Below are positions 1 through 64,000 of a DNA stretch of 64,000 nucleotides, in pieces. This DNA is from a virus: IMG/VR virus record IMGVR_UViG_3300044451_000434, positions 100,108-164,107 of that record. The stretch is one strand, 5' to 3'. How positions within the stretch are numbered: position 1 is the stretch's first letter; each line of letters starts with the position of its first letter. The position numbers and the translations under genes were made by a program. Under the pieces are notes generated by a model, which saw only the letters and a list, made by a program, of their open reading frames with translations, was not told where the DNA came from and ran no database searches.

Positions 1-1034
1 TCGTCTGTGGTTTTTTGCACATTAGACATGACCTTTACAAGATCGCTGACATACTCCATAGAAACTGCCTGTTTTTGTGCCATCATGGACCTAGCAACAC
101 GTTCAAGCAGATTCATTGCCTCATTCAATTCCCCAATCTCTTGTCGACCAGCCACCTTTTCCATTCCACAAACCCCGTCCTTGCAGAATGTTTCCTCTGC
201 CACCTTGCTGAAACCCTCATTTACGGCTCTAACTTTCTCAACAAGGCTAGCAATCTTTTTGCGAACACCTTCTGGATTCAATATTTCATGAACTAGACAA
301 TCGTGACATGCTGGGTTGACCACAAAACTGTCTTCTATAAATTTGACTCCGAAATTATGTTCAAAAATCTGTTGATCTTTGTGGATGTGAACTTTCTTTT
401 CATCCTTTTTGCATCCGCAAACTGGACAGGGTTCTTCACTAGCGTTAGGAGATTCATGATACTTGCAGAGATGTTCGCCATTGAATCGCTTCTTCTTACG
501 TTCTTTGATGTGTGAGCAAAATTCTTTTGCTGTCGCGGCTCTGTGATGGCATATACTGCAGCATGAATACTGCACCTGACAACCCATCGATGTGCCATTC
601 ACATATCCCTGTTCTATTCCTCTAGCAAGCCTAGGAAAAGCAACGCGATCAACCATATTGATGGTATATATGCCGCCTGCGGCATCGTCGTACCATGCAT
701 GGACAACCTTGCCCCTTGCCTTCTCAATATCGTCATTTTGGTGGTTGACAAAAACTGGAACCCCGATGAATGTTTTGGCAGCATGTTTCAGTTCAGTCTC
801 GCTAAACCAGTCACCATTGTCATTAACCTCATCCTTCTTTATAGCAAATACTTTGACAAATAGATGATCAGGGTGCTCCTTAACGGCTGCAGTTATGTCG
901 AATCCATTCAGATCAACACCAACCTTAGCCGCCTGCTTCTGCAATACATTAGTGTTGAATTCCTCCCAATCCTCAGGTACATTAAGAGCAGTAACCTGCC
1001 TGACTCCGGAAATGGCAAACTTGTTGGGAATCAT
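1..1034 (-). CDS. Prohead (head-maturation) protease-like protein, partial
   Basis: Open frame running off the left edge, 344 codons visible. It starts at an ATG that overlaps the stop of the upstream gene by ATGA. Residues about 86-112 hold a V-F-V-N-H-Q segment (His98), and about 50 residues later comes N-G-T-S-M-G-C (Ser149). This His...Ser arrangement is that of the S78-type phage prohead proteases, which cut scaffold and capsid proteins during head maturation. Straight after the serine come Cys clusters (CCSICHH, CPVCGC, CHDC) that look like metal-binding knuckles and are not usual for the family. The C-terminal part is helical and may be a scaffold domain. It lies just downstream of the portal, the normal place for a protease. 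Family assignment is inferred from motif spacing only. Confidence 0.65.
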   Translation of the reverse strand, partial: MIPNKFAISGVRQVTALNVPEDWEEFNTNVLQKQAAKVGVDLNGFDITAAVKEHPDHLFVKVFAIKKDEVNDNGDWFSETELKHAAKTFIGVPVFVNHQNDDIEKARGKVVHAWYDDAAGGIYTINMVDRVAFPRLARGIEQGYVNGTSMGCQVQYSCCSICHHRAATAKEFCSHIKERKKKRFNGEHLCKYHESPNASEEPCPVCGCKKDEKKVHIHKDQQIFEHNFGVKFIEDSFVVNPACHDCLVHEILNPEGVRKKIASLVEKVRAVNEGFSKVAEETFCKDGVCGMEKVAGRQEIGELNEAMNLLERVARSMMAQKQAVSMEYVSDLVKVMSNVQKTTD

Positions 1035-1444
1035 GCCTTCAATGTTCTCGGAATTTTCACATCGAACAAATGGTTCAATGTGTAGTTGAATTGATTCTTA
1101 GGATATGGTATTCTGTATTTTTCTGAAAGAAAAGACAGAGCAGAATATATATTGCTAAAATATTTGCCATACGGACTGTATACTTTCGACTCAAATTTTT
1201 GCCAATCGAATGGCAATTTTTTGATGCCTGCGAAAAATGACTTCTTGAGATCTCTAGTTCTTGCTGGCGAGCAGACAACATAATAATCTGAGTTGGTGGT
1301 ATAGTCGTGTCCCTCCCACCTATGGTACGCCCCAGGACCAATATCCCTCTCGTATCTCTTCTTGAGAGGCTCCGTGCGCTGCGTGTATGCCTCTTCCCAA
1401 GTGATGTTGCGGTCACGTATCCTGCGTGCTGAAATCTTCAGCAT
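1031..1444 (-). CDS. Unknown protein between portal and protease
   Basis: 137 codons. I chose the ATG at 1444 because AGGTGA lies five bases upstream; an in-frame ATG at 1507 has no ribosome site and would overlap the portal far more. The gene still overlaps the portal end by 32 bases and shares ATGA with the protease. The protein is rich in Tyr, Lys and Arg (for example YERDIGPGAYHRWEGHDY) and has no family I recognise. Its position between portal and protease suggests a head-assembly role, which is inference. Confidence 0.7.
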   Translation of the reverse strand: MLKISARRIRDRNITWEEAYTQRTEPLKKRYERDIGPGAYHRWEGHDYTTNSDYYVVCSPARTRDLKKSFFAGIKKLPFDWQKFESKVYSPYGKYFSNIYSALSFLSEKYRIPYPKNQFNYTLNHLFDVKIPRTLKA

Positions 1445-3623
1445 GGGATTCACCTGCTGGCAAGAAAATTTCTGCCACATCTGTGGAAATGACACGGGGC
1501 TCTCCATTATATAAAGATGCAGCAGTTTTGCTCAAAATCCTCCGCTCTTCTATCGCTTCTCTTATATTTGACATGACAACTTGAGAAACTTCATCCGCTC
1601 GACTGTTGAGAGCGTTCTCTTTTATCCTTATAACCCTCCACCCGAGTTGCGCGAGCTTAATGTCCCTTGCTCGGTCACGCTCGATGGCTTCTGGGTCTGA
1701 ATGCCACATTTCTCCATCTGCTTCCAAATCGACCCCTATTTGGGGATATGCAAAATCTAGAAGGAAAGGTTGTCTCTGACCGGGCATGTACTGCTTAAAT
1801 TGTGCAAAAAGTGGATAAGGAACCGCAAGTTGGTTGAGAATAGATGCCAATTTCTGCTCAGGCTTTGTCAAAAATATCTGCGTGGGTTGTGAATGCTTAG
1901 GCATATCTTTTGTCTTGTAACCCTTGCCCTTTTTGAATATCTTTCCAGGCAAAACAGATGCGACTGACGCCATAGGCGGAACTCCAAAGTCGCCACCAGG
2001 AGCAGGGGCTGCGGGCGGAACGCCACCAGGAGGAGAAATCCCCAAATCCATTGGCGGTGCTCCTGACCCAATGGGCGCAGGAGCGGATGGCATGCCTCCG
2101 CCCATGCCTCCCAACCCTCCAAGATCTCCAATTCCTCCCCCGCCAATGCCACCAGAGCCGCCACCTGAAGTGGCACCAAGAACTTGGCCTCCAGCACCAG
2201 CCATAACCTGTTCTTCCCTCATGCGTGAAATCTCAACGTCGAAGTCTATGTCAAACATATCAAGTAACTTTTGTCTGCTGATAACCGTCTTGTCATACAA
2301 CTGCAGGATCTTGTTCAAATATTCAGAGTTGTCACGTAGGCGAAGATCGTTCCACTTTATTTTTGGATACAACCACACGGTTTCATTCAACTGCTTCGAC
2401 TTTGCCGTATCAACAAAACCCTGCATTTGAGCAACAGGCAAGAATATGTTTCTCTCGGCCCAATGCGCCAATTCCATTCGCCAAGTTTCAAGTCTTCTGA
2501 TGAGAGTCTCCACGCCGACAGCAGCACCAGAATAAGCCTGCATCTCTCCGTTGAGCAAGGTTTGATTGAGCATCAAACCGTCAAGCATCTCCTTGCCAAT
2601 ATATTCCATCTGATTGCTTATGTCATGGATTTTCCCAGTTGCACCCTCCCAAGTCATCTCGAATGCGTTGTGAGTAACAATGGTCAAATTTGGATCATTT
2701 GCGACTGCAGCTAGTTGAGCCTGCACATCTGCAATATCCGTCTCATTTGCAGGGCGCTCGGCAGTTCCCACCTTAACTATTCTTATTGGCAATATATGGC
2801 GCTCTGCCACGATCCAGTTCGCTGTCATCAACTTGGTTTTGTATGCAATCGTCATGAAGAGTCGACGCAGCAATGACTCTCCATAAGTTCCATAAGGACT
2901 CCCCTTGTGTCGCAAATGACTCACGCAGCGCGGACTGAGAGGTATGGCCTGCCCAGCAGCAACAAGATCACGAATCTGCGGAGATATCTTGTCATAGACA
3001 TCCTTCGGCTTCTTCTGCTGAACCACTCTACGCAAATCATCATCTGGCAGCATGGCAATTGTTGGGTGGTCAGCAAGTTGCGTGTTTTGAACCTCAACGA
3101 AATCTGGATTGAGAATCATCAGTCTTTTGAATGTTCCACCAGGATGATTGCACACCCTTCCATCGGGAAGTGTTGCTTTGCCTCCACACACTGGGCAGTC
3201 TATTTCCAAAAACACAAAAACATCACCAAGTAAAAAATATTCGTGTGATATCTTTCTGAACCAGTAATCAAGGTTGAGTTTTTCGATCATGTGCTCAAAA
3301 TAGTTTAAGACCTTTCGATCTCTGCATTCTAATTTGAATCCATTCATAGGAAATGTTGCATAAAAATCTATGCCACCAGCAGCCTTAGGCTCGTTTTCAT
3401 AATAAAAACGTGCCCACTGGTAAACTTCTTTACGCCTGCTTGCAATCTGCCAACTCTGTGGCGTATGCAGGGGAGAGAAAAACATCGGTTGGGTGAATAT
3501 GGTGGATACATTCCCGCCCACATACTGAGCCGCTTTGGTCAGCGGCAACGGAACTATTGTTCCGTTTGCATACATCTTGTTGTCCGCAACGAATTCACTA
3601 CTTGTTTTTTTCTTGTTTGCCAT
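1413..3623 (-). CDS. Portal protein with C-terminal DUF559/VSR-like nuclease domain
   Basis: 736 residues. Residues 1-460 look like a phage portal: an N-terminal region with FYYENEP, a receptor-like core and the LNGEMQAYSGAAVGVETL helix region. The portal is the dodecameric ring through which DNA is packaged and to which the tail joins. An insertion at 143-160 (C-P-V-C...C-N-H) resembles a zinc knuckle. A Gly/Pro-rich linker (about 465-560) leads to a separate domain at 587-690 with Asp623, Glu634-Ala-Asp636-Gly, WH and a Gly-W-x-V-x-R strand. That is the pattern of DUF559/very-short-patch-repair-like PD-(D/E)XK nucleases. The fusion looks genuine, since one frame spans both parts without a stop. 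Whether the nuclease is active is unknown. Confidence 0.85.
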   Translation of the reverse strand: MANKKKTSSEFVADNKMYANGTIVPLPLTKAAQYVGGNVSTIFTQPMFFSPLHTPQSWQIASRRKEVYQWARFYYENEPKAAGGIDFYATFPMNGFKLECRDRKVLNYFEHMIEKLNLDYWFRKISHEYFLLGDVFVFLEIDCPVCGGKATLPDGRVCNHPGGTFKRLMILNPDFVEVQNTQLADHPTIAMLPDDDLRRVVQQKKPKDVYDKISPQIRDLVAAGQAIPLSPRCVSHLRHKGSPYGTYGESLLRRLFMTIAYKTKLMTANWIVAERHILPIRIVKVGTAERPANETDIADVQAQLAAVANDPNLTIVTHNAFEMTWEGATGKIHDISNQMEYIGKEMLDGLMLNQTLLNGEMQAYSGAAVGVETLIRRLETWRMELAHWAERNIFLPVAQMQGFVDTAKSKQLNETVWLYPKIKWNDLRLRDNSEYLNKILQLYDKTVISRQKLLDMFDIDFDVEISRMREEQVMAGAGGQVLGATSGGGSGGIGGGGIGDLGGLGGMGGGMPSAPAPIGSGAPPMDLGISPPGGVPPAAPAPGGDFGVPPMASVASVLPGKIFKKGKGYKTKDMPKHSQPTQIFLTKPEQKLASILNQLAVPYPLFAQFKQYMPGQRQPFLLDFAYPQIGVDLEADGEMWHSDPEAIERDRARDIKLAQLGWRVIRIKENALNSRADEVSQVVMSNIREAIEERRILSKTAASLYNGEPRVISTDVAEIFLPAGESHAEDFSTQDT

Positions 3624-3650
3624 GAGATAATACCCTGTAGTGGTTTTTCG

Positions 3651-3839
3651 TCATGATGCCTGCACAGCAACAATCTTGGCTATAGATGCACCACAGTTAA
3701 TACAATTGGACGCTGTTGGGTTGTTGCAACCATTACAAACCGGACAATTTTTCTTCCAGCCTGCCATTGGCTTTTTTTTCTTGCCATCACTAAAAGGGGT
3801 CGAAAAGGGGTCAAATGCGGCGGTTTTAGATGCTGTCAA
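3651..3839 (-). CDS. Small zinc-ribbon protein
   Basis: 62 residues, starting at an ATG that overlaps the stop of the upstream gene by ATGA. The centre has C-P-V-C-N-G-C followed by C-I-N-C, a four-cysteine zinc-ribbon pattern, behind a Lys-rich stretch (GKKKKPMAGWKKN). No enzyme motif is visible. It sits between the portal and a 323-residue unknown protein in the head operon, so a small head or scaffold accessory role is possible but unproven. Confidence 0.7.
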   Translation of the reverse strand: MTASKTAAFDPFSTPFSDGKKKKPMAGWKKNCPVCNGCNNPTASNCINCGASIAKIVAVQAS

Positions 3840-4807
3840 CCCTTTTTTTTTGATGCAGAAAAATTAAATGGGGCGAAAGTAACGCGACCATCGTTGCCCT
3901 TCAAATCTCCGCGTGCTGCAGACATCCTGGCTTCAAAAGAACGAAACTCAGGAATAAATGGACGTGAACTGCCATCAGCTGGCACACGCAGATCATTACC
4001 GACTGGTATAACCTTATTTACCTCAAAACGATCCTCGATGTAACCGCCGCCCGAAAGACCATGATCTCCATCGAAAGGACGATAATACTTGTCCATCACA
4101 TTGCCACGCCACAATGTTTCAAAATCTATGTCGTAAATACCACCGAAGAAAAACTGATTGCTTTTGTTACGCTCGAGAGCAGAGAGATTGCTCTCCACAT
4201 CTCTTATGATCGGACTTGGTCGAACCTGTGTTGGACCAAAAATAACAGTTTTGTCCATATCACCATGTGAGGCCTGCTTGGTCAAGTTGAAAACATTTTC
4301 CTTGGAAGCAGTCTTGACTGTTTTAATACTCTTCGCAACCCGCTCCGCAAGGATAGCAATCTGCTCATCTGAAGCTTCCACTACCCTGTCAACGGCAGTT
4401 GCTGCTTTTTCAATTGCATCCACTGGAACCACAGATGGAGAAATCATATCAGAATATATTAGGAATGCCCTGTCAACAACATCAGCAGAACTTTCTGAAT
4501 TTTCATCCTGCTGATAAAAATCTTTAAGAGCCTCTTCAAACATGGAGGCGTTAGGTGATGCGCCGAGACGAGGGGCGAAAAAACCATTCCACACCTCATT
4601 GTAACCAGATCCAGGCTCGTTTTCCCTTCTGAAACTATTCAGGAAATCAAACATTTCCGTGTGATTTGAGAATGACGGCAACTCCACTTGTTCCAAGCCC
4701 GCAGTCTGTGGGGCAACCGGATTCGTGGCAAGTGGGTATTCAGGTATGAGCGGCTGCTCTACCTCCGTCGTTCTTGTCTGCGCAAATTTGGAAAGATTGA
4801 ATTTCAA
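3836..4807 (-). CDS. Unknown head-module protein (323 aa)
   Basis: Starts with TTG, which shares TTGA with the stop of the previous gene; the next in-frame ATG lies about 50 codons further in. The N-terminus MKFNLSKFAQ resembles a short Lys-hydrophobic-Ala tag seen in other virion-type proteins of this window. The central part is helical (IAILAERVAKSIKTVKTA). The C-terminal 110 residues are richer in Gly, Phe and Asp (FFFGGIYDIDFETLWRGN) and look folded. No recognised domain. Its place between terminase and portal, within an unbroken string of overlapping genes, points to a structural or assembly protein. Confidence 0.75.
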   Translation of the reverse strand: MKFNLSKFAQTRTTEVEQPLIPEYPLATNPVAPQTAGLEQVELPSFSNHTEMFDFLNSFRRENEPGSGYNEVWNGFFAPRLGASPNASMFEEALKDFYQQDENSESSADVVDRAFLIYSDMISPSVVPVDAIEKAATAVDRVVEASDEQIAILAERVAKSIKTVKTASKENVFNLTKQASHGDMDKTVIFGPTQVRPSPIIRDVESNLSALERNKSNQFFFGGIYDIDFETLWRGNVMDKYYRPFDGDHGLSGGGYIEDRFEVNKVIPVGNDLRVPADGSSRPFIPEFRSFEARMSAARGDLKGNDGRVTFAPFNFSASKKKG

Positions 4808-5445
4808 TTGGATTTCTTGCCTTTTAGCGCTTCAAACATTCTTGTTACGGCACCAGCATCAGAAGACGAATATCTTCTTGACGCATGCCTCGATGCCAAA
4901 GAGTCAAACATGGAAGCAGCCATATCTTTGCTGTTGACTGGAGACTGTGGCTGGGCTTCTTGACGTTCGGCGACAGGCAGAGCAACCACGGGAGCATCTT
5001 TGATGTGGGAGAATGCCTCCTTGTCAAAGATGCTGACAGAGTCTTTGCGAATGAGACCTCTGCCGCCAGATTTGCTAGAAAGAGATGAGACATGAGCGGC
5101 CATCCGCTCCGCAGAGGTAGGCAAGGGCTCTTCCTCTTTGAAAGCATGCTCCTCAACGCTATCCGCAGCAACCCGTGGAGCAGGTGGATCCTTGAACCCA
5201 AAAAGTGTGTCTGATGCAGCTTTTACTCTAAGACTCCCAATATGACCACCTGCATCAATGGTGTGTGAACCTAAAAGTTTATTGCGAATTAATCCGCCCC
5301 TAGAAACCTCTGCCTCATGAGTGCCAGCCACCTTGCGGGCAAAACCTTCAAGCCAAGAGGGCCTGTAAGGCTCGTCGGCCAATTTTTCAACCTTGTCTCC
5401 AAAAAGCTCAGACCGACCTTCATTTTGATTCTTGAAAATTCTCAT
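4804..5445 (-). CDS. Unknown head-module protein (213 aa)
   Basis: ATG start overlapping the upstream stop by ATGA, and stop overlapping the next gene by TTGA. The protein is polar, probably partly disordered, with many Ser, Ala, Lys and Glu residues and a basic C-terminus ending in KGKKSN. No motif recognised. Low complexity and position would suit a scaffold or internal head protein, but this is only inference. Confidence 0.7.
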   Translation of the reverse strand: MRIFKNQNEGRSELFGDKVEKLADEPYRPSWLEGFARKVAGTHEAEVSRGGLIRNKLLGSHTIDAGGHIGSLRVKAASDTLFGFKDPPAPRVAADSVEEHAFKEEEPLPTSAERMAAHVSSLSSKSGGRGLIRKDSVSIFDKEAFSHIKDAPVVALPVAERQEAQPQSPVNSKDMAASMFDSLASRHASRRYSSSDAGAVTRMFEALKGKKSN

Positions 5446-6050
5446 ATTCGGAAACCTGCTTTCTTCAGAGCATCTGCTATGGCAGATTTTCTCATCACGA
5501 AGGCATCATGATGTGCCGAAGCAGCCTTTGTTGGGGCATCTCCTGCAAGATCTGCAAACGAATCATTTTCAGTCGAAGGCTTGATGGCTTCGGGCTTTTT
5601 GCTGCGGAAATTAACTAAATAGTTCCGCCCCTCATGGCTCATTTCTCCATCCAATCCAAACATTGCACAGATCTGACGGCCAATTTCTGAAGCCCTAGAC
5701 TCTGTGATGCGAGACTTTTCAGTCGCCGAAGGTATCATGAAAGACCCACTCAACTGACCTGATCCAATCGAAGATCTCTGCTGAAATATTTTTCTAGAGA
5801 TCTTCGGGTCTGTCAAATGCCTTGGCTGAACACCAAGATCTTCTAAGACTGAAAAAACATGCTCCCTCAAAGACATATCCATTCCCCCGTTCGATGCAGG
5901 CGCCTGATCCTGTGACGGGGCGGATAGAGGAGCTGAACTGCCCGTATCCATATAGACAGACCCTATGTCAGGCTGGGGTATCTGTTCATCTGCCAACTTG
6001 AAAAGTTGGCTCTGCATATGCCTGCGTCGACCTACCGGCAGGAAAGACAT
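5442..6050 (-). CDS. Unknown head-module protein (202 aa)
   Basis: I take the ATG at 6050, preceded by GGAG nine bases upstream, over a GTG one codon earlier. The N-terminus is basic (PVGRRRHMQSQLFKLADEQ) and includes another FKLA-type tag. The middle has a helical block (LREHVFSVLEDLGVQPRHL) and the rest is polar. Stop overlaps the next gene by ATGA. No known family. Confidence 0.7.
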   Translation of the reverse strand: MSFLPVGRRRHMQSQLFKLADEQIPQPDIGSVYMDTGSSAPLSAPSQDQAPASNGGMDMSLREHVFSVLEDLGVQPRHLTDPKISRKIFQQRSSIGSGQLSGSFMIPSATEKSRITESRASEIGRQICAMFGLDGEMSHEGRNYLVNFRSKKPEAIKPSTENDSFADLAGDAPTKAASAHHDAFVMRKSAIADALKKAGFRI

Positions 6051-6053
6051 CAC

Positions 6054-6737
6054 TCAGTTCTCCGTGTCAAGAACAGCGTCTATAAATTCCTTGGGCCAAA
6101 CATTGGACCAATATGAACGGAACTTGCCCTTCTGCTTTTCAGTGAGATTGGCTATCTTTACAAACTTCGGAGACCTAGACGCAGCCTTCGCTGACCAACC
6201 GGCCTCCTCGGTCATACCGCTAACTTCTTCAGCATCGTCGGCAGCATAAGATGTGCCGCATGCCTCGCATGAGCCTGACTCCTTTGAGTCATAGCCACAC
6301 CCAGTGGCAGAAACAGCACCCATAGCCTCTGCGATTGCCTCGTCAGTAGAGTCGTCTTCAATTTCCACATCGGTATCGCAATCCTCCGCCAAAACGAGCA
6401 AGACTTCATCGTCATTAACCTTGATCACATCGGCAACCTTGACGGTGTGATACGATTCTGCTTCCTTCTTCTTCTTCTTCTTATATTTGGCGAGTTGCGG
6501 AGAAACCGCGCCCTTCACAGTCTCCTTGCCAACAGATTTTTTTTCCTCATTACCCTCACGCTCCTCGATCTTCTCCCTGATGAAGGCGGGCAATTCTTTC
6601 TTAGCCTCTTTCTTAAATACTTGGTGCGCATCGACTGCAGATGCCTGCTTTTTCATCCCTCCTGCGACATCCTGTATGATGTCATTAAAACTGCGGGACG
6701 GACCACTAACTGAAATTTTGTTGCTGAAGAACTTCAT
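6054..6737 (-). CDS. Unknown charged protein with Cys cluster (227 aa)
   Basis: Start supported by AAAGGAG six bases upstream. The first half is Lys/Glu-rich (AKYKKKKKKEAESYH), followed by a very acidic stretch (residues about 110-140) and a Cys group (C-G-Y-D...C-E-A-C-G) that may bind zinc. The C-terminus has FVKIANLTEKQKG and a W-rich end (KFRSYWSNVWPKEF). Opposed charge blocks and disorder resemble phage scaffold or internal proteins. No specific family recognised. Confidence 0.7.
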   Translation of the reverse strand: MKFFSNKISVSGPSRSFNDIIQDVAGGMKKQASAVDAHQVFKKEAKKELPAFIREKIEEREGNEEKKSVGKETVKGAVSPQLAKYKKKKKKEAESYHTVKVADVIKVNDDEVLLVLAEDCDTDVEIEDDSTDEAIAEAMGAVSATGCGYDSKESGSCEACGTSYAADDAEEVSGMTEEAGWSAKAASRSPKFVKIANLTEKQKGKFRSYWSNVWPKEFIDAVLDTEN

Positions 6738-6774
6738 AATTGCTCCTTTGTTGCTCTTTTCTCTCGAACCTTGA

Positions 6775-7365
6775 TCACATCCCGTCAGGGAGTGATGTTT
6801 TAGTGATTTCCCATGCCTCGTCTCTCAAGCAGGAAGCTGCCACACGCAGCCTGCCTGCAGTCGAAGGATCTTTCGACTGTATATAAGAGGCTACTCTGCC
6901 CATTTCGTTTGAACATCGAACCATTCTGTCAGGAATAGCCATTGAATGCTCTGCTACAGCTTCAGGAATGGCAATCCCCTTCGGAGTACCAGATGCCACC
7001 TTCGTCTCAATTATGGTCTGAAGGTTAAAATCTCCACCCATAGGTTCCTTTTCCCATGATTCACCCGAAGACGCATACTTATTCCAAGTCTTAACATCAC
7101 CAGAAATAGCAGACACGTATTCGCTATGACACTCACTCCATGCCTCCTGAGGGCGCATGCCTTGGGCACGCTTGTGTCTAAAACATCCCTGCCAGCATCT
7201 GCTGTTGCGTACAGCAACCCCCTGTATGCCCATATACTGAGCAGTCTTGACCATACATAGATCAGATGCAACCTTGTCAAGCACGACCGCCTGCGGTTTA
7301 CTGCCCTTGGCGTCAAGTCCGTTGGCGATGAGAACGATGTCCTTGATGATATCTGATATTTCCAT
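6775..7365 (-). CDS. Unknown protein (196 aa)
   Basis: Mostly helical protein with a Cys/His patch in the first third (NSRCWQGCFRHKRAQG...ECHSEY). The N-terminus MEISDIIKDIVLIANGLD is amphipathic and contains VASDLCMVKTAQYMG, similar in style to the Lys-x-Ala tags of neighbouring proteins. The C-terminus has two predicted helices. It follows the DUF192 gene by four bases with no clear ribosome site, suggesting translational coupling. Function unknown. Confidence 0.7.
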   Translation of the reverse strand: MEISDIIKDIVLIANGLDAKGSKPQAVVLDKVASDLCMVKTAQYMGIQGVAVRNSRCWQGCFRHKRAQGMRPQEAWSECHSEYVSAISGDVKTWNKYASSGESWEKEPMGGDFNLQTIIETKVASGTPKGIAIPEAVAEHSMAIPDRMVRCSNEMGRVASYIQSKDPSTAGRLRVAASCLRDEAWEITKTSLPDGM

Positions 7366-7369
7366 GACT

Positions 7370-8212
7370 TTAGGTAACTACAAATTTACGAGTAAATGTC
7401 CTGCTTGGGAAAGAAAATCTAACGATTCTATTCAACAAATAATTTCTCGGCTCGCCAACGGTAGTGTCCCACGAAACAACCACCTGCCTGCGACTGGCTT
7501 GAGAAAAATGCATATCATGTGGTTCAATCTCTCTTGAAATCATTTTGCCACCCTCTGTCAAGTATTCCACAAGCATTGACTGTCTGTTTACTACAGACCA
7601 CCTGACTGCATCGCCAACTCCTGAAAAATTGGGAATTGGAATAGACGTAGAAATCGCAGAATCTGCTCCAGATCTAGCTGGATCTGTGGTTATTTCGACC
7701 CTATCTACGGGAACCTTGTCTGCCTGAGGCGGCGGGATTGAGGCAGCGATCTCCCCTTCAAAAGGCTGGAAAACCTTTTCTGGATCTACGATTTCGGGCT
7801 TCAAAGATGTTAGGGGCATTTTTTGGGCAATCTTATAACTTCTACTAAATATGCAACAGGGCGGATTTTCCTCTCTGCTGAGATAACACTCATCTCCAAC
7901 CCTAAAACCATTTTTGGAAAGCCAGCCATCAGGCAGTTCAACAGCCAAGTTGCATGGCTCAGAGGCCGCAACAGATGTCAAGTCGTGGGGCTTTATCCTG
8001 CCAACCGTCACAATTTTACCTGAAGGATTTACAAAGACCACGTCCAATGGCAAAAATGTATTCATGCCCCAAAAACTATGTCGATCTGGTCGGTCAAACA
8101 CAAAAGCCATACCATGACCGTCTTCCAATTCATGTCTGAACATCAAACCCCTCTCTCTCAGGTGTGGTTTGTCTGCCAACTCAACCACAACTCTAGAAAA
8201 CGGGCTATGCAT
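7370..8212 (-). CDS. DUF192-domain protein with long C-terminal extension
   Basis: 280 residues from the ATG at 8212, whose first bases overlap the preceding stop (ATGCATAG). An in-frame start 54 codons earlier would overlap that gene by 170 bases. Residues 8-115 match the DUF192 pattern: ELADKPHLRERGLMFR, then F-x-F-x...FWGMNTFLPLDVVFV, then VAVELPDGW-like and GDEC segments. DUF192 is a small beta-rich domain of unknown activity found in bacteria and archaea. The remaining 165 residues form a second unknown part with an Asp/Pro-rich linker and a beta-rich end. DUF192 in the middle of a phage head operon is unusual; the role is unknown. Confidence 0.75.
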   Translation of the reverse strand: MHSPFSRVVVELADKPHLRERGLMFRHELEDGHGMAFVFDRPDRHSFWGMNTFLPLDVVFVNPSGKIVTVGRIKPHDLTSVAASEPCNLAVELPDGWLSKNGFRVGDECYLSREENPPCCIFSRSYKIAQKMPLTSLKPEIVDPEKVFQPFEGEIAASIPPPQADKVPVDRVEITTDPARSGADSAISTSIPIPNFSGVGDAVRWSVVNRQSMLVEYLTEGGKMISREIEPHDMHFSQASRRQVVVSWDTTVGEPRNYLLNRIVRFSFPSRTFTRKFVVT

Positions 8213-8423
8213 ATTCGGAGACAAAGAAGCCCCCACGAACAAGTCGATCAGCGAAGTCCTCGCACTCATTTTCATCATCAAATTCGAGACGATATCCAGA
8301 TCCATGACGAAAAACATCGGCTCCGGCACCGCGAGCCTGCCTAACCGCTTTATCCAAGTTCCAAGCACGCTCAAAAGATCCTGAGAGTCTAGATGGTCTG
8401 TCTTTCAGTATTAAAATTCTCAT
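8205..8423 (-). CDS. Small unknown protein (72 aa)
   Basis: Starts at an ATG overlapping the upstream stop by ATGA and ends eight bases into the DUF192 gene with TAG. Basic N-terminal half (MRILILKDRPSRLSGSFERA) and acidic C-terminal half (YRLEFDDENECEDFADRLV). The beta-alpha-beta look suggests a compact single domain. No known family. Coupled translation with both neighbours supports it being real. Confidence 0.65.
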   Translation of the reverse strand: MRILILKDRPSRLSGSFERAWNLDKAVRQARGAGADVFRHGSGYRLEFDDENECEDFADRLVRGGFFVSEYA

Positions 8424-8767
8424 CGACGTGATATTCCTGTTTTAGCTGTGTTCTTGATGGCAAAAACACAATCGTCATCGTTAAGAATAACCGCTTCTAG
8501 GAGCCGCTTGCCACTTGCGGTAATCTTTATCATTTCACCTTGCCATTCTGCAAATCCCAAACTCTCTAGATTGATCAACTCGTCAGTTCTCAAGCCAAAA
8601 GGTCTTTTGAATGTGAGAGGCTCCAATCCAGCTTCGCCAGACTTGAAAAGTGAATATAAGACCTTTGCTGCCTTGCCTTTAGGATCACCGAATCCAGATA
8701 TTGCAGACCCCGATCTCTCACGCATAATGAAATCAAGGATAGAACTGTTTGCTACTTTTGGATTCAT
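8420..8767 (-). CDS. Small protein, possible winged-helix fold
   Basis: 115 residues from the ATG at 8767, which overlaps the upstream stop by ATGA and has GGAGG eight bases before it. An in-frame GTG five codons upstream is less likely. The C-terminal half (DELINLESLGFAEWQGEMIKITASGKRLLEAV) has the rhythm of a winged helix ending in a beta hairpin and Gly-Lys helix, as in small transcription factors. This is a shape impression, not a family match. It could instead be a structural connector. Confidence 0.65.
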   Translation of the reverse strand: MNPKVANSSILDFIMRERSGSAISGFGDPKGKAAKVLYSLFKSGEAGLEPLTFKRPFGLRTDELINLESLGFAEWQGEMIKITASGKRLLEAVILNDDDCVFAIKNTAKTGISRR

Positions 8768-9519
8768 CCCAAATGCCTCCACAGGTATTCCCTGTACTTG
8801 TACGGACTTTCATTTTTCGCGTTATCTATAAGATATGGCTCTGTTGCCAACTCTCTCCAATAAAACCCAGGTCTGAAACGAGGTTCATTGTATGCTTCAG
8901 TCCAAGAGCGATATCTGTATTGACTCTTGCGAGCGGTCGAATCACCCTCAATGCTCTCCTCTATATCCCTCCATGGAATCACGCGATCACCCATAGGAAG
9001 ATCTAGACGACCGTATGGACCATCCATAACAGAAGCAGTTTTTTGGGGGGATGAAGCACCGAACAACCCGTGCTTATATGAAAGGCGTGCAATCATGTAC
9101 TCATGAAGAGATATTTTGGAAAGCAGCGCAGATATTTCTGAACAAGTAGGAGTTGGCAGTTTTGCCACATCGAATGAAGCCATAAAGTTTATTATAATTT
9201 CATGCTTCATCTGATCATTTAGCCGATCCTTGGCTGACATGGTGCACAACCCTTCAAGAGCACACACAGCCATTCTTGAACCAACTACAGAGCATGAACC
9301 CGCAGAGGGAATAGATTCAAGAATGCTGCAAAGTGCTGTCCACAGGTCTTCAAGCACAAGAGCCAATTCATCGGCCCTTTTGGAGAGTGCTGATGGGTAA
9401 TCTGAAGCAAGAACCTGAATCTGAATCTGTGGATCAAAAACAACATCAACGCCAATCTCAACGCCGAGTCGTGCGAGTTCGATCTTAGCCTGATCAGGAC
9501 TTATCTTTGGAGTTGCCAT
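8764..9519 (-). CDS. Unknown head-module protein (251 aa)
   Basis: ATG with TAGGAG upstream. Largely helical (RADELALVLEDLWTALCSILE, residues about 48-68, and DRLNDQMKHEIIINFMASF), with a basic, aromatic C-terminus rich in Arg, Tyr and Trp (YRYRSWTEAYNEPRFRPG). No recognised domain. Overlaps the small 53-codon gene upstream and the winged-helix-like gene downstream. Position between terminase and portal suggests a head or connector role. Confidence 0.7.
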   Translation of the reverse strand: MATPKISPDQAKIELARLGVEIGVDVVFDPQIQIQVLASDYPSALSKRADELALVLEDLWTALCSILESIPSAGSCSVVGSRMAVCALEGLCTMSAKDRLNDQMKHEIIINFMASFDVAKLPTPTCSEISALLSKISLHEYMIARLSYKHGLFGASSPQKTASVMDGPYGRLDLPMGDRVIPWRDIEESIEGDSTARKSQYRYRSWTEAYNEPRFRPGFYWRELATEPYLIDNAKNESPYKYREYLWRHLG

Positions 9520-9655
9520 CGCACTTTGCTCCTACCAAAGAACTAGAATAATCCTTGTCGTAGATAAGGGTGAAATAACGGCACAAATTCTTGTGGTTTT
9601 TTATTCGCAGATTCTTCAGCACACGAGTTAATTTGTCCGTTGCGATTCTGACCAT
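9494..9655 (-). CDS. Small basic protein (53 aa)
   Basis: Short frame whose ATG follows the previous gene's TGA directly, and whose end overlaps the next gene's start. Sequence begins MVRIATDKLTRVLKNLR and is rich in Lys, Arg and aromatic residues (NHKNLCRYFTLIYDKDY). Tight packing on both sides and natural composition support coding. Function unknown. Confidence 0.55.
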   Translation of the reverse strand: MVRIATDKLTRVLKNLRIKNHKNLCRYFTLIYDKDYSSSLVGAKCDGNSKDKS

Positions 9656-10177
9656 TCAACCTATCTCCGTGTTCATCATCCCAAAAATGGAATCATCAAC
9701 AATTGCTGCTTTAGATTTTTTAGTTCGGAACGATTTACGTGTAACCTTCTTTTCGGATTGTGGTTGTTTGTCTTTATTTACACACTCATGCTCGCTAGCA
9801 GCATCGGAAGAAACCGAAGCCAAGGGAGAGGAGCATGACAGATATCCGACACTCACTAGTTTCATAGCAGTCTCCATATTTGGATCAGACTTTTTCAGTA
9901 TGAAACGCTGGTTGGGGGCCAATGTTCTCTTCAAAAAAGCGACCATGATACCACCCCCCTTAACATTCAAAAACTCTATTTCATCCTCGGATGTCTTGCT
10001 AGACACCCCCTCATCCGCAGAATCAAATGATATGTAGCCTTTCTTCTTAGCCCACAACACATCCTCGTGAGATGCCAATTCGTCTGGCAAATCAACAACA
10101 ACACCAGGCTTGAACTTCTTTTTTATCGAAGATAAAATCAATTCACCCTTTAGTGTTTTAGAAACTATTACTTTCAT
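9656..10177 (-). CDS. Unknown protein (173 aa)
   Basis: Strong ribosome site (AGGAGG) nine bases before the ATG, which also overlaps the upstream stop by ATGA. The N-terminal 75 residues look folded (KFKPGVVVDLPDELASHEDV, similar in feel to phage head-completion proteins). A Ser/Lys-rich basic tail follows (EKKVTRKSFRTKKSKAA). No family recognised with confidence. Confidence 0.7.
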   Translation of the reverse strand: MKVIVSKTLKGELILSSIKKKFKPGVVVDLPDELASHEDVLWAKKKGYISFDSADEGVSSKTSEDEIEFLNVKGGGIMVAFLKRTLAPNQRFILKKSDPNMETAMKLVSVGYLSCSSPLASVSSDAASEHECVNKDKQPQSEKKVTRKSFRTKKSKAAIVDDSIFGMMNTEIG

Positions 10178-10620
10178 ATCTTTCTCCTCCTGTGTAACAT
10201 TTTTTCCATGCTGCCCGAATTAGGAGCAGCCTCAAATATGGCTCTTCCACGAGAAATTGGAGACGACGGGTCTGCCCATGTTCCATCAGCAGTTCCCTCT
10301 CCATATTCAGTCTCGCCTTCAAGTCTTTCTCGACCCGAGAACGGACTCTCTGGATCACCATAGTCAAAATTGTGATGATATTCTTCCTTATGCTCGCTAG
10401 GGCCCTGTTCCCAAAGCATGAAGTCAGCAGCCATGTCAGGTGGGTCTTCGGCAACACCCTGAGACATGGGCGTTGTAATTTTATTACCCTCTCCGCTGTT
10501 GGGGCCCCGATACAATTTGTATGGATCAACCCTATCAAAGGGGTGAAGAAATGTATTTGGCACAGTTGTACCAAGGTTGGCAACCTTGACACGCCAACTG
10601 TAGCTCTCAAGGTTAAGCAT
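10174..10620 (-). CDS. Unknown acidic protein (148 aa)
   Basis: Start four bases after the upstream stop; ends by ATGA overlap. Rich in Gly, Glu, Pro and Asp in the middle (GRERLEGETEYGEGTADG), with a basic end (EKMLHRRRKI). Probably partly disordered. The opposite overlapping frame on the same strand has poorer composition and was not chosen. Function unknown; likely virion-associated from context. Confidence 0.65.
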   Translation of the reverse strand: MLNLESYSWRVKVANLGTTVPNTFLHPFDRVDPYKLYRGPNSGEGNKITTPMSQGVAEDPPDMAADFMLWEQGPSEHKEEYHHNFDYGDPESPFSGRERLEGETEYGEGTADGTWADPSSPISRGRAIFEAAPNSGSMEKMLHRRRKI

Positions 10621-10623
10621 CAG

Positions 10624-11316
10624 TCACCCAATATCCATATAGGAAGACAATATGTTTTTCTTACGACTGTTCAACTTCAATATTTCAGATGCTTCATCCT
10701 TGTGCAACTGCCTTTCCTCTGAAGCAGCAGCAAGCCTGATTTCAAAAAGTCTTCTGTCAATCGAAAGTAGATTTGACTGAGCTTCCTTTATAACGACATC
10801 TTTACCTATATTCTTGAGATTTGATGGCGCATCTTCAATAGGAAGATAGCCAGTGTTACTTATACGCCCTGCTCTGTTAGCAACAAGCGAATCTTCTATA
10901 TCCACAGGATCAACATCAGGACTACCAGTATTGAAGTGCAGCGAAAACAGATCTCTCTCGCCCTTCTTTGCCTCTGCGTATGCATTCCTGAATTTCTGGT
11001 CGAAAGCTTCACTTGTCATGTTTATATCAGAAACAGGAGAAGAATCGCGAGATTTACGGGAAACAAGATCGCTATCCTCGCCTGAAGAATACTCATCGAG
11101 GCGTGCCTCAACAACCCTTGTGGCATATTTTTCATCCCGCTCTGCCAACATCTGAGCAACCGACTTGTCAGCTTCGTCGCCATGAGATTCATCTATTGCC
11201 CGAGGAAGACTCGTGTCATTTATGAACGATGTCTCGTTGTCTTTCCTGTTCTGCTCCAAAAGTTGTTCTCTTGATGCAGATTTAATCAAACCCATACGTC
11301 TCAAAAAGTTAAACAT
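10624..11316 (-). CDS. Unknown protein with C-terminal coiled coil (230 aa)
   Basis: I start at the ATG at 11316, since AGGAG in the last codons of the terminase gene lies eight bases upstream; a longer version would run back into terminase. N-terminus MFNFLRRMGLIKSASREQLL, middle acidic and polar, C-terminal third helical with heptad character (SIDRRLFEIRLAAASEERQL). First gene after terminase, so a head or neck role is plausible. No recognised family. Confidence 0.7.
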   Translation of the reverse strand: MFNFLRRMGLIKSASREQLLEQNRKDNETSFINDTSLPRAIDESHGDEADKSVAQMLAERDEKYATRVVEARLDEYSSGEDSDLVSRKSRDSSPVSDINMTSEAFDQKFRNAYAEAKKGERDLFSLHFNTGSPDVDPVDIEDSLVANRAGRISNTGYLPIEDAPSNLKNIGKDVVIKEAQSNLLSIDRRLFEIRLAAASEERQLHKDEASEILKLNSRKKNILSSYMDIG

Positions 11317-11318
11317 TT

Positions 11319-13202
11319 TCAGCTCCTCATGTCCTTTGCCACCCTTTGACCTAAACCAACACCATACGGAACACCCTGCATAGATCTCCACACGGTTTGA
11401 TCCGCACCCATAGTTACTGACAATCTAGCCAGTCTACCTTGCGGCAAACGAGATTGATCCTGATCGGACGTGACAAAACAGGCTCCGGCAAGGGCGTCGA
11501 CAAGATCATCTGTTCTGACCATTCCGTCCCTCTTTGCAAAAACTCTATATCCTGTAGGCATGTATTTTCTTTGCAAATATAACATTTCATTCTTCAAAAG
11601 ATCGTGGTGTGGTATCAATAATTTCCCGCTAGAAGCCAAATCATAAAGATAATCATAAATAATTACTTTGTAGCGTTTAGTAAAGCGCGTCAATTTGGCA
11701 GGGATTCCCTTCGCTTGCAAACTTTTTATACTCGCTGCTGAGTTCCATTGGTCAAATGACACCTGGGAAAAATAAAATCTTCTGCTCAATTTAATTATAT
11801 ATGACTCTATCTCTTCATTTACTATGGGTTTGTCTTTAGAAGGTTGCCAAAACTTTATGTGGTCAATAACTATCTTAAAATCCATCTTACCAGTATCTTT
11901 CTTTATAAATTGTTCTCTATGACAGACCACAAGGGCATAATTATGACTTGAAGTGGCTGGATCAAGATGACAAAAATACATTTGACCAGGCTCTCCATAC
12001 TCTTTTAGTTGCAGAGATGGCTTAAAACAGGCCTCGACTATATCCCTTGAAAAAAAAGACTGCCCAGCTGTACCTGCAAATTCGGCGCCAAATTCCATGC
12101 CAAACTCTTCTTCCTGCATTTGGGAAAACATAGTTCGCAGCCCATCTCGACTCTGATTTATATTGACGACCCATGTTGGTAACCGCAAAGACATTCTCTG
12201 TGGAACATTTGGCGAAGTTTTGAACAATTCGTAAAAAACACCCTCTTTTCCACGAGGGCTAGAGATGCATACGATCTTGCCGTCGTAAATAAATTTTTCT
12301 TGCTCTATTCCCTCTTTATCGATGTACTTCTCTCTACGAACATATGTCGCAGTGGCAGGTGCCAAAGTTCTATATATCGCCTCTCCACCGCTTGATCCAG
12401 GTGTCTGCTTGTAAAGACCAATCTCATCGAGCATGAGGCAGTAGCAACCTATACCTGCAAGAGAATCAGAATTTGAGTGACCTGACCTGATGACCACAGA
12501 GCCAGGAGAAATCGGAAGATCCCTTGATCTCATCTCTTCGTTTCTTTTTCTGTCTGCAGGAGTCATAAGGTATATGGTGTCCTGAAGAATCCCATCTTGA
12601 CTGATCTTGTCAGAAAAATACACGCTCTTAAAAACTTTATCCCTAATTTCTTGAAAAAGTATTTCTGCCTGCTTGGAAGAGTTCGCGATAGTGATGATGG
12701 TAAATGGAGCACCAGTGCTTAACCCGTACAGCGCGTGAGGATCTCCGTTTGGGGACTCAATTAACCTGAGAGCCTCATAAAGCGCCAAAATAGATATGAC
12801 AAAATCCTTTCCAGAACGACGCCCCCACACAAGCACCAATTCCTGAAAAAGATTTCCGCTTTCATATTTTTTTAGAAGATCACCCTGTTCAAAGTCAGGG
12901 TCATCAAGACCATGCTGTTTGCACAACTCAATCTCTTCATCAGTCAATTTTAGGTCTTCGTTGCCCTTCGTGCCCCTATAGAAAGCTTTAAGTGCAATTT
13001 TCTGGAATGGAAACAACTCAATCGGAGTTGGCTCATAATGGCTCATGCCCAAATATTCACGACTCTCAATAAATTCAACTATTGAAGGTATTTTCCCCGA
13101 TGAAGATATTTGACCGCCTGTCTCGTTTTCAAGAGATTGACGAAAAGCCGTCAACTCAGCGATAAGTGGATTGTTTTTGGAAGGACGACCGCGCTTAGCC
13201 AT
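11319..13202 (-). CDS. Terminase large subunit
   Basis: 627 residues, the normal length for a terminase large subunit (ATP-driven DNA packaging motor and genome-cutting nuclease). ATPase domain: Walker A W-G-R-R-S-G-K-D at 126-133 and Walker B C-L-M-L-D-E at 255-260. RNase H-like nuclease domain: Asp414 in CHLDPATS, Asp484 in VSFDQW, and the R-T-D-D-L-V-D-A-L cluster with Asp565, Asp566 and Asp569. The start has GAGG seven bases upstream and overlaps the preceding gene by eight bases. The N-terminus carries the basic MAKRGRPSKN. It heads the packaging and head operon. No separate small subunit was recognised. Confidence 0.95.
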   Translation of the reverse strand: MAKRGRPSKNNPLIAELTAFRQSLENETGGQISSSGKIPSIVEFIESREYLGMSHYEPTPIELFPFQKIALKAFYRGTKGNEDLKLTDEEIELCKQHGLDDPDFEQGDLLKKYESGNLFQELVLVWGRRSGKDFVISILALYEALRLIESPNGDPHALYGLSTGAPFTIITIANSSKQAEILFQEIRDKVFKSVYFSDKISQDGILQDTIYLMTPADRKRNEEMRSRDLPISPGSVVIRSGHSNSDSLAGIGCYCLMLDEIGLYKQTPGSSGGEAIYRTLAPATATYVRREKYIDKEGIEQEKFIYDGKIVCISSPRGKEGVFYELFKTSPNVPQRMSLRLPTWVVNINQSRDGLRTMFSQMQEEEFGMEFGAEFAGTAGQSFFSRDIVEACFKPSLQLKEYGEPGQMYFCHLDPATSSHNYALVVCHREQFIKKDTGKMDFKIVIDHIKFWQPSKDKPIVNEEIESYIIKLSRRFYFSQVSFDQWNSAASIKSLQAKGIPAKLTRFTKRYKVIIYDYLYDLASSGKLLIPHHDLLKNEMLYLQRKYMPTGYRVFAKRDGMVRTDDLVDALAGACFVTSDQDQSRLPQGRLARLSVTMGADQTVWRSMQGVPYGVGLGQRVAKDMRS

Positions 13203-13545
13203 TAAATTTCCTCAACCTGTAACCAATAGATGAAATACAATCCTTAAAATCAACCTCTTGTCCGATGTTTTTTATTGAGGCTGCTGCATTGGTCTCCAAA
13301 AGAATTCCTGTTTCCCCATCAACCCTCCAAAAAAAGAATCTGTCTAAACGCTCAGGATCCATCATATAAACATATTTCATCAAATTTTCTGGTATAGATG
13401 AACAGGCTACACATGTCGGTTCTGCATTTGAAACTGCAACACAAGACCAACAAAATATGTCATTTCTATCAAGCATTTTGGTAGAGATAGCGGCCTTCAC
13501 AATCTCTGCCTGCTTTAGAGGCATCACCACATGGAAGACATCCAT
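13195..13545 (-). CDS. Small zinc-finger-like protein upstream of terminase
   Basis: 116 residues from the ATG at 13545 (GAGGTGG upstream); an ATG at 13524 is an alternative. Contains C-W-S-C...C-V-A-C with about ten residues between pairs, a four-cysteine zinc pattern, then FFFWRVDGETGILLETNAAA. Longer versions of this frame reach 13863, but that upstream part reads like the reverse of the plus-strand gene. Its end overlaps the terminase start by eight bases, so it could be a small-terminase analogue or regulator; that is speculation. Confidence 0.55.
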   Translation of the reverse strand: MDVFHVVMPLKQAEIVKAAISTKMLDRNDIFCWSCVAVSNAEPTCVACSSIPENLMKYVYMMDPERLDRFFFWRVDGETGILLETNAAASIKNIGQEVDFKDCISSIGYRLRKFNG

Positions 13546-13776
13546 GAGACCACCACCTCTCCCAAAAACATCTACCCAAAAACGCCAGAAATACCTCCAC
13601 AAAAACAATATGTACTTGATGCTCCTTGGGTAGACTTTGAGATTATGGCTATCTTGGAGACTGCTCATGCGGCACATCTTTCTCAGCATACAAGCGCCAA
13701 TAGAACACAACTCCGATACACTATCGGTCGCAACTATTATCGCCAATATGCAATCGACCTCGTAGAGAGATATTGA
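13531..13776 (+). CDS. Small unknown protein (81 aa)
   Basis: Plus-strand frame with AGAGG about ten bases before the ATG. The N-terminal third is Pro/Thr/Lys-rich and the C-terminal half looks like a compact helical domain (DFEIMAILETAHAAHLSQHT, ...RNYYRQYAIDLVERY). Its composition is more natural than the minus-strand frame that covers the same bases. It would start slightly inside the divergent minus-strand gene, which is unusual; either that gene uses the later ATG or the starts really overlap. Confidence 0.5.
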   Translation: MEDIHETTTSPKNIYPKTPEIPPQKQYVLDAPWVDFEIMAILETAHAAHLSQHTSANRTQLRYTIGRNYYRQYAIDLVERY

Positions 13777-13785
13777 AGTTGGCGT

Positions 13786-13935
13786 ATGCGTCTCGGTCAT
13801 TGTTGTGGTTGCAACTTTGACATACGAAGCGCCTGTCGCGTGACTGAGTATATTCACAGGCAATTTAAACTTTGTTCATGTTCTACTGAGGTGGCTGCCT
13901 GTGTCAAATATTCCGAATCAGCACTTGAAGATTGA
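13786..13935 (+). CDS. Possible Cys-rich mini-protein (49 aa)
   Basis: Same frame as the preceding 81-residue gene, beginning three codons after its TGA. Sequence starts MRLGHCCGCNFDIRSACR and contains eight cysteines in 49 residues, which could bind metal. The ribosome site is weak. It may be a separate small gene, a readthrough extension, or chance. Confidence 0.25.
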   Translation: MRLGHCCGCNFDIRSACRVTEYIHRQFKLCSCSTEVAACVKYSESALED

Positions 13936-13977
13936 ATGTGAAGTTTTGTCAACATGATGCGAATATGTGCGGAATTT

Positions 13978-14151
13978 CTAGCGATTGCTTTTTTTTGAGT
14001 TCAGTTGCATTGGCGCATTTTCTTCTATGAGAAAAGAACCGTTAGTTAGAGTTTTAATTGTATTGACGCTGTGCTGCAAAGCACTCAAGTCTTTTTCAGT
14101 TTGTTCCGCAGAAACTTCATCTGATACAGGAAAAATTCTAGGATTTGGCAT
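13978..14151 (-). CDS. Small helical protein near the fibre genes (57 aa)
   Basis: Frame starts 18 bases after the fibre-associated gene ends. Sequence begins MPNPRIFPVSDEVSAEQTEK and continues into a polar helix (DLSALQHSVNTIKTLTNG). Natural composition and position immediately downstream of the fibre cluster support a small virion or chaperone gene. No family recognised. Confidence 0.55.
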   Translation of the reverse strand: MPNPRIFPVSDEVSAEQTEKDLSALQHSVNTIKTLTNGSFLIEENAPMQLNSKKSNR

Positions 14152-14168
14152 TTAGTTTACTTTCGTGT

Positions 14169-14597
14169 TTAGTTCGCAAACATTTCAAATGTATCAAACT
14201 GAACACCACCAAGTGATACGATAACTGTATCAGGATCACTGTCCGAGGCAAAAGTGATCCATTGCCCATTGGAAACTGTTATTTCAAAACCATCGGGTGG
14301 AATTGTATCCATGGAAGGTAGAATAAATGTTGGTTCTGATGGGCCCACACCTAGTATCCCGAAATCTTGTGTGCCCGCAGGTTGAGAGTTTGTTACTTTG
14401 TAGTACAGTTGCGATCTAGAATTGTCGTAGTAGACCGTGAAAGTTACTGGCTGATTTATGCCCTTAATCTGCCTGGAAGAACCGTTGTACTGAGTACCAA
14501 ATCCCGTATCGGTAGTTCCAACATCTGCCCATTGAACAGCATTGGGAGTCACATCCCTAACATTGGCGTGGCCTCGTAAACCCACAATGTGTCTCAT
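14169..14597 (-). CDS. Unknown beta-rich protein downstream of fibre (142 aa)
   Basis: ATG overlaps the stop of the fibre gene by ATGA. Beta-strand-rich composition with many Thr, Val, Gly and Asn (PVTFTVYYDNSRSQLYYKVT, VSNGQWITFASDSDPDTV). It resembles a small tail-tip, fibre-cap or fibre-attachment protein. No recognised family; the coupled start suggests it works with the 555-residue fibre. Confidence 0.7.
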   Translation of the reverse strand: MRHIVGLRGHANVRDVTPNAVQWADVGTTDTGFGTQYNGSSRQIKGINQPVTFTVYYDNSRSQLYYKVTNSQPAGTQDFGILGVGPSEPTFILPSMDTIPPDGFEITVSNGQWITFASDSDPDTVIVSLGGVQFDTFEMFAN

Positions 14598-16261
14598 GTT
14601 CCTAGTGCTCCTGCAAGATTAAATGTGTTGGCAACATAGGCAACAAGAGAGGCGGATGCGTGTTGGCCTGCGGTTTTGGTGTAAGATCCAAACGAGTTAA
14701 TTGTGGTTCCTGATGCAGAGAAAGTTACTTGACCTGCTCCCAATTGAATTACGGTAACACTGTAACCGGCACCAAGTCCACTAGGAACAGTAACCGTGAT
14801 TGAACTCGCGTTGTTCATTGTGATTACTTTACCGTTATCTGATGCAGCAAGTGTGTATGTTGTGCCTGTTTGAGCATTTATTCCACTAGAAGAAAGTGCG
14901 TAAGCAGAGGCATTTACTCCACCTGGCGCGGTCACAGTTCCGTAAATAGTGGCAGATGTTTGTGAGGTGGCACCAATCACGGCGGTGTTGCTGCCTAGAC
15001 CCACAGCCTCAGAACCAATCACAATTTCAGAACTTGGAGCATCACCGCTTGCCCGCGAGTTATAACCAATGTAGATGTTATTTGTGCCGCCAGAGGTATG
15101 ATTGGTGTTGCTGCTTGTTTTATAACGAGCAGCACCACCACCGATTGCGGTGACGCCCGTTCCGCTTGTAGCGTTTCTTAAAGCAGAATTACCAATCGCG
15201 GAGTTGTCTGAGCCATTTATAGAAAAGAGTGCTTCTGCGCCCACCGCAGTGTTTTGTTGGCCTGTGGTGAGCGTGTAGAGGGCATTAATGCCGATTGCTG
15301 CGTTGTACGATCCAGATGTGTTGCTTAGCATTGAGTTGTAGCCGATGCTCACATTGCCAATGGAAGTCACAGAGGCACTTCCAAACAACGCTTGATATCC
15401 GATGGCAGTATTCGTTCGTGCCGTGGTGGCTCGATACATGGCGCTCGTACCAACGGCTAGATTGCCGTAGGCAGTAGTGGTGCCGTCGCCGTTGAGATTC
15501 AACAATGCTTGGGAACCAATCGCCACATTGTCAACGCCTGCGGTGTTAGCAGCCAAACTTGAAGAGCCGACACCAACATTGCGAGCACCCGTCGTATTGG
15601 CGTTGACGGCAGAAGAACCGATGGCAACATTCGTGCTGACATCTCCTGCACCGCGACCGACTCGCAATCCGTTTACGAAACAATCCTTTGCCACGCCAAT
15701 ACCGCCCGAGACAACAAGTGCGCCCGTGGTACTGTTACTGCTCGCCGTTGTCGCCGCAGCCGTAAGCACGCCCGCGAAGTTGCCCGTGCCGCCCACGAAC
15801 AGCGCACCCGACACACCGATGCCACCTGTCACAAGAAGCGCACCCGTTGTGGTGCTCGTGCTCGCCGTGCCGCTTGTCGCTCGCAGTTGACCACCTGCGG
15901 CAACAGTGCTAGAGCCCGTGATGGCACCGTCTGCGTCGATATTGCCTGTTGAGGTAACGCTCGAAAACTCTGCGAAAGTAGCGAAGATATCTCCAATGAC
16001 CGTTAATGTATTATTTGCCGTAACTGCACCGTCAAATATTTTTTCTCCAACAATAGTTTGCGTTGTTGCTATGGTGACTAGATTTTCCGTCAGGTCAGTT
16101 GTTGCTGACAGCTTTTTGACTGTACCGCTAGTGTTTTTGATGAAGAGCGCCTCGTCTGCAACGTTGATTGCAATTTCTCCAAGTTCTAGTGTGGCATCTG
16201 GCTGCGAAGAAGCATAAGTGGAGTACAGGTGCTGAATTATACTTTCTCTAGTTACTGGCAT
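14594..16261 (-). CDS. Tail fibre-like protein with YadA-head-like repeats
   Basis: 555 residues, start with GAGGG upstream. The N-terminal 50 residues (SIIQHLYSTYASSQPDATLE, then LGEIAINVADEALFIKN) match the start of the neighbouring 718-residue fibre and of other phage fibres with an L-x-x-G-E-I/L-A motif, probably the virion anchor. Residues about 200-420 contain many N-x-A-I-G/N-V-A-I-G repeats of about 14-20 residues, the pattern of left-handed beta-roll head domains of trimeric adhesins. The C-terminus is Ser/Thr/Gly-rich. Likely a host-binding fibre. Codon and amino-acid bias produces long meaningless frames on the opposite strand. Confidence 0.8.
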   Translation of the reverse strand: MPVTRESIIQHLYSTYASSQPDATLELGEIAINVADEALFIKNTSGTVKKLSATTDLTENLVTIATTQTIVGEKIFDGAVTANNTLTVIGDIFATFAEFSSVTSTGNIDADGAITGSSTVAAGGQLRATSGTASTSTTTGALLVTGGIGVSGALFVGGTGNFAGVLTAAATTASSNSTTGALVVSGGIGVAKDCFVNGLRVGRGAGDVSTNVAIGSSAVNANTTGARNVGVGSSSLAANTAGVDNVAIGSQALLNLNGDGTTTAYGNLAVGTSAMYRATTARTNTAIGYQALFGSASVTSIGNVSIGYNSMLSNTSGSYNAAIGINALYTLTTGQQNTAVGAEALFSINGSDNSAIGNSALRNATSGTGVTAIGGGAARYKTSSNTNHTSGGTNNIYIGYNSRASGDAPSSEIVIGSEAVGLGSNTAVIGATSQTSATIYGTVTAPGGVNASAYALSSSGINAQTGTTYTLAASDNGKVITMNNASSITVTVPSGLGAGYSVTVIQLGAGQVTFSASGTTINSFGSYTKTAGQHASASLVAYVANTFNLAGALGT

Positions 16262-16300
16262 GCATAACCCTCAATTGTACCACAAAATTATACGATCAGA

Positions 16301-18457
16301 TCAGGTGAAGATTCCACCCCTGATGTTGGCAATAAGTGTTCCAACCGTGTATCCGGTTGCGCTAGTGTTGACGGTGGTGCTAGGTTCCGATTGAGAATCC
16401 ACAAAAAGCCTGAACTTGCCGTCCGAAGCGTCTCGGAAAAGACCGCAATATAGGTCTAGCGAGCCACTTGTGTCATAGAGACCGTAGAAACCGATATCAA
16501 CACTGTCAGCGGTACTGTTGCCATTAGCGAGTTTTATGAGTGGGTCCTCAACCGACAAGATCGAGGTATTAACTGTGACGGCGGTTCCGTTGACAGTTAG
16601 ATCACCAGTCACGGTCAAGTTGTTTCCAACTGTAGCATTGTAGCCAAATGCAACAGTGCCGCCTGCAGCAGATCCTATGTTCACATTTGTGGTTGACCCA
16701 GATGCTCCGTTTGCACCCATATTTATTGTATTGGTGAATCCATTTCCGGTAGCACCGTTGGAAATTCCAGTGGTCGCGCTAGATGCCCCATTATACCCAA
16801 AACCAAGTGTGGTGGCTGCACCGAAGGCATTCACCGTTGTTGCAGTAGTATTAAAGACATTCTGGGTCGTTGCGTTCCCAACAAGTGTACCACCGCGAAG
16901 GTTGATTGTTGCTGTTGTGGAATCACCCATGGTGATGGCGGTGGCTGCGCCACCGATGTTCAGAGTTGTTGCTGTACCGTTAAGCAGATTGAATGTTGCG
17001 GCTGATGTTGTGAGGCCTCCGCCATTGACGGCGAGGTCACCAGTGATCGTGAGGGTGTCCGTCGTCTTGTTATAGGTTAGACCAGAGTCTCCACCTAGGG
17101 CGGAACCTCCGTCATTGAACATCACTTGGGTGTCGGAACCAGCTACAAGAGCAACTGTGCCAGTGGCATCGGGCAGGGTGATCGTGCGGTCGGCGGTTGG
17201 GTCGGCAACAGTGAGGGTGGTCTCAAAACCATTAGATGTTACGCCCTCCCATATGATGTTCACGGGGGTTACAACAGGAGTTAGATCATCTGTTTGTTTT
17301 GTACCCAAATATATGTCACCACCCAAAAAATCTGTAGTTGATCCATTTCCAGAATTTACTTTTATAAGTGGAACGCTTCCTTCAAAAAAAACGGAACTAG
17401 TAGTGCTCAACGCGAGTGTACCCGTGGGCGCAATCGTAATATAATTAGAACCACTGTTTGTCGTTACATACGCGTTTGTATTGCCAAGCTTGAGGGTTGA
17501 ATTTCTTATATGTGCTACTCCTGTGCTAGTGGAACCAATTGTAACGGCTGTGGCTGCGCCAAAGGCATTTACAGTTGTTGCAGTGTTATTAAAGACATGC
17601 TGTGTCGTTAAATTGCCAACAAGGGTGCCGCCACGGATGACGGTGGTGGCTATTGTTGAATCACCCATGGTGATGGCGGTGGCTGCGCCACCGAGATTCA
17701 GGGTGGCAACCGTACTGTCCAGCAGATTGAATGTTGCGGCTGATGTTGTGAGGCCTCCGCCGTTGACGGCGAGGTCGCCTGCAATGGTGAGGGTGTCTCC
17801 GTTGACGGCGAGGTCGCCTGCAATGGTGAGGGTGTCTGTCAACGAGTTGTAGGTCAGGCCATTACTGTCCACCCTCACTGCGGTGGCGCCAGAGGTGGCA
17901 TTGGTGAATGCTATGTATGCAGTTGTGGTGGCATCATCATTTGTGACGCTCACGTTCGTGGCGGTGCCTGTGCTTGACCAGCTGAGGACACCGTTGCCGT
18001 CCGTGGTCAGAACCTCTGCCGCATCACCATCATTTACCGGCAGGGTGAATGTGTATGCTGCATTCGAAGTGGTGGCAGTAGGCGCCTGGAGGATCACCGT
18101 TCCACCACCGTTGCCACGAGCTGTGAATACTATTTCACTCGTTGTCCCGAGGGTCAAGTCCCCGGTAAGCGATCCGCCGGAAAGCGGCAGATAATTTCCA
18201 GCAAGGCTTTTTACGGCATACTGGGTTGCCAACTTATTGTTTTCACTGCTGACACTCGACCAGTTGATGGCTGCTTGGTCTTCGATGATCGCACCAACCC
18301 AGTTGGAAGTGTTGTTGCCGCCGGAACCTACGAAAAGCTTCTTGTTACTACCTGACCCGTTGGCAAAAGCCAACTCGCCATCATACAGATCAGAAGGGGC
18401 TGTCGTTGCAGAAGACCCGTACAGGACGGTTATCAGTGATTCTCTTGACGTTGGCAT
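16301..18457 (-). CDS. Tail fibre-like protein with duplicated modules (718 aa)
   Basis: Starts MPTSRESLITVLYGSS, paralogous to the 555-residue fibre. Two copies of an about 85-residue module are visible (each with DTLTI-x-GDLAVNGGGLTTSA, then NLGGAATAITMGDST or NIGGAATAITMGDST, then RGGTLVGN and TTVNAFGAAT). The first copy also carries a 13-residue tandem repeat. Thr, Gly, Ala and Val dominate and Cys is almost absent, typical of beta-structured fibres. The last about 90 residues (VEDPLIKLANGNSTADSVDI...) look globular and may be the tip. AAGGAT precedes the start. Probable receptor-binding fibre or spike. Confidence 0.8.
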   Translation of the reverse strand: MPTSRESLITVLYGSSATTAPSDLYDGELAFANGSGSNKKLFVGSGGNNTSNWVGAIIEDQAAINWSSVSSENNKLATQYAVKSLAGNYLPLSGGSLTGDLTLGTTSEIVFTARGNGGGTVILQAPTATTSNAAYTFTLPVNDGDAAEVLTTDGNGVLSWSSTGTATNVSVTNDDATTTAYIAFTNATSGATAVRVDSNGLTYNSLTDTLTIAGDLAVNGDTLTIAGDLAVNGGGLTTSAATFNLLDSTVATLNLGGAATAITMGDSTIATTVIRGGTLVGNLTTQHVFNNTATTVNAFGAATAVTIGSTSTGVAHIRNSTLKLGNTNAYVTTNSGSNYITIAPTGTLALSTTSSVFFEGSVPLIKVNSGNGSTTDFLGGDIYLGTKQTDDLTPVVTPVNIIWEGVTSNGFETTLTVADPTADRTITLPDATGTVALVAGSDTQVMFNDGGSALGGDSGLTYNKTTDTLTITGDLAVNGGGLTTSAATFNLLNGTATTLNIGGAATAITMGDSTTATINLRGGTLVGNATTQNVFNTTATTVNAFGAATTLGFGYNGASSATTGISNGATGNGFTNTINMGANGASGSTTNVNIGSAAGGTVAFGYNATVGNNLTVTGDLTVNGTAVTVNTSILSVEDPLIKLANGNSTADSVDIGFYGLYDTSGSLDLYCGLFRDASDGKFRLFVDSQSEPSTTVNTSATGYTVGTLIANIRGGIFT
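17760..17837. repeat. 39-bp perfect tandem repeat inside the fibre gene
   Basis: Two adjacent identical 39-base copies (17760-17798 and 17799-17837), each encoding 13 residues on the minus strand (GDLAVNGDTLTIA-type). The length is a multiple of three, so copy-number change would lengthen or shorten the fibre without a frameshift. Confidence 0.9.
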
Positions 18458-18600
18458 GGTTTTTTATCCTTAAAGTTTAAATTATGCGTTAATCTCTATA
18501 CATTTTTTTCGACAAAATACTTCCATGTAGATTTTTTTTACCAAACATGCCTGAAAATCGCTATAATAAATTGTTTTTTAATGCTACATTCTCACCGTAC

Positions 18601-20397
18601 TCATTCAACAGTTATGTTGCCCTGCGAACTGATCACATTCCATTCTGTGTTTGCGACGCTGCATACTAGTTCGACGCAATCTTTTGGATCGTTGCTCGCT
18701 AGATATCCCGAAACACCAACGGTTGTATCCATGTTTCCAAAATGGATGATCTGACCGTGGTTCTGTGCAATACGCCATGTGTTTTGGAGACCACTCACCC
18801 TCACTATTTTGCCCACCGCAGAAGAAGAAGGTAGTGTGAGAACGAGCGTTCCTTCATTCTTGTTGGCAAAAACTCCGGTGTCAACCGAAAGACCCTGATC
18901 GTCTGTGACGACGCTCCAGATAATCATGCCACCGCCTGTAACGGTCGACCAAGACAACTCGGCGACTGAGTCATCCACCGAAGCAATGGTGAGAACTTGG
19001 TTTGTCGAACCAATCGATGGGGGCATGACATATGTGGAATCAGATGGCAAGGAAGACGGAGCCCTAACCGCCACGCAGCTTGAAGAATCTGCATCTGCAA
19101 GACGAACAGACCCGACCGCGTCGAGCTGAAGATTACCATCGGACAAAATCGCAAAAGTTCCAGATTTGTCTGGAAGTGTCAGAGTTCTGTCAACTGTTGG
19201 TTCTTCTGTCTGGATCGTTGTTTGGTACGAGTTGATCGTGCCGCTGTCAAAAACAAGATTGCTACCGATGATGCGTATGTCACCATCGCCCACGACACGT
19301 CCCTGATCGTCAACCTCAAATACCGTATGACCGTCAATGTCTCTCACCTGAAATGCTGTCGAGCCATCGAAGGTTGTCGCACGGATTGCGAGTGAGCCAC
19401 AGAAGCTGACATGCTGACAATTGTTTGAATAGGGGTCATAATAAGGGTCTTCTGCAGGCCAAGACCAGTTATGAAACCAACCTGCCCTAGTAATCTTCTG
19501 TCTTGTATATCCGTCGAGATAAGCGGCATCAACCCCATATATCAGTGATCCATCTGCAGATTGGTACTTGAGAAAACTTTCGAAGGTAGGAACATCTCCT
19601 GCTCCGTTGCCAACATCTCTAGTTGCAGCCGTACCAAGCCCGAGCGTGGTTCTCTGGGTGTAGGCATCGGGATCATCAAGCAGAGCCTTGCCTGCTACCG
19701 TGATATCTCCGCCGAGTTTGGATGTTGAAACCACTCCGAAATCAATCGTCCATGTGGATCCAAAGTTACTGACGGTAATGTCGCCCTTGTCTCCGTCTGT
19801 GATGCCTAAGCCACCAGACGGAGAAGATGCCACCCATGCAGAACCAGTCCATGTGGGAACCTGCCCAGATGTTGCACCACTCTGTGCTATTTTTGATAGC
19901 GGCACGGAAGACACGGAAACTGTTACTGCACCATCATTGGATGATGACACGGATATGGTTCCGTCTTGGTTTGACAGACCATCAAGTCTTGGGGGAGACA
20001 AAAGCCGCCAAACTGTGCCGTCCCACTGCCATTTACGTCGGCCGTGAATGATGATCTGACTGACTACCTGAGACTGGGCCAATACGAGCGGCGTGGTGGC
20101 TGCAGAAAGTTGTAAGAAGTCTCCCTCAGAACCGAACTCGACCCACGCAGACCTTCCCTGTGAATCTGTGTACCACACTGCCTCCCTGCCGGTTACTGGA
20201 TTTATCCAGCGTTCTCCTGAATACGGCGATGGAGGGGGAGTGGGCGATATTTCAGTATGCTGACTACTAGCGGCGCCGGGAACCCACTTTTCTTGAGCTT
20301 GGTTCCACACCAGAGTGTTTCCATCCTGCGGCTGCTGTCTTGCTATATCAGCGAGATCTCTCAGTCTCGAAATCTGTACATTTGGAGGTATAGCCAC
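18601..20397 (-). CDS. Tail fibre or baseplate-like protein (598 aa)
   Basis: Frame opens at a GTG (protein MAIPPNVQISRLRDLADIAR); an in-frame stop lies upstream and no good ribosome site is seen, so the start is uncertain. The N-terminal half contains W-x-W segments (HGRRKWQWDGTVWRLLSPPR) and DGTISVSSSNDGAVTVSV, common in fibre proteins. The middle (DGDKGDITVSNFGSTWTI) is a motif seen in many phage fibres. The central ATRDVGNGAGDVPTFE is also widespread in tail fibres. The C-terminal part is beta-rich. Third member of the fibre cluster and probably adsorption-related. Confidence 0.75.
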   Translation of the reverse strand: MAIPPNVQISRLRDLADIARQQPQDGNTLVWNQAQEKWVPGAASSQHTEISPTPPPSPYSGERWINPVTGREAVWYTDSQGRSAWVEFGSEGDFLQLSAATTPLVLAQSQVVSQIIIHGRRKWQWDGTVWRLLSPPRLDGLSNQDGTISVSSSNDGAVTVSVSSVPLSKIAQSGATSGQVPTWTGSAWVASSPSGGLGITDGDKGDITVSNFGSTWTIDFGVVSTSKLGGDITVAGKALLDDPDAYTQRTTLGLGTAATRDVGNGAGDVPTFESFLKYQSADGSLIYGVDAAYLDGYTRQKITRAGWFHNWSWPAEDPYYDPYSNNCQHVSFCGSLAIRATTFDGSTAFQVRDIDGHTVFEVDDQGRVVGDGDIRIIGSNLVFDSGTINSYQTTIQTEEPTVDRTLTLPDKSGTFAILSDGNLQLDAVGSVRLADADSSSCVAVRAPSSLPSDSTYVMPPSIGSTNQVLTIASVDDSVAELSWSTVTGGGMIIWSVVTDDQGLSVDTGVFANKNEGTLVLTLPSSSAVGKIVRVSGLQNTWRIAQNHGQIIHFGNMDTTVGVSGYLASNDPKDCVELVCSVANTEWNVISSQGNITVE

Positions 20398-20929
20398 AAA
20401 GGATGTTTCATAAAAAATGAGTCTTTTCCCCCGTCAACAAACTTCTTCATATGGATAAGTTGATGAATTTTAAAGATTTTTCCGTTTTCGAACACCCAAA
20501 GGACGAAATAATTGGATAGGTCTCTCGCCTGTATCGGAGACCAAAATCTTGGTTTGGCGATTAGGGGGGTCGCCTGATGGGTTTTGAGCAAACGCCCCCG
20601 ACGGACGAAAGTCTGGTCCAATAGCTCAAGTATGCTCAGGAGTCGGGAGCTGTGAAGCATGATGCGTACACAAGACGCATGTGCACCGATGGGGTTTCTA
20701 CAGACTGCAGGAAGTCTGCCCGCACACCATCCCAGGTGTGCTGATGAGACATGTCGACCAACCATGGTCGGATGGGATGATGCATTGTGATGGAGGATGA
20801 CCTCTTGCCAGTTTTTACATGCATTAAAATATTTTTGGCAAGAGTGGCAAATACAAGGGGATATTCTATCAACCCCCAAGGGTTATGTAATAATCTTAAA
20901 CCCACATATAAATATAATTTAACTCTACA

Positions 20930-20992
20930 CCGTTGGACCTTCGGTCCAACGGCTGTGGTGCACATCCGGCGTAGCCAGGATGGTGCACCACT
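20930..20992. other. Two adjacent strong inverted repeats
   Basis: First hairpin: a perfect 10-base stem (CCGTTGGACC) with TTC loop and matching arm at 20930-20952. Second: GTGGTGCACATCC paired with GGATGGTGCACCAC at 20955-20991 with one offset base and a loop of about ten. Neither is followed by a T tract, so they are not standard terminators. They may be part of a structured RNA or a protein-binding site. Confidence 0.6.
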
Positions 20993-21052
20993 ACTTGTTT
21001 GGATTTGTATTTTATTGAGTTATTCTCTGTGTAAAGAAGAAATGGACCATTA

Positions 21053-21077
21053 TTTTCTGAACTATGAGTTCAGAAAA
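21053..21077 (-). terminator. Hairpin just after the ATPase gene
   Basis: Perfect 10-base stem TTTTCTGAAC / GTTCAGAAAA with a five-base loop, three bases past the ATPase stop. AT-rich, with no long T run, so a weak terminator or RNA-stability hairpin is the best reading. Confidence 0.45.
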
Positions 21078-21080
21078 CAT

Positions 21081-21953
21081 TTATTCAGAAGATGCATCAG
21101 ACCAATCTGGATGCATTTTCTGCATGTCGATCAGAGATGATTCACCCCACATACTGCGGACAGTTCTCAGTATGCTATCACTATGTGTTGTGCACAGAAA
21201 CTGTGTTTGGGGGAATTGGATGTTGAGAGCCCTGACTAGACGAGGATGTCTTCGAAAATAGACATGCATCTCAAGATTGTCAATAAGAGCCATTCCCCTG
21301 TCATCGCTCAATTTGGTACAGATGTTACGCAACAGTGTTGCTATCTTTTTCTCTCCATCGCTCATCCTCTTGTGGTGAACCCTGGTAGATCCCTTTCTGA
21401 TGCAGAAATCTTGGTAGAAATCAATCCTTTCACCCGATTCGTTTGTTGTCACAAGTTTCCCCAGTTCACAAGGCAATCCATAGACTTCATCAGCCAAATG
21501 AAGAAACTTTTCCCCCAAATTCGATGGGAGTTGAAACTTGTACATATTCATGGGGTGGTCTGCATCACAATATGCAGCCCAACCATCTGATCCCGAAGGA
21601 GCTTCTTCAAGTCCGTTTTCAACTATTTCTCCTCCCATGATGGAGACATTGAACACTCCATGTTTATGAACAAATTCTGCATGCATACTACATGGCTCTG
21701 AAGGGGGGATGTAGGCAGCCATTGTCGGGTCATAATCAGGGTTGTATGTTAATTTTCTGAACAACATAGAATTATCACGACCCCGCAGCATCCTTGGGGT
21801 GGAAACAATCCTGATGGCGTGCATGAGAGTTGATTTACCCGTACCGTTTGGTCCGAAAAAAACAGAGAACGGTCTGTTTTCTGGATTGAAGTCAAAACTC
21901 ACATCCCTCAATCCACAAAAATTCTTCAGTTTCAAACTTTTGAGCCAATACAT
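21081..21953 (-). CDS. RecF/OLD-like AAA ATPase
   Basis: 290 residues, one compact ABC/SMC-type ATPase without a large coiled coil. Walker A F-G-P-N-G-T-G-K-S-T at about 34-43, a signature-like M-S-D-G-E-K-K at about 200, Walker B A-L-I-D-N-L-E-M-H, and a C-T-T-H-S-D-S-I switch histidine motif. In this family the Walker B aspartate is normally followed by glutamate (D-E); here it is D-N, with a Glu two residues later. Related proteins act in DNA repair or as nuclease-coupled defence proteins (OLD), but no nuclease domain is present. The start ATG shares a CATG with the divergent plus-strand gene. Confidence 0.8.
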   Translation of the reverse strand: MYWLKSLKLKNFCGLRDVSFDFNPENRPFSVFFGPNGTGKSTLMHAIRIVSTPRMLRGRDNSMLFRKLTYNPDYDPTMAAYIPPSEPCSMHAEFVHKHGVFNVSIMGGEIVENGLEEAPSGSDGWAAYCDADHPMNMYKFQLPSNLGEKFLHLADEVYGLPCELGKLVTTNESGERIDFYQDFCIRKGSTRVHHKRMSDGEKKIATLLRNICTKLSDDRGMALIDNLEMHVYFRRHPRLVRALNIQFPQTQFLCTTHSDSILRTVRSMWGESSLIDMQKMHPDWSDASSE

Positions 21954-22617
21954 GCAGATGAAAACCTTTCAACAACTTTTATCGGAAATCGATCCACACA
22001 AAGCAGCAGAAGAAATAGTCACCTATGCTTTTGACAGAGCTATACAGCCTGATAGTATCATCGCCGAATTCGATGTGAGTGGAGGGACAATGAGTGCAAA
22101 AGGCAAGGCAAACACATGGATAAGATTTGACTGCAATCCAGGTATTATAAAAAACCTGATCCAAATCATGTCTGAAGTTGACGAGGTTTGCGACGATGAT
22201 GTGGAAGCCATGGACAAATGGAGAGGCGAGGTGTCTAAAATCCTAGAAACTGACATGCTGCACAGTATTCGCGAAGCAATAAGAGGAAGGATATTGGGTG
22301 GAGCCCCGTCAGAAGTGATACCGCTTCACGATATAAATATAAAGGACGTCGACATAACTGACCTTCCTGAAGACGATTGTGTACTAGTGATCAAGAAGTC
22401 AGCACCCCAAGGGGAGGAAACAAGCCCTGTGGCTGATGACATATTTAGAGAGAAGGGTCGTACTGGAGAGACAGTACAGCAGGTGTTTGACCGCAGGAAA
22501 CGGGAGTGTGATCCGAGGTACAGATGGGTTGTGGGCGTGGATCAGAGAAAGCACTTTTTTGAGGTGACTGTGTCAATTTCGGCTGACTACTCATTCCGCA
22601 AAAAAGAGGATAATTAA
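21952..22617 (+). CDS. Unknown acidic protein divergent from the ATPase (221 aa)
   Basis: Starts at ATG 21952 or 21958 (MQMKTFQQLLSEID); both lack a clear ribosome site. Acidic, helical middle (DEVCDDDVEAMDKWRGEVSK) and a C-terminal half with RYRWVVGVDQRKHFFEVTVS. No recognised domain. Its start codon lies across the ATPase start on the other strand, so the two genes probably share a regulatory region and may work together. Confidence 0.65.
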   Translation: MQMKTFQQLLSEIDPHKAAEEIVTYAFDRAIQPDSIIAEFDVSGGTMSAKGKANTWIRFDCNPGIIKNLIQIMSEVDEVCDDDVEAMDKWRGEVSKILETDMLHSIREAIRGRILGGAPSEVIPLHDINIKDVDITDLPEDDCVLVIKKSAPQGEETSPVADDIFREKGRTGETVQQVFDRRKRECDPRYRWVVGVDQRKHFFEVTVSISADYSFRKKEDN

Positions 22618-22656
22618 AACATATCTATAAATTTATAATATAGAAGGCTTTTTTCC

Positions 22657-22992
22657 ATGATGAAATTGATTTCTGACCATGTTGACATAAAAAAAAATGC
22701 AGCAAAGTACCATGGCAAAGAGGTGCCGCTGAGGAAGATTCTTCCCGGAGATGTGAAGAAATTCAAGGTGTATGTCAAAGATCCATCCTCTGGAAATATC
22801 AAGAAGGTAAATTTCGGTCATGGCGGATCATCTGCGAAGGCTAGGGGTGAAAAGACCCTGTCAATAAAGAGGAACGAGGATGAAAGACAGAAGAGCTTTC
22901 TAGCACGTCACAAGTGCGATACCGCAAAAGATCCCACAACGCCAAGGCATTGGTCATGCAAGGCATGGCATCGTAAAACAAAACTACCCTGA
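22657..22992 (+). CDS. Small basic Cys-containing phage protein (111 aa)
   Basis: AGAAGG precedes ATGATG. Very basic. After KKVNFGHGG comes SIKRNEDERQKSFLARHKCD, then DPTTPRHWSCKAWH. This R-K-x-F-x-A-R-H-x-C-D...P-x-x-W-S-C-K signature is one I associate with small conserved phage proteins or with the tail of some head-maturation proteins, but I cannot name the family. One Cys pair could bind metal. First of a plus-strand run of virion-like genes. Confidence 0.65.
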   Translation: MMKLISDHVDIKKNAAKYHGKEVPLRKILPGDVKKFKVYVKDPSSGNIKKVNFGHGGSSAKARGEKTLSIKRNEDERQKSFLARHKCDTAKDPTTPRHWSCKAWHRKTKLP

Positions 22993-23002
22993 AAGGAAAA
23001 AT

Positions 23003-23971
23003 ATGGCTCATATTAAAACAGCAAGTGACGGAACACAGAAGATTTCAATGTCCACTGTAGAGTGGATTGATATTGGCCTGAAGCGTGGTCTGCTCTCTAT
23101 TGATCCTCGGGCTCCGAGATTCGCTGCAAATCTTGCAAAAAGTGCTGGTCTCCAACCTGGTAAGGCTAGCTATACAACCATCAAGAAAGCCATGCAGAAT
23201 GAAGAGATCATGGCAAAGATAGCAAAAAACCTTGAAAGAAGTGCGCTAATTAAGACTGCTCAACAGGTAGGTGAGAACACAGGAGGCCCAGGTTGGGGCA
23301 CCGCTGCCCTTGGAGCCGCAGGTCTCGCTGCTGCTGCGCCACTCGCCTTCCAGGGCGGAAGAGATATGTATAGAAATATTGGTGCAGGTCTTTCGAGTGC
23401 AGGAAATAGTTCAGCACAAACCATGTCTGGTCTTGGTTCTGCATTTGGCCAAGGATTTGGCGGTAACCCTGTCGGTGGCGCTGCCACATCATTTGGAAAT
23501 ATTGCAAAAGGGGTGGGCAACTTTGCAGCCCGAGCTGCCATGCCAGCTCTCGGTCTTGCTGGCGGTTTTTTGGGCAGCAAGTACCTGATTAATCACTTTA
23601 AGGACAAATTAGCAGGCGATTCGGCCCCAAGTCCACAACTTATGGCAGACCCCCAAAAACAGAAGTCAGTTATGAGGTCGATATATCATTTCAACCAGTT
23701 GGCTCCAACAATGAAGGGCATGTCTAGCAGCATTGACAAGCAACTTGACACCATAGCGGCAGCAGTAACCGACACTATTCAGAAAATGCAGGAGGCGCAG
23801 AACACTGTCATGACTCCCACCATTGTAACCCCTGAAGAGCAGAGGGCAAAAGAGATAGCAGATGCTCAAGCAGCTCAGAATGCTGCTCAGGCAGCATATA
23901 TGAAATCTATGGCAGGTCCACAGGTTCAGGCCCCCGCTGGTTTGCCATCCGTTACTGCTCCAGCAAGTTAA
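23003..23971 (+). CDS. Ala/Gly-rich probable virion protein (322 aa)
   Basis: Good ribosome site (AAAGGA). Residues 15-30 carry the recurring tag M-S-T-V-E-W-I-D-I-G-L-K-R-G-L. The middle is hydrophobic and Ala/Gly-rich (TAALGAAGLAAAAPLAFQGG and NFAARAAMPALGLAGGFLGS), which could insert in membranes. The last about 100 residues are helical (DKQLDTIAAAVTDTIQKMQE) then Gln/Ala/Pro-rich. This layout suits an ejection or internal virion protein. No family assigned. Confidence 0.65.
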   Translation: MAHIKTASDGTQKISMSTVEWIDIGLKRGLLSIDPRAPRFAANLAKSAGLQPGKASYTTIKKAMQNEEIMAKIAKNLERSALIKTAQQVGENTGGPGWGTAALGAAGLAAAAPLAFQGGRDMYRNIGAGLSSAGNSSAQTMSGLGSAFGQGFGGNPVGGAATSFGNIAKGVGNFAARAAMPALGLAGGFLGSKYLINHFKDKLAGDSAPSPQLMADPQKQKSVMRSIYHFNQLAPTMKGMSSSIDKQLDTIAAAVTDTIQKMQEAQNTVMTPTIVTPEEQRAKEIADAQAAQNAAQAAYMKSMAGPQVQAPAGLPSVTAPAS

Positions 23972-23993
23972 TCACATTCAGAAAGAACGAAAA

Positions 23994-24629
23994 ATGAGCG
24001 ACAATAAAATGATCAAAATATCAGATCGTCAGTGGATGGAGGCAGGTATCAAGAAGGGGTATCTTACAAAAGGCCCAGAAGGTATAATGCTGCGCAAAGA
24101 AGCACTAGGATTCTTGCCTGCCCTTGGTATAGGCGCTGCTATACCTGCTGCTTGGGAAGGGGGCAAGTGGCTGTGGAACAAAGCCACAGGCAATCGCAGC
24201 TTGGGAGAACTTTTTTCCGGATATAGCGTTGATCCCCAGAAATTTCAACAGATCCAAAAAAACTACAAGTTGCTCATGAGGCACCTTGACGAGTTGTCTA
24301 CGATGTCTCCGCGTGTGGCGCAAGCGGTCGCGGCAGCAAAAACCGAAATCGCTGCCAAGATGAACGACATGGCACGACAGATTGGGGTTGCAGGAGGTTC
24401 TGCCTCTTTCGGCGGTCAACAACTTGAGGACGAAACCACTGAAGCACATAAGAAACAGCTAGAGGACATAAAGAAGAAGACTCAGATGTATGGCGCTCTT
24501 GGCAAAGGCCCTGGAGGAGAACTTCCAAAAGACTTCAATCCGCAGGCCCCTAGCAAGCCCGCTAGCGGGGCACCCCTTCAATCTGCCACGGCAGCCGCAC
24601 CTACTCCACCAAGCACTCCTGGAGCCTAA
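23994..24629 (+). CDS. Probable virion protein with W-G tag (211 aa)
   Basis: Same architecture as the gene before it: N-terminal tag I-S-D-R-Q-W-M-E-A-G-I-K-K-G-Y-L, a hydrophobic Gly/Ala segment (ALGFLPALGIGAAIPAAWEGG), a helical part, and a Pro/Ala-rich tail. Probably a diverged sister of it. The start has AGAAAGAACG upstream. Function unknown; internal or ejected virion protein is an inference. Confidence 0.65.
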   Translation: MSDNKMIKISDRQWMEAGIKKGYLTKGPEGIMLRKEALGFLPALGIGAAIPAAWEGGKWLWNKATGNRSLGELFSGYSVDPQKFQQIQKNYKLLMRHLDELSTMSPRVAQAVAAAKTEIAAKMNDMARQIGVAGGSASFGGQQLEDETTEAHKKQLEDIKKKTQMYGALGKGPGGELPKDFNPQAPSKPASGAPLQSATAAAPTPPSTPGA

Positions 24630-24634
24630 TCACT

Positions 24635-25114
24635 ATGGATAGGATTGCTCAGTCACCTGCAGCATCCGGCGCCCAGAGGATGAGGGCTCGTGACGTTAGC
24701 TCTTCCGGCAGCGCCGCCAAGCCTGTGGTTCCCTCGGCAAGAGACATCGCAGCCCAAAATACAAACAGACCTATGGGAGGGGTATCTGTCGCAGCAGCAT
24801 CCACAAAACCATCTGTCAGCACCCCGCTTGGCAACAGGGGAACCATCCCCAGCATGACTCAGCGCCAGCAGGAGCAGGTGGCTGCTGCACAAACACCCCA
24901 GCAGCAGCAGCAGCAGTCATTATGGCAATACAATCCAAAAGCAACTCAGGTCTCCCCTCCGACTAAGGTTGGAGAGGATTTATATGAAACTTGGACTGGC
25001 CCACACCAATATTCAGGTCAGCCAGTTGATATGAAATGGGTACTTTCGCCAGACACAGGTGGACAGTGGCAGCCGACTCAGCAACTCAGATATAGCCAAT
25101 CAGATAGGAGTTAA
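24635..25114 (+). CDS. Low-complexity Gln/Pro/Ser-rich protein (159 aa)
   Basis: Five bases after the previous stop, without a clear ribosome site, so probably coupled. Disordered N-terminal 100 residues with a poly-Gln run (PQQQQQQSLWQYN), then a short aromatic segment (YETWTGPHQYSGQPVDMKWV) that may be a binding motif. No known family. Confidence 0.6.
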   Translation: MDRIAQSPAASGAQRMRARDVSSSGSAAKPVVPSARDIAAQNTNRPMGGVSVAAASTKPSVSTPLGNRGTIPSMTQRQQEQVAAAQTPQQQQQQSLWQYNPKATQVSPPTKVGEDLYETWTGPHQYSGQPVDMKWVLSPDTGGQWQPTQQLRYSQSDRS

Positions 25115-25115
25115 A

Positions 25116-26057
25116 ATGGATAAAATTTACACAGGTTTTGGCCCGCTTACCACTTTAACAAATCCCAAAGAGGCAAGCATGACCCTCAACATGTTTAAGG
25201 ATATTGCACGCTCAAAGCAGGCACAGTCTATCAATCAGATTGCCACTGAACAACAGAATGAGATCACGGCCGAAGAAGCAAGGAAACGGGTTGATAACAA
25301 AGAAATATATATGATAAATATCGCTGGATTGCACTACCGACTTCTTGATCCTGAAAGAAAGAAAAAGGTACTCAATCATTTCATAAATGAAATATCAACT
25401 GGTCGCTCGGCTGAGAAAAATATTGAATATGCGTTCAGAAATAGTAATATTATCCTTCCTTTGTCGATGGCAGAAAAGAAAGCGATGGCTCTCGCAATAC
25501 TCAAAGGTGAGTTGGTCAATATCCAGTCTACCCCCAAACAGCCTGCAGAACAGCCTAGAGATCAGCAGCAGCCCAAGGCTCAGGAAGCTCCATCAGCAGG
25601 TTCGGCTAACGCAGACAGTTCAAGACAATCACCAGTCGCTGTAGATAACAATGCAGGCAGTAAGGTAGACACTAAGCAGACTCAGCAGACTGCTGCAGGT
25701 GGAGAGTCAAAAAATAAAACCCCTAGTCAGGGAAGCGGTTTTGGTGCTGGACTTCTGTCTCTCGTCGGGCAGGGTCTAGTAGCCGTTATTGATGCAATCA
25801 AAAAGTTGCCGTCTGCGCCCAAAGTTTCCGATCAGGTTCTTGCTCAAATGATTGTAGCAGATCAGCCGCAATATTGGTTCCCGAACAACGCGGTGTCAGA
25901 AACTGGTTTTTATGGACCGTTTATCCGTGGACAGAACATTTTCTGGGCAGAAATAGAGTATAACGGTGAAGCCGAACAATTCATGTACAGTGGTAGATAT
26001 GCATCGGTTCCTGTTGTGGCATCTCAGGCAGTTAAGGAATCTGCTCGGGGCACCTAA
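25116..26057 (+). CDS. Unknown protein with disordered centre (313 aa)
   Basis: Start at ATG 25116 with TAGGAG four to five bases upstream; an in-frame ATG 19 codons earlier overlaps the preceding gene. N-terminal helical domain (residues 1-140, LNMFKDIARSKQAQSINQIA), a Gln/Ser/Pro-rich linker (about 150-215), and a C-terminal domain with QYWFPNNAVSETGFYGPFIR and EAEQFMYSGRY. Last gene of its run, followed by a terminator. Probable virion protein. Confidence 0.65.
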   Translation: MDKIYTGFGPLTTLTNPKEASMTLNMFKDIARSKQAQSINQIATEQQNEITAEEARKRVDNKEIYMINIAGLHYRLLDPERKKKVLNHFINEISTGRSAEKNIEYAFRNSNIILPLSMAEKKAMALAILKGELVNIQSTPKQPAEQPRDQQQPKAQEAPSAGSANADSSRQSPVAVDNNAGSKVDTKQTQQTAAGGESKNKTPSQGSGFGAGLLSLVGQGLVAVIDAIKKLPSAPKVSDQVLAQMIVADQPQYWFPNNAVSETGFYGPFIRGQNIFWAEIEYNGEAEQFMYSGRYASVPVVASQAVKESARGT

Positions 26058-26071
26058 AAATATTCTACTCT

Positions 26072-26107
26072 AAAAAAGGGGGCTGTCCACTAGGCTGCCA
26101 CTTTTTT
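26072..26107. terminator. Bidirectional terminator-like hairpin
   Basis: AAAAAAG...GGC paired with GCC...CTTTTTT around a central loop, with one small bulge. It has a T run on the right for plus-strand transcripts and, read in reverse, an equivalent T run for the minus-strand genes, and it lies between convergent genes ending at 26057 and 26121. Confidence 0.7.
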
Positions 26108-26120
26108 CTTATGATTTCGC

Positions 26121-26270
26121 TTATTTGCTCTGTTTCTTCACATAATTAACACAACGTTCGTATTTCTTTTTGTCATCTCTGCCGACAGATACTGTGCAAA
26201 TAGCCCACGGATTGGGGTCATATTCTTTTTTATTCTTTTTGGCCAGCTTATGCCAATTGCCGTCATTCAT
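26121..26270 (-). CDS. Small basic protein with C-x-V-G-R motif (49 aa)
   Basis: Starts at an ATG sharing ATGA with the preceding gene. Sequence MNDGNWHKLAKKNKKEYDPN followed by PWAICTVSVGRDDKKKYERC. The N-P-W-A-I-C-T-x-S-V-G-R-x-D-K-x-K-Y-E-R-C-V pattern is one I recall from small phage and metagenomic proteins of unknown function. Coding is well supported by coupling and composition. Confidence 0.65.
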   Translation of the reverse strand: MNDGNWHKLAKKNKKEYDPNPWAICTVSVGRDDKKKYERCVNYVKKQSK

Positions 26271-26899
26271 CGCCTTGTCCTTGGTCTCGACCGGTTTTTT
26301 CTAGCCATTGCTATTGCTGCTTCTGATTGTGCTGCTATTGCTGCTTTTGCTTCTGCTGCTTTTTGCTTCCGTGCTGCTGCTTCTTCTTGCTTCTGTCTGT
26401 CAGCGTTGTTTTTGATATTGATATTATTTATGACCATTTTTGTGTACGGTTCAACAAGATCACCATTTGTGTTATACTGATAGATGTACTCCCTTACCCT
26501 ATCTGAATACATTTCAATTGTTTCACCACGCTGCATTTTTGGTACGCTTTTTAAAAAAGCATCTCTTGTAGCAACATAGTCCTCGGCACTCATTTGTGAA
26601 AGGACGGCCTCATCTCCCTCAAGTATTGCCATGATCTGTTCTTGGACACCGATCCTGCCACTCTCTCTAGAAATTGTGTAAGCTTCGCCTTGCTTTTTCC
26701 ACAAATGTTTCCACTCTGCTTTCAGTTGCTCTATCTGTTGCTGTCTCTGTTGTTCAAGTTGTGGATCTTTATTTTGGGGCTGATTATTAAGATTATTCAA
26801 CTGTCTAGAAATCTCATTCATTCTATAAGATATGTCAACGATTGTAGCATTCCCCTGATGTCCATGTTGTGCTGTCTTTGAAATGTTATATATACCCAT
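26267..26899 (-). CDS. Coiled-coil protein (210 aa)
   Basis: I use the ATG at 26899; a longer frame reaches 26968 but would overlap the divergent gene. Gln/Asn-rich helical stretch (LNNLNNQPQNKDPQLEQQRQ), then helical blocks and a long Ala/Lys/Glu helix at the end (residues about 175-200) finishing in KNRSRPRTRR. Probably elongated. No family recognised. The polynucleotide bias GCT/TGC in its last 120 bases reflects the Ala-rich helix. Confidence 0.6.
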   Translation of the reverse strand: MGIYNISKTAQHGHQGNATIVDISYRMNEISRQLNNLNNQPQNKDPQLEQQRQQQIEQLKAEWKHLWKKQGEAYTISRESGRIGVQEQIMAILEGDEAVLSQMSAEDYVATRDAFLKSVPKMQRGETIEMYSDRVREYIYQYNTNGDLVEPYTKMVINNINIKNNADRQKQEEAAARKQKAAEAKAAIAAQSEAAIAMARKNRSRPRTRR

Positions 26900-26943
26900 A
26901 CAAGGTATTTTGCATGCAATGGTCGAAAAACCTCTAGGATAAC

Positions 26944-27444
26944 ATGTCAAAAGACAAAGATGATACATTGACAGAAACGGGTATGCAGATTGCCGAAGAC
27001 GCCATTATTCATATTTCAGCGGGACTTGATGAATTCAACCACAACCCTCTCCCCTCAAAAATTACAAATGATATAAGTGTTAATCTTGCTCTACATGGTC
27101 CCGACGGTACAGACTATGACAGAAGTTGGTTGTCATCACTGATAAAAAATATTATTGAAGAAATTGAACAATCAATAACAATGACGTATATCAGGCTTGA
27201 AAAACCCGCAAGGTTCTTTGGAAAAATGCATTTCAGAAAATCTTGTCCTGAAGTCAAAGACATGAATGTAAAGAATGATTACCAATCCCAAAGGCGGGCA
27301 ACTCCTAGTGAGATAGCATCATTGGTTCAGATCTTAAATATAATTAAAATAAAAGATTTTGTCTATAATGTTAGAAATTGTTGTATGTCCGTTGATAGGG
27401 CATGCAGGCAACTAGAATTGGCTGTTGAAAGATTTTCTCGATGA
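26944..27444 (+). CDS. Unknown protein (166 aa)
   Basis: TAGGAT before the ATG. Mostly helical, with LHGPDGTDYDRSWLSSLIKN and ACRQLELAVERFSR at the end. First of three plus-strand genes coupled by ATGA overlaps, divergent from the coiled-coil gene. No recognised domain. Confidence 0.65.
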   Translation: MSKDKDDTLTETGMQIAEDAIIHISAGLDEFNHNPLPSKITNDISVNLALHGPDGTDYDRSWLSSLIKNIIEEIEQSITMTYIRLEKPARFFGKMHFRKSCPEVKDMNVKNDYQSQRRATPSEIASLVQILNIIKIKDFVYNVRNCCMSVDRACRQLELAVERFSR

Positions 27445-28028
27445 AAGAAATCATATCGAAATCATATTCAGAAAAGAAAGCATCTCTCGGCGAATCAATG
27501 TCTCGTGGTTTTGACATGTTCTCAAGGATGACAAACCATCCTTTGTGGAGGAGTTTTTGGAGAGGAACCCACTTGGACGCAAAGTCTGGTATGCTTGGGC
27601 AGGGGCTGAAAGCCCTTGAAATATATGGGGTGACAGACAGGGAGGGTCGAGAGTTAGCCTCGGCCACTAGAGACATGGTTTCTCTTATCGATGCCACTGA
27701 ACCAGAATGCTTCAAGATACCAGATTCTCTGAAAGATGTGCTTGAGAAAATGAACTCCAATACGTCATCTATAATTAAAGATTATAAAAATAAATCTAAA
27801 CGGTGGAGAAATTGGTGTAATGAGAATTTTGATTTTGGTCCATTCTCCTCTGCGTACAATAGATACATAAAAAAACACACCAATGAAATCGGCAAGATTG
27901 AAAATAAAGCAATTGAATTCTCAGATTTACAAATGTCTTTGCTATTTGAATCAGTCTACAAACTCCTAAAAAGAATACAAAACACCAGAAATTCAAATCC
28001 ACAACTAGGAGAAGGACTGTGTATATGA
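27441..28028 (+). CDS. Unknown protein (195 aa)
   Basis: ATGA overlap with the gene before. Helical, with aromatic-rich blocks (HPLWRSFWRGTHLDAKSG, RWRNWCNENFDFGPFSSAYN). No known family. Its coupling to both neighbours suggests the three products are needed together. Confidence 0.65.
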   Translation: MKEIISKSYSEKKASLGESMSRGFDMFSRMTNHPLWRSFWRGTHLDAKSGMLGQGLKALEIYGVTDREGRELASATRDMVSLIDATEPECFKIPDSLKDVLEKMNSNTSSIIKDYKNKSKRWRNWCNENFDFGPFSSAYNRYIKKHTNEIGKIENKAIEFSDLQMSLLFESVYKLLKRIQNTRNSNPQLGEGLCI

Positions 28029-28471
28029 ATGATGTCACTAAACTTGTCAGGGCCCAACATGATATCCCAATTTCTGCAGAATCTCAGATTATAGCAGACA
28101 GCATCAGCAACACAAAAAACGCCATCTCATTGGCTGCTGCTATGGTCATAAAAAATGAACATATGCAGTCAACCATAGTCGGTCTTGTTTTAGAAATAGA
28201 AAAAATAAAGAATCAGGCCAAACAACTTGCCAAATATATGGAAGAATATGTTCCTGAGGACAGGGCTGCCATAGAAATGGCAAATAAGCTCGGCAGGGGG
28301 TCTGAAGCGCCTAATGGGGAATACCTTGCTCAAGCCATGCGGAAGGCTGTCTCTGCTACAAAGAAGGCTTCTATTGAGGCTGTCAAGTCATGCAGCTCAG
28401 ACACAATGAGAGAGTTGTCAGAAAGCATATCTCTACTTGATAGGGCGTTCACCAGCTCAGGTATTGGATGA
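28025..28471 (+). CDS. Unknown helical protein (148 aa)
   Basis: Start ATG at 28025 overlaps the previous stop by ATGA (a GTG two codons earlier is less likely). Helical throughout, with Ala, Lys and Ser (NTKNAISLAAAMVIKNEHMQ, QAMRKAVSATKKASIEAVKS). Its end overlaps the end of the convergent gene by 15 bases. Function unknown. Confidence 0.65.
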   Translation: MNDVTKLVRAQHDIPISAESQIIADSISNTKNAISLAAAMVIKNEHMQSTIVGLVLEIEKIKNQAKQLAKYMEEYVPEDRAAIEMANKLGRGSEAPNGEYLAQAMRKAVSATKKASIEAVKSCSSDTMRELSESISLLDRAFTSSGIG

Positions 28472-28945
28472 TCCTATCCACGACCATGACAGTATTTTTG
28501 ATGAAAACTCTCCTGTTGATATTTCAGAAACACTGCAGTTAAGATCTTTCCATTCTGCGGATGAATCTCCAATTGGAAAATCATTTTCACCAGAAGCTTC
28601 TGCAAGTTCATTAGCAACCAACGCGGGACATGCAACAAAGTTTTCACGCATAAACTCAGCAACAGATATTCTGTGACTAGATCTAACTGATTTAGAAAAA
28701 TCCTTGAACAACTTAACTGATCTAGGTACAGAGATGTCTATCATTCTCTGAAGATCACTACCTAAGGTTGCTATGCCTGTCAAGAAAGACCTAGATCTAA
28801 AATTAAGATAATTGGTTTCTGTCTTATAGACTGTAGATATCAATCTTGGAAGTTCGTCTACAATGTCTGACATTTGTTCTTTTATTAAAGCAACCGTGCT
28901 CAAAGATTCCCAAAATGTTCTTGGTTTTATTATTGGATTGATCAT
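28457..28945 (-). CDS. Unknown helical protein (162 aa)
   Basis: ATG overlaps the stop of the 598-residue gene by ATGA. Helical N-terminal two thirds (STVALIKEQMSDIVDELPRL, SVPRSVKLFKDFSKSVRSSH) and an acidic C-terminus. Tail-to-tail overlap with the plus-strand gene. No family recognised; general look is similar to the three plus-strand neighbours. Confidence 0.65.
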   Translation of the reverse strand: MINPIIKPRTFWESLSTVALIKEQMSDIVDELPRLISTVYKTETNYLNFRSRSFLTGIATLGSDLQRMIDISVPRSVKLFKDFSKSVRSSHRISVAEFMRENFVACPALVANELAEASGENDFPIGDSSAEWKDLNCSVSEISTGEFSSKILSWSWIGSSNT

Positions 28946-30738
28946 GTGGTTGCTATGGTGGTCGTTTCAAACCACTCCCCCACCTTTGTCCTGTCAAGAA
29001 TTTGTCTAACCATCACCCTGCCTCTTTCAGACATTTTCAAACTAGATCCAGAAGTTGAGTTCATTCTTATTTTTGCGCCAACTCTACCAGAGAATACTCC
29101 CAATTGAGGTATTTCTTTCATCTTACCTGAATATATTTCATACTTCCATCTGCTATGGGTGTTGTAACTTTTCAATTCGTCGACCAGGTCTCCGTCTTCG
29201 TTGTACACCCTCGCTTGAAAGTGTATAAATCCAAGAGCCCCATCCATGTCCTTCAGGGGAAACTCTGCAGTCCAAGTTCCTGGCTTCTCCACATTTATTG
29301 TTTCCTTTATCAATTGTGGACCTCCAGGAGTATATGATATAAAAGATGCAGAAAGTTTTTGATTTGCATTTAAAATGAACTCAATAAATGAGGGTTCAAT
29401 ATTTAAATCTGATTGACCATACGATATTTGAGATATAAAATGATTGTAACCCATCATCAAAAAAGAAAGTTTGCCCTTCGTGCTTACAACCCCGTTGTAT
29501 TTTGAAAAAGATGTTACAGTTTCTTTCATTTTTAATTTAAAAATAGAATCTACAATGTCGGTTGATGGTCTTAAAAAATTATTAAGAAATGAGTCTATCT
29601 TCTTTCCGCTCCTGTCCATCTTGGCTGCTATCTGTGATACCATGAACATGGTTTCTTCCAACATTTCCACGCTGTTCAATTTAAAATTTGCCACAGAATT
29701 TTTGACATTGAATTTTCCAAACGGACATCCTATGCATCCAAACGATGTGTCTAATATAGGGCTTGAAAGACACCAGGCCTCTCCACATGTTTCCTTTTTT
29801 GATACTGATATGAACATGGCTGTTGGGTGTGGAGCCCCTCCAAACTCATCGTACTGCCCATATGGATCCTGCTGCACATATGGGTCAATCATATCCGCAG
29901 GTGGTGGACCAACTGAGCCAATTATAAAACTATATCCAGCAGATGCGGCAGACACACACGGTGAAAAACCGCCATCTGACGGTCTCACCTTAGACAGGGA
30001 TCCTCCATCGGCATTCACAAATATTGCCCTCTTGTCAAATCCACTTACGAAATAAGATTCATTAGCCTCTTGCAAACCCCATCCATAAAAGAAACTGTCT
30101 CCTGAAATATAAGGGAATGAAGAGTCATAAGGTATTGGCTGTTCGACCGATCTTCTGTATGAAGGAAACATTTCAGGTGCTAGTCCATTTTCAAACTCCT
30201 GTAAAGATTCAGATAAATAATTACTTTTCTTTCCTCGAGGTGCGTGTGGGTCAAGTAGTAGACTTCCATACACATCAACCCCAGCAAGGTTTGAAACGGC
30301 CTGGTCAATCAACTTTTTTGATTGAGAAAAGGTGGGCATGTCTAATGAAGATGCTGGTATTATATTCAACTCATAAAGTTTAGATGCTCTGTAATTCCCA
30401 GAAGCGTGGAAGGCTTCGTTTATTTTACCTGGCTTAAATGGGTATGGACTTGACAGCCGCGAGCAGGATGAAATGTACCCACCATTGTGGATGAACGCCA
30501 CTGGCACCCGAAATCCGAGTACAAATGCACTTACGCCTTCTCTTCCTGCGTTTCTTAGGGGAACTTCTACGGTGTTCCTGAATTCTTCATAAGAACCCAG
30601 AATTGAATCTGTTGAACAGTCTAACTGAACGGCTCTAGATGAAGGGACGCCAAGGGCAGCAAGATATAAATGCGCTAGTTCTCTACTTTCAGAAACGTTC
30701 GCGTTGTACCCAACAATAACCTTAAAATATTCAGGCAT
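28942..30738 (-). CDS. TIGR03790-like protein (598 aa)
   Basis: Starts at ATG 30738 sharing one base with the dUTPase stop; a TTG one codon before is possible. Residues 5-90 match the TIGR03790 pattern: KVIVGYNANVSESRELAHLY (cf. V-V-x-N-x-x-x-x-x-S-x-x-I-A-x-Y-Y), L-G-V-P-S-S, then YEEFRNTVEVPLRNAG and a V-x-G-x-R-V-P-V strand. TIGR03790 proteins are of unknown function in diverse bacteria. The middle has two Cys-rich bits (KETCGEAWCLSS, GCIGCPFGKF) and the last 150 residues are beta-rich. Whether it is a virion or an enzyme-like protein is unclear. Confidence 0.6.
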   Translation of the reverse strand: MPEYFKVIVGYNANVSESRELAHLYLAALGVPSSRAVQLDCSTDSILGSYEEFRNTVEVPLRNAGREGVSAFVLGFRVPVAFIHNGGYISSCSRLSSPYPFKPGKINEAFHASGNYRASKLYELNIIPASSLDMPTFSQSKKLIDQAVSNLAGVDVYGSLLLDPHAPRGKKSNYLSESLQEFENGLAPEMFPSYRRSVEQPIPYDSSFPYISGDSFFYGWGLQEANESYFVSGFDKRAIFVNADGGSLSKVRPSDGGFSPCVSAASAGYSFIIGSVGPPPADMIDPYVQQDPYGQYDEFGGAPHPTAMFISVSKKETCGEAWCLSSPILDTSFGCIGCPFGKFNVKNSVANFKLNSVEMLEETMFMVSQIAAKMDRSGKKIDSFLNNFLRPSTDIVDSIFKLKMKETVTSFSKYNGVVSTKGKLSFLMMGYNHFISQISYGQSDLNIEPSFIEFILNANQKLSASFISYTPGGPQLIKETINVEKPGTWTAEFPLKDMDGALGFIHFQARVYNEDGDLVDELKSYNTHSRWKYEIYSGKMKEIPQLGVFSGRVGAKIRMNSTSGSSLKMSERGRVMVRQILDRTKVGEWFETTTIATT

Positions 30739-31229
30739 CAACTACCTGTTGATCCAAAACCTCCAGATCCCCTCCCTGACTGAGAAATGGAATCGCATAC
30801 GAATTCCGCCGCCATGGGCATCATGGGCACAAGTTGAGCAATTCGGTCACCTTTCTTGTATTTCTTCATAATTTCAGGGTTATTTTGATTTCTGATTGGT
30901 CTAAATGCGGCAATTATGTTTCCCCTGTAACCAGGATCAATAAGACCAACAGAGTTGCCCATCACCAAGTCTGTTTTGCAAACGCTACTGCGCGGGAACA
31001 GCAGCAAACATGCACCAAGAGGATCGCATTTTACGCCAGTGTTATACTTTATTAGATCTACCGATCCGTCATGACCAAATATCACATCCCCATCATCAAG
31101 AGCCACTAGATCCCATCCAGCGTCATCTGGGTGAGATTTTTGAGGAGGGGTTGCACCCTCTTCAAGTTGAACTTTGATAAAGTGCTTCAGGTTCAAAGAT
31201 GTGAAAGATACATTCATATAATGATACAT
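30738..31229 (-). CDS. dut: dUTP diphosphatase
   Basis: 163 residues with all five motifs of the trimeric dUTPase: D-A-G-W-D-L (36-41), P-R-S-S (79-82), G-L-I-D-P-G-Y-R-G (95-103), G-D-R-I-A-Q-L (127-133) and G-R-G-S-G-G-F-G-S-T-G (152-162). Hydrolyses dUTP to dUMP and pyrophosphate, keeping uracil out of DNA and supplying dUMP to ThyX, which is also encoded here. GAGG seven bases before the ATG. It follows the ribonucleotide reductase gene directly. Confidence 0.95.
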   Translation of the reverse strand: MYHYMNVSFTSLNLKHFIKVQLEEGATPPQKSHPDDAGWDLVALDDGDVIFGHDGSVDLIKYNTGVKCDPLGACLLLFPRSSVCKTDLVMGNSVGLIDPGYRGNIIAAFRPIRNQNNPEIMKKYKKGDRIAQLVPMMPMAAEFVCDSISQSGRGSGGFGSTGS

Positions 31230-31238
31230 TTTATATCC

Positions 31239-33779
31239 TCAGTTGCACTTGGTCCAACCACAAGACCTGCAGGTTACGCAGCCTTCCTGTCTGATCAGGC
31301 TGCACTTATCTTTATTTTCACAAGTTGCGCAAGTCTCTCCCGTAACTTCTGTTCCATCTGGGATGTATTTCTTCAAGGCTCGTGCAACAGACCTGCTGAA
31401 ATTGTTCATGTCTCCCTGAACCTTTTCAAGTTGCTGAACAATAAATTGTATATCTGCACCATGACGCAGGGCAGTCGAAATTATCCTTGTGAGGGCTGCT
31501 TCATCATCAGTTTCCTTTTCATTCAATTTGCTTATTGAAAGTCTGTTGTCAAGTTTGTCTACAAGGTCGATTCTGTATTTGCCCCTAGCTTCCTTCGTTG
31601 TCAGTCCTGAAATGAAAGACTTGGGAACCATCAACTCCTTGCCTCCTCCATCTGATTGGTTTGGGAGAGCAAAAACCTCATATGGCTTACCCTTAAGGAG
31701 CCCAACAAACACCACGAATGGCGACCCTTTAACCTGAATGTGATGAATATCGCAAGCGAGAGTCTCTGGTCTCTTGGGAGCTTTGGTGTTGATGATTTCT
31801 TCGTTCTTTGCGGCAGACGCCTTCTTCTCATCCACAAGAACGCCAGTTCTGCATCCATCGCGATAGATGGTGATGCCCTTGCACCCAGCCTTCCAGGCAG
31901 TTCTATATATCTCATCAACCGCATCAACCGTGACATCATTTGGCAGGTTTATGGTGGAACTGATGGCGTGATCTATATGCTTCTGAACAGAAGCCTGCAA
32001 CTTAACTCTCTTTTTCCAATCAAGTTCAGATGCAGTACTTCCTGCCCATGGGCTCTTGGCTATATCATCTTCTCCTGTGACATCCACCCACATCTTGACC
32101 TTTGGAGGATACACTTTAAACTCCATCCAATGGTCACCATTTTGGTCAACGAAATCGGATCGGAATCCAATGTCTCCTGGATTCCCCTTCTTTCTGCGGA
32201 TGTATGGTATTACCATAAACTGGGGCTCAATGCCAGAACTTGTCTGCGTCAAGATAGAAACCGATCCACATGGGGCGGTAGTTAGAAGAGCGATATTGCG
32301 TCTTCCATATTTCTGCATGTCGGCATAAAGTTCTGTATCTTCAGATTTTATTCGGTTTAAGAACGGATTGTCGGACTCCTTATCTGCATCCCAAACTGGG
32401 AAGGCTCCAATCTCCCTCGCCATGTCAACGCTGCTCCTGTAGGCAGACAATTTCATGGTCTTGTATATCTTTGTGATTGTAGATATTCCATCATCTGAAG
32501 TGTATGGCATTCCCAAAGCTGCAAGGGTGTCTCCAACAGCAGTCAATCCTGTTCCCGTTCGTCTCCCGTTTGATGCAGCACTCCTGATGTTTTTCCACAA
32601 CTCAATTTCCCGCTGACGAAATTTGATTTCTTCAGGATCTTTACTGACCTTATCAATTATTCTGTCGATACATTCGATCTCAAGATCCACCAAGTCGTCC
32701 ATCAACCTTTGGCACACGGCAACATGCTCAGAGAATAACTTGAAGTTGAATTTGGCTTTGCTAGTGAAAGGATTTTCAACATAACTGAAAGCATTCAAAA
32801 GCATCAGACGGCAAGAGTCAAATGCAGACAACGGAATTTCTGAACATGGATTCGTACTGATTGTCTCAAATCCATCAGACGAATAGCAATCAGCAGGGCT
32901 TTCCTTGATGATGTTGTCCCAGAACAGAAGACCAGGCTCAGCCATGTGGTGTGCATTTTCAACAATCAAGCGCCATATCTTCTTGGCATCGACACTCTTT
33001 CTGATCTTTGGCTCTTCCGAATTACACGGCCACTTCTGCTCGTATTCTTCTCCTCTGTCGACTGCCTCTAGGAAATCATCATAAAGCATGACTGAAATGT
33101 TAGCCCCTGTGACCTTTGTCGGGTCTCTCTTCATGACCGTAAATTCTTCGATATCAGGATGGTGGACATCAAGCGTCAACATGAGTGCACCACGTCGACC
33201 TGCCTGTCCAACCTCTCTGATAGAATTCGAAAATCGCTCTGCGAAAGATATCACACCGGTGCTTGTACGGGCGGCGTTTCTTGTGGAACTGCCGTTCGGT
33301 CTGAGGTTTGAAAGATTTAAACCAACTCCTCCACGACGCTTGCTGATCTGAACTAAGCACTCGTCTGCGGACATTATTGACCCATAAGAATCGTGCGGAG
33401 ATGCAACAACATAGCAGTTACTCAGGCTAATGTACTGCTGGTTATTGCCAATCCCGTACATCGGAGATCCCTGTGGCACTATGTATTTAAAGTGATCCAT
33501 CAGACTAAAAAGAAATTCAGCAGAATATGGATTCTTGAACTTTTTAGCCTCTATGCGTGCGAACTCTTTTGCGATCCTCCAGTGCATGTCCTCTGGGGAC
33601 CTTTCAAACAGGTTATTATTTCTATCTCGGAGGGCATATTTGTCCACGAATACTTTTGCAGACAAGTCATCTCCACCGAAGTAGACTGTGCTTGCAGTAA
33701 GAGCCTCCTGATAAGAATATGCAGCCGTTTCGCACGAGCCACATGAACCCCCGCCACAACATTTGTTTTCGTTTTTCAT
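31239..33779 (-). CDS. nrdJ: Class II (B12-dependent) ribonucleotide reductase
   Basis: 846 residues, GGAG before the start. Reduces ribonucleotides to deoxyribonucleotides using adenosylcobalamin. Active-site Cys122 in L-S-N-C-Y-V, the N-P-C-S-E loop at 310-314 (Asn310, Cys312, Glu314), and a C-terminal redox tail with C-V-T-C-R-S-C-G-W-T-K-C. The N-terminus also has a Cys-rich start (CCGGGSCGSC). No R2 subunit or glycyl-radical domain is present, which fits class II. It is transcribed with dut, and the phage would rely on host cobalamin. Paralogous activating partner not seen. Confidence 0.92.
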   Translation of the reverse strand: MKNENKCCGGGSCGSCETAAYSYQEALTASTVYFGGDDLSAKVFVDKYALRDRNNNLFERSPEDMHWRIAKEFARIEAKKFKNPYSAEFLFSLMDHFKYIVPQGSPMYGIGNNQQYISLSNCYVVASPHDSYGSIMSADECLVQISKRRGGVGLNLSNLRPNGSSTRNAARTSTGVISFAERFSNSIREVGQAGRRGALMLTLDVHHPDIEEFTVMKRDPTKVTGANISVMLYDDFLEAVDRGEEYEQKWPCNSEEPKIRKSVDAKKIWRLIVENAHHMAEPGLLFWDNIIKESPADCYSSDGFETISTNPCSEIPLSAFDSCRLMLLNAFSYVENPFTSKAKFNFKLFSEHVAVCQRLMDDLVDLEIECIDRIIDKVSKDPEEIKFRQREIELWKNIRSAASNGRRTGTGLTAVGDTLAALGMPYTSDDGISTITKIYKTMKLSAYRSSVDMAREIGAFPVWDADKESDNPFLNRIKSEDTELYADMQKYGRRNIALLTTAPCGSVSILTQTSSGIEPQFMVIPYIRRKKGNPGDIGFRSDFVDQNGDHWMEFKVYPPKVKMWVDVTGEDDIAKSPWAGSTASELDWKKRVKLQASVQKHIDHAISSTINLPNDVTVDAVDEIYRTAWKAGCKGITIYRDGCRTGVLVDEKKASAAKNEEIINTKAPKRPETLACDIHHIQVKGSPFVVFVGLLKGKPYEVFALPNQSDGGGKELMVPKSFISGLTTKEARGKYRIDLVDKLDNRLSISKLNEKETDDEAALTRIISTALRHGADIQFIVQQLEKVQGDMNNFSRSVARALKKYIPDGTEVTGETCATCENKDKCSLIRQEGCVTCRSCGWTKCN

Positions 33780-33824
33780 TTTTTCTCCATATTTCTTCTG
33801 ACAAATTAAGGTCTGATTACAAGA

Positions 33825-34490
33825 TTACGCTCTTACAGACGAAGATCTTTTTCTAATCATAGAAAGATATTTTTCTCTCCCTATTGCATATTTATAAAAT
33901 TTCCTTGTTGAATCGTAAACCGCTTCTGGATGGGGTGATAAGTTTTGCACTTCTTCCTGTGTGAAGTTTGTGAATATCCATTTTAGTCCGTTAACGCACA
34001 ACCTTGGTGTGTGCGGCTTCCAATCCCTGTTATTTCCGTAAAAGTCTGTCATGCGACCTTTTAAAATGCAATCCATGCCTAGCAAAAAGATAGGTTTGCA
34101 TCCAAGAGCCGCTGCAAACTGCACCGCCAATGGCCCCGTTGATCCTCGTCCATGAAGCACAGAAGGGTTAGAACTTTTGTGAAATTTTTGTCCACGAATA
34201 ACAAAGTGAGAAAATTTATTTCCTGGATCTGCTTTTGGCGTACATACGCACACTCCATCAAATCTTTCAAGATCCACTCTACAATCTTTCATCAACTCAG
34301 GATCTTGCCACATCAAAAAAGAAGTCTTTATAGCCCTATAAGACCTGTTGATCCCTATAGTAAGGAACGGCTCCACCATGGTGAGGTTGATATTAAGAAG
34401 AGAAGGAGCATTGCCTATGATAAAACATGGTGTTTCATAAAAAATTCCAGTCAATTTTGACAGTATAAATTTTTTCTCTTTTGCTGACAT
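33825..34490 (-). CDS. DUF115/MptE-like protein
   Basis: 221 residues. The N-terminal G-N-A-P-S-L-L-N motif (residues about 27-34), then FLTIGINRSYRAI, a central TGPLAVQFAAALGCKPIFLL and a G-M-D match the DUF115 / 6-hydroxymethylpterin diphosphokinase MptE-like fold that also includes sialyltransferase-like and flagellin-glycosylation enzymes. The substrate cannot be told. Given the sugar-enzyme genes elsewhere in the window, a sugar or glycan role is a fair guess; the family also includes pterin enzymes. Confidence 0.7.
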   Translation of the reverse strand: MSAKEKKFILSKLTGIFYETPCFIIGNAPSLLNINLTMVEPFLTIGINRSYRAIKTSFLMWQDPELMKDCRVDLERFDGVCVCTPKADPGNKFSHFVIRGQKFHKSSNPSVLHGRGSTGPLAVQFAAALGCKPIFLLGMDCILKGRMTDFYGNNRDWKPHTPRLCVNGLKWIFTNFTQEEVQNLSPHPEAVYDSTRKFYKYAIGREKYLSMIRKRSSSVRA

Positions 34491-34493
34491 GTA

Positions 34494-35318
34494 CTATGCT
34501 CTGTTGACTAAAACCCTCACATATTCAGATGTCTTAAGTTTTTTAAGAGCTTTTTTATGTATTTTAACAACATAAGAAAGATCAATTCCTAACTTTTTAG
34601 ATACCTCTTCTTTAGACATATTCTCTGCATATATCATGCTGCAAATCCTGCCTGCAAGAACCCCTATCTCCTTGCTGATCTCTAAAAACATTCGGTTTGA
34701 TGCATCTGTCTGAGAACAGGCAGTATTATCATCTGTTTTAAGAAGTATATCTTTAGAATCATGATTGTTTTTATCTTGAATAAAGATAGATATCAATCCC
34801 CTCGGAGTTCCGTCTTTCACAACCTTATCTGGTTTCTCAACTCCTGCTTCAGTCAAAATGTAAATGAGTTCGTTATCGGTCGGCTGTCGTCCATTCATCG
34901 TGATAAACTTTTCTTTATATACATCTAATATTGCCTGTCTTTGTCTGACCAGCCTAGGGGACCAAGTCGATTTTCTCATCTCATCATACATGGACCCAAA
35001 AAGTCTATATGTGGCGAATGTTTCAAATTTATAACCCTTGCTTGGATCGTATTTTTTTATGGCGTCCATGAGTCCATTTGCGGCGTAACTTTTTAGATCT
35101 TCCTTGCTGTGCTCTGGATGTTTGTAGTGCATCAATTCTGACAATTTATCAACGATATCATAGTTCTCTTCTGCTATGCGATTTCTAAGAATTATGTATG
35201 CATGCTGAAATGCACTGCCCGCACCCTGTAACTCTTTCAGTCTTACCCAACAATCAAGCGGAGTTTCTTTACGCTTGATTGTTCGATTTTCTCTTCTTTT
35301 TGGATGAGCTGTTTTCAA
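34494..35318 (-). CDS. Sigma-70 family factor (FliA/WhiG-like)
   Basis: About 274 residues from a TTG at 35318; the frame stays open to another TTG at 35375, which would overlap the preceding gene. Region 2 is clear: GLMDAIKKYDPSKGYKFETF followed by A-T-Y-R-L-F-G-S-M-Y-D-E-M-R-K. Region 4 has EEVSKKLGIDLSYVVKIHKK, a helix-turn-helix. This arrangement resembles FliA/WhiG-type and phage late-gene sigma factors that direct host RNA polymerase. Ends with TAG. It probably activates the phage's middle or late genes. Confidence 0.85.
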   Translation of the reverse strand: MKTAHPKRRENRTIKRKETPLDCWVRLKELQGAGSAFQHAYIILRNRIAEENYDIVDKLSELMHYKHPEHSKEDLKSYAANGLMDAIKKYDPSKGYKFETFATYRLFGSMYDEMRKSTWSPRLVRQRQAILDVYKEKFITMNGRQPTDNELIYILTEAGVEKPDKVVKDGTPRGLISIFIQDKNNHDSKDILLKTDDNTACSQTDASNRMFLEISKEIGVLAGRICSMIYAENMSKEEVSKKLGIDLSYVVKIHKKALKKLKTSEYVRVLVNRA

Positions 35319-35325
35319 ATTTAAG

Positions 35326-35619
35326 TCAATCTTTCCTTGGCAATAACTTCCATGCTGCAAATCCAACTGCGCCAAGTATTGCAGTAAAAATGATTACATT
35401 AAAGCATGTCGATTGCACAGTGGATTCATTTTTAAATTCTTTTGATGATGTCGCGAGTGCCCGCTCGTGCTCTCCTTCATTCTCAAAATGAGCTGACTGC
35501 ATAACCTGCTTGACATTTTCTTCTTGCTTCAATTTAGCTTTGGCTCCCAACACCTCGTTATCTGAAGCACAGCATGAACTCATAACTATAGCTATGATAA
35601 TCATTATGACGATTCTCAT
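35326..35619 (-). CDS. Possible one-piece spanin (lipoprotein with C-terminal membrane segment)
   Basis: 97 residues. Signal peptide MRIVIMIIIAIVMSSC with a lipobox-like S-S-C at 15-17, so an outer-membrane-anchored lipoprotein. A charged, helical middle, then a C-terminal hydrophobic segment (FNVIIFTAILGAVGFAAW) ending LLPRKD. A lipoprotein at one end and a membrane helix at the other is the layout of unimolecular spanins (such as T1 gp11), which fuse outer and inner membranes in lysis of Gram-negative hosts. It lies between a sigma-factor gene and a membrane-protein gene. Spanins differ in sequence, so this rests on layout only. Confidence 0.5.
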   Translation of the reverse strand: MRIVIMIIIAIVMSSCCASDNEVLGAKAKLKQEENVKQVMQSAHFENEGEHERALATSSKEFKNESTVQSTCFNVIIFTAILGAVGFAAWKLLPRKD

Positions 35620-35621
35620 TG

Positions 35622-35966
35622 TCAGCTGTTCTTATCTATAGTGTTGAGAAAATCGATCATATAGAAACTTATGGCAGATGCGACTAGTCCGCTAAATGGC
35701 CAATATGACCACCCAGTCATAGACTTGCCAAACCACAATCCCCACATGAGTTCAAGCACGCCTGCCATCCAAAAGGAACAACAAACAGTGCACTCGAGCA
35801 ATTTTGCTGCATAACTTATGCGCAACTTTGTCATCATCCACCTGATGAAATTGCTTATGTGGCTCACTGGTGCTTCATCGCGCTTTTCAACAAGCACCGT
35901 TGCCCCAGCCACCCCAAGTAGGGCAAAACCCAATAACGACACGATATCTTCACCATTCATATGCAT
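35622..35966 (-). CDS. Small membrane protein, DUF1360-like
   Basis: 114 residues with about three hydrophobic segments (EDIVSLLGFALLGVAGATVL, SFWMAGVLELMWGLWFG, FSGLVASAISFYMIDFL). The motif L-E-C-T-V-C-C-S-F-W resembles the C-x-x-C-x-x-x-W of DUF1360 proteins, a membrane family of unknown role. It could be a holin from position next to the spanin candidate, but nothing specific supports this. Start overlaps the preceding gene's end. Confidence 0.6.
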   Translation of the reverse strand: MHMNGEDIVSLLGFALLGVAGATVLVEKRDEAPVSHISNFIRWMMTKLRISYAAKLLECTVCCSFWMAGVLELMWGLWFGKSMTGWSYWPFSGLVASAISFYMIDFLNTIDKNS

Positions 35967-36222
35967 CTATCATATACCTCATGCTTTGTATCCAATTTTC
36001 TATTGCTATTTCGCCACGCAACTCCATCCGCTTGGCAACAACCAAAATTGGAGAATTTTCCCAAACGCACACTTCAAAAACTAGTCCACTTTTTACGAGC
36101 ATATATGAGCATCTGTCCGCAGGTGTCCCTATAGGTGTAAAAAAAAACATCTCTCTCTGTTTTGGCCAATTTTTCCGACCATGCATGACCACCGTATAAA
36201 ATACATACAGATCCAAATACAT
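35950..36222 (-). CDS. Small unknown protein (90 aa)
   Basis: Compact sequence with mixed alpha/beta character (REMFFFTPIGTPADRCSYML, LVFEVCVWENSPILVVAKRM). Ends 17 bases into the membrane-protein gene. No ribosome site stands out. Natural composition supports coding; function unknown. Confidence 0.55.
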   Translation of the reverse strand: MYLDLYVFYTVVMHGRKNWPKQREMFFFTPIGTPADRCSYMLVKSGLVFEVCVWENSPILVVAKRMELRGEIAIENWIQSMRYMIDAYEW

Positions 36223-36270
36223 CCTGTCTAATGGGTAGGTGATAATGCATCATTATAGAAATTATATGAC

Positions 36271-36672
36271 ATGGAAGATGTAAAAAAATTAAAAATAATA
36301 GATTGTATTGGAAGAATTATTCCTGATTGGAGCGCAACTGACTTGTTCTCTCTTCCGCTGCCTTCAAATTACAATATTGGAAGAGAAATGCCACAAGGAA
36401 TTGTTTGTCATCTAGGTTTACACCCTCCATCGAGCGGATCATTTTTCAAGGTGAAAATTTTGTATAAGCCAAGAATACTTCACGATAATGTTCGTGATGA
36501 ATATGAAAAGTTGAGCAATATAATAGCTTCAGGCATGAAACTTGATCCTGGATCTAAAATTCCTAATTTTGTAAAACATGGAGATTTTGACGGCATTTGG
36601 CTCAGCGCACCTCGTACTCTTGTTGTGGTAAATCCCAGTAAATTCAGGATCTCTTCATACGGAGTAGGGTGA
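36271..36672 (+). CDS. Unknown protein (133 aa)
   Basis: First gene of a three-gene plus-strand run. Mixed fold, with LFSLPLPSNYNIGREMPQG and KVKILYKPRILHDNVRDEYE. No recognised domain. The next gene begins at its stop (TGATG), indicating coupled translation. Divergent from the minus-strand membrane-protein group. Confidence 0.6.
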   Translation: MEDVKKLKIIDCIGRIIPDWSATDLFSLPLPSNYNIGREMPQGIVCHLGLHPPSSGSFFKVKILYKPRILHDNVRDEYEKLSNIIASGMKLDPGSKIPNFVKHGDFDGIWLSAPRTLVVVNPSKFRISSYGVG

Positions 36673-37241
36673 TGTATAATTTAAAAAACAAAACACCATC
36701 AGAAAGTTACAAAGACCTTCTGCATGTCGACAATGGGGGCAACGGAGTCTCCGACCATGAACATATCCCTGTAAGGGATGGCGCAGGGAATGTCACTGGC
36801 ATCAGTTTGGGCGCTAGTAAGGTTTCAATTGACTTCGGAGGTGGACTAGCATCAAATGCAGTTTTTGTATCTCAGATGCACATGTGTGAATCAAAAACTC
36901 ATCAGTTATCAGATGTTTTAAATATAGATCTTGCGACCGATTCTGCCAAGTTGATAAATTATGAGGGCGATGCCAATGAAACGACAATAAATGTTTCTTT
37001 CTCTTCTTTGGTGGACATTTCAGGATCAGACACTGGAATTTTTGCCGAAACAAGATTAGTCATATCTGCAGGCCAAGATATAAGCATAAGTTTTTTGAAC
37101 GAAAATGGCGATACATTTGCCACCGTACAGTACACTTGGCCAAATTATCTTTCTTTTAAGATCGCGGGCTTCTTAGAGTCTGCAACTTCAGATCCTGTTT
37201 TCTTCATAACTGAAACAGAATCGTTTAGCCGCCCAAATTAA
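36672..37241 (+). CDS. Fibre- or tip-like beta-rich protein (189 aa)
   Basis: Starts at ATG in TGATG. N-terminus SESYKDLLHVDNGGNGVSDH followed by PVRDGAGNVTGISLGASKVS resembles the opening of many phage fibre and fibre-associated proteins. The rest is beta-rich (TTINVSFSSLVDISGSDTGI). Probably a virion surface or tail protein; assignment from style only. Confidence 0.6.
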   Translation: MYNLKNKTPSESYKDLLHVDNGGNGVSDHEHIPVRDGAGNVTGISLGASKVSIDFGGGLASNAVFVSQMHMCESKTHQLSDVLNIDLATDSAKLINYEGDANETTINVSFSSLVDISGSDTGIFAETRLVISAGQDISISFLNENGDTFATVQYTWPNYLSFKIAGFLESATSDPVFFITETESFSRPN

Positions 37242-37248
37242 ACTAGTG

Positions 37249-38811
37249 ATGGCAGTTTCAGGTAAAACAAAAGAAATAGTTGAAGCTCTGCTTCTCCCTC
37301 ATGAAACTAGGGGCGCAACAATTGGCTCTGCGGATGTTGTCCTAGCTTCGATTAATATGACATCTAATTTTAAATGCCTACTGATCTATGACTCTACCAT
37401 AAGTGACGCAGAGGCTCTCAAGTGCAGAACCCTAGTTAGGTGGCTTATGCGACCCACTGGACATTCGCTAAAGCAACTTGCTACCCCCGATAAGCATATT
37501 TTCCTAGTCAACTGCAAGCCTGCAGACGAAGACACGATTTTGAATTTTTTAGAAAACGGAGGGTCTTCTCTTCATGTGTTTTCGGGATGGTCAGATATTA
37601 TTTCTTCATCCATACTTCTGTGTGTTAGAGCCATACTTCACAGGATAGATGAAACCAATTCTAATTTCAGAACTTCTCTGAGCGCAGAGGTTGAAAGATT
37701 AGATAATATAGGGGTCTTTTCAACATCTGCTACTGGAGAGATGAAAGATACAATATTACTTGCTTCTTGGGTCGCTCGTCGACTTCTTCGCAAATTTGGA
37801 GAGATTGAGAATTTAGACACGCTTATCTTTGATGGAGATAACCCGTCATCGGTATCTCCATTGGTAGATGAATGGGTAGACAATCTCTTCGGAGAAGATT
37901 CAGAATTTCATGGGATAGACATGCTCCAATTGAGTGCTGTTTGTAATGACTTGATAATTCACGATATTAATGGACGCGTATTTGACGGGGGAGGAAATTC
38001 GCTCGCCTTAAATTTGAACATGAACAACAGTGGAGGCAAGGCTTCTGAAATAAATTTGGGATCTTTTACTTCGGCCGTAAAAAGCAACGCCAACACTAAG
38101 TTGATATACACATCACACAATGTGATACCACCTCCAAATTCTCAATCTCTCGTTCGTGAAGCAATTGTCAGTCTAAATCTTGACAAATTTGACGGCGCCC
38201 GAATTAAGGTGGCAGATGAGGCGTGCTGTATAGGGATAGAAATCTACAGTAAGACATTCAACACATCGCAAAGTGGCAAAGATTCAGTTCGCGGATCTTA
38301 CAATCCAATAAGAAACGAATGGGTTTATACGGATGATTCTAACAATATAATCTCAACTCCGTCCCTAGAAGAACCATTCTATTCATATGTTAATTTTGAT
38401 CCTACTGATCCCATTAATACAATACTTCATATTCCTGTTTTTAGGCGCAACTCCCCCTCCCCTATTCCTCCGCCAACATGGAGAGAATTCATACTTATAC
38501 TTGAGTATCAAGGTCAGGTCAGTAACAATTTTTTTGTTAATTTCTATCAGTTTGACATCCAGCCACCTTGGAGTCCTTCTCCAAAATGGCCATGCCTTGG
38601 AGCATTATCAGAGAATATAAACTTTTTCGATTGGCAACCAAAAAATTCTACTACTGCTGTTTATTCAATTCGCCTATTAAATCATACCCTGTGGGATCTT
38701 GATGCTGAAGCACGTCTTGATCCGGCTCAATACGCAAGCATGACCGCATCATATGGGGCATTTAAGTCTTTTAGTCGTAAGATATTTAGCAAACTTCTGT
38801 ATACCAAATGA
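37249..38811 (+). CDS. Unknown large protein (520 aa)
   Basis: Start ATG at 37249 (a GTG one codon before is possible). N-terminal half is mixed alpha/beta with a long helical block near 160-190; the C-terminal half is beta-rich with Pro, Asn and Ser (RNSPSPIPPPTWREFILILE, FFVNFYQFDIQPPWSPSPKW). No recognised enzyme motif. Located after a fibre-like gene, so probably another tail or surface component. Confidence 0.6.
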   Translation: MAVSGKTKEIVEALLLPHETRGATIGSADVVLASINMTSNFKCLLIYDSTISDAEALKCRTLVRWLMRPTGHSLKQLATPDKHIFLVNCKPADEDTILNFLENGGSSLHVFSGWSDIISSSILLCVRAILHRIDETNSNFRTSLSAEVERLDNIGVFSTSATGEMKDTILLASWVARRLLRKFGEIENLDTLIFDGDNPSSVSPLVDEWVDNLFGEDSEFHGIDMLQLSAVCNDLIIHDINGRVFDGGGNSLALNLNMNNSGGKASEINLGSFTSAVKSNANTKLIYTSHNVIPPPNSQSLVREAIVSLNLDKFDGARIKVADEACCIGIEIYSKTFNTSQSGKDSVRGSYNPIRNEWVYTDDSNNIISTPSLEEPFYSYVNFDPTDPINTILHIPVFRRNSPSPIPPPTWREFILILEYQGQVSNNFFVNFYQFDIQPPWSPSPKWPCLGALSENINFFDWQPKNSTTAVYSIRLLNHTLWDLDAEARLDPAQYASMTASYGAFKSFSRKIFSKLLYTK

Positions 38812-39075
38812 TCATCGGATGGGCATCATGGAATGCGCCAAAGATTTTGCAGCAGCAATTGGTATTTTTCCGGTCTCTTTCAGCGCAGCACATATTTCAT
38901 ATTCATTATTTGCGTGCTCTACAACTGATGCAATCTTTATGGCGTCGTCATCGGATATGCTGACTCCGACACAACTTGCTATCAATTTCTTTATGTTTTT
39001 TGGAGACTTAGCCAACATGGATCCATGCATATCTGCTATCCTCTCCAACTGTCTCTGATACCAGTTATTTTTCAA
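38812..39075 (-). CDS. Small helical protein after superoxide dismutase (87 aa)
   Basis: Starts at a TTG sharing TTGA with the superoxide dismutase stop, with GGAGGGGG just upstream, a strong ribosome site. Helical throughout (ERIADMHGSMLAKSPKNIKK, AAKSLAHSMMPIR). Ends one base from the convergent 520-residue gene. No family recognised. The coupling to the dismutase gene may mean shared function or only shared transcription. Confidence 0.6.
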   Translation of the reverse strand: MKNNWYQRQLERIADMHGSMLAKSPKNIKKLIASCVGVSISDDDAIKIASVVEHANNEYEICAALKETGKIPIAAAKSLAHSMMPIR

Positions 39076-39698
39076 ACTACCCCCTCCGACATGAGTATTC
39101 TGTTTTCCACTTCTTTCCAGTTGACCACCTTCCAGAAATTTTCAACCCAATCGTTCTTGCGATTACGCCTGTCAAGATAATACGCATGCTCCCACAAATC
39201 GCATCCCAATACTGGGTAGCCAATCCCTAGACCAAGAGGATTGTCTTGCATTTTGGTCTGCACTATGTCAAGAGTTTTATTTCGCACCACCAACCAAACC
39301 CACGAGCTGCCGAAAGAATCAGAACAAGCATCAAAAAATTCAGACTGCATGCCATCAATATTACCAAATGATTCTTCAATCATTTTATTCAGCATATCTC
39401 TTGGCTTGTCTGGATTGGGTGTCATCATTGGCCACCATATCTGATGGTTGAAGACACCGCCTGCGTTGTTTCTTATTTTTAGCCCCTTGCCGTTTTCGGC
39501 CGACCCAACTTCGACGACAAGCTTTTCTATGTCCAGTTCAACTAGAGACGGTTCATCTGCAATAAGTTCGTTAAGTTTGTCGCAGTAGGCCTTGTGATGT
39601 TTTTGGTGATGAAGACGCATGGTTTCTGAACCTATGTGCGCATCCAAATCTCCGTATCCATATGGCAATTGTGGAATTGTGTGCTTTATGATTGGCAT
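39072..39698 (-). CDS. sodA: Superoxide dismutase, Mn/Fe family
   Basis: 208 residues, close to the usual length. Converts superoxide to oxygen and hydrogen peroxide. All four metal ligands are present: His30 (R-L-H-H-Q-K-H-H), His85 (V-F-N-H-Q-I-W-W), Asp167 and His171 (D-L-W-E-H-A-Y). Gly81-Val-Phe before His85, and a Gln at 151 in the T-K-M-Q-D-N-P-L segment, fit the manganese type rather than the iron type, though metal choice is hard to fix by eye. AGGAAC precedes the ATG. The gene lies inside a run of probable virion genes. A phage superoxide dismutase is rare. Confidence 0.9.
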   Translation of the reverse strand: MPIIKHTIPQLPYGYGDLDAHIGSETMRLHHQKHHKAYCDKLNELIADEPSLVELDIEKLVVEVGSAENGKGLKIRNNAGGVFNHQIWWPMMTPNPDKPRDMLNKMIEESFGNIDGMQSEFFDACSDSFGSSWVWLVVRNKTLDIVQTKMQDNPLGLGIGYPVLGCDLWEHAYYLDRRNRKNDWVENFWKVVNWKEVENRILMSEGVV

Positions 39699-40136
39699 TC
39701 ATGTTCCTGTAGATGGAGTTGCTCCACCTGGAGAACCGCTAGCGGGTGCAGGAGTCTTTGGCGTCTGCGGACCAAGCTCAAGACCATACCATCCACGTAT
39801 CACAGGTGGATCCTTTGTCAGATCTACATCAAGTTGCGATGGAAATAGTCTAGAGCCGTCTGCCTGACATGCATCCATGAGTGCAGTTTCAACTGAATTA
39901 TTTCTGCTCTGGAGCGCCCTCCTGAACAGAATATTGAGTTTCTTCAGGTGATTTTTGTCGTTATTTGTATCTTCGTCAATAAGGGACGCATCGATTCCTG
40001 AAACGGTGCCTGCGACTCCACCTGCTCCACCAGGAGCCCCACCGGGTGAAGCTCCCGTGTCTTGAGAAATTTTCTCCATGCCAAAAGAATAACCTATTCT
40101 TAGCCAGTCTCCATAAGACAACTTTACATGCTTCAT
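39699..40136 (-). CDS. Probable virion protein with W-G tag (145 aa)
   Basis: ATG overlaps the stop of the 492-residue gene. N-terminus MKHVKLSYGDWLRIGYSFGM carries the recurring Lys-hydrophobic...W-x-x-I-G tag. A Gly/Ala-rich linker (GASPGGAPGGAGGVAGTVSG) leads to a helical block (LFRRALQSRNNSVETALMDA) and a Pro/Ala-rich end. No family. Likely a virion or assembly protein. Confidence 0.6.
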   Translation of the reverse strand: MKHVKLSYGDWLRIGYSFGMEKISQDTGASPGGAPGGAGGVAGTVSGIDASLIDEDTNNDKNHLKKLNILFRRALQSRNNSVETALMDACQADGSRLFPSQLDVDLTKDPPVIRGWYGLELGPQTPKTPAPASGSPGGATPSTGT

Positions 40137-41611
40137 ATATCCATCTTTTCAAGTTTGTCATACACCTTCACGAGGTAGATGCACAGTTGCAAATTGCCGA
40201 GGGCTGTAGAATCCCGTCCACCACCTATCCTTGTTTTGTTTATTCTCAAATCTTTATTTTCTTTGTCGATGACAAACATTTCAGAATTATACTTTTTAAA
40301 AAAATCAAGCAGTCGATCCTTGGCAGCTTTCAGGGTCTGCACGGCCAATGGCGTTTTGCTGATTTCTTTTAGTCTTGCTGGGAAACTTGGATTTTTGCAC
40401 ACGATGTCAATAATGCTCTGCATGTGGGTTATGACATCATCAATGTCAGTCATTTGTTCTCTGTTTATCTCGGCAACCATAGCCTTGCCTTGGGATTCGT
40501 AATTCCTCATATGAGAATATCCCTGCAATCTAGAATGGACAAAAGCAGGCATGTCTTCGATGTTGAGCTCTTCTATCTTGGTAGGAACCTGCTTCCTGAG
40601 AGTTTCAACATCAACAGGATCTTTAGGAGTTGGAGTTCTGTCTCTTTTTCTTTGTCGTTCCTGAACTATTTTGTCTGCAACATCAGCCAAGAATGACAGC
40701 ATGCCATCAACCTTGTTTTGCGCGTCTAGTTCGTCGTCACCATTCTGTATCAGGTTGCTTACTAGGTTGCTCAGATTTATCTGACGCGCTCTCACCTGTG
40801 CTGCCAGTAGGTCTTCTTTCCCAGCAAATTTTGAAAGAAAGTGAACTATAATATTTTCAAAAGTGGAGAACATACTTTTATTTTTTAATGCATCAGCAAA
40901 TGCAGCTTCGACACCTTGGGAGAAGTCTTCCTGCAATTGAACCCTCAGCTCGGCTCCAGTGGAGCCCTTTCGGGCTTCTGCTGCTGCTAATTGAGCTTTT
41001 AATTGAGTCTTTCTGTCTTCAGCTAACTTCAGAGCAGCGAAAACCATTGGGCACCACGCCCGAATACCTCCACTACGACCCGCCTCTTCAAGGCCATCCA
41101 TAAAATTATTGTGCTTACGTATTATTTTGTTCAGCGTCGCCATTTTGATTTTCTCGGCATCAACGTGTATATCTTTTGCTTTTGTAAACAGCGGATCATT
41201 TTGATCTATGATGCGTATTTCTTGATTTGTGATATCGAATATTGTGAACTTGTCGCCTTGTTTTTTGTCACTTTCTCGCTTCAATATGAAATAATACACA
41301 TCTATTCCATTTGGTCCCGGGGCCACCTTGAACTGGTGATGTTCCAAATAGTACCATGTAGGAAGCAAGAGATTCTCTATATCATGAGGCAGCCAAGGCA
41401 TGTGCTGCCTGATCAATTCGGCAAGCGTTTTTTTTCCACCCAAAATCATTTCATGCAGATTCTTTGTGAACAGGGGAATCACCACGCCCGATCCTCCTCC
41501 TGAGGCAATCTGCCCACCTATATCGGTTGCCACCCCTGGAATTTTCGAACGCGCATAATCAGGACTGACTTGAGCAACCACAACTTCTATATTGTTGTTT
41601 AATCTTTTCAT
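40133..41611 (-). CDS. Unknown large protein with coiled coil (492 aa)
   Basis: ATGA overlap with its upstream neighbour. Mixed N-terminal domain (PLFTKNLHEMILGGKKTLAE, FILKRESDKKQGDKFTIFDI), then a long helical section (AEDRKTQLKAQLAAAEARKG), then more helices with the last 60 residues charged. No enzyme motif. Part of a five-gene minus-strand run that shares the tag motif, so a tail or internal virion role is likely. Confidence 0.65.
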   Translation of the reverse strand: MKRLNNNIEVVVAQVSPDYARSKIPGVATDIGGQIASGGGSGVVIPLFTKNLHEMILGGKKTLAELIRQHMPWLPHDIENLLLPTWYYLEHHQFKVAPGPNGIDVYYFILKRESDKKQGDKFTIFDITNQEIRIIDQNDPLFTKAKDIHVDAEKIKMATLNKIIRKHNNFMDGLEEAGRSGGIRAWCPMVFAALKLAEDRKTQLKAQLAAAEARKGSTGAELRVQLQEDFSQGVEAAFADALKNKSMFSTFENIIVHFLSKFAGKEDLLAAQVRARQINLSNLVSNLIQNGDDELDAQNKVDGMLSFLADVADKIVQERQRKRDRTPTPKDPVDVETLRKQVPTKIEELNIEDMPAFVHSRLQGYSHMRNYESQGKAMVAEINREQMTDIDDVITHMQSIIDIVCKNPSFPARLKEISKTPLAVQTLKAAKDRLLDFFKKYNSEMFVIDKENKDLRINKTRIGGGRDSTALGNLQLCIYLVKVYDKLEKMDI

Positions 41612-42444
41612 GCTAAACTGAAGCCTCCGATAAGGTTGTTTTTGGACAACTGATCCAAATCTGACTTATTTTCGTCGATTTTTTGATCAATATTTGTTAT
41701 CTGTTCCCGAATTTGATTGATTGTATCCTCAATCTCCACGCAGTCAGAACTTTTAGACTCATCGCCCTGCCTGCATGCGACATTGTATGCCTGCTGTTTG
41801 GCGTCTAGTTGTCTTTGCAGATCAGCTAGTTGATCCGCCATCTTCTTACTGCCTCCTTTTAGCGCCTCTTGAATTCTTTTGGTTTGCTCTGTATTCGTAT
41901 CCATGGTCTGCATGGCAACCCCCTTGGCCTGCGGAGAATTCATTCGTCCAGTTGGTATCATCGGTTGCTGTTGTTGCGCTGATTTGATCCACCCCGCATT
42001 TTTGCCGATGCGGATCCAATCCTGTTTGGTCATGGCAAGCTTCAGTTCGGGTGGAGCATTCCACCTACTGTTGTCTTCTATCGGCTCGATTTGTTCCTGC
42101 GTTTGTTCCCGCCAACTACTAGAATTAGAATAAGTCGAACGCAACCCTCTTTTTAATTTATTAAAATCTTCTTTGTCATAATTTTTATAGATTTCAAGGC
42201 ATTTATTTTCAAGCGCTTCTTTGACTTCTTTAGTTTTCAAGAATTTAGTATTAGAACTGTCAAAGTACAGTTCTGGTTCTACTTGATAGTCTCTCGAATT
42301 TTTTTTGTTTACGACATACAGCGTTATGGGGAAAGTTAAAGAAACCCCAGAATCAAGCAGGTCTTGTACTGCTTGTATAATCATGCTTTTATCCACTGCA
42401 GCGTCAGTACGTTTTAATTCATCACTTGCTTTTTTGTTGAACAT
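41608..42444 (-). CDS. Helical protein with W-G tag (278 aa)
   Basis: AGGATAAAC precedes the ATG. N-terminal helical domain (MIIQAVQDLLDSGVSLTFPI), then a tag in the middle: RWNAPPELKLAMTKQDWIRI-GKNAGW. The second half is a Gln-rich coiled coil (LADLQRQLDAKQQAYNVACR, ITNIDQKIDENKSDLDQLSK). Shares R-W-N-x-x-x-E-L-K-L-A with the C-terminus of the 156-residue protein at 47833. Probable structural protein. Confidence 0.65.
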   Translation of the reverse strand: MFNKKASDELKRTDAAVDKSMIIQAVQDLLDSGVSLTFPITLYVVNKKNSRDYQVEPELYFDSSNTKFLKTKEVKEALENKCLEIYKNYDKEDFNKLKRGLRSTYSNSSSWREQTQEQIEPIEDNSRWNAPPELKLAMTKQDWIRIGKNAGWIKSAQQQQPMIPTGRMNSPQAKGVAMQTMDTNTEQTKRIQEALKGGSKKMADQLADLQRQLDAKQQAYNVACRQGDESKSSDCVEIEDTINQIREQITNIDQKIDENKSDLDQLSKNNLIGGFSLA

Positions 42445-42446
42445 GT

Positions 42447-42836
42447 TTATCCTATTGCGTCTTCTATGTTGAGTTCAAGGTCTTCCACAAGAACTTTCAT
42501 AATTGCATAAAAGGTTTCTTCTTTATTTCCACGAGACTTCACCTTGACCTCTACAACATTCATCTCATCTGATGGATGATTCACACTTATGATTTTTACA
42601 TTTTCATATGTATTGAGAAGCTGCGGCAAATGCATTTTTAGGCTTTTAGGCGGAGAGTAAACAAATGTGAACTCAAACACATCGTCATCGTTTTCCTGAG
42701 ATGAATCTAGGAAAAGATTTCTTTTAGCTGGTTCTCCAGACATGATTAATTTCCAAAGTGGGTCGTTATGATCTCCTGCCTTGATTGCAGTGCGGACAAT
42801 AGAAGACGGATCTTTTATGGAGAATATTCTGCGCAT
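42447..42836 (-). CDS. Unknown small alpha/beta protein (129 aa)
   Basis: First gene of the run upstream of the coiled-coil gene. Two beta-alpha-beta units are suggested (FEFTFVYSPPKSLKMHLPQL, KIISVNHPSDEMNVVEVKVK, FYAIMKVLVEDLELNIEDAI), in the style of a small ACT- or ferredoxin-like fold. No family recognised. Confidence 0.6.
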   Translation of the reverse strand: MRRIFSIKDPSSIVRTAIKAGDHNDPLWKLIMSGEPAKRNLFLDSSQENDDDVFEFTFVYSPPKSLKMHLPQLLNTYENVKIISVNHPSDEMNVVEVKVKSRGNKEETFYAIMKVLVEDLELNIEDAIG

Positions 42837-42885
42837 AATTCTTTTTACGAATCATATGTATCATTTCCTCTGCCGATGAAACCGT

Positions 42886-43662
42886 ATGCAAAATTGGTTA
42901 CTTTACAGAACCCATCAAAATGATGAAAAAACACAGGGTAGGTTTGACGAATTGAGCCATCTTCTCAGAGGGATGGCTAATGTTGTGTGGATGTGCGACG
43001 GAGATTCAGTCGGAGGGTGCCAGTATGGGGGTGTGTTGGGTAAAAATTCATCGACATTTACGAATACGGATTATAAAATTAGGCAAACCTGGCCCAAAAT
43101 ATTTGAAACATACGATTCTTGCCCGCAAAACACGCCAAGAGTTTTTCCCAAGGGTGGCGGACCAAAAAGACCAATCAAGTGGGTGTTGGGGCATCTTCCA
43201 GCCCTACAGTGGTGGAGAGAAAGTGGGAGACCAGAGGGTAGGTTTATGGTGTGGGAGCATGATTTGTGGTGGGACGCGCCCTTCAGGGCTGCTCAGGCCC
43301 TGGCTCCAGCTTTTTCTCACCACAAGTTTCTTGCCCAACCGGTAAAAACATACAGACCTGGCCCTGATGCCATACAGCCACCCAATGTGCGTCCTCCGAA
43401 ATGGCTGAAGGACACCACCATATGTCACTATACTGCCACCGTGATGTCGGCAAGACTCATGGCGTCGCTTGATGAAATCAGTGAAGAGGGTTGCTGGGGG
43501 CACTGCGAACTTTTAGTTCCGTCCGTTGCTCACCATCATAAAAATGGTGGAGGTGCAGCTTCCTGGATGGCCGTGGCAGAGCATCCTGCCCTGCGACCAA
43601 TCATACACCGATTCCCTGGTCAGTCTCCTGATAAAAAACCCCAAAGATTATTCATTCGCTGA
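42886..43662 (+). CDS. Possible GT-A-like glycosyltransferase (258 aa)
   Basis: Single plus-strand gene. Contains F-M-V-W-E-H-D-L-W-W-D (a possible metal-binding D-x-D-like centre) near residue 120 and ends with GCWGHCELLVPSVAHHH. The W-rich, H-rich pattern resembles GT-A fold sugar transferases that work on nucleotide sugars, but no family match is firm. End overlaps the methyltransferase end by 11 bases. Alternatives: another enzyme using a metal centre. Confidence 0.45.
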   Translation: MQNWLLYRTHQNDEKTQGRFDELSHLLRGMANVVWMCDGDSVGGCQYGGVLGKNSSTFTNTDYKIRQTWPKIFETYDSCPQNTPRVFPKGGGPKRPIKWVLGHLPALQWWRESGRPEGRFMVWEHDLWWDAPFRAAQALAPAFSHHKFLAQPVKTYRPGPDAIQPPNVRPPKWLKDTTICHYTATVMSARLMASLDEISEEGCWGHCELLVPSVAHHHKNGGGAASWMAVAEHPALRPIIHRFPGQSPDKKPQRLFIR

Positions 43663-45709
43663 GTCCCTCAAGGTTCAGTATCCCTGCAGCTATCCACTGT
43701 GAGCAGTTGGAAACAACCCCGTTGCCGCACTGCTTGTAGCGCTGCGCGTTGCTGATGGCAACGATGCGACCATCCTCTTCTGCTCCGAATTCATTCCAGT
43801 CATGAGGCCAACCCATCAGGACGCAGCACTCAACGGGTGTCAAACGACGCACGACCATGCGCCCCTTGTTGCTGACTGCCTCAGTCTCTGCCCTAACCAC
43901 CGCATGAGTATCTCGCTCTCCAGTATCAAATGCGTTGAGAGTGTTGCTGTGATCTGCAGGAACCCATGACTCGTCGTCTGTGCTTGTCTGTGCCCTAGCA
44001 GACTTACGGAACACATCCGACTGGCTGATCACGCAGTCACTCGAGTCTTTTCCCGTCCTGAGTGAGTGGTGCATTTCTTCAGAAAGTTTCTGATTCATGC
44101 CGTCATATGCCAAGACAGGGTTGTCCTCATTTTGCACTATGCATTTTCCTTCATTAACATACTGACTCCCAACGCCTTTGTAGTCTCTTGACGCCAAGGT
44201 TCCTACAACCTCTTGATGGTAGTGCTCATTTTGAGCAATATAGGTTTGGGCATGGTGACTGGTTGGGGCAGGCTGCATGGCCTGGAGGGCATTAGCAACC
44301 TCCAATGGTGTCGCACTGAAATTGTTATTTTTGGCATCTTCGCGTATGCTGTATGCTTGAGCAATTTCTTGACCAGATATGGCGACGTGATTTGCGGAAT
44401 CTCCAAGACCACCTGCAGTCAACGGTGAAACAACATCTGAGCTGCAAGATTCTGCGCTGCCAGTGCGCTGATCCCTCGTGAAAAATCTTGGCTGAAATGC
44501 AAGGGCTTCAACAGCATCTGGCTGCATCACTCCTTGTGGAGAAGAGCCATCAAGAGCATATGCATCGTTTGACACACCTATGCCGTTGGCTCCCGTCTGC
44601 CCAAGTCTGAAGGCCATGGTATCTTCAGGCTGCTGTGCTATGACTGGGTGGTTGAACTCGTGCACACCTGCACGACCCATGCATGATCGCAGAGCACCAA
44701 CCTCATCTGTGGGGACGATGCCCGTCTGCTGGTTTACATACCTAAATCCCTGACACGGCACATGTTCTATGACTGCAGCAAAATTACCCTTGTCTGGCAT
44801 AAATTGGTCATGACATCTGGTTGTCAGGCTTGAGGATTCATCTCCTGCGTCCCACCATTTCCCCTTGCCTTCTTCGGCAAAGAACTTTGCCTTGCCGACC
44901 TCTTGGGCTTGGCCGCCTTCGCTGAAGGCTTCTGTGATTGCTTTGACTTTTTGCTCGCTGAAGATGCTTTCTGCCCTTCCGAGATTGACTGTGGAGATGT
45001 CTCCGTCCTGCTCACCTGCTGGTTGAGGGCTTCTTTCAGCAACTGGGGCAGGAGCTTGCCCCTGCGCTCTGCACGCCTCAATATGCCTACGCAAGCTTTT
45101 TTGCTGAGCCTGTATTGGCTCAAGTAGCCCGAGCACCCTGGCTGAGCGGGACTCTGTAGGATCTCCGACAACTTCACGCGAGGCAACGACAAAGATTCGC
45201 CTTCGTCTTTGCGCAACTCCGAAGTAACGGGCATCAAGCACTCGGTAGGCGATGTCAGGATACCCGCTGTCTGCCATTTCACCGAGGACCACTCCAAAGT
45301 CTTTTCCTTTGTTGGAGCTGAGGGCTCCCGAAACATTTTCCCATACCACCCAGCGAGGACTTTTGGCCCGAACAAGTCGAATGAATTCATGAAATAATCC
45401 TGACCTTTCTCCTTCTAGACCTTTTCTTTTTCCAGCCACCGACAGATCCTGACACGGACTGCCGCCAACTATGATGTCAACATCGTCAAGGTCTTCAGCA
45501 GCCACCTTGGTGATGTCTCCGAATATCTTCGTGTGTGGGTGCTGTTTGCGCAAGACCTTTTGGCAGGTATTGTCCCATTCCACAGCCCAGCACAGCTCAC
45601 AGCCCTCTCGCATGAAGCCAAGGCTGAATCCGCCCACCCCCGCAAACAGGTCTCCCACCTTCAATTTCTTCTTTCTAGCATTGTCAAACATAAGACGATT
45701 CTCCAGCAT
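43652..45709 (-). CDS. C5-cytosine DNA methyltransferase with long internal insertion
   Basis: 685 residues, AGGAAAG before the ATG. Motif I D-L-F-A-G-V-G-G-F-S (20-29), catalytic motif IV G-G-S-P-C-Q-D-L with Cys86, motif VI W-E-N-V (123-126), motif VIII Q-R-R-R-R-I-F (167-173), motif IX R-R-L-T-P-V-E-C and motif X Q-R-Y-K-Q-C-G-N-G near the end. Methylates cytosine in DNA, often to avoid host restriction. About 445 residues lie between motifs VIII and IX, far longer than the usual 100-200-residue target-recognition region. A second reading frame is embedded in the first half (see next feature). Flanked by probable virion genes, so a stand-alone gene without a restriction partner. Confidence 0.9.
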   Translation of the reverse strand: MLENRLMFDNARKKKLKVGDLFAGVGGFSLGFMREGCELCWAVEWDNTCQKVLRKQHPHTKIFGDITKVAAEDLDDVDIIVGGSPCQDLSVAGKRKGLEGERSGLFHEFIRLVRAKSPRWVVWENVSGALSSNKGKDFGVVLGEMADSGYPDIAYRVLDARYFGVAQRRRRIFVVASREVVGDPTESRSARVLGLLEPIQAQQKSLRRHIEACRAQGQAPAPVAERSPQPAGEQDGDISTVNLGRAESIFSEQKVKAITEAFSEGGQAQEVGKAKFFAEEGKGKWWDAGDESSSLTTRCHDQFMPDKGNFAAVIEHVPCQGFRYVNQQTGIVPTDEVGALRSCMGRAGVHEFNHPVIAQQPEDTMAFRLGQTGANGIGVSNDAYALDGSSPQGVMQPDAVEALAFQPRFFTRDQRTGSAESCSSDVVSPLTAGGLGDSANHVAISGQEIAQAYSIREDAKNNNFSATPLEVANALQAMQPAPTSHHAQTYIAQNEHYHQEVVGTLASRDYKGVGSQYVNEGKCIVQNEDNPVLAYDGMNQKLSEEMHHSLRTGKDSSDCVISQSDVFRKSARAQTSTDDESWVPADHSNTLNAFDTGERDTHAVVRAETEAVSNKGRMVVRRLTPVECCVLMGWPHDWNEFGAEEDGRIVAISNAQRYKQCGNGVVSNCSQWIAAGILNLEGLSE
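44824..45390 (-). CDS. Overlapping gene inside the methyltransferase gene (188 aa)
   Basis: An open frame of 188 residues lies within the methyltransferase gene on the same strand but another frame, with its own ATG and AGGAT seven bases upstream. Composition is natural. A segment near residues 88-121 (LSKKACVGILRRAERRGKLL) resembles a short repeated pattern, L-S-x-x-A-C-x-G-I-L-R-R-A-x-x-R-G-K-x-L-P, which I remember from phage proteins found beside C5 methyltransferases; I cannot confirm that from here. The C-terminus is very Lys/Ser-rich. It may be a real second protein, or a shadow made by the conserved methyltransferase codons. Confidence 0.45.
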   Translation of the reverse strand: MNSFDLFGPKVLAGWYGKMFREPSAPTKEKTLEWSSVKWQTAGILTSPTECLMPVTSELRKDEGESLSLPRVKLSEILQSPAQPGCSGYLSQYRLSKKACVGILRRAERRGKLLPQLLKEALNQQVSRTETSPQSISEGQKASSASKKSKQSQKPSAKAAKPKRSARQSSLPKKARGNGGTQEMNPQA

Positions 45710-45765
45710 AAACTTTCCTAAGTACCTGAACGGGTCCTCCTCAGAAAGTTGCTACAAGATAAATC

Positions 45766-47502
45766 TTACGATGAGACCTTCTGCCCGGCAACCCGTTCTA
45801 GTTTTTGCACCATTATTTTGGCTTCTTTAGGTTCAGGCGTTTTATTTTTGATTGTCTGAGCCATTAAATTGAGGCGCTCTTGGGGATTTTCCACTGCGCT
45901 GAGATATGGTACGAGAACTCTACTTACATCTGCCAGTTTTGATCCATACATCAGCATATCTAGTATGTGTGCCTCCATTTGAGTCCACCGATTGCCTCCA
46001 CCTGGTTTTTGTCTATAGGAATTCCTCCCCCTCATTTGTCTTTCGTATGTAGCCTGTATTGTATGTAGATTGCCTGTTTCAAAGACATGTTTCAGAACGT
46101 CAGGGGCCTGCATGTTCTCTTCGTTAGCAAGGACGTAGGGTTTCGCTTTCTCTAGGTCCTCAACCATGGTCTGAAGAGATGTGTCTATATTGTAGTTATG
46201 CATCATATAACCATCACGCTTAATGGCCGTTTCAAGAAGAGACGAGAAATCTTTAAATGGAGCTTGTGACGCAGCGGTTAATATCTCTTTCCTCCAGTGG
46301 GTATCTGCGAGCGTTTGCTTTAATTTATTCCACACAGAAAATGTTGTGTCTAGAAAATGCTTCTGCTGTAATTCTTTTTTTAAATGATCGGCTCTTTTGA
46401 CAACTTGTATTGCCCTAGTACGGATATCATTAATTGCGTACTGGAGAGCTTGTACTGCCACTGCTGCCCCATTTTTAGTCAACACTCCATGTACAAGAGG
46501 CTTCAGGGCTCCTTCCCAGTCAAAATTGCCATCTTTTATTTGCTCTTTTGCTTTTTCTTGAAGTTCATAAAGCGCATCTGTTTCTGCTATTGGAGTTTGA
46601 TTAGACTGTAGTTCAACTAGCAGCGTCAAGGCTAAAGATCCATCCCCATTTTTCATGAGATCAGCGATGATTGTTTCTTTCTCTTTTGGAGGCAAAACCT
46701 TCAGATAAGCCACGGCTTCCAAAAAGCCATCTGATCTGCACTGACGCATATAAGATGACAATTTGTCCTTCCACTTGTCAGCCTCATGGTAGACGGCAAG
46801 TATACATATTGCTCTTTCGCATTCACTCAAAGGGGTATTTGTCATGTTGGTGAAGCCAGACGCCGAGTTACTGTGTGGAGCCATAAATGCCCACTGTTTT
46901 CCATCCCGAACAAATAGGAACACCTCGCCGCCATAATTTTTTAACTGCTGTTCCGGGTTATGTCCTCTCATACCTACTATACAAAAGCGCTCAGGATGGT
47001 CTATAAGTTGATGCTGTTTTTTAACATCGTCATATACATAAACTCTCATTGCCGGGAATTGATTTAGGGAAAAACTGCGAATCATTTTCATCTTTCCTCC
47101 AGGGTCAAAAACATCGTGCTCTTGACTTTTTAGTCTCTCTCTGGTTTTGTTTTCCTGTACATCCACAGCTTGAAGGATTTCCGTAAGGCTTTGGTATGCG
47201 TCAACCGGTTTAGGAAGGCCGAGTTCCACCGTTTTTATTTTATCCTCATGGGCTTGTGCCTCTAGTTCAAATTGATGTAAATCTGGTATCTCATTATTCA
47301 TCATCACCCTACAAAAAAACAATTTGTACTTGAGTTTGAAAGTTTTAATTTTTTTAATAACATCATCTGGTATGTTCTCGTCTTTTGCTTTCTGAATCCA
47401 TTCTTCTGATGTCGATGCCAACTTTGCTGCCCGAAACCAAGATGGAATGTTTTTCGATGCTTGCTTTGCTGCCTGAATACAAGATGCGCTGCTTTTAGAC
47501 AT
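45766..47502 (-). CDS. Unknown large protein with tag motif (578 aa)
   Basis: I use the ATG at 47502, preceded by AGGAG, not the ATG 15 bases earlier. Residues 1-40 contain AAKLASTSEEWIQKAKDENI, another form of the K-L-A...W tag. The rest is mostly helical with a mixed middle domain (RVYVYDDVKKQHQLIDHPER, GEVFLFVRDGKQWAFMAPHS). No known family. It is in the run of minus-strand proteins around the methyltransferase and probably structural. Confidence 0.65.
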   Translation of the reverse strand: MSKSSASCIQAAKQASKNIPSWFRAAKLASTSEEWIQKAKDENIPDDVIKKIKTFKLKYKLFFCRVMMNNEIPDLHQFELEAQAHEDKIKTVELGLPKPVDAYQSLTEILQAVDVQENKTRERLKSQEHDVFDPGGKMKMIRSFSLNQFPAMRVYVYDDVKKQHQLIDHPERFCIVGMRGHNPEQQLKNYGGEVFLFVRDGKQWAFMAPHSNSASGFTNMTNTPLSECERAICILAVYHEADKWKDKLSSYMRQCRSDGFLEAVAYLKVLPPKEKETIIADLMKNGDGSLALTLLVELQSNQTPIAETDALYELQEKAKEQIKDGNFDWEGALKPLVHGVLTKNGAAVAVQALQYAINDIRTRAIQVVKRADHLKKELQQKHFLDTTFSVWNKLKQTLADTHWRKEILTAASQAPFKDFSSLLETAIKRDGYMMHNYNIDTSLQTMVEDLEKAKPYVLANEENMQAPDVLKHVFETGNLHTIQATYERQMRGRNSYRQKPGGGNRWTQMEAHILDMLMYGSKLADVSRVLVPYLSAVENPQERLNLMAQTIKNKTPEPKEAKIMVQKLERVAGQKVSS

Positions 47503-47832
47503 TAGCTTGCTCCTCATGACTTTTTCATCTTTCTGTCAAGGGTGATGCTGCGATGTATATTTACATCCGATTTTATTATAGTACATATAATTGAAGGAAC
47601 CGTTAGGCGCATGGGTACACAATCATTTATTTCAGATAACAATTATGACCTCCAAACTTAAAAAAAACTTCCTAAAGTTAAAATTTTCGTGGTTTCATGA
47701 TGTGAGGATTTAGATGGTATGTTTCGGCCGGCATTTGGTAATACCTCTTTAAGATGAACATCAAAGGAGCGGAGGGGGTGTCGCTGCAACTTTTGATTTT
47801 CATCAGATACTTCAGTTCAGTAAAGAAAAAAG
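47503..47832. other. Intergenic stretch with promoter-like AT block and one short frame
   Basis: Between the genes at 47502 and 47833. On the minus strand the block near 47555-47590 (TATATGTACTATAATAAA) is AT-rich and could act as a promoter for the 578-residue gene. A 41-codon minus-strand frame at 47678-47803 (MKIKSCSDTPSAPLMFILKR) has no good ribosome site. No hairpin stands out. Confidence 0.4.
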
Positions 47833-48303
47833 TCAGTTCTTTGCGGAAGCAAGCTTGAGTTCGGACGAAGGATTCCATCGCGCGGCAGATCCTGAAGATC
47901 TCTCTTCTAAGCCCCCCCCCAAAGCCTTGCTTATTGAAGACCACAAAGATTTTTTGGGACCAGCTTCACCGAACTCCCGAGTAGACCCTCCTGCAGCCCC
48001 AAGAGCCGCTATGAGTTTATTTATTTCTGGTGTTTTTTCGCCACCTGTAGATACATATTTTCTGAGCAATTTGTAAGCATCTTGGTTATCGGTAGTGGAT
48101 CGCAACATGGTTTTAGCAACTGCATCTGCGCCCTTCTTCTTCACCAAATCTGTTGCTAATCCGACTAGTTTTTCAACGGCGTATATTTTTGCCCATTGAT
48201 TTGCTCCCCTAGCTAGGTACGGCAGGGCAGCCCTGAGGAGCGGACCAATCGCTGCAAAAGCTTCTTTCTGCATCATGGTATTTTTACTGTTAATTTTTAT
48301 CAT
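47833..48303 (-). CDS. Ala-rich helical protein with ELKLA tail (156 aa)
   Basis: Helical and Ala/Gly-rich (FAAIGPLLRAALPYLARGAN, KKGADAVAKTMLRSTTDNQD), ending RWNPSSELKLASAKN. That ending matches RWNAPPELKLAMTKQ of the 278-residue protein at 41608. The start lacks a clear ribosome site; a later ATG (MMQKEAF) is possible. The GGGGG run at about 47921 (plus strand C run) would be a risk for frameshift. Probably a virion protein. Confidence 0.6.
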   Translation of the reverse strand: MIKINSKNTMMQKEAFAAIGPLLRAALPYLARGANQWAKIYAVEKLVGLATDLVKKKGADAVAKTMLRSTTDNQDAYKLLRKYVSTGGEKTPEINKLIAALGAAGGSTREFGEAGPKKSLWSSISKALGGGLEERSSGSAARWNPSSELKLASAKN

Positions 48304-48356
48304 GATGTGTTATTTATTTTAAAAGGTTCTATTTCCTGCCCCGAGAAATTCATGAT

Positions 48357-48893
48357 ATGCTTCATATAAGAGCAAATTATTCAAAAGCTGTTCGATATTT
48401 TTCAGTTGATATTGAGGCTGACGGTCCATCTCCAGCGGTTGGATCGATGATTGAACTGGGGTGCGTTGCCGTAGACGATCCGTCTAGAAGATTTTCTGTA
48501 AAAATGCGTCCAGACAAGGACGCCTTCAACCCGCGCTCACTTGCCATTTCAGGTTTCACGAGGGAGCAGACCATGAGATTTGAAGATCCCAAATCCGCCA
48601 TGGAGTCCTTCAACAGGTGGATATCTGAAAACTCTCATGGTAGCTCCCCTATTTTTGTCAGCGACAATGGATTCGACTGGTCTTTTGTTGACTTTTATTT
48701 CCACAAATATGTGGGTCAAAATCCTTTTGGACATTCCCCAAGAAATCTGCATGACCTCCATAAGGGTTTCAGGAGGTCTCTGTCCAAACGAATTTCCGAA
48801 GAGCGTGGCAAGCCTCCGCATTCTGCCGTTAAAGACGCCGAAATGAATGCAATGCACATGAGGAGGCTGATGGAAGAGGGGCTTGAGGGCTGA
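48357..48893 (+). CDS. DEDD-type 3'-5' exonuclease
   Basis: 178 residues. Exo I V-D-I-E-A-D-G (Asp and Glu), exo II S-D-N-G-F-D-W, and exo III H-S-A-V-K-D-A-E, giving the DEDDh set used by RNase T, the polymerase III epsilon subunit and related enzymes to remove nucleotides from 3' ends. A stand-alone form could proofread, trim RNA or process ends. It is the first gene of a plus-strand group with ThyX. Confidence 0.85.
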   Translation: MLHIRANYSKAVRYFSVDIEADGPSPAVGSMIELGCVAVDDPSRRFSVKMRPDKDAFNPRSLAISGFTREQTMRFEDPKSAMESFNRWISENSHGSSPIFVSDNGFDWSFVDFYFHKYVGQNPFGHSPRNLHDLHKGFRRSLSKRISEERGKPPHSAVKDAEMNAMHMRRLMEEGLEG

Positions 48894-48908
48894 GCGTAGA
48901 ATTATCTC

Positions 48909-49793
48909 ATGCACACGCATGAAGATGAAAAACTTGTTGACATTATGGGGGGCAGATCAAGAATCGAGGAACAGGTTTTTGACCATGGGTTTGTAGCACT
49001 TGTCGACCTGATGCCAAGGCTAGTTCCTGAAGGCAAGACTGCAGATTACGCCATAGCCCAAGCTGCAAGAACAAGTTATGGACACGGCACCAAGAAACTA
49101 AACGAGGACGAGGGTCTGATCCGCTACCTTATGCGGCATCGGCACACCACCCCGTTTGAATTCTGCGAGGTCAAGTTTCATATCAGAATGCCAATCTTTG
49201 TGGCCCGCCAGTGGATCCGTCACCGCACCGCAAATGTGAACGAGTACTCGGCACGCTACTCGGTGGTCCCCGACCAGTTCTACACTCCAAGTGGCGATGC
49301 GGTAAAGCAGCAGAGTGCCACCAACAAGCAGGGCAGGGGGGATAGTCTTCCTCCTGAGGCAGTTGAATCATTCATAGAGTCCTGTGACTTCATATCATCT
49401 GAATCATATTCAAAGTACATGGAGGCAATAAATGGCGGCGTGGCCAGGGAACTCGCCAGGATAATCCTGCCTGTGAACGCCTACACAGAATGGTATTGGA
49501 AGTGTGATCTTCACAATATTTTTCATTTTTTACACCTCCGGATGGATCCCCATGCGCAGATGGAGATCAGGGTGTACGCAGATTCCATGTACAGATTAAT
49601 AAGGCCGTTCTTCCCAATTGCATGTAAAGCCTTTGAGGACTATAGGTTACATTCAATTCACCTGACTGCTCTTGAGGTGGAATCTATCAAAAATGGTCAG
49701 CCCATACAGACCTCAAATCGGCGGGAGGCTTCAGAGTGGGAAGCCAAGATGTCGGTGCTTGGCCTGGTTGGCAAAGGTTCTCTAGGCGTATAA
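48909..49793 (+). CDS. thyX: Flavin-dependent thymidylate synthase ThyX
   Basis: 294 residues. Makes dTMP from dUMP with methylene-tetrahydrofolate and FAD/NADPH. The family signature R-H-R-x7-S is at 104-114 (RHRTANVNEYS), followed by A-R-Y-S. The HRHTTPFEF helix and the HFLHLRMDPHAQMEIR segment near the end also fit. Fifteen bases after the exonuclease. Works with dut and the reductase on this genome to make dTTP. Confidence 0.95.
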   Translation: MHTHEDEKLVDIMGGRSRIEEQVFDHGFVALVDLMPRLVPEGKTADYAIAQAARTSYGHGTKKLNEDEGLIRYLMRHRHTTPFEFCEVKFHIRMPIFVARQWIRHRTANVNEYSARYSVVPDQFYTPSGDAVKQQSATNKQGRGDSLPPEAVESFIESCDFISSESYSKYMEAINGGVARELARIILPVNAYTEWYWKCDLHNIFHFLHLRMDPHAQMEIRVYADSMYRLIRPFFPIACKAFEDYRLHSIHLTALEVESIKNGQPIQTSNRREASEWEAKMSVLGLVGKGSLGV

Positions 49794-49867
49794 TGGTAAT
49801 AATTCACTTCAACCCCTTTTTTGTCTAGACGACAAACAAGGTTACAAATCTCAACAAAGGAGAAAAC

Positions 49868-50623
49868 ATGAAGAGATCTATTTTTGGTTCGGCAGTAGTA
49901 TTAGCAGCAACTTCGGTTGCTCTTGGATCCCAGCAGCCACAGGCGCCAGCAGGAGGTGGGGTAGATGCCCTCTCGCTTAGCAATTTCAGCTTCAGCGAAA
50001 ACATCAATTTCTACAACCTGAACACGGGGAATGTCACCGAGTTTCTGCAGAAGGTTGACTATCGGTTTAGCGACAAGCTTGACCTACACCTTGTCCTGCC
50101 AGTGTACACAGATGGGAGCACTGGCGCAGGCATGTTCACCCTAGGAGCTCAGTATCAGTTGTTGACGGCTCCTGTGTCGTTTGTTGACTCCGTCGATTTC
50201 GGTCTAGACCTGAAACTGCCGACCGACTCTGCAGGCTTCGGTGGCAGCGGTGTCAACCCCGTCCTCAATGCGGGCGTTGATGGCAAAACCCCGATTGATA
50301 AGTTGATCTACTCCACCAGCGCAAGCTGGGAGTGGAACACAAACGGCGACTACCTCCCCATCTTCGGTGGATTTATCACCAATAATGTGCTGGATGTCGA
50401 TGCCTCGCTCAACTATGAGGTCATCAAGGATCTCAGCGTGGTCGCCAACTACAACTTCTGGTACCTAGACAGCGGTTCTAGCCTGAACACAATCGGGCCG
50501 GGTCTAAACTGGTCCATGTGCGACAATGCTTCTTTTGACTTCGCGTGTGACATCCCATTCGCAAAGTATCATACAAACAATCTCGACCTCGTGGTCAGGT
50601 TCGGTTTGAGTGTCAAGTTCTAA
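49868..50623 (+). CDS. Outer-membrane beta-barrel protein
   Basis: 251 residues, with AAAGGAG before the ATG. Signal peptide MKRSIFGSAVVLAATSVALG with a cleavage site near residue 20-23. The rest alternates hydrophobic and polar residues in strands (DKLDLHLVLPVYTD, SVDFGLDLKLPT, DLVVRFGLSVKF) and ends in Phe, the typical outer-membrane C-terminal signature. Base composition looks more GC-rich than neighbours. Phage-carried porins or barrel proteins can block superinfection or change permeability (for example lambdoid lom or nmpC), but the function here is unknown. Confidence 0.8.
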   Translation: MKRSIFGSAVVLAATSVALGSQQPQAPAGGGVDALSLSNFSFSENINFYNLNTGNVTEFLQKVDYRFSDKLDLHLVLPVYTDGSTGAGMFTLGAQYQLLTAPVSFVDSVDFGLDLKLPTDSAGFGGSGVNPVLNAGVDGKTPIDKLIYSTSASWEWNTNGDYLPIFGGFITNNVLDVDASLNYEVIKDLSVVANYNFWYLDSGSSLNTIGPGLNWSMCDNASFDFACDIPFAKYHTNNLDLVVRFGLSVKF

Positions 50624-50647
50624 AAAATTCAAGAAAGAGAGAGAAAA

Positions 50648-50800
50648 ATGGAAAACAAGAACTCATGCTCCGTCAAGTGCCCAATGGGTGGCTTCTGCTG
50701 GAAGAATCCGGTTCACTGGTTCTTCGGTCTCGCAGTCCTGCCTTTTACGATTGATGGCGTCAAGGTTATTTGGGCTGCGCTGAATAACATTGCTAGCTGA
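50648..50800 (+). CDS. Small one-pass membrane protein (50 aa)
   Basis: Frame 24 bases after the barrel gene, with a purine-rich AAGAAAGAGAG upstream. Sequence MENKNSCSVKCPMGGFCWKN then HWFFGLAVLPFTIDGVKVIW, with one hydrophobic helix and three cysteines. Same GC-rich style as the barrel gene and followed by a strong terminator, so the two form one cassette. Confidence 0.6.
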   Translation: MENKNSCSVKCPMGGFCWKNPVHWFFGLAVLPFTIDGVKVIWAALNNIAS

Positions 50801-50826
50801 TTAGCAGTCTATTTTGAAGCAACCAT

Positions 50827-50861
50827 GCGGGGGCGTCGCAAGACGCCCCCGCTTTGTCTTT
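50827..50861 (+). terminator. Strong Rho-independent terminator
   Basis: Perfect 11-base GC-rich stem GCGGGGGCGTC (50827-50837), GCAA loop, matching arm GACGCCCCCGC (50842-50852), then TTTGTCTTT. It ends the barrel cassette. Confidence 0.92.
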
Positions 50862-50872
50862 GAGGAGGACAC

Positions 50873-50899
50873 ATGTGGTTTCAGTTGAAGCATATTTAG
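50873..50899 (+). other. Mini-ORF with canonical ribosome site
   Basis: GAGGAGG lies six bases before an ATG encoding only MWFQLKHI before TAG. It lies between the terminator and the next methyltransferase gene. It may be a leader peptide for that gene or a chance ribosome site. Confidence 0.35.
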
Positions 50900-50924
50900 T
50901 TAAATAGGGCAATTAGTCAGCATC

Positions 50925-51476
50925 ATGAATCGAAGACCTTTTGCATTGAGAGATTCTATTAGTCAGGAAATGGGCCTGAGAAGTATGTGTCAATTTGTAA
51001 AACAAGTTAAAGGGGACATTCCTACCATCGTAGAGGTTGGTGTCTTCTGCGGAGAAAGCACCAGAATTTTTGTGGAAGAGTTTTCAAACTCTAAGATCAT
51101 GTGCATTGATCCATGGACAGAGGGATATGATCCGAATGATCCAGCCAGTAATGTGGATATGCATGCGGTTGAAAAGAGGTTTGACATGTTCGCAAAAAAA
51201 CATAAAGCAGTATGCAAATACAAGGGAATATCTTCCGATTTTTCTGCCCTGCCAGAATTCAACAAAGTTTCAATGTGCTATATTGATGGTTGTCATACAT
51301 ATGATGCTGTAAAAAACGACATCAAGTTTTGGCTTCACAGATGCGAACATGCTATATGCGGCCACGACTACGGATTTAAAAATCACTGGCTTTCACCGGT
51401 CACTGACGCCGTTGATGAAATGGTTGGCAAGCCCGACCGTGTATTCAGCGACGATTCATGGATCAAAATTCTATAG
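50925..51476 (+). CDS. Class I SAM-dependent methyltransferase (first of a paralogous pair)
   Basis: 183 residues. Motif I IVEVGVFCGESTRIF (residues about 35-49), then a C-I-D-P-W turn and V-S-M-C-Y-I-D-G-C-H. This is the style of small O-methyltransferases (Methyltransf_24/TylF-like) used in sugar and natural-product methylation. It has a clear paralogue at 57473 (both share D-P-W, Y-I-D-G-C-H and a SSDF motif), and they flank the glycan island. Ends with TAG. Confidence 0.8.
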   Translation: MNRRPFALRDSISQEMGLRSMCQFVKQVKGDIPTIVEVGVFCGESTRIFVEEFSNSKIMCIDPWTEGYDPNDPASNVDMHAVEKRFDMFAKKHKAVCKYKGISSDFSALPEFNKVSMCYIDGCHTYDAVKNDIKFWLHRCEHAICGHDYGFKNHWLSPVTDAVDEMVGKPDRVFSDDSWIKIL

Positions 51477-51656
51477 TTGACAAGAAAATCAATATTGCTA
51501 TTTCTGTTTTTAGGTTTTTTCACATGCGAAATGGTTGAGCCACCCGTTAGGTGGTCTAAAATCACCTCATCCTCCCTAACGGTGATTAAATTGCGTACTA
51601 GCGAGGTTGTGACACAGTACCTTTCCGTCTTAGCCAGATTCTTTGACGATAAATAA
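51477..51656 (+). CDS. Possible small lipoprotein (59 aa, TTG start)
   Basis: Directly follows the methyltransferase TAG in the same frame. Reading from TTG gives a leader MTRKSILLFLFLGFFTC then a polar part (EMVEPPVRWSKITSSSLTVI). The leader looks like a signal or lipoprotein leader, but the lipobox (F-T-C) is not the standard L-x-G/A-C. An ATG at 51531 gives a 41-residue version without the leader. No good ribosome site. Could also be chance or a readthrough tail. Confidence 0.35.
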   Translation: MTRKSILLFLFLGFFTCEMVEPPVRWSKITSSSLTVIKLRTSEVVTQYLSVLARFFDDK

Positions 51657-51674
51657 TGAAGCAGGAACACTAGC

Positions 51675-53294
51675 ATGGGCACCAAGGGTTGGAAGCCTCT
51701 CCATCTTTTTCTCTATCACAAGAATGATCAGGCTACAGTTGCCAATTATGAAAAACTGTGCATTGAGGAGGGCGAGGATAACATTCAGCCCATCTCTGAC
51801 TGCCAGTCATTCCTTCCCCGCACATTCAGGGCAGATCAGCTCAAATGGATGTTCCCACATTGGGACAGCTACTGGATGTGTGACGGTCTAATTTACAAGT
51901 ATATACTCAATAACAAGGACAGGGTGGAATCTTCTTCTGTCGTCATCATAAACGAATATGACACATGGTGGCAGTGCAAGTCGTCTGAGTGGATGCCTCA
52001 ACTGATGAAGGGCTGCGATATAGCGGCATCTAATGTCCTCACATTCGGTAAAGATGGCTGGGTGTTCTTTGACAAGCACAAGCATTTGGACTTCGCCAAG
52101 CAGCTGAGAGGATTGGTTCCATTCTCCGTGGTTTGCGTTCGACCGGAAACTGCGGTTGGAATCGCAGAGTTGGTTAGGGATGATGCTAGATTCCATCCGC
52201 TCTACAACAATGAGATGAGGATAGGGTCTGCCGCCAACATGCTTGGGGCACGCATAGCCTTGCTGCCTAAACATATAGGGCAGAATGTTCAGTGGCATGG
52301 CTGTCAGTACAAAAGTGATCCTGGAATATATCATCCAATAAAGGTGCTCGTGAATTCAGGCAAAAAGCCCGTACTGCAAAATGAAGTAGGCGGATTCAAG
52401 CGCTCAATAGTCAAGAAAGCGTGCCAAACTAGGAGTAGTAAATTGTCCAAAAATCCATCTGCACAAGAGTTCGGAATCTTCACTGCCGCCTTTTATGGAT
52501 CAAGCGAAAAATGTGAAGCCGCCGCATCGAGATTGCGATCTTCAGTGGAAAGATTTGACTGCGAACTAATAGTTCTTAAGGGTGATAGCTCTCACTCTTT
52601 GCAAGACATGAAGATAACAAGACTACTGCGCATGATCAAGGCCATGGACCAAAAATGGCTGATGTGGGTAGACTGTGGAGACACATTCTGTCTACAAAAC
52701 CCAAAAATATCACTCAAATATCACGAGGCATGTGGTAAACAAATACTAATGGGTGCAGAAAAAAATTGCTGGCCCGAGGGGAAATTTTGGACTCAATATC
52801 CAAAGCCGTTGCATAACAACACGTCTATGGAGTATTACAGATTTCTAAATTCTGGGGTTTTTGTTGGATTGCGGACTGACATCATAAGACATTTACAGCT
52901 TTTGGAGGACATTATGTCTGAGAACGCTGATTTGATGGATCCATGGAGAACCGACCAGGCAATATGGACCAGATTGTTTCTTGAACAGGAGAAACGGAGC
53001 GCTTCGATTGCTCTAGATACAAGATGTGATTTGAGTATCAGTACAGCCGACTTGACCATCGATATTTTTGAGCCAAGTGCAAGAACGGGAACTCCGTGTT
53101 TGAAAATACCAGCCACCGGAGGAAAGCCGATTATGCTTCATTTCAATGGAAACGATAAACACAATGTCGATAAAATAGAGAAGTTAGTTTCTCTCGCAGG
53201 GGCGGGCGCTTATCTCTCCCGATTTAGGCCGCAGCCGTTGGCTGGCACAGTTAGTTCTGATTTCAAAAGGCAAATCAAAAAGGTTAGCACATGA
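51675..53294 (+). CDS. Two-domain glycosyltransferase with PLOD-like C-terminal half
   Basis: 539 residues. The N-terminal half is GT-like (MGTKGWKPLHLFLYHKNDQA, VVIINEYDTWW). The C-terminal half (about 275-510) carries W-V-D-C-G-D-T-F (a D-x-D-like centre), I-L-M-G-A-E-K-N-C-W-P, Y-R-F-L-N-S-G-V-F-V-G and W-R-T-D-Q. This order matches the glycosyltransferase domain of procollagen-lysine modifying enzymes (PLOD) and the mimivirus L230 enzyme, which add sugar to hydroxylysine. In a phage it is notable. The acceptor is unknown; fibre proteins or host surface are possible. Overlaps the next gene by ATGA. Confidence 0.75.
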   Translation: MGTKGWKPLHLFLYHKNDQATVANYEKLCIEEGEDNIQPISDCQSFLPRTFRADQLKWMFPHWDSYWMCDGLIYKYILNNKDRVESSSVVIINEYDTWWQCKSSEWMPQLMKGCDIAASNVLTFGKDGWVFFDKHKHLDFAKQLRGLVPFSVVCVRPETAVGIAELVRDDARFHPLYNNEMRIGSAANMLGARIALLPKHIGQNVQWHGCQYKSDPGIYHPIKVLVNSGKKPVLQNEVGGFKRSIVKKACQTRSSKLSKNPSAQEFGIFTAAFYGSSEKCEAAASRLRSSVERFDCELIVLKGDSSHSLQDMKITRLLRMIKAMDQKWLMWVDCGDTFCLQNPKISLKYHEACGKQILMGAEKNCWPEGKFWTQYPKPLHNNTSMEYYRFLNSGVFVGLRTDIIRHLQLLEDIMSENADLMDPWRTDQAIWTRLFLEQEKRSASIALDTRCDLSISTADLTIDIFEPSARTGTPCLKIPATGGKPIMLHFNGNDKHNVDKIEKLVSLAGAGAYLSRFRPQPLAGTVSSDFKRQIKKVST

Positions 53295-54352
53295 CTAAGA
53301 AGCTTCACATACTCAGCACTGGCGTCCTAGCAAATGATCCTCTGATTGAATGGGGAGCAGAGAATCTCAGGGCAAGTACGGTGCACCAGTCCTTTTTGGC
53401 AGACTGGACAATCGTCACTCACAACGAAGAGCGTGCAGACAAATGCGTACACCAGGCCAGGTCCGCGCCGCTCGACGTGACCGTGATGATAGACGAGGAG
53501 AGCAGGACGGACAGGACAAGCGCTACACGTAGAGCCCTCCTTGAGTTTCCTAAGGGAGAGTTGGTATGGATGTTTCCAGAAGGACTGATACCCTGTCCTC
53601 AGGCAGGTCTTAAGATGAGGGAGGCGGTTGAGTCGTCATTTATGATCGCATATGAGGGAGAAAAATGTGGAGGCCTTGACCATATTGTGTTTGATCGGCC
53701 TTCTGATGATATTCTTGCAACAAACAAGTCGATGCTCGCATTCTTTGACAAAATCAGGAAGAAGGGTAAATCAAGACCTGCTGATGATGTTGTTATTACA
53801 AGAGGAGCCACAACAGATCTCGAGCGTCTTTCAGTCATATATTGGACTTTAAAATACCATCAACATCACTATACTGATGTTTATGAAAAGTTGCTACAAG
53901 GAATGCGATTCGATGAAATATCTTTGCTAGAAATCGGCGTTGCCCAAGGGGCAGCCCTGCGCACCTTTAGAGACTTTTTACCCAAGGCAAATGTGTTTGG
54001 ACTAGATATTTACCCCGAGTCAGTGCTGAAAGAACCTAGAATCAAGGCCATCGTAGGCGATTCTACCGAGCAGCAAACTGCAGAAGAATTACTTGCACTC
54101 AACAAAGGCAAAAATTTCGATGTAATCATAGATGACGCTAGTCATTATGCAGAACATCAGGTTCAGACATTTGAAAAAATGTGGAGTACGCTTTCTTCGG
54201 GTGGTATGTACATGATAGAGGATATATGGGGAGTCGACATACTTGAGAAAGGCATTACGGAATCAGTGCCTGGAGTCACAATTGAGAAGTTCGACTTGCG
54301 GAATAAATCTGGATACGGAGACTCTATGATATTCCTTATGCGTAAACCCTGA
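53291..54352 (+). CDS. Fusion with C-terminal O-methyltransferase (MycE/macrocin-like)
   Basis: 353 residues. The first about 180 are unknown, GT-like (LHILSTGVLANDPLIEWGAE). The second part has LLEIGVAQGAALRTFRDFLP (SAM-binding motif I), then VIIDDASHYAEHQ and G-G-M-Y-M-I-E-D. This is the pattern of demethylmacrocin/mycinamicin O-methyltransferases and cephalosporin-hydroxylase-type enzymes that methylate sugars. The ATGA overlap with the PLOD-like gene suggests that sugar addition and methylation are linked. Confidence 0.7.
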   Translation: MTKKLHILSTGVLANDPLIEWGAENLRASTVHQSFLADWTIVTHNEERADKCVHQARSAPLDVTVMIDEESRTDRTSATRRALLEFPKGELVWMFPEGLIPCPQAGLKMREAVESSFMIAYEGEKCGGLDHIVFDRPSDDILATNKSMLAFFDKIRKKGKSRPADDVVITRGATTDLERLSVIYWTLKYHQHHYTDVYEKLLQGMRFDEISLLEIGVAQGAALRTFRDFLPKANVFGLDIYPESVLKEPRIKAIVGDSTEQQTAEELLALNKGKNFDVIIDDASHYAEHQVQTFEKMWSTLSSGGMYMIEDIWGVDILEKGITESVPGVTIEKFDLRNKSGYGDSMIFLMRKP

Positions 54353-54359
54353 CTGATAG

Positions 54360-55493
54360 TCATTGGATCAGGGCATCAATAAATCCGTAGGGCTCTCCCA
54401 ATTTTGGTATTTCGTATCCAACTATGACATCACCTAATTTCCATCGGTATCGGTTTTTATACCCGTTACCCCAGTCGATTTCCATTCCATCTGGTATCGA
54501 TTTCCAAAATGCAGGTGCAACCGTGCCTGCAGGTGGGTTAGAGATTATCCGCACAGAATTATCGGAAACGATTGAAAACTTAGGACGCTCTAGAAGCTTG
54601 AACGGGTGATGCCTTCCAGCATGCCAATAGGCCAAGAACACACCCTGCTGCATGGGCTTTTCGATATAATCTCTTGCCTTGAACCCCTTGAATAACTTAG
54701 AGAACAGGCAGTCAATCATGTCGTCATGCGTGTTGAAAGGGGCCTTTTTAACCGTTCTGAGCACGTCCTGAAGCGAAACATTCCATGCGGTGTCGGTCCA
54801 ATGAATGTGCCACAGTCTTCCCTGATCATGAAATCCGTGGTAGTCTAAAAAATTAGGCCATTGCTGACAGTTGCATTGAGACCCATTTATGTGGTTTGCC
54901 CCTACTAGCCATGCCAGCATAGACGCCTGAAGGTCACATGGGGTTGGTATTCCCACCGTATCTTGATTTAAAAATGGAGAAAATCTATATATGGCTTTGG
55001 ATTCATCCGATCCATTTATTCTCTTTACTAACGATTTGTTCATCACAGAAATCTCATACCCAAGCCACATCTCACATAGGTCGCGTCCTCCTACGAAGGA
55101 TCCAGCATGTTTTTTAAATTCTGATACCCACGACTCGGGAAAATGTCTTCCTGGCCAGGCAGTCCACAGGTGCGGCTTTGGATTATCTATGCCATGACGA
55201 AGACAAGATACCATGTGGTCTACATCCGTAAGCGAATCATCGTCACAGAACACAACCAAATCGGAATCCTCGTCTAACATTCCCTCGGCTATCAACTTGA
55301 TATGCCTATCGGCAACTCTCGTATGGCTCCAATCTATCCATTCCCACGCAGGAGGGAGGGTGTCTGGCCTTTTTCCCTCGCCAATAAAACGTATGTAAAC
55401 ATCGTGACCTGTGTTTTTGATGCCGCCATGCTGCAGCACCTGATGGCGCATATGAAATTTACTAGATGATATGATGTTAAATGAAACTTTCAT
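54360..55493 (-). CDS. GT-A glycosyltransferase, tandem paralogue A
   Basis: 377 residues. N-terminal MKVSFNIISSSKFHMRHQVL, H-D-V-Y-I-R-F-I-G-E-G and a D-W-S-H-T-R-V-A-D-R-H motif, followed by the metal-binding V-F-C-D-D-D-S. The last 250 residues are aromatic-rich. It is a clear paralogue of the next gene (same order, roughly 40 percent identity by eye). Nucleotide-sugar transferase; donor and acceptor unknown. On the minus strand, convergent with the methyltransferase fusion. Confidence 0.7.
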   Translation of the reverse strand: MKVSFNIISSSKFHMRHQVLQHGGIKNTGHDVYIRFIGEGKRPDTLPPAWEWIDWSHTRVADRHIKLIAEGMLDEDSDLVVFCDDDSLTDVDHMVSCLRHGIDNPKPHLWTAWPGRHFPESWVSEFKKHAGSFVGGRDLCEMWLGYEISVMNKSLVKRINGSDESKAIYRFSPFLNQDTVGIPTPCDLQASMLAWLVGANHINGSQCNCQQWPNFLDYHGFHDQGRLWHIHWTDTAWNVSLQDVLRTVKKAPFNTHDDMIDCLFSKLFKGFKARDYIEKPMQQGVFLAYWHAGRHHPFKLLERPKFSIVSDNSVRIISNPPAGTVAPAFWKSIPDGMEIDWGNGYKNRYRWKLGDVIVGYEIPKLGEPYGFIDALIQ

Positions 55494-55495
55494 GA

Positions 55496-56617
55496 TTACT
55501 TAAAAAACAGACACATCATTGTTGACACTTTTGTGGTATTATAATTGCATGTTTTATATAAATATCCAACATATCCACCTGACATTTGCCAGCAAAACTT
55601 GTACACATCACCGTCGGTTTCTACCAAAAAGCCATCATCACAACTTTGCCATTTTGAAAGCACATTATTCCAAAAAACATCTCCATGGTTTTTTTCACTA
55701 CAAGAGAACTTGACAGGAAGTTTTGCATTTATCATGCTTCCTCCTGTCCAAGGAGCGAAGAACATACCCAAGTCGTATTCCTTATCTATGATAGATTTAG
55801 CTTTGATACCAAAATGCAACTTTGGAAAAAGATGACCAACCAATTCTTCTTTATTAGCAAATGGACCCGAGACCAAAGCTCGACCGATGTTTTTTTTATT
55901 ATGTGTTTCGCTTCTTCCCACTCCATGTATGTGCCATAGTGATCCACTGTTGATTAACCCAGAATAGTCTAAATAGTGAGGATGCTGATGGGCCATCGAT
56001 TTGGACTGTCCTACATGTTTGGCGTCCAACAGCCATGCCAATACAGATATTTGTATGTCACATGGAGTATTAGATGCGGTTGTTGATCCATCCAGGTAGG
56101 AAGAAAAATCAAAAACTCTTTTAGCCAATTCGGATTTGTTCATAAGTGATGCAAGTTTATTGTTCACAAGAGCAGCTTCATATCCAATCCAAAGACTGTT
56201 TCTCTCCTTTCGTGGCATGAGATTTTGCACAGACCGTTGCAAAGCATCGAACCAGTGTTGATGGCATATTTCTCCCAGCGCAGGGGTCCATATGCAAGAA
56301 GTGTCTTGAGAGCAGGTGCTCAGAGCATAATTCACCATGTGATCGATATTTGTGGCTGAATCGTCATCGCAGAACAAATGAAAATCGTAACCATCATCTA
56401 GCCCATGATTGGCAATCATGTGGATGTGGCGGTCAGCCACCCTGATGTGGGACCAGTCTAGCCAGTTCCAATCGCTTGGTACGCAATTAGGTTTTAGACC
56501 CTCACCCAAGACATTAACACAAACATCATGTTTCTTAAAACGCAATCCGCCACATGAAAGCAAATTAATTCTGTCTGCGTACTTGCTCGATCCAATGACA
56601 TTAACAGCTATCTTCAT
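55496..56617 (-). CDS. GT-A glycosyltransferase, tandem paralogue B
   Basis: 373 residues, GAGGTGA before the ATG. MKIAVNVIGSSKYADRINLL, HDVCVNVLGEG, DWSHIRVADRHIHMIA and LFCDDDS mirror paralogue A. Two bases separate it from its twin, so a tandem duplication is likely. Differences in the second half could give different acceptors. Transcribed with the fucosyltransferase and methyltransferase upstream. Confidence 0.7.
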   Translation of the reverse strand: MKIAVNVIGSSKYADRINLLSCGGLRFKKHDVCVNVLGEGLKPNCVPSDWNWLDWSHIRVADRHIHMIANHGLDDGYDFHLFCDDDSATNIDHMVNYALSTCSQDTSCIWTPALGEICHQHWFDALQRSVQNLMPRKERNSLWIGYEAALVNNKLASLMNKSELAKRVFDFSSYLDGSTTASNTPCDIQISVLAWLLDAKHVGQSKSMAHQHPHYLDYSGLINSGSLWHIHGVGRSETHNKKNIGRALVSGPFANKEELVGHLFPKLHFGIKAKSIIDKEYDLGMFFAPWTGGSMINAKLPVKFSCSEKNHGDVFWNNVLSKWQSCDDGFLVETDGDVYKFCWQMSGGYVGYLYKTCNYNTTKVSTMMCLFFK

Positions 56618-56623
56618 AAGTCT

Positions 56624-57466
56624 TCACCTCAAGTAGTCTTTCACAAAACCATCTTCGCATATATCCATCTTGACCACTCTGTCAAGATTGTCAGCTATTG
56701 CATGCATTCTTTCTCTGTAAATGTCATAATTTAGTATAGACAAGTCAGTTTCTTTGTTGAGCAATATGATTCCATCCATATTGAAATGTCTTCCAATTGA
56801 CGGGTTTCCAATATATATTGGAATTGTGCCCGTGGCAAAACAGTCAGTTATTTTTTCAGTGAAGTAGTCAGAGTAACAGGAATTCTCTATCACAACACTG
56901 AACATATAGTCTTTGAGCCCATCTAGCTTTGAAGCATGGTGATAAAACTCCCCAGACTTTACGCCTATCTGTCTACTCCCACAGGCACCGCCAAAAAGTT
57001 CAAGTTTGTCTTTTAGTTTTTCAGCCCATTTTAGCCTTCTCACATGGCCGGGTGTCATGTTTACGGTAGAGCAAATCATCGACATTCTTTTGCTTTTTGG
57101 ATATATCTTACATTCAGACTCAATCGTCCATGGCGTGTTGCTCGCAGGAAGACTTTTTAGAAAAAAACATGGGTCTAATGCCACAAGTTGGTCATCGCAA
57201 GTGAACATGGCTTTGTAGGAATTTTTATAGCAAGGTAGATTGTCAACAACATGTTGATGGAGTTCAGAGAGCACTCCCCTAGATTTTAAAAACCACCCAT
57301 ATTTGTTGTTGTGCTTTTTGCTAAGCAAGCCATCATATATGCCACGGTCTATGTAAATCTGTATGTCTCGCTGCTCGCGTGTCCATCGGAATAGTTTTGG
57401 CTTTCTTTTTCCGCATGAAGAAAATTCCGGAAAGAAAGGGAAGCCAATTCCTTGTATTTCTAGCAT
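56624..57466 (-). CDS. Fucosyltransferase-like (GT10) protein
   Basis: 280 residues. The conserved GT10 segment is clear: F-S-V-V-I-E-N-S-C-Y-S-D-Y-F-T-E-K-I then A-T-G-T-I-P-I-Y-I-G-N-P (residues about 196-226). Family members move fucose or related sugars onto glycans. The N-terminal half has RTREQRDIQIYIDRGIYDG-like polar blocks and no signal peptide. Its place next to two other sugar transferases supports a shared glycan product. Confidence 0.8.
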   Translation of the reverse strand: MLEIQGIGFPFFPEFSSCGKRKPKLFRWTREQRDIQIYIDRGIYDGLLSKKHNNKYGWFLKSRGVLSELHQHVVDNLPCYKNSYKAMFTCDDQLVALDPCFFLKSLPASNTPWTIESECKIYPKSKRMSMICSTVNMTPGHVRRLKWAEKLKDKLELFGGACGSRQIGVKSGEFYHHASKLDGLKDYMFSVVIENSCYSDYFTEKITDCFATGTIPIYIGNPSIGRHFNMDGIILLNKETDLSILNYDIYRERMHAIADNLDRVVKMDICEDGFVKDYLR

Positions 57467-57472
57467 TACGTT

Positions 57473-58012
57473 TTACACCATTCTATCTTTTCGGAATAGC
57501 CAGCTAGAGTCTCCGAATGTAGCGTGGGGCTGTCCTATTGCTTTTATCACTGCTGCCGAAACAGTAGGCATCCACGTGAAGTCGTGCCCAGAAATGATGT
57601 ACTTGGCACGAGGTTTCCAAAAAGCAATATCAGATGCAACGCAATCCGGAAGGTGACATCCGTCTATGTATACAAAATCCACGCTCTGCAGATTCTGATG
57701 ACTTGCAAAGTCAGAGGATGTGCCTTTTAGTTTTATGATGCGAGAATAGTCACTGACAAGAACATCAAAAGTCTCTTCTGCGACATCAAGTGCATATTGG
57801 GAGCGAGATGAAGGATCAGTGTCGTCATATCCAGCTTTCCATGGGTCAATTCCATAGACGGTCGCGTTTGGGAACTCCTCGCTGAATATGAATGTTGACT
57901 CTCCGGCGTGGGCGCCAACATCAACCACGGAACTGATGTTGAATCCATTATCCTTCACCCACCTACACAAATCTCTCAAACCCGAATCTAGAAAACCAAA
58001 TCTCATCGGCAT
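57473..58012 (-). CDS. Class I SAM-dependent methyltransferase (second of the pair)
   Basis: 179 residues. Motif I SVVDVGAHAGESTFIFSEEF, then Y-G-I-D-P-W, SSDFA and V-D-F-V-Y-I-D-G-C-H. Paralogue of the gene at 50925, on the opposite strand at the other end of the island, so the island appears bracketed by two copies. Probably methylates a sugar. Seven bases before the fucosyltransferase gene. Confidence 0.8.
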   Translation of the reverse strand: MPMRFGFLDSGLRDLCRWVKDNGFNISSVVDVGAHAGESTFIFSEEFPNATVYGIDPWKAGYDDTDPSSRSQYALDVAEETFDVLVSDYSRIIKLKGTSSDFASHQNLQSVDFVYIDGCHLPDCVASDIAFWKPRAKYIISGHDFTWMPTVSAAVIKAIGQPHATFGDSSWLFRKDRMV

Positions 58013-58036
58013 GTCAGATCTCTTTCTGTATAGTTG

Positions 58037-58174
58037 TTATCGGCAAATCGACTTTGTATTTGGATAAATGCAAAAATCAACAATGATTAGGTCATAGATG
58101 AAGATCGTTTTGCATTTATTTGCTAGCATGATGGCAGATTCTATTTCCCCTGCCATTTCTATTTCCCCTGCCAT
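58037..58174 (-). CDS. Small protein with MAGEIE tandem repeat (45 aa)
   Basis: Frame begins MAGEIEMAGEIESAIMLANK, so an 18-base exact tandem repeat has duplicated the start of the gene, with GGGTGA upstream of the first ATG and AGGGG upstream of the second. The rest includes a hydrophobic stretch (TIFIYDLIIVDFCIYP). Either ATG could be used. Coding is uncertain. Confidence 0.4.
   Translation of the reverse strand: MAGEIEMAGEIESAIMLANKCKTIFIYDLIIVDFCIYPNTKSICR
58139..58174. repeat. 18-bp perfect tandem repeat
   Basis: Two adjacent exact 18-base copies (58139-58156 and 58157-58174), in frame with the small gene and including its start codon and part of a ribosome-site-like sequence. Confidence 0.9.
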
Positions 58175-58205
58175 CCTAATCTCACCCTAGCGAATTTTTA
58201 CCAAT

Positions 58206-58235
58206 AAAAATGGCTCCAGGAGAATTCCTGGAGCC
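58206..58235 (-). terminator. Rho-independent terminator
   Basis: Stem GGCTCCAGGA / TCCTGGAGCC with a short loop (58212-58235), followed on the minus strand by a T run (complement of 58206-58210). Lies 21 bases past the end of the coiled-coil gene at 58256 and probably also ends the tRNA operon. Confidence 0.8.
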
Positions 58236-58255
58236 CTAGCAGCCGAAGCTTTGTG

Positions 58256-58558
58256 TCAGCGCATGGTGTTCTGCGTGGCTGCTGCAGCCTCAGCCTCGCT
58301 GACAATCTGATACACCTTGCGCAGCACAGCCACCCACTGGCCCTGCATTGCCACATACATCTCGCGCTGAACCCAGATCTCAGCCTGCGAGTTCTTCAGC
58401 GCAAGGCGCAACGCCTCTGCTTCCTTCGCCCTCATCTCCGCCCTTGATCTTGCCTGCTCTAACTCGTTCATGATCGCCTTGATGCACTCCTGCTCATCCT
58501 GGTCAACCTGCTGGAACCCTGCTGCACGTATGCGGTTTTTTAGTTGTCCGTCAATCAT
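58256..58558 (-). CDS. Small coiled-coil protein (100 aa)
   Basis: Starts MIDGQLKNRIRAAGFQQVDQ, then long helices (ECIKAIMNELEQARSRAEMR, AKEAEALRLALKNSQAEIWV). Wide use of Gln, Glu, Ala and Arg gives a coiled coil. No membrane segment or catalytic motif. Last gene before the terminator. Function unknown. Confidence 0.65.
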   Translation of the reverse strand: MIDGQLKNRIRAAGFQQVDQDEQECIKAIMNELEQARSRAEMRAKEAEALRLALKNSQAEIWVQREMYVAMQGQWVAVLRKVYQIVSEAEAAAATQNTMR

Positions 58559-58583
58559 GATTAAATTATACGCTCATCGACAA

Positions 58584-58657
58584 CGGGACTGGCGGGACTC
58601 GAACCCCCAACCTGCCGCTTAGAAGGCGGCTGCTCTTTCCAATTGAGCTACAGCCCC
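58584..58657 (-). tRNA. tRNA-Arg (anticodon TCT)
   Basis: Cloverleaf on the minus strand: acceptor GGGGCTG/CAGTCCC, D-arm GCTC/GAGC, anticodon arm GCCGC-CTTCTAA-GCGGC giving TCT, T-arm with one G-G mismatch, loop TTCGAGT. No encoded CCA. Reads AGA codons. Confidence 0.92.
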
Positions 58658-58664
58658 GAATTCA

Positions 58665-59039
58665 TCAGCAGCAAGATTTGCAGAGTGTCATGTACCACGA
58701 ACCATCTTTGATCATGGAACTAGGCACTCCGCATACCTCACAGATCACTCAAGACATTGACTCTGCCATTTTTATCATGCCATCGATCTCCTGCGGTTGC
58801 CGACCTGGCGTGTACACCCTCAGGGTTCCAAACTTCTCCTCCACCTGCACCACAGAAAAAAGTTCCTCTTCTGGCTCCTCCATGTGACCCTCAAGAAGAG
58901 GATCTAGCAACTTGAAAAGCCGATCAAGGAGCACATCCCATCTAGTGCCGCAACTGATGTCAGCATCTAGCAACGGAGACCTGTCGTGCCACCTCGACCT
59001 TAGATCTTCTTTGGACTTGATCTCTTCACTGTCGTGCAT
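58665..59039 (-). pseudogene. Gene interrupted by an in-frame TGA, zinc-finger tail beyond the stop
   Basis: The frame from the ATG at 59039 reads 96 residues (through EEKFGTLRVYTPGRQPQEID) and hits TGA at 58749-58751. The same frame then continues for 27 residues with V-I-C-E-V-C-G...T-L-C-K-S-C-C, ending in TGA at 58665. I recall a small phage/bacterial family with K-E-K-F-G-T-L-R-x-Y followed by A-E...C-E-x-C-G...C-x-x-C, so the downstream Cys tail is probably the natural end of the protein. The TGA may be a nonsense mutation (CGA to TGA fits), a sequencing error, or a real readthrough site. It sits between two tRNA genes. Confidence 0.6.
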
Positions 59040-59055
59040 GCAGTCATGTCTCCAA

Positions 59056-59128
59056 TGACACCTCTGGGGATCGAACCCAGGACTTAACGGTTAAAAGCCG
59101 CTTGCTCTACCAGCTGAGCTAAGGTGTC
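59056..59128 (-). tRNA. tRNA-Lys (anticodon TTT)
   Basis: Cloverleaf on the minus strand: acceptor GACACCT/AGGTGTC, D-arm GCTC/GAGC, anticodon arm AGCGG-CTTTTAA-CCGTT giving TTT, T-arm CTGGG/CCCAG with TTCGATC loop, discriminator A. No encoded CCA. Well paired. Confidence 0.95.
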
Positions 59129-59134
59129 TTGTGA

Positions 59135-59566
59135 TTAGCGGGTGCTCCATTTTGAATTTTGATCTCCACCCTGGTCGGATGGCGGCGAACAATAAAGACC
59201 TCTGTGCAAAAAGTGCTCCTCATGTCGTGTAAAGCCAAATGTTTCTTGGGCGAATTTCATGACCTCATCAGAATCAAAATGCCTGCATGAGTACACATCT
59301 AGGGTGATAAATCGTGTGGGCTCCATAGAATGTATCTGAATTCCGCTCTCCACAAGTGGAACCCATACGCTCACCCCGCTTTTGTCGGGAAACATCTCCA
59401 CACCCCTACTTCTTGGTCCGTGGATAACGAATGGAGCAGACATCTTGGTCATCCCAAGCCTGTCCACTAGAGTTTCTAGGAACCTGTAGTGCAGTTCAAG
59501 GTCGTTTGCCGCGCCCTTTTTGTTGTTGTACATGTCTAGAAGATACGAGTATCCAAAGGGTATCAT
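59135..59566 (-). CDS. AdoMet decarboxylase (SpeD/SpeH)-like protein
   Basis: 143 residues with GAAGG before the ATG. The core GVSVWVPLVESGIQIHS is followed 15 residues later by YSCR. The self-cleaving Glu73-Ser74, His79 and Cys94 keep the exact spacing of the bacterial prozyme (Ser63, His68, Cys83 in Thermotoga). Cleavage before the Ser would make a pyruvoyl group. In the usual E-S-H the His is Gly here. SpeD makes decarboxylated AdoMet for polyamines; I recall some phage homologues having changed to arginine or ornithine decarboxylation, but cannot check. No spermidine synthase is seen nearby, which leaves the substrate open. Confidence 0.8.
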   Translation of the reverse strand: MIPFGYSYLLDMYNNKKGAANDLELHYRFLETLVDRLGMTKMSAPFVIHGPRSRGVEMFPDKSGVSVWVPLVESGIQIHSMEPTRFITLDVYSCRHFDSDEVMKFAQETFGFTRHEEHFLHRGLYCSPPSDQGGDQNSKWSTR

Positions 59567-59742
59567 ACCTTCTACATCTCCTGTATATTTTTCGACTTGA
59601 GTCTTTCCACCTCAATTACCAACTGCTAGACAAGTATGTGGGCATCCTTCACCAGTCTTGAAAGCCGTGATGACTCCACCTCTGAGCGGAGCAACTTCCT
59701 GATGGTGGATATTTCACTTGGATTGAGGTGACTCAGCGGCAT
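59563..59742 (-). pseudogene. Small helical ORF with two in-frame TAG codons
   Basis: The frame from ATG 59742 reads 38 helical residues (SEISTIRKLLRSEVESSRLS...), hits TAG at 59626-59628, continues QLVIEVERLKSKNIQEM, hits TAG at 59572-59574, then ends KV-TGA. That TGA overlaps the AdoMet-decarboxylase ATG by four bases, like true gene junctions in this genome. So the full frame looks like one gene with two amber codons. It may be a pseudogene or amber readthrough; a short 38-residue gene ending at the first TAG is the plain alternative. Confidence 0.4.
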
Positions 59743-60211
59743 CTTCGGTCTTTGCACGGACAAACTCCTGTCGGGGCATGTATGGGAAAGACACCTCTCT
59801 TGCCTCGACGCCCTGAGGAGTGTTCTGATCTGAAATGAGCACCACAGCATGGGCATCGAACGAGGTTCCATCCGCCCGACGGAATACATGAACGCAGCGG
59901 GTGTTCTGCTGTTTTCCCTCGACATCAGCAGGATGCCATTCATCTTCTGCCCCCGTGAGCGGGGTGATGACCTGCATTTGGGAGAGACGACCGAATAGAG
60001 AAGACGCAAGCCACCTGCTTCGGTCGTCTCCAGGAAGTCCATCAAGGATCTCAAGCATCCTCAGCACTGACCTCTCGATGCGTATGATCCAGGGGTCTGT
60101 TGCGGAGCCCTGTCCAGCAGACTCTCTTGCCGTGGTGGCAGTTTTAAACTCCGAACGGGCAAAATCCGTAAGCATCGATGCGTTCAATTCCTTTACAACT
60201 TCAGTTGTCAT
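59714..60211 (-). CDS. Conserved phage-type unknown protein (165 aa)
   Basis: ATGA overlap with thioredoxin. Helical first third, then VITPLTGAEDEWHPADVEGK, QNTRCVHVFRRADG, DAHAVVLISD and SFPYMPRQEFV. The L-T-G-x-x-D-E-W...Q-N-x-R-C-x-H-V-F...F-P-Y-x-P order is one I associate with a small phage family of unknown function. Intact, with no odd stops. Confidence 0.7.
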   Translation of the reverse strand: MTTEVVKELNASMLTDFARSEFKTATTARESAGQGSATDPWIIRIERSVLRMLEILDGLPGDDRSRWLASSLFGRLSQMQVITPLTGAEDEWHPADVEGKQQNTRCVHVFRRADGTSFDAHAVVLISDQNTPQGVEAREVSFPYMPRQEFVRAKTEDAAESPQSK

Positions 60212-60564
60212 GACTGTTTCTCCTCATTTTTGTTGATGATTTCTTCAATAATATTACGATATTCTTTGACCCCACTGAGACCCGTGATCCGCCGTCTCTC
60301 CTGTCCGCCGTACCACAAGGTGACAGTGGGCAAAGCCTGTATGGAGTTTTTCCTAGCAAAGTCAACATTTGAATCACAGTCTAGCTTGACCACGCGGGCA
60401 CGCCCCGCGTATTCGGTAGCGAGTTGGTCCATGGTGGTGGCGAGCATTCGGCACGGACCGCACCAGTGCGCCCACCAGTCAACCAATACAGGTACATCAG
60501 ACTTTATGACAAGTGCCTCAAAGTCGGCAGCGTCTATCTTATGGGCTTTGTGCTGCGTGATCAT
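60208..60564 (-). CDS. Thioredoxin
   Basis: 118 residues from the ATG at 60564. Active site W-A-H-W-C-G-P-C at about 29-36, followed by the helix RMLATTMDQLATEYA and the cis-Pro strand Q-A-L-P-T-V. Reduces disulphides and could supply electrons to the class II ribonucleotide reductase tail. A GTG further upstream would add unlikely residues. Overlaps the following gene by ATGA. Confidence 0.92.
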   Translation of the reverse strand: MITQHKAHKIDAADFEALVIKSDVPVLVDWWAHWCGPCRMLATTMDQLATEYAGRARVVKLDCDSNVDFARKNSIQALPTVTLWYGGQERRRITGLSGVKEYRNIIEEIINKNEEKQS

Positions 60565-60574
60565 GTCACCAATC

Positions 60575-60946
60575 TTACGACCGTGGCGTGTCAGTTCTGG
60601 ACGGCAAGCAAATTTTTCCACTCTTTGGAACCGCTAGGTCAAAGGCCCTTTTGATGCCCTCTTTGCTAGACTCTGGAGCCACCCTGATAATCCCCCTGAG
60701 TCTGTCGAGCCAGTTTGCAACCGCATCTAGATACATCTAGAGGATGGTGTGTAGGATACTGACGGGTTGCTCATGCACATGTCCACGGCAAGTTTCTCTA
60801 GCGCCGGCCATGGCTTGCTAGAGTTTGGCATCTAGTTTGATATAGTCGTGCCCCCGTGCGCCCCATGTGGGTAATTGTTAAGAATGAGTGGTATGTTTTC
60901 GGAGGTCAAAAGTTGAATGAACTTGGTCTGCTGGTAGTCATCGATG
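60575..60946 (-). pseudogene. Decayed gene with frameshift and amber codons
   Basis: Reading from the left end of the minus-strand gap: one frame (60832-60946) reads WICIDDYQQTKFIQLLTSEN then IPLILNNYPHGAHGG but lacks an ATG. Past a run of five G bases the frame that stays natural is shifted by one: HDYIKLDAKL-TAG-QAMAGARETC, then VSILHTIL-TAG-MYLDAVANWLDRLRG, ending IRRAFDLAVPKSGKICLP-type residues at a TAA (60575). A single inserted G and two amber codons would explain it. The last part alone (60575-60736, MYLDAVANWLDRLRGIIRVA) could be a separate 53-residue gene. A mutated gene or sequence errors are both possible. Confidence 0.45.
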
Positions 60947-61948
60947 CAAATCCATTATGATGTCTATCTCATCTTGCAGTTCTGATATCTTCTTTTCGCA
61001 ACATTTGGCATCCCCACAGTTACGAAAGTCGGGGATCTCCAATTTGTCCAATTCATGATGAAGGTCGTCAGAGCGCATGTAACCTTTTGCATCTGATATC
61101 ATCATTGCTGCCAAGTTCTCGCTGTCTCTGCATATGTCTTCCATGGGCATATTGTAGTTAGACTTTGCTCTCTTCCACCAACTTGCGGCATCGGCGCCCT
61201 TGAGTTGGTGGTGTGATGTCATGTGCGGCTTCTTTCCAACTCTATTCTTCTTCTCTGCAGTTCTCTTCTGTCTTGTTGCTCTTTTCTTTTCATCATCGGT
61301 CATGCCGTGCGATGTTGATGGGGTCTGGCGAGACACTTTTTTAGATGGACGACATTTTGGGTACGCCCCCTTTGAGGCATCACTTCTTCCACAGGGCGGG
61401 TGCTTGCCATCCTCGTCTCTGCGCGATATGTCAACCCACTTCTCCTTGAACCATCTATCAAGGCTAGCAACCTTACCCATGCTGTCTTTTACCTCTTCGT
61501 ATGTCTCAGAGAATACTGCGCTATCGATTCTGTAGAAACCCCTATCTCCGTCCCGCATCAGTTGGTCCCCTGGTTTGAGCACCATGTCTTCCCCCCATGA
61601 TGCCTTGAAGCTTATCTCTTCTGGCCCCCTATACAGGGCCGCATATCTGATGTCCCCTTTGGGTCTGATATCTCCACCAATTTCCCCATCGTACTTGTTA
61701 CTGAAATTATCCTTATCAATGACATATACTTCGCTCTTGGGACCAGATATGAGTATGTCCCCCGGCATCCCCTCCTTCGAGGTCTTGTCGAGGTCGGTCA
61801 CTATCCTCTCCTTGCTCATCAGCACCGTGTAGGTGAGCGGCTGCATATTATCGTAATCGGCATCAGGCATATATCTGTAATTGATAGTTAATTTCTTCCT
61901 GACAGGTCTGAATTTAAGTTTTGACGCTATTTCTTCAATGTTTGCCAT
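60938..61948 (-). CDS. DUF5872-like basic protein (336 aa)
   Basis: N-terminal 140 residues have two beta-rich halves (NYRYMPDADYDNMQPLTYTV, GDILISGPKSEVYVIDKDNF). Residues about 160-235 carry ASLDRWFKEKWVDISRRDED, P-P-C-G-R-S-D and Y-P-K-C-R-P, then HGMTDDEKKRATRQKRTAEK. That W-F-K-E-K-W-V-D...C-G-R...Y-P-K-C pattern is the DUF5872-type domain seen in phages and bacteria, role unknown. The rest is helical with a Cys pair. GAGGG precedes the ATG, with a TATAAATA box just upstream. Confidence 0.75.
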   Translation of the reverse strand: MANIEEIASKLKFRPVRKKLTINYRYMPDADYDNMQPLTYTVLMSKERIVTDLDKTSKEGMPGDILISGPKSEVYVIDKDNFSNKYDGEIGGDIRPKGDIRYAALYRGPEEISFKASWGEDMVLKPGDQLMRDGDRGFYRIDSAVFSETYEEVKDSMGKVASLDRWFKEKWVDISRRDEDGKHPPCGRSDASKGAYPKCRPSKKVSRQTPSTSHGMTDDEKKRATRQKRTAEKKNRVGKKPHMTSHHQLKGADAASWWKRAKSNYNMPMEDICRDSENLAAMMISDAKGYMRSDDLHHELDKLEIPDFRNCGDAKCCEKKISELQDEIDIIMDLHR

Positions 61949-61960
61949 GCGACCCTCTGT

Positions 61961-61975
61961 GTATTAGTATTTATA
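61961..61975 (-). promoter_or_regulatory. TATAAATA-type late-promoter candidate
   Basis: On the minus strand TATAAATACTAATAC lies about 20 bases before the DUF5872-like ATG. It matches the T4 late-promoter consensus (TATAAATA). A single hit in AT-rich DNA is weak evidence. Confidence 0.4.
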
Positions 61976-62109
61976 TAAATTAATTATACACACCTTTAAG
62001 ACGCGTTAAGATCCTTTTATCAATATGTATTCATAGAGTGACATTACTATTTTTTATTTGTTGCCGTTTGAAGAATGTGCTGATGCACCCCTTCAAGAAA
62101 AAAATAAAA

Positions 62110-63132
62110 TTACAGATTTATTATTTTGCTGTCGAATATCCCTGCCGACCTCAAGCCAGAAATAAATGATTCACCCATTGCCCCTGGGCCCCATGTGCTG
62201 AGGGCAAACATTGAGCATTTTTCCCTGTCAAGTTGCATAGCAAGCATAGCAGACTTACGAAGATTGCTGTCACAAAATCCTGTTATGCCGTCAGCGATGC
62301 TCTCGTCAGTTGCTTTGTTTTTAAAACCAACAGAAGGCAGTCCACAGCATGCAGCTTCCAAGCAGACAAGACCAAGCGTGTCAGACATGCTTGGAAATAC
62401 AAGACACCTGTGCCTACGCATCTGATCTGCTAGAGAAAATTTGTCAAGCCTTCCGAGCATTCTTATGTTTTTGTGTTTTAGCATCTCATGATGCTCCATA
62501 GGACCTGATCCTGCAATTGAAACAAGAAGCCCGACATTAGCTAGTTCTCTTAGATGTTCTAATCCTTTTTCGGGAGATATTCTGCCTGCAAAAAGCAATT
62601 GTCCATCCAATTCAGAATATTCATATTTAAAGCATCTGTCCACGCCTCCGCGTAATACTGCAGATTTTTTCCCCCCAAGTGAACACGCAAATGAGTCTTT
62701 TGAGTTTCTGAAGAATCTGACATCAACTTTTGCTGTCCTTTTCGTGAGCCATCTTCCGAAAAGACCCCCTAATATTGGGATCATATTATTGAAAATAGAA
62801 TCCCAATCTGTGTGACTGCATGAACTGGTTGTTATACCCCTCTTTTTTGCAATTGTTAGACCGCATAGTCCCACTATCCCCTCTGTAGCAATATGGACAT
62901 GTTCAGGTTCAAATAAGTCTATCTTATTTTTCACAATCGACCATGCCGATAGCGGCGTGGCAATCGATAAGCCCGGACTGAATCGACCAGCAGGTATGCA
63001 TTTTATCCCTTCAAGATCAACCACCTGAACTTCATGTCCCATAGAAGACAACTCCGATGAGAGCCTGCTGACACCGACTGCAACTCCGTTCATCTGTCCC
63101 GAGTCAGTGTCTGTGACTATAGAGATCTTCAT
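62110..63132 (-). CDS. GT4 glycosyltransferase, Agt-like (glycolipid synthesis)
   Basis: 340 residues from the ATG at 63132, which overlaps the upstream stop by ATGA. GT-B fold: N-terminal M-K-I-S-I-V-T-D...N-G-V-A-V-G-V and the glycine-rich loop, V-H-I-A-T-E-G, then F-A-G-R-I-S-P-E-K-G and the F-P-S-M-S-D-T-L-G-L-V-C-L-E nucleotide-sugar site. Proteins of this type, paired with a PlcP-like phosphoesterase, make glycolipids (MGDG, glucuronic-acid-DAG) from diacylglycerol in phosphate-starved bacteria. The pairing here makes that role likely but not proven; a sugar transferase for another lipid or glycan is possible. Confidence 0.75.
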   Translation of the reverse strand: MKISIVTDTDSGQMNGVAVGVSRLSSELSSMGHEVQVVDLEGIKCIPAGRFSPGLSIATPLSAWSIVKNKIDLFEPEHVHIATEGIVGLCGLTIAKKRGITTSSCSHTDWDSIFNNMIPILGGLFGRWLTKRTAKVDVRFFRNSKDSFACSLGGKKSAVLRGGVDRCFKYEYSELDGQLLFAGRISPEKGLEHLRELANVGLLVSIAGSGPMEHHEMLKHKNIRMLGRLDKFSLADQMRRHRCLVFPSMSDTLGLVCLEAACCGLPSVGFKNKATDESIADGITGFCDSNLRKSAMLAMQLDREKCSMFALSTWGPGAMGESFISGLRSAGIFDSKIINL

Positions 63133-63872
63133 TTCGGTTTCCAGTGGTGTATTTCTAGGCTGCCATCGTGCGTCTCCCCGACCCACGAAGCATGTTCCAC
63201 CCAGTCGCCGCAATTGATGTAGGTGATTCCATCGATAATTCTCACCTCTGGATTGTGGATGTGCCCGCATATGACCCCGTCATAACCACGTCTTTTTGTG
63301 ATCGAAGCCATGGCGTTTTCCCAGCCAGTCATCCAATTAACTGCTCTTTTCACCTTGCGCTTGACGAACTTACTTGCCGACCATGGCTTCATTCCGCAGA
63401 GCCTCCGAGCCCTGTTGAGAAACTTTGACACCACCACTAGCATGTCATAGGCATGGCTTCCGAACACCGCAAGCCATGGTGCTAGCCTCACGGACGCATC
63501 TATCATGTCACCGTGGGTGACAAGAAACCTCCTCCCATCTGCGCACAGGTGGACGGTTTCAAGGGGTATCAGGCTGATGCCCGCGAACTCATCCGCAAAC
63601 TTCGCCCATTCGCGCATGAATTCGTCATGGTTTCCTGCCACCCAAAATGTCTTGCGCCCTTTACGTGCTGCCTTGAGAACCTTGATAATCGGTCGTGAAT
63701 CTTCCACCCTCCACCTCCACCTCCTGCGCAGGCGCCACCAATCAACGATGTCCCCCACGAGATAAATGGTTTCGGCATCAAGCGAATCGAGCCAGTCTGC
63801 TATTTGATCAACTTCAGCCCCGTCACTACCCAAATGCCAATCGCTTACGAAAACGGTTCTGAATTTGGGCAT
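63129..63872 (-). CDS. PlcP/LpxH-like metallophosphoesterase
   Basis: 247 residues. Metallophosphatase sites: Asp11-x-His13 (S-D-W-H-L-G-S), Gly40-Asp41 (L-V-G-D-I-V-D-W-W-R-L-R-R), Gly-Asn81-His82-Asp-Glu, His120-Gly-Asp and Gly-His204-x-His206. The W-R-L-R-R-R-W-R-W segment and the overall length fit PlcP, a phospholipase C that frees phosphate from membrane phospholipids in alphaproteobacteria, and also fit UDP-diacylglucosamine hydrolase (LpxH) relatives. Coupling to the Agt-like gene favours PlcP. No signal peptide. Confidence 0.75.
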   Translation of the reverse strand: MPKFRTVFVSDWHLGSDGAEVDQIADWLDSLDAETIYLVGDIVDWWRLRRRWRWRVEDSRPIIKVLKAARKGRKTFWVAGNHDEFMREWAKFADEFAGISLIPLETVHLCADGRRFLVTHGDMIDASVRLAPWLAVFGSHAYDMLVVVSKFLNRARRLCGMKPWSASKFVKRKVKRAVNWMTGWENAMASITKRRGYDGVICGHIHNPEVRIIDGITYINCGDWVEHASWVGETHDGSLEIHHWKPK

Positions 63873-63876
63873 GTTA

Positions 63877-64000
63877 TCACATTGGGGTAATTTTCCAACC
63901 AGATGCAGTCTTCACCCATTCGTGTGATTCCGCTGTTCTTCCGCCAAAAAGTCCTTTTAATCTACTGAAGAAACCTGGTTGACGGGCTCTATCTGTTTTG
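63877..64000 (-). CDS. Gene fragment at right edge
   Basis: Open frame from the right edge to TGA at 63877, 40 residues visible (FFSRLKGLFGGRTAESHEWV...). Start is outside the window. It lies four bases before the metallophosphoesterase, so it is in the same operon. Nothing else can be said. Confidence 0.5.
   Translation of the reverse strand, partial: KTDRARQPGFFSRLKGLFGGRTAESHEWVKTASGWKITPM

What the first reader, a model, noticed from the sequence alone, without database searches (positions are those of the whole stretch)
62110..63872. Phage-borne PlcP-Agt-like pair: possible membrane-lipid remodelling for phosphate
A metallophosphoesterase with all family sites and a GT4 glycosyltransferase overlap by ATGA. 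Established: in phosphate-starved marine proteobacteria PlcP releases phosphate from phospholipids and Agt adds a sugar to the diacylglycerol left behind. A phage with both could feed phosphate into its own DNA synthesis. I do not recall such a pair described in a phage.
Basis: partly seen in the sequence, partly recalled or inferred. Interest (0 to 1): 0.9.

Follow-up and report, generated by a model that had tools for sequence, protein, structure and literature searches.

The report
Phage-carried plcP–agt-like lipid-remodelling gene pair
A large bacterial virus carries two overlapping genes that look like the bacterial enzymes which strip phosphate-bearing head groups from membrane lipids and put sugar in their place, and similar gene sets recur in many environmental viral sequences, so viruses may mine host membranes for phosphorus.

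Summary
Window 63129-63872(-) is a 247-aa PlcP-type phosphoesterase: 314 bits against a bacterial PlcP profile versus 38 against LpxH, and LpxH branches separately (100/98). It overlaps a 340-aa GT4 glycosyltransferase (62110-63132) by ATGA. The record is a tailed phage (terminase, portal, tail genes). Two other phage contigs carry the same overlapping pair; one shares many further genes with the window's phage. The GT's best match in eight bacterial genomes is always an Agt homologue: the plcP-adjacent one in seven, and in Bradyrhizobium two near-equal Agts, one of them plcP-adjacent. It is Agt-like rather than a strict Agt: it lies just outside the Agt clade (inclusion not rejected, p=0.21), and one diacylglycerol-contact residue is changed. 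More widely, over 570 viral stretches encode PlcP relatives; 20 of 61 non-redundant loci have Agt downstream and 22 a GT2. A Pho-box-like site precedes plcP in 31% of these loci versus 3% of other genes, but none was found for the window's lineage. Most likely function: phospholipid to diacylglycerol plus phospho-head group, then glycolipid, sparing phosphorus during infection. No enzyme activity, and no phosphate benefit, has been shown. I found no paper describing phage plcP or plcP-agt.

The parts
63129..63872 (-). plcP-like gene, 247 aa calcineurin-type metallophosphoesterase (PlcP family)
   Evidence: 314 bits to bacterial PlcP profile vs 38 to LpxH; metal-site residues D11,H13,D41,N81,H82,H120,H204,H206 kept
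62110..63132 (-). agt-like GT4 glycosyltransferase, 340 aa
   Evidence: GT-B fold model (pLDDT 89); best match in 8 bacterial genomes is an Agt homologue (plcP-adjacent in 7; two near-equal in the 8th); catalytic H107/D251 kept
63129..63132 (-). ATGA start/stop overlap that couples the two genes; same overlap in L002 and L128
63873..64000 (-). 3' end of an unidentified upstream ORF whose TGA lies 4 nt before the plcP ATG; the pair is probably transcribed from further upstream, beyond the record end
   Evidence: read from the sequence printed

Best explanation
A phage-borne two-enzyme membrane-lipid remodelling module. PlcP, an intracellular phospholipase C, cleaves host glycerophospholipids into diacylglycerol and a phospho-head group. 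The overlapping, probably translationally coupled Agt-like GT4 adds a sugar from a nucleotide-sugar to the diacylglycerol, so the membrane keeps its bulk as glycolipid. Host phosphatases then free phosphate from the head group, and the infected cell can use it for phage DNA. Supported by sequence here: the identity of the first enzyme as PlcP type, the Agt-like nature and intact catalytic/donor sites of the second, the conserved overlap, and recurrence in phages. Inferred: substrates, the sugar used, and the phosphate benefit to the phage.
For: PlcP: profile 314 vs 38 bits for LpxH, while real LpxH proteins give 338-410 vs 21-56 the other way; LpxH split off at 100/98; below the LpxH curated cut-off, 40.5 vs 190; all metal residues kept. 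GT: in 65 of 80 bacterial plcP loci its relative is the same-strand gene downstream of plcP; in eight whole genomes the top hit is an Agt homologue, E 1e-19 to 1e-25 (plcP-adjacent in seven; in Bradyrhizobium the plcP-adjacent one is a close second to an Agt paralogue), while non-Agt GT4s reach at best 1e-12; donor-site and catalytic residues shown essential in Pelagibacter GTcp (PMC8231724) kept except F to L. Pair, ATGA overlap and purifying selection conserved in L002 and L128. Other viral records carry plcP with true Agt; L205 is T4-like with portal, capsid and terminase. Pho-box-like sites upstream of plcP in 19/61 viral loci vs 16/548 other genes, p 8e-12, mostly at -37 to -62. A cultured SAR11 phage, Mosig, has a plcP homologue beside a phosphate ABC transporter gene.
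Against: No enzyme assay. The GT is only 24-30% identical to bacterial Agts and its three-phage branch lies outside the Agt clade in the best tree; the conserved diacylglycerol-contact Arg163 of GTcp is Gly in the window, with a basic residue one place earlier. No Pho-box-like site (13/14 or better) anywhere in the 64-kb window or in L002, and none near the pair in L128. The phage carries other GT and methyltransferase genes, so sugar chemistry on other targets is possible. Host unknown.
Confidence: 0.65

Rival explanations
1. The same lipid chemistry (phospholipid to glycolipid), but the benefit is a changed envelope rather than phosphorus: for example resistance of the infected cell to grazers, cationic peptides or superinfecting phages.
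For: Lipid-remodelled cells are less readily ingested by a ciliate (PMC9457565), and Agt glycolipids raise polymyxin tolerance in E. coli (PMC8528852). The window's lineage lacks a detectable Pho box.
Against: Sister viral plcP genes have Pho-box-like promoters and four of 61 loci have pstS nearby; a shared phosphate theme is the simpler reading.
Confidence: 0.2
2. The phosphoesterase is a PlcP, but the GT uses another acceptor (host LPS, capsule or the virion) and their adjacency is incidental or serves glycan modification.
For: The GT branch is long and outside the canonical Agt clade; Arg163 is not kept; other glycosyltransferases exist in this phage.
Against: Agt profile 138 bits vs at most 57 for the general GT4s sampled, L099 and a faecal-phage GT (83) apart; reciprocal best hits to Agt homologues; start/stop overlap conserved in three phage contigs.
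Confidence: 0.12
3. The phosphoesterase is an LpxH that alters lipid A, with an unrelated GT beside it.
For: Annotators call such genes UDP-2,3-diacylglucosamine diphosphatase, and the closest solved folds are LpxH.
Against: Profiles, curated cut-off and tree all place it with PlcP; GNHD instead of the GNRD seen in E. coli LpxH. No PlcP sequence was matched in the PDB search, so LpxH is the nearest solved structure by default.
Confidence: 0.03

Closest known systems
Bacterial plcP-agt operon (Phaeobacter, SAR11 HTCC7211, Methylosinus, Pseudomonas; PMC4796936, PMC9239053, PMC8528852)
   Same: Gene order plcP then GT4, same strand, PlcP family, GT catalytic and donor motifs; often adjacent in bacteria (65 of 80 loci)
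   Different: Carried by a phage; genes overlap by ATGA; GT only 24-30% identical to bacterial Agt; Pho box not found in this lineage
GTcp, Agt of Candidatus Pelagibacter HTCC7211 (PMC8231724)
   Same: GT4, GT-B fold, His-Asp dyad, GRxxxEK and FPSxxDTxG motifs, about 335-340 aa
   Different: Arg163 (diacylglycerol contact) not conserved, Phe258 is Leu, placement just outside the Agt clade
Phage phosphorus-acquisition genes (pstS, phoD, ugpQ and others; PMC10987575, PMC10976474)
   Same: Phage-borne genes predicted to raise phosphorus supply; some cyanophage promoters bind host PhoB
   Different: These import or mineralise phosphorus; none of the kinds named in the passages read remodels membrane lipid, and 'plcP' does not occur in PMC10987575
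LpxH
   Same: Same calcineurin-like fold
   Different: Separate clade and profile, different active-site motif

Membership tests
PlcP (phospholipase C of lipid remodelling) | Scores with PlcP rather than LpxH profiles | tested here: met
   314 vs 38 bits; TIGR01854 40.5 vs cut-off 190
PlcP (phospholipase C of lipid remodelling) | Tree position apart from LpxH among bacterial PlcPs | tested here: met
   LpxH split 100/98
PlcP (phospholipase C of lipid remodelling) | Metal-site residues DxH, GD, GNHD, HGD, GHxH | tested here: met
   A3 alignment
PlcP (phospholipase C of lipid remodelling) | Cleaves PE/PC to diacylglycerol | not testable with these tools
   needs assay or lipidomics
PlcP (phospholipase C of lipid remodelling) | PhoB-controlled promoter | tested here: inconclusive
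   Only 128 nt upstream in the window; no site in the 64-kb window or L002, none near the pair in L128; present in 19/61 viral plcP loci as a group
Agt (diacylglycerol GT4) | Gene adjacent to plcP | tested here: met
   ATGA overlap; same in L002 and L128
Agt (diacylglycerol GT4) | Best match in bacterial genomes is an Agt homologue | tested here: met
   8 of 8 genomes; plcP-adjacent in 7, two near-equal Agts in the Bradyrhizobium genome
Agt (diacylglycerol GT4) | Lies inside the Agt clade | tested here: inconclusive
   Best tree just outside; AU test does not reject inclusion, p 0.207
Agt (diacylglycerol GT4) | Catalytic dyad and donor residues (G16, G82, G85, H104, R190, K195, D256, T257, F258, G259, E264) | tested here: met
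   10 of 11 kept, F258 is Leu (residues)
Agt (diacylglycerol GT4) | Diacylglycerol-contact Arg163 | tested here: not met
   Gly at that column, Arg/Lys one place earlier. Hence filed as Agt-like, not as Agt
Agt (diacylglycerol GT4) | Diacylglycerol-contact Trp320 | tested here: inconclusive
   A Trp is near, alignment shifted by two
LpxH | Passes LpxH curated profile cut-off | tested here: not met
   40.5 bits vs 190.35

The most novel reading that the evidence does not exclude
Membrane phosphorus salvage is a widespread viral strategy: many environmental phages carry plcP with one of two glycosyltransferase partners (Agt or a GT2), often under host PhoB control, converting host phospholipid into glycolipid during infection; the window's phage lineage has its own divergent version with overlapping genes.
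Probability: 0.5. Interest if true: 0.9.

Novelty: new variant of a known kind. Interest (0 to 1): 0.8.

Why it matters
Phage phosphorus genes named so far import or mineralise phosphate; this pair would let a phage tap the host's own membrane. It predicts glycolipid-rich membranes in infected cells, it may explain viral 'lpxH' genes reported in eastern Mediterranean surface waters and Lake Baikal (PMC10653327, PMC9611531), and it warns that metagenomic plcP counts, used as a phosphate-stress marker (PMC9457565), may include virus genes. Cultured pelagiphage Mosig gives a direct way to test the PlcP half.

Tried and rejected
LpxH reading: rejected. PHROGs gave no informative family for the GT. 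Direct protein scan of viral contigs with the GT alone found nothing; with the PlcP alignment it succeeded. No nucleotide-level relative in the phage collection. First trees used unoriented minus-strand loci and are discarded in favour. Pho box in the window lineage: not found. GT fold search is GT4-generic and does not tell the acceptor. The window's terminase was not found in the L002 or L128 records, but L128's record shares many other genes with the window, in largely collinear order at window 21-40 kb.

Full report
WHAT IS THERE. The window is bases 100108-164107 of a 164,107-base IMG/VR virus record, so its right end is the record's end. On the minus strand at 63872-63129 lies a 247-aa calcineurin-type phosphoesterase, and at 63132-62110 a 340-aa GT4 glycosyltransferase; the first stop and second start overlap as ATGA. 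The listed GT ORF begins upstream at 63270, but relatives start at the MKISIV methionine. The plcP ATG is 4 nt after the stop of another ORF cut by the record end (sequence), so the pair is probably in a longer transcript. The record is a tailed phage: portal, large terminase and tail proteins, a minor tail protein and several giant ORFs without family matches further left.

PHOSPHOESTERASE. Its HMM hits to LpxH are far below cut-off (45.5 vs 134 and 40.5 vs 190). A profile built from bacterial PlcPs scores it 314 bits against 38 for an LpxH profile; five LpxH proteins behave the opposite way (338-410 vs 21-56; they helped build their own profile). In bacterial genomes with both genes, LpxH scores 175-285 and PlcP 31-56 on the LpxH model. 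LpxH is split off with 100/98 support. All metal ligands are present and the motif is GNHD, where E. coli LpxH has GNRD. AlphaFold gives pLDDT 84, and LpxH is the nearest solved fold.

GLYCOSYLTRANSFERASE. Of 80 bacterial plcP loci, 65 have a relative of this GT on the same strand downstream (my count). In eight bacterial genomes the best match is an Agt homologue: the plcP-adjacent gene in seven, and in the Bradyrhizobium genome two near-equal Agts, the plcP-adjacent one second to a paralogue at another locus that falls inside the Agt clade. Against a bacterial Agt profile it scores 138 bits; general GT4s score 57 or less, although one Thiobacillus GT4 (L099) scores 242 and viral Agts 362-395. 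In the tree the window-type GTs form a long branch just outside the Agt clade; the AU test does not reject inclusion (p 0.207). Using residues shown essential in Pelagibacter GTcp (PMC8231724), the His-Asp dyad and ten of eleven catalytic/donor residues are kept; diacylglycerol-contact Arg163 is not. The model is GT-B (pLDDT 89), closest to retaining GT4 enzymes generally. I therefore call it Agt-like.

CONSERVATION. L002 and L128, from two other viral contigs, carry the same overlapping pair (68% and 67% for PlcP; 47% and 48% for the GT). L128's record shares further genes with the window, several collinear, including a 71% ribonucleotide reductase. Between L002 and L128 both genes are under purifying selection. 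Each is the only strong hit for its family among the ORFs of 100 aa or more called in the window's phage record.

WIDER PATTERN. Of 61 non-redundant viral loci, 20 have Agt and 22 a GT2 of about 236 aa downstream, four have PstS nearby (GT2 and PstS named by eye from the sequence or from the record's annotation). Fifteen viral Agts are monophyletic and sister to SAR11 Agt. L205's 207-kb record is unambiguously T4-like (terminase, portal and major capsid), and its plcP-agt is followed by what look like porin, glnK and amtB genes (my reading); two more plcP-agt records carry a large terminase. Other contigs rest on IMG/VR's virus call, and some short ones could be bacterial. A Pho-box-like site (at least 12 of 14 positions of YTGTMATNNNNYTGTMAY, a consensus I relaxed after a first look at these loci) occurs within 200 nt upstream of plcP in 19 of 61 loci versus 16 of 548 other gene starts (Fisher p 8e-12); 19 of 23 sites sit at -37 to -62, several as 11-bp repeats. 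The loci are related and the consensus was partly chosen on them, so the p-value is optimistic, and predicted Pho boxes in phages can be non-functional (PMC10976474). The window, L002 and L128 show no such site near the pair.

MECHANISM. In bacteria PlcP yields diacylglycerol plus phospho-alcohols, from which other phosphatases free phosphate (PMC3972451), and Agt makes mono-glycosyl diacylglycerols (PMC4796936, PMC8528852). The phage pair most likely does the same. That this feeds phage DNA synthesis is inference; envelope change is the main rival.

LITERATURE. Searches for plcP with viral auxiliary genes found no report of a phage plcP or plcP-agt; the library lacks most subscription papers and all bioRxiv preprints. 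'lpxH' is listed as a viral gene in two surveys, possibly PlcP under another name; not tested.

Noticed in passing
window 59714-60211 (-): Tad3-like protein (Type I Thoeris inhibitor, Pfam PF25185, 50.9 bits): a likely anti-defence gene about 2 kb from the pair.
   Followed up: no
L205 6001-10693: T4-like phage with plcP, agt, then what look like porin, glnK and amtB genes in a row: a possible combined phosphorus and nitrogen island.
   Followed up: partly
viral loci such as L161 6740-7450, L192 6916-7626: A conserved GT2-like glycosyltransferase of about 236 aa follows plcP in 22 of 61 viral loci, an alternative partner to Agt.
   Followed up: partly
L008 10903-12738 (Pelagibacter phage Mosig): plcP homologue divergent from a gene annotated as phosphate ABC transporter, in a cultured SAR11 phage with no Agt found in its genome.
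   Followed up: partly
L164 4725-5418: IscU-like and IscA-like genes upstream of phage plcP, by eye from the translations.
   Followed up: no
L212-L216 (left 100 kb of the window's record): Row of ORFs from 1,000 to 3,528 aa; those scanned have no PHROG hit and at best a weak fibronectin hit.
   Followed up: no
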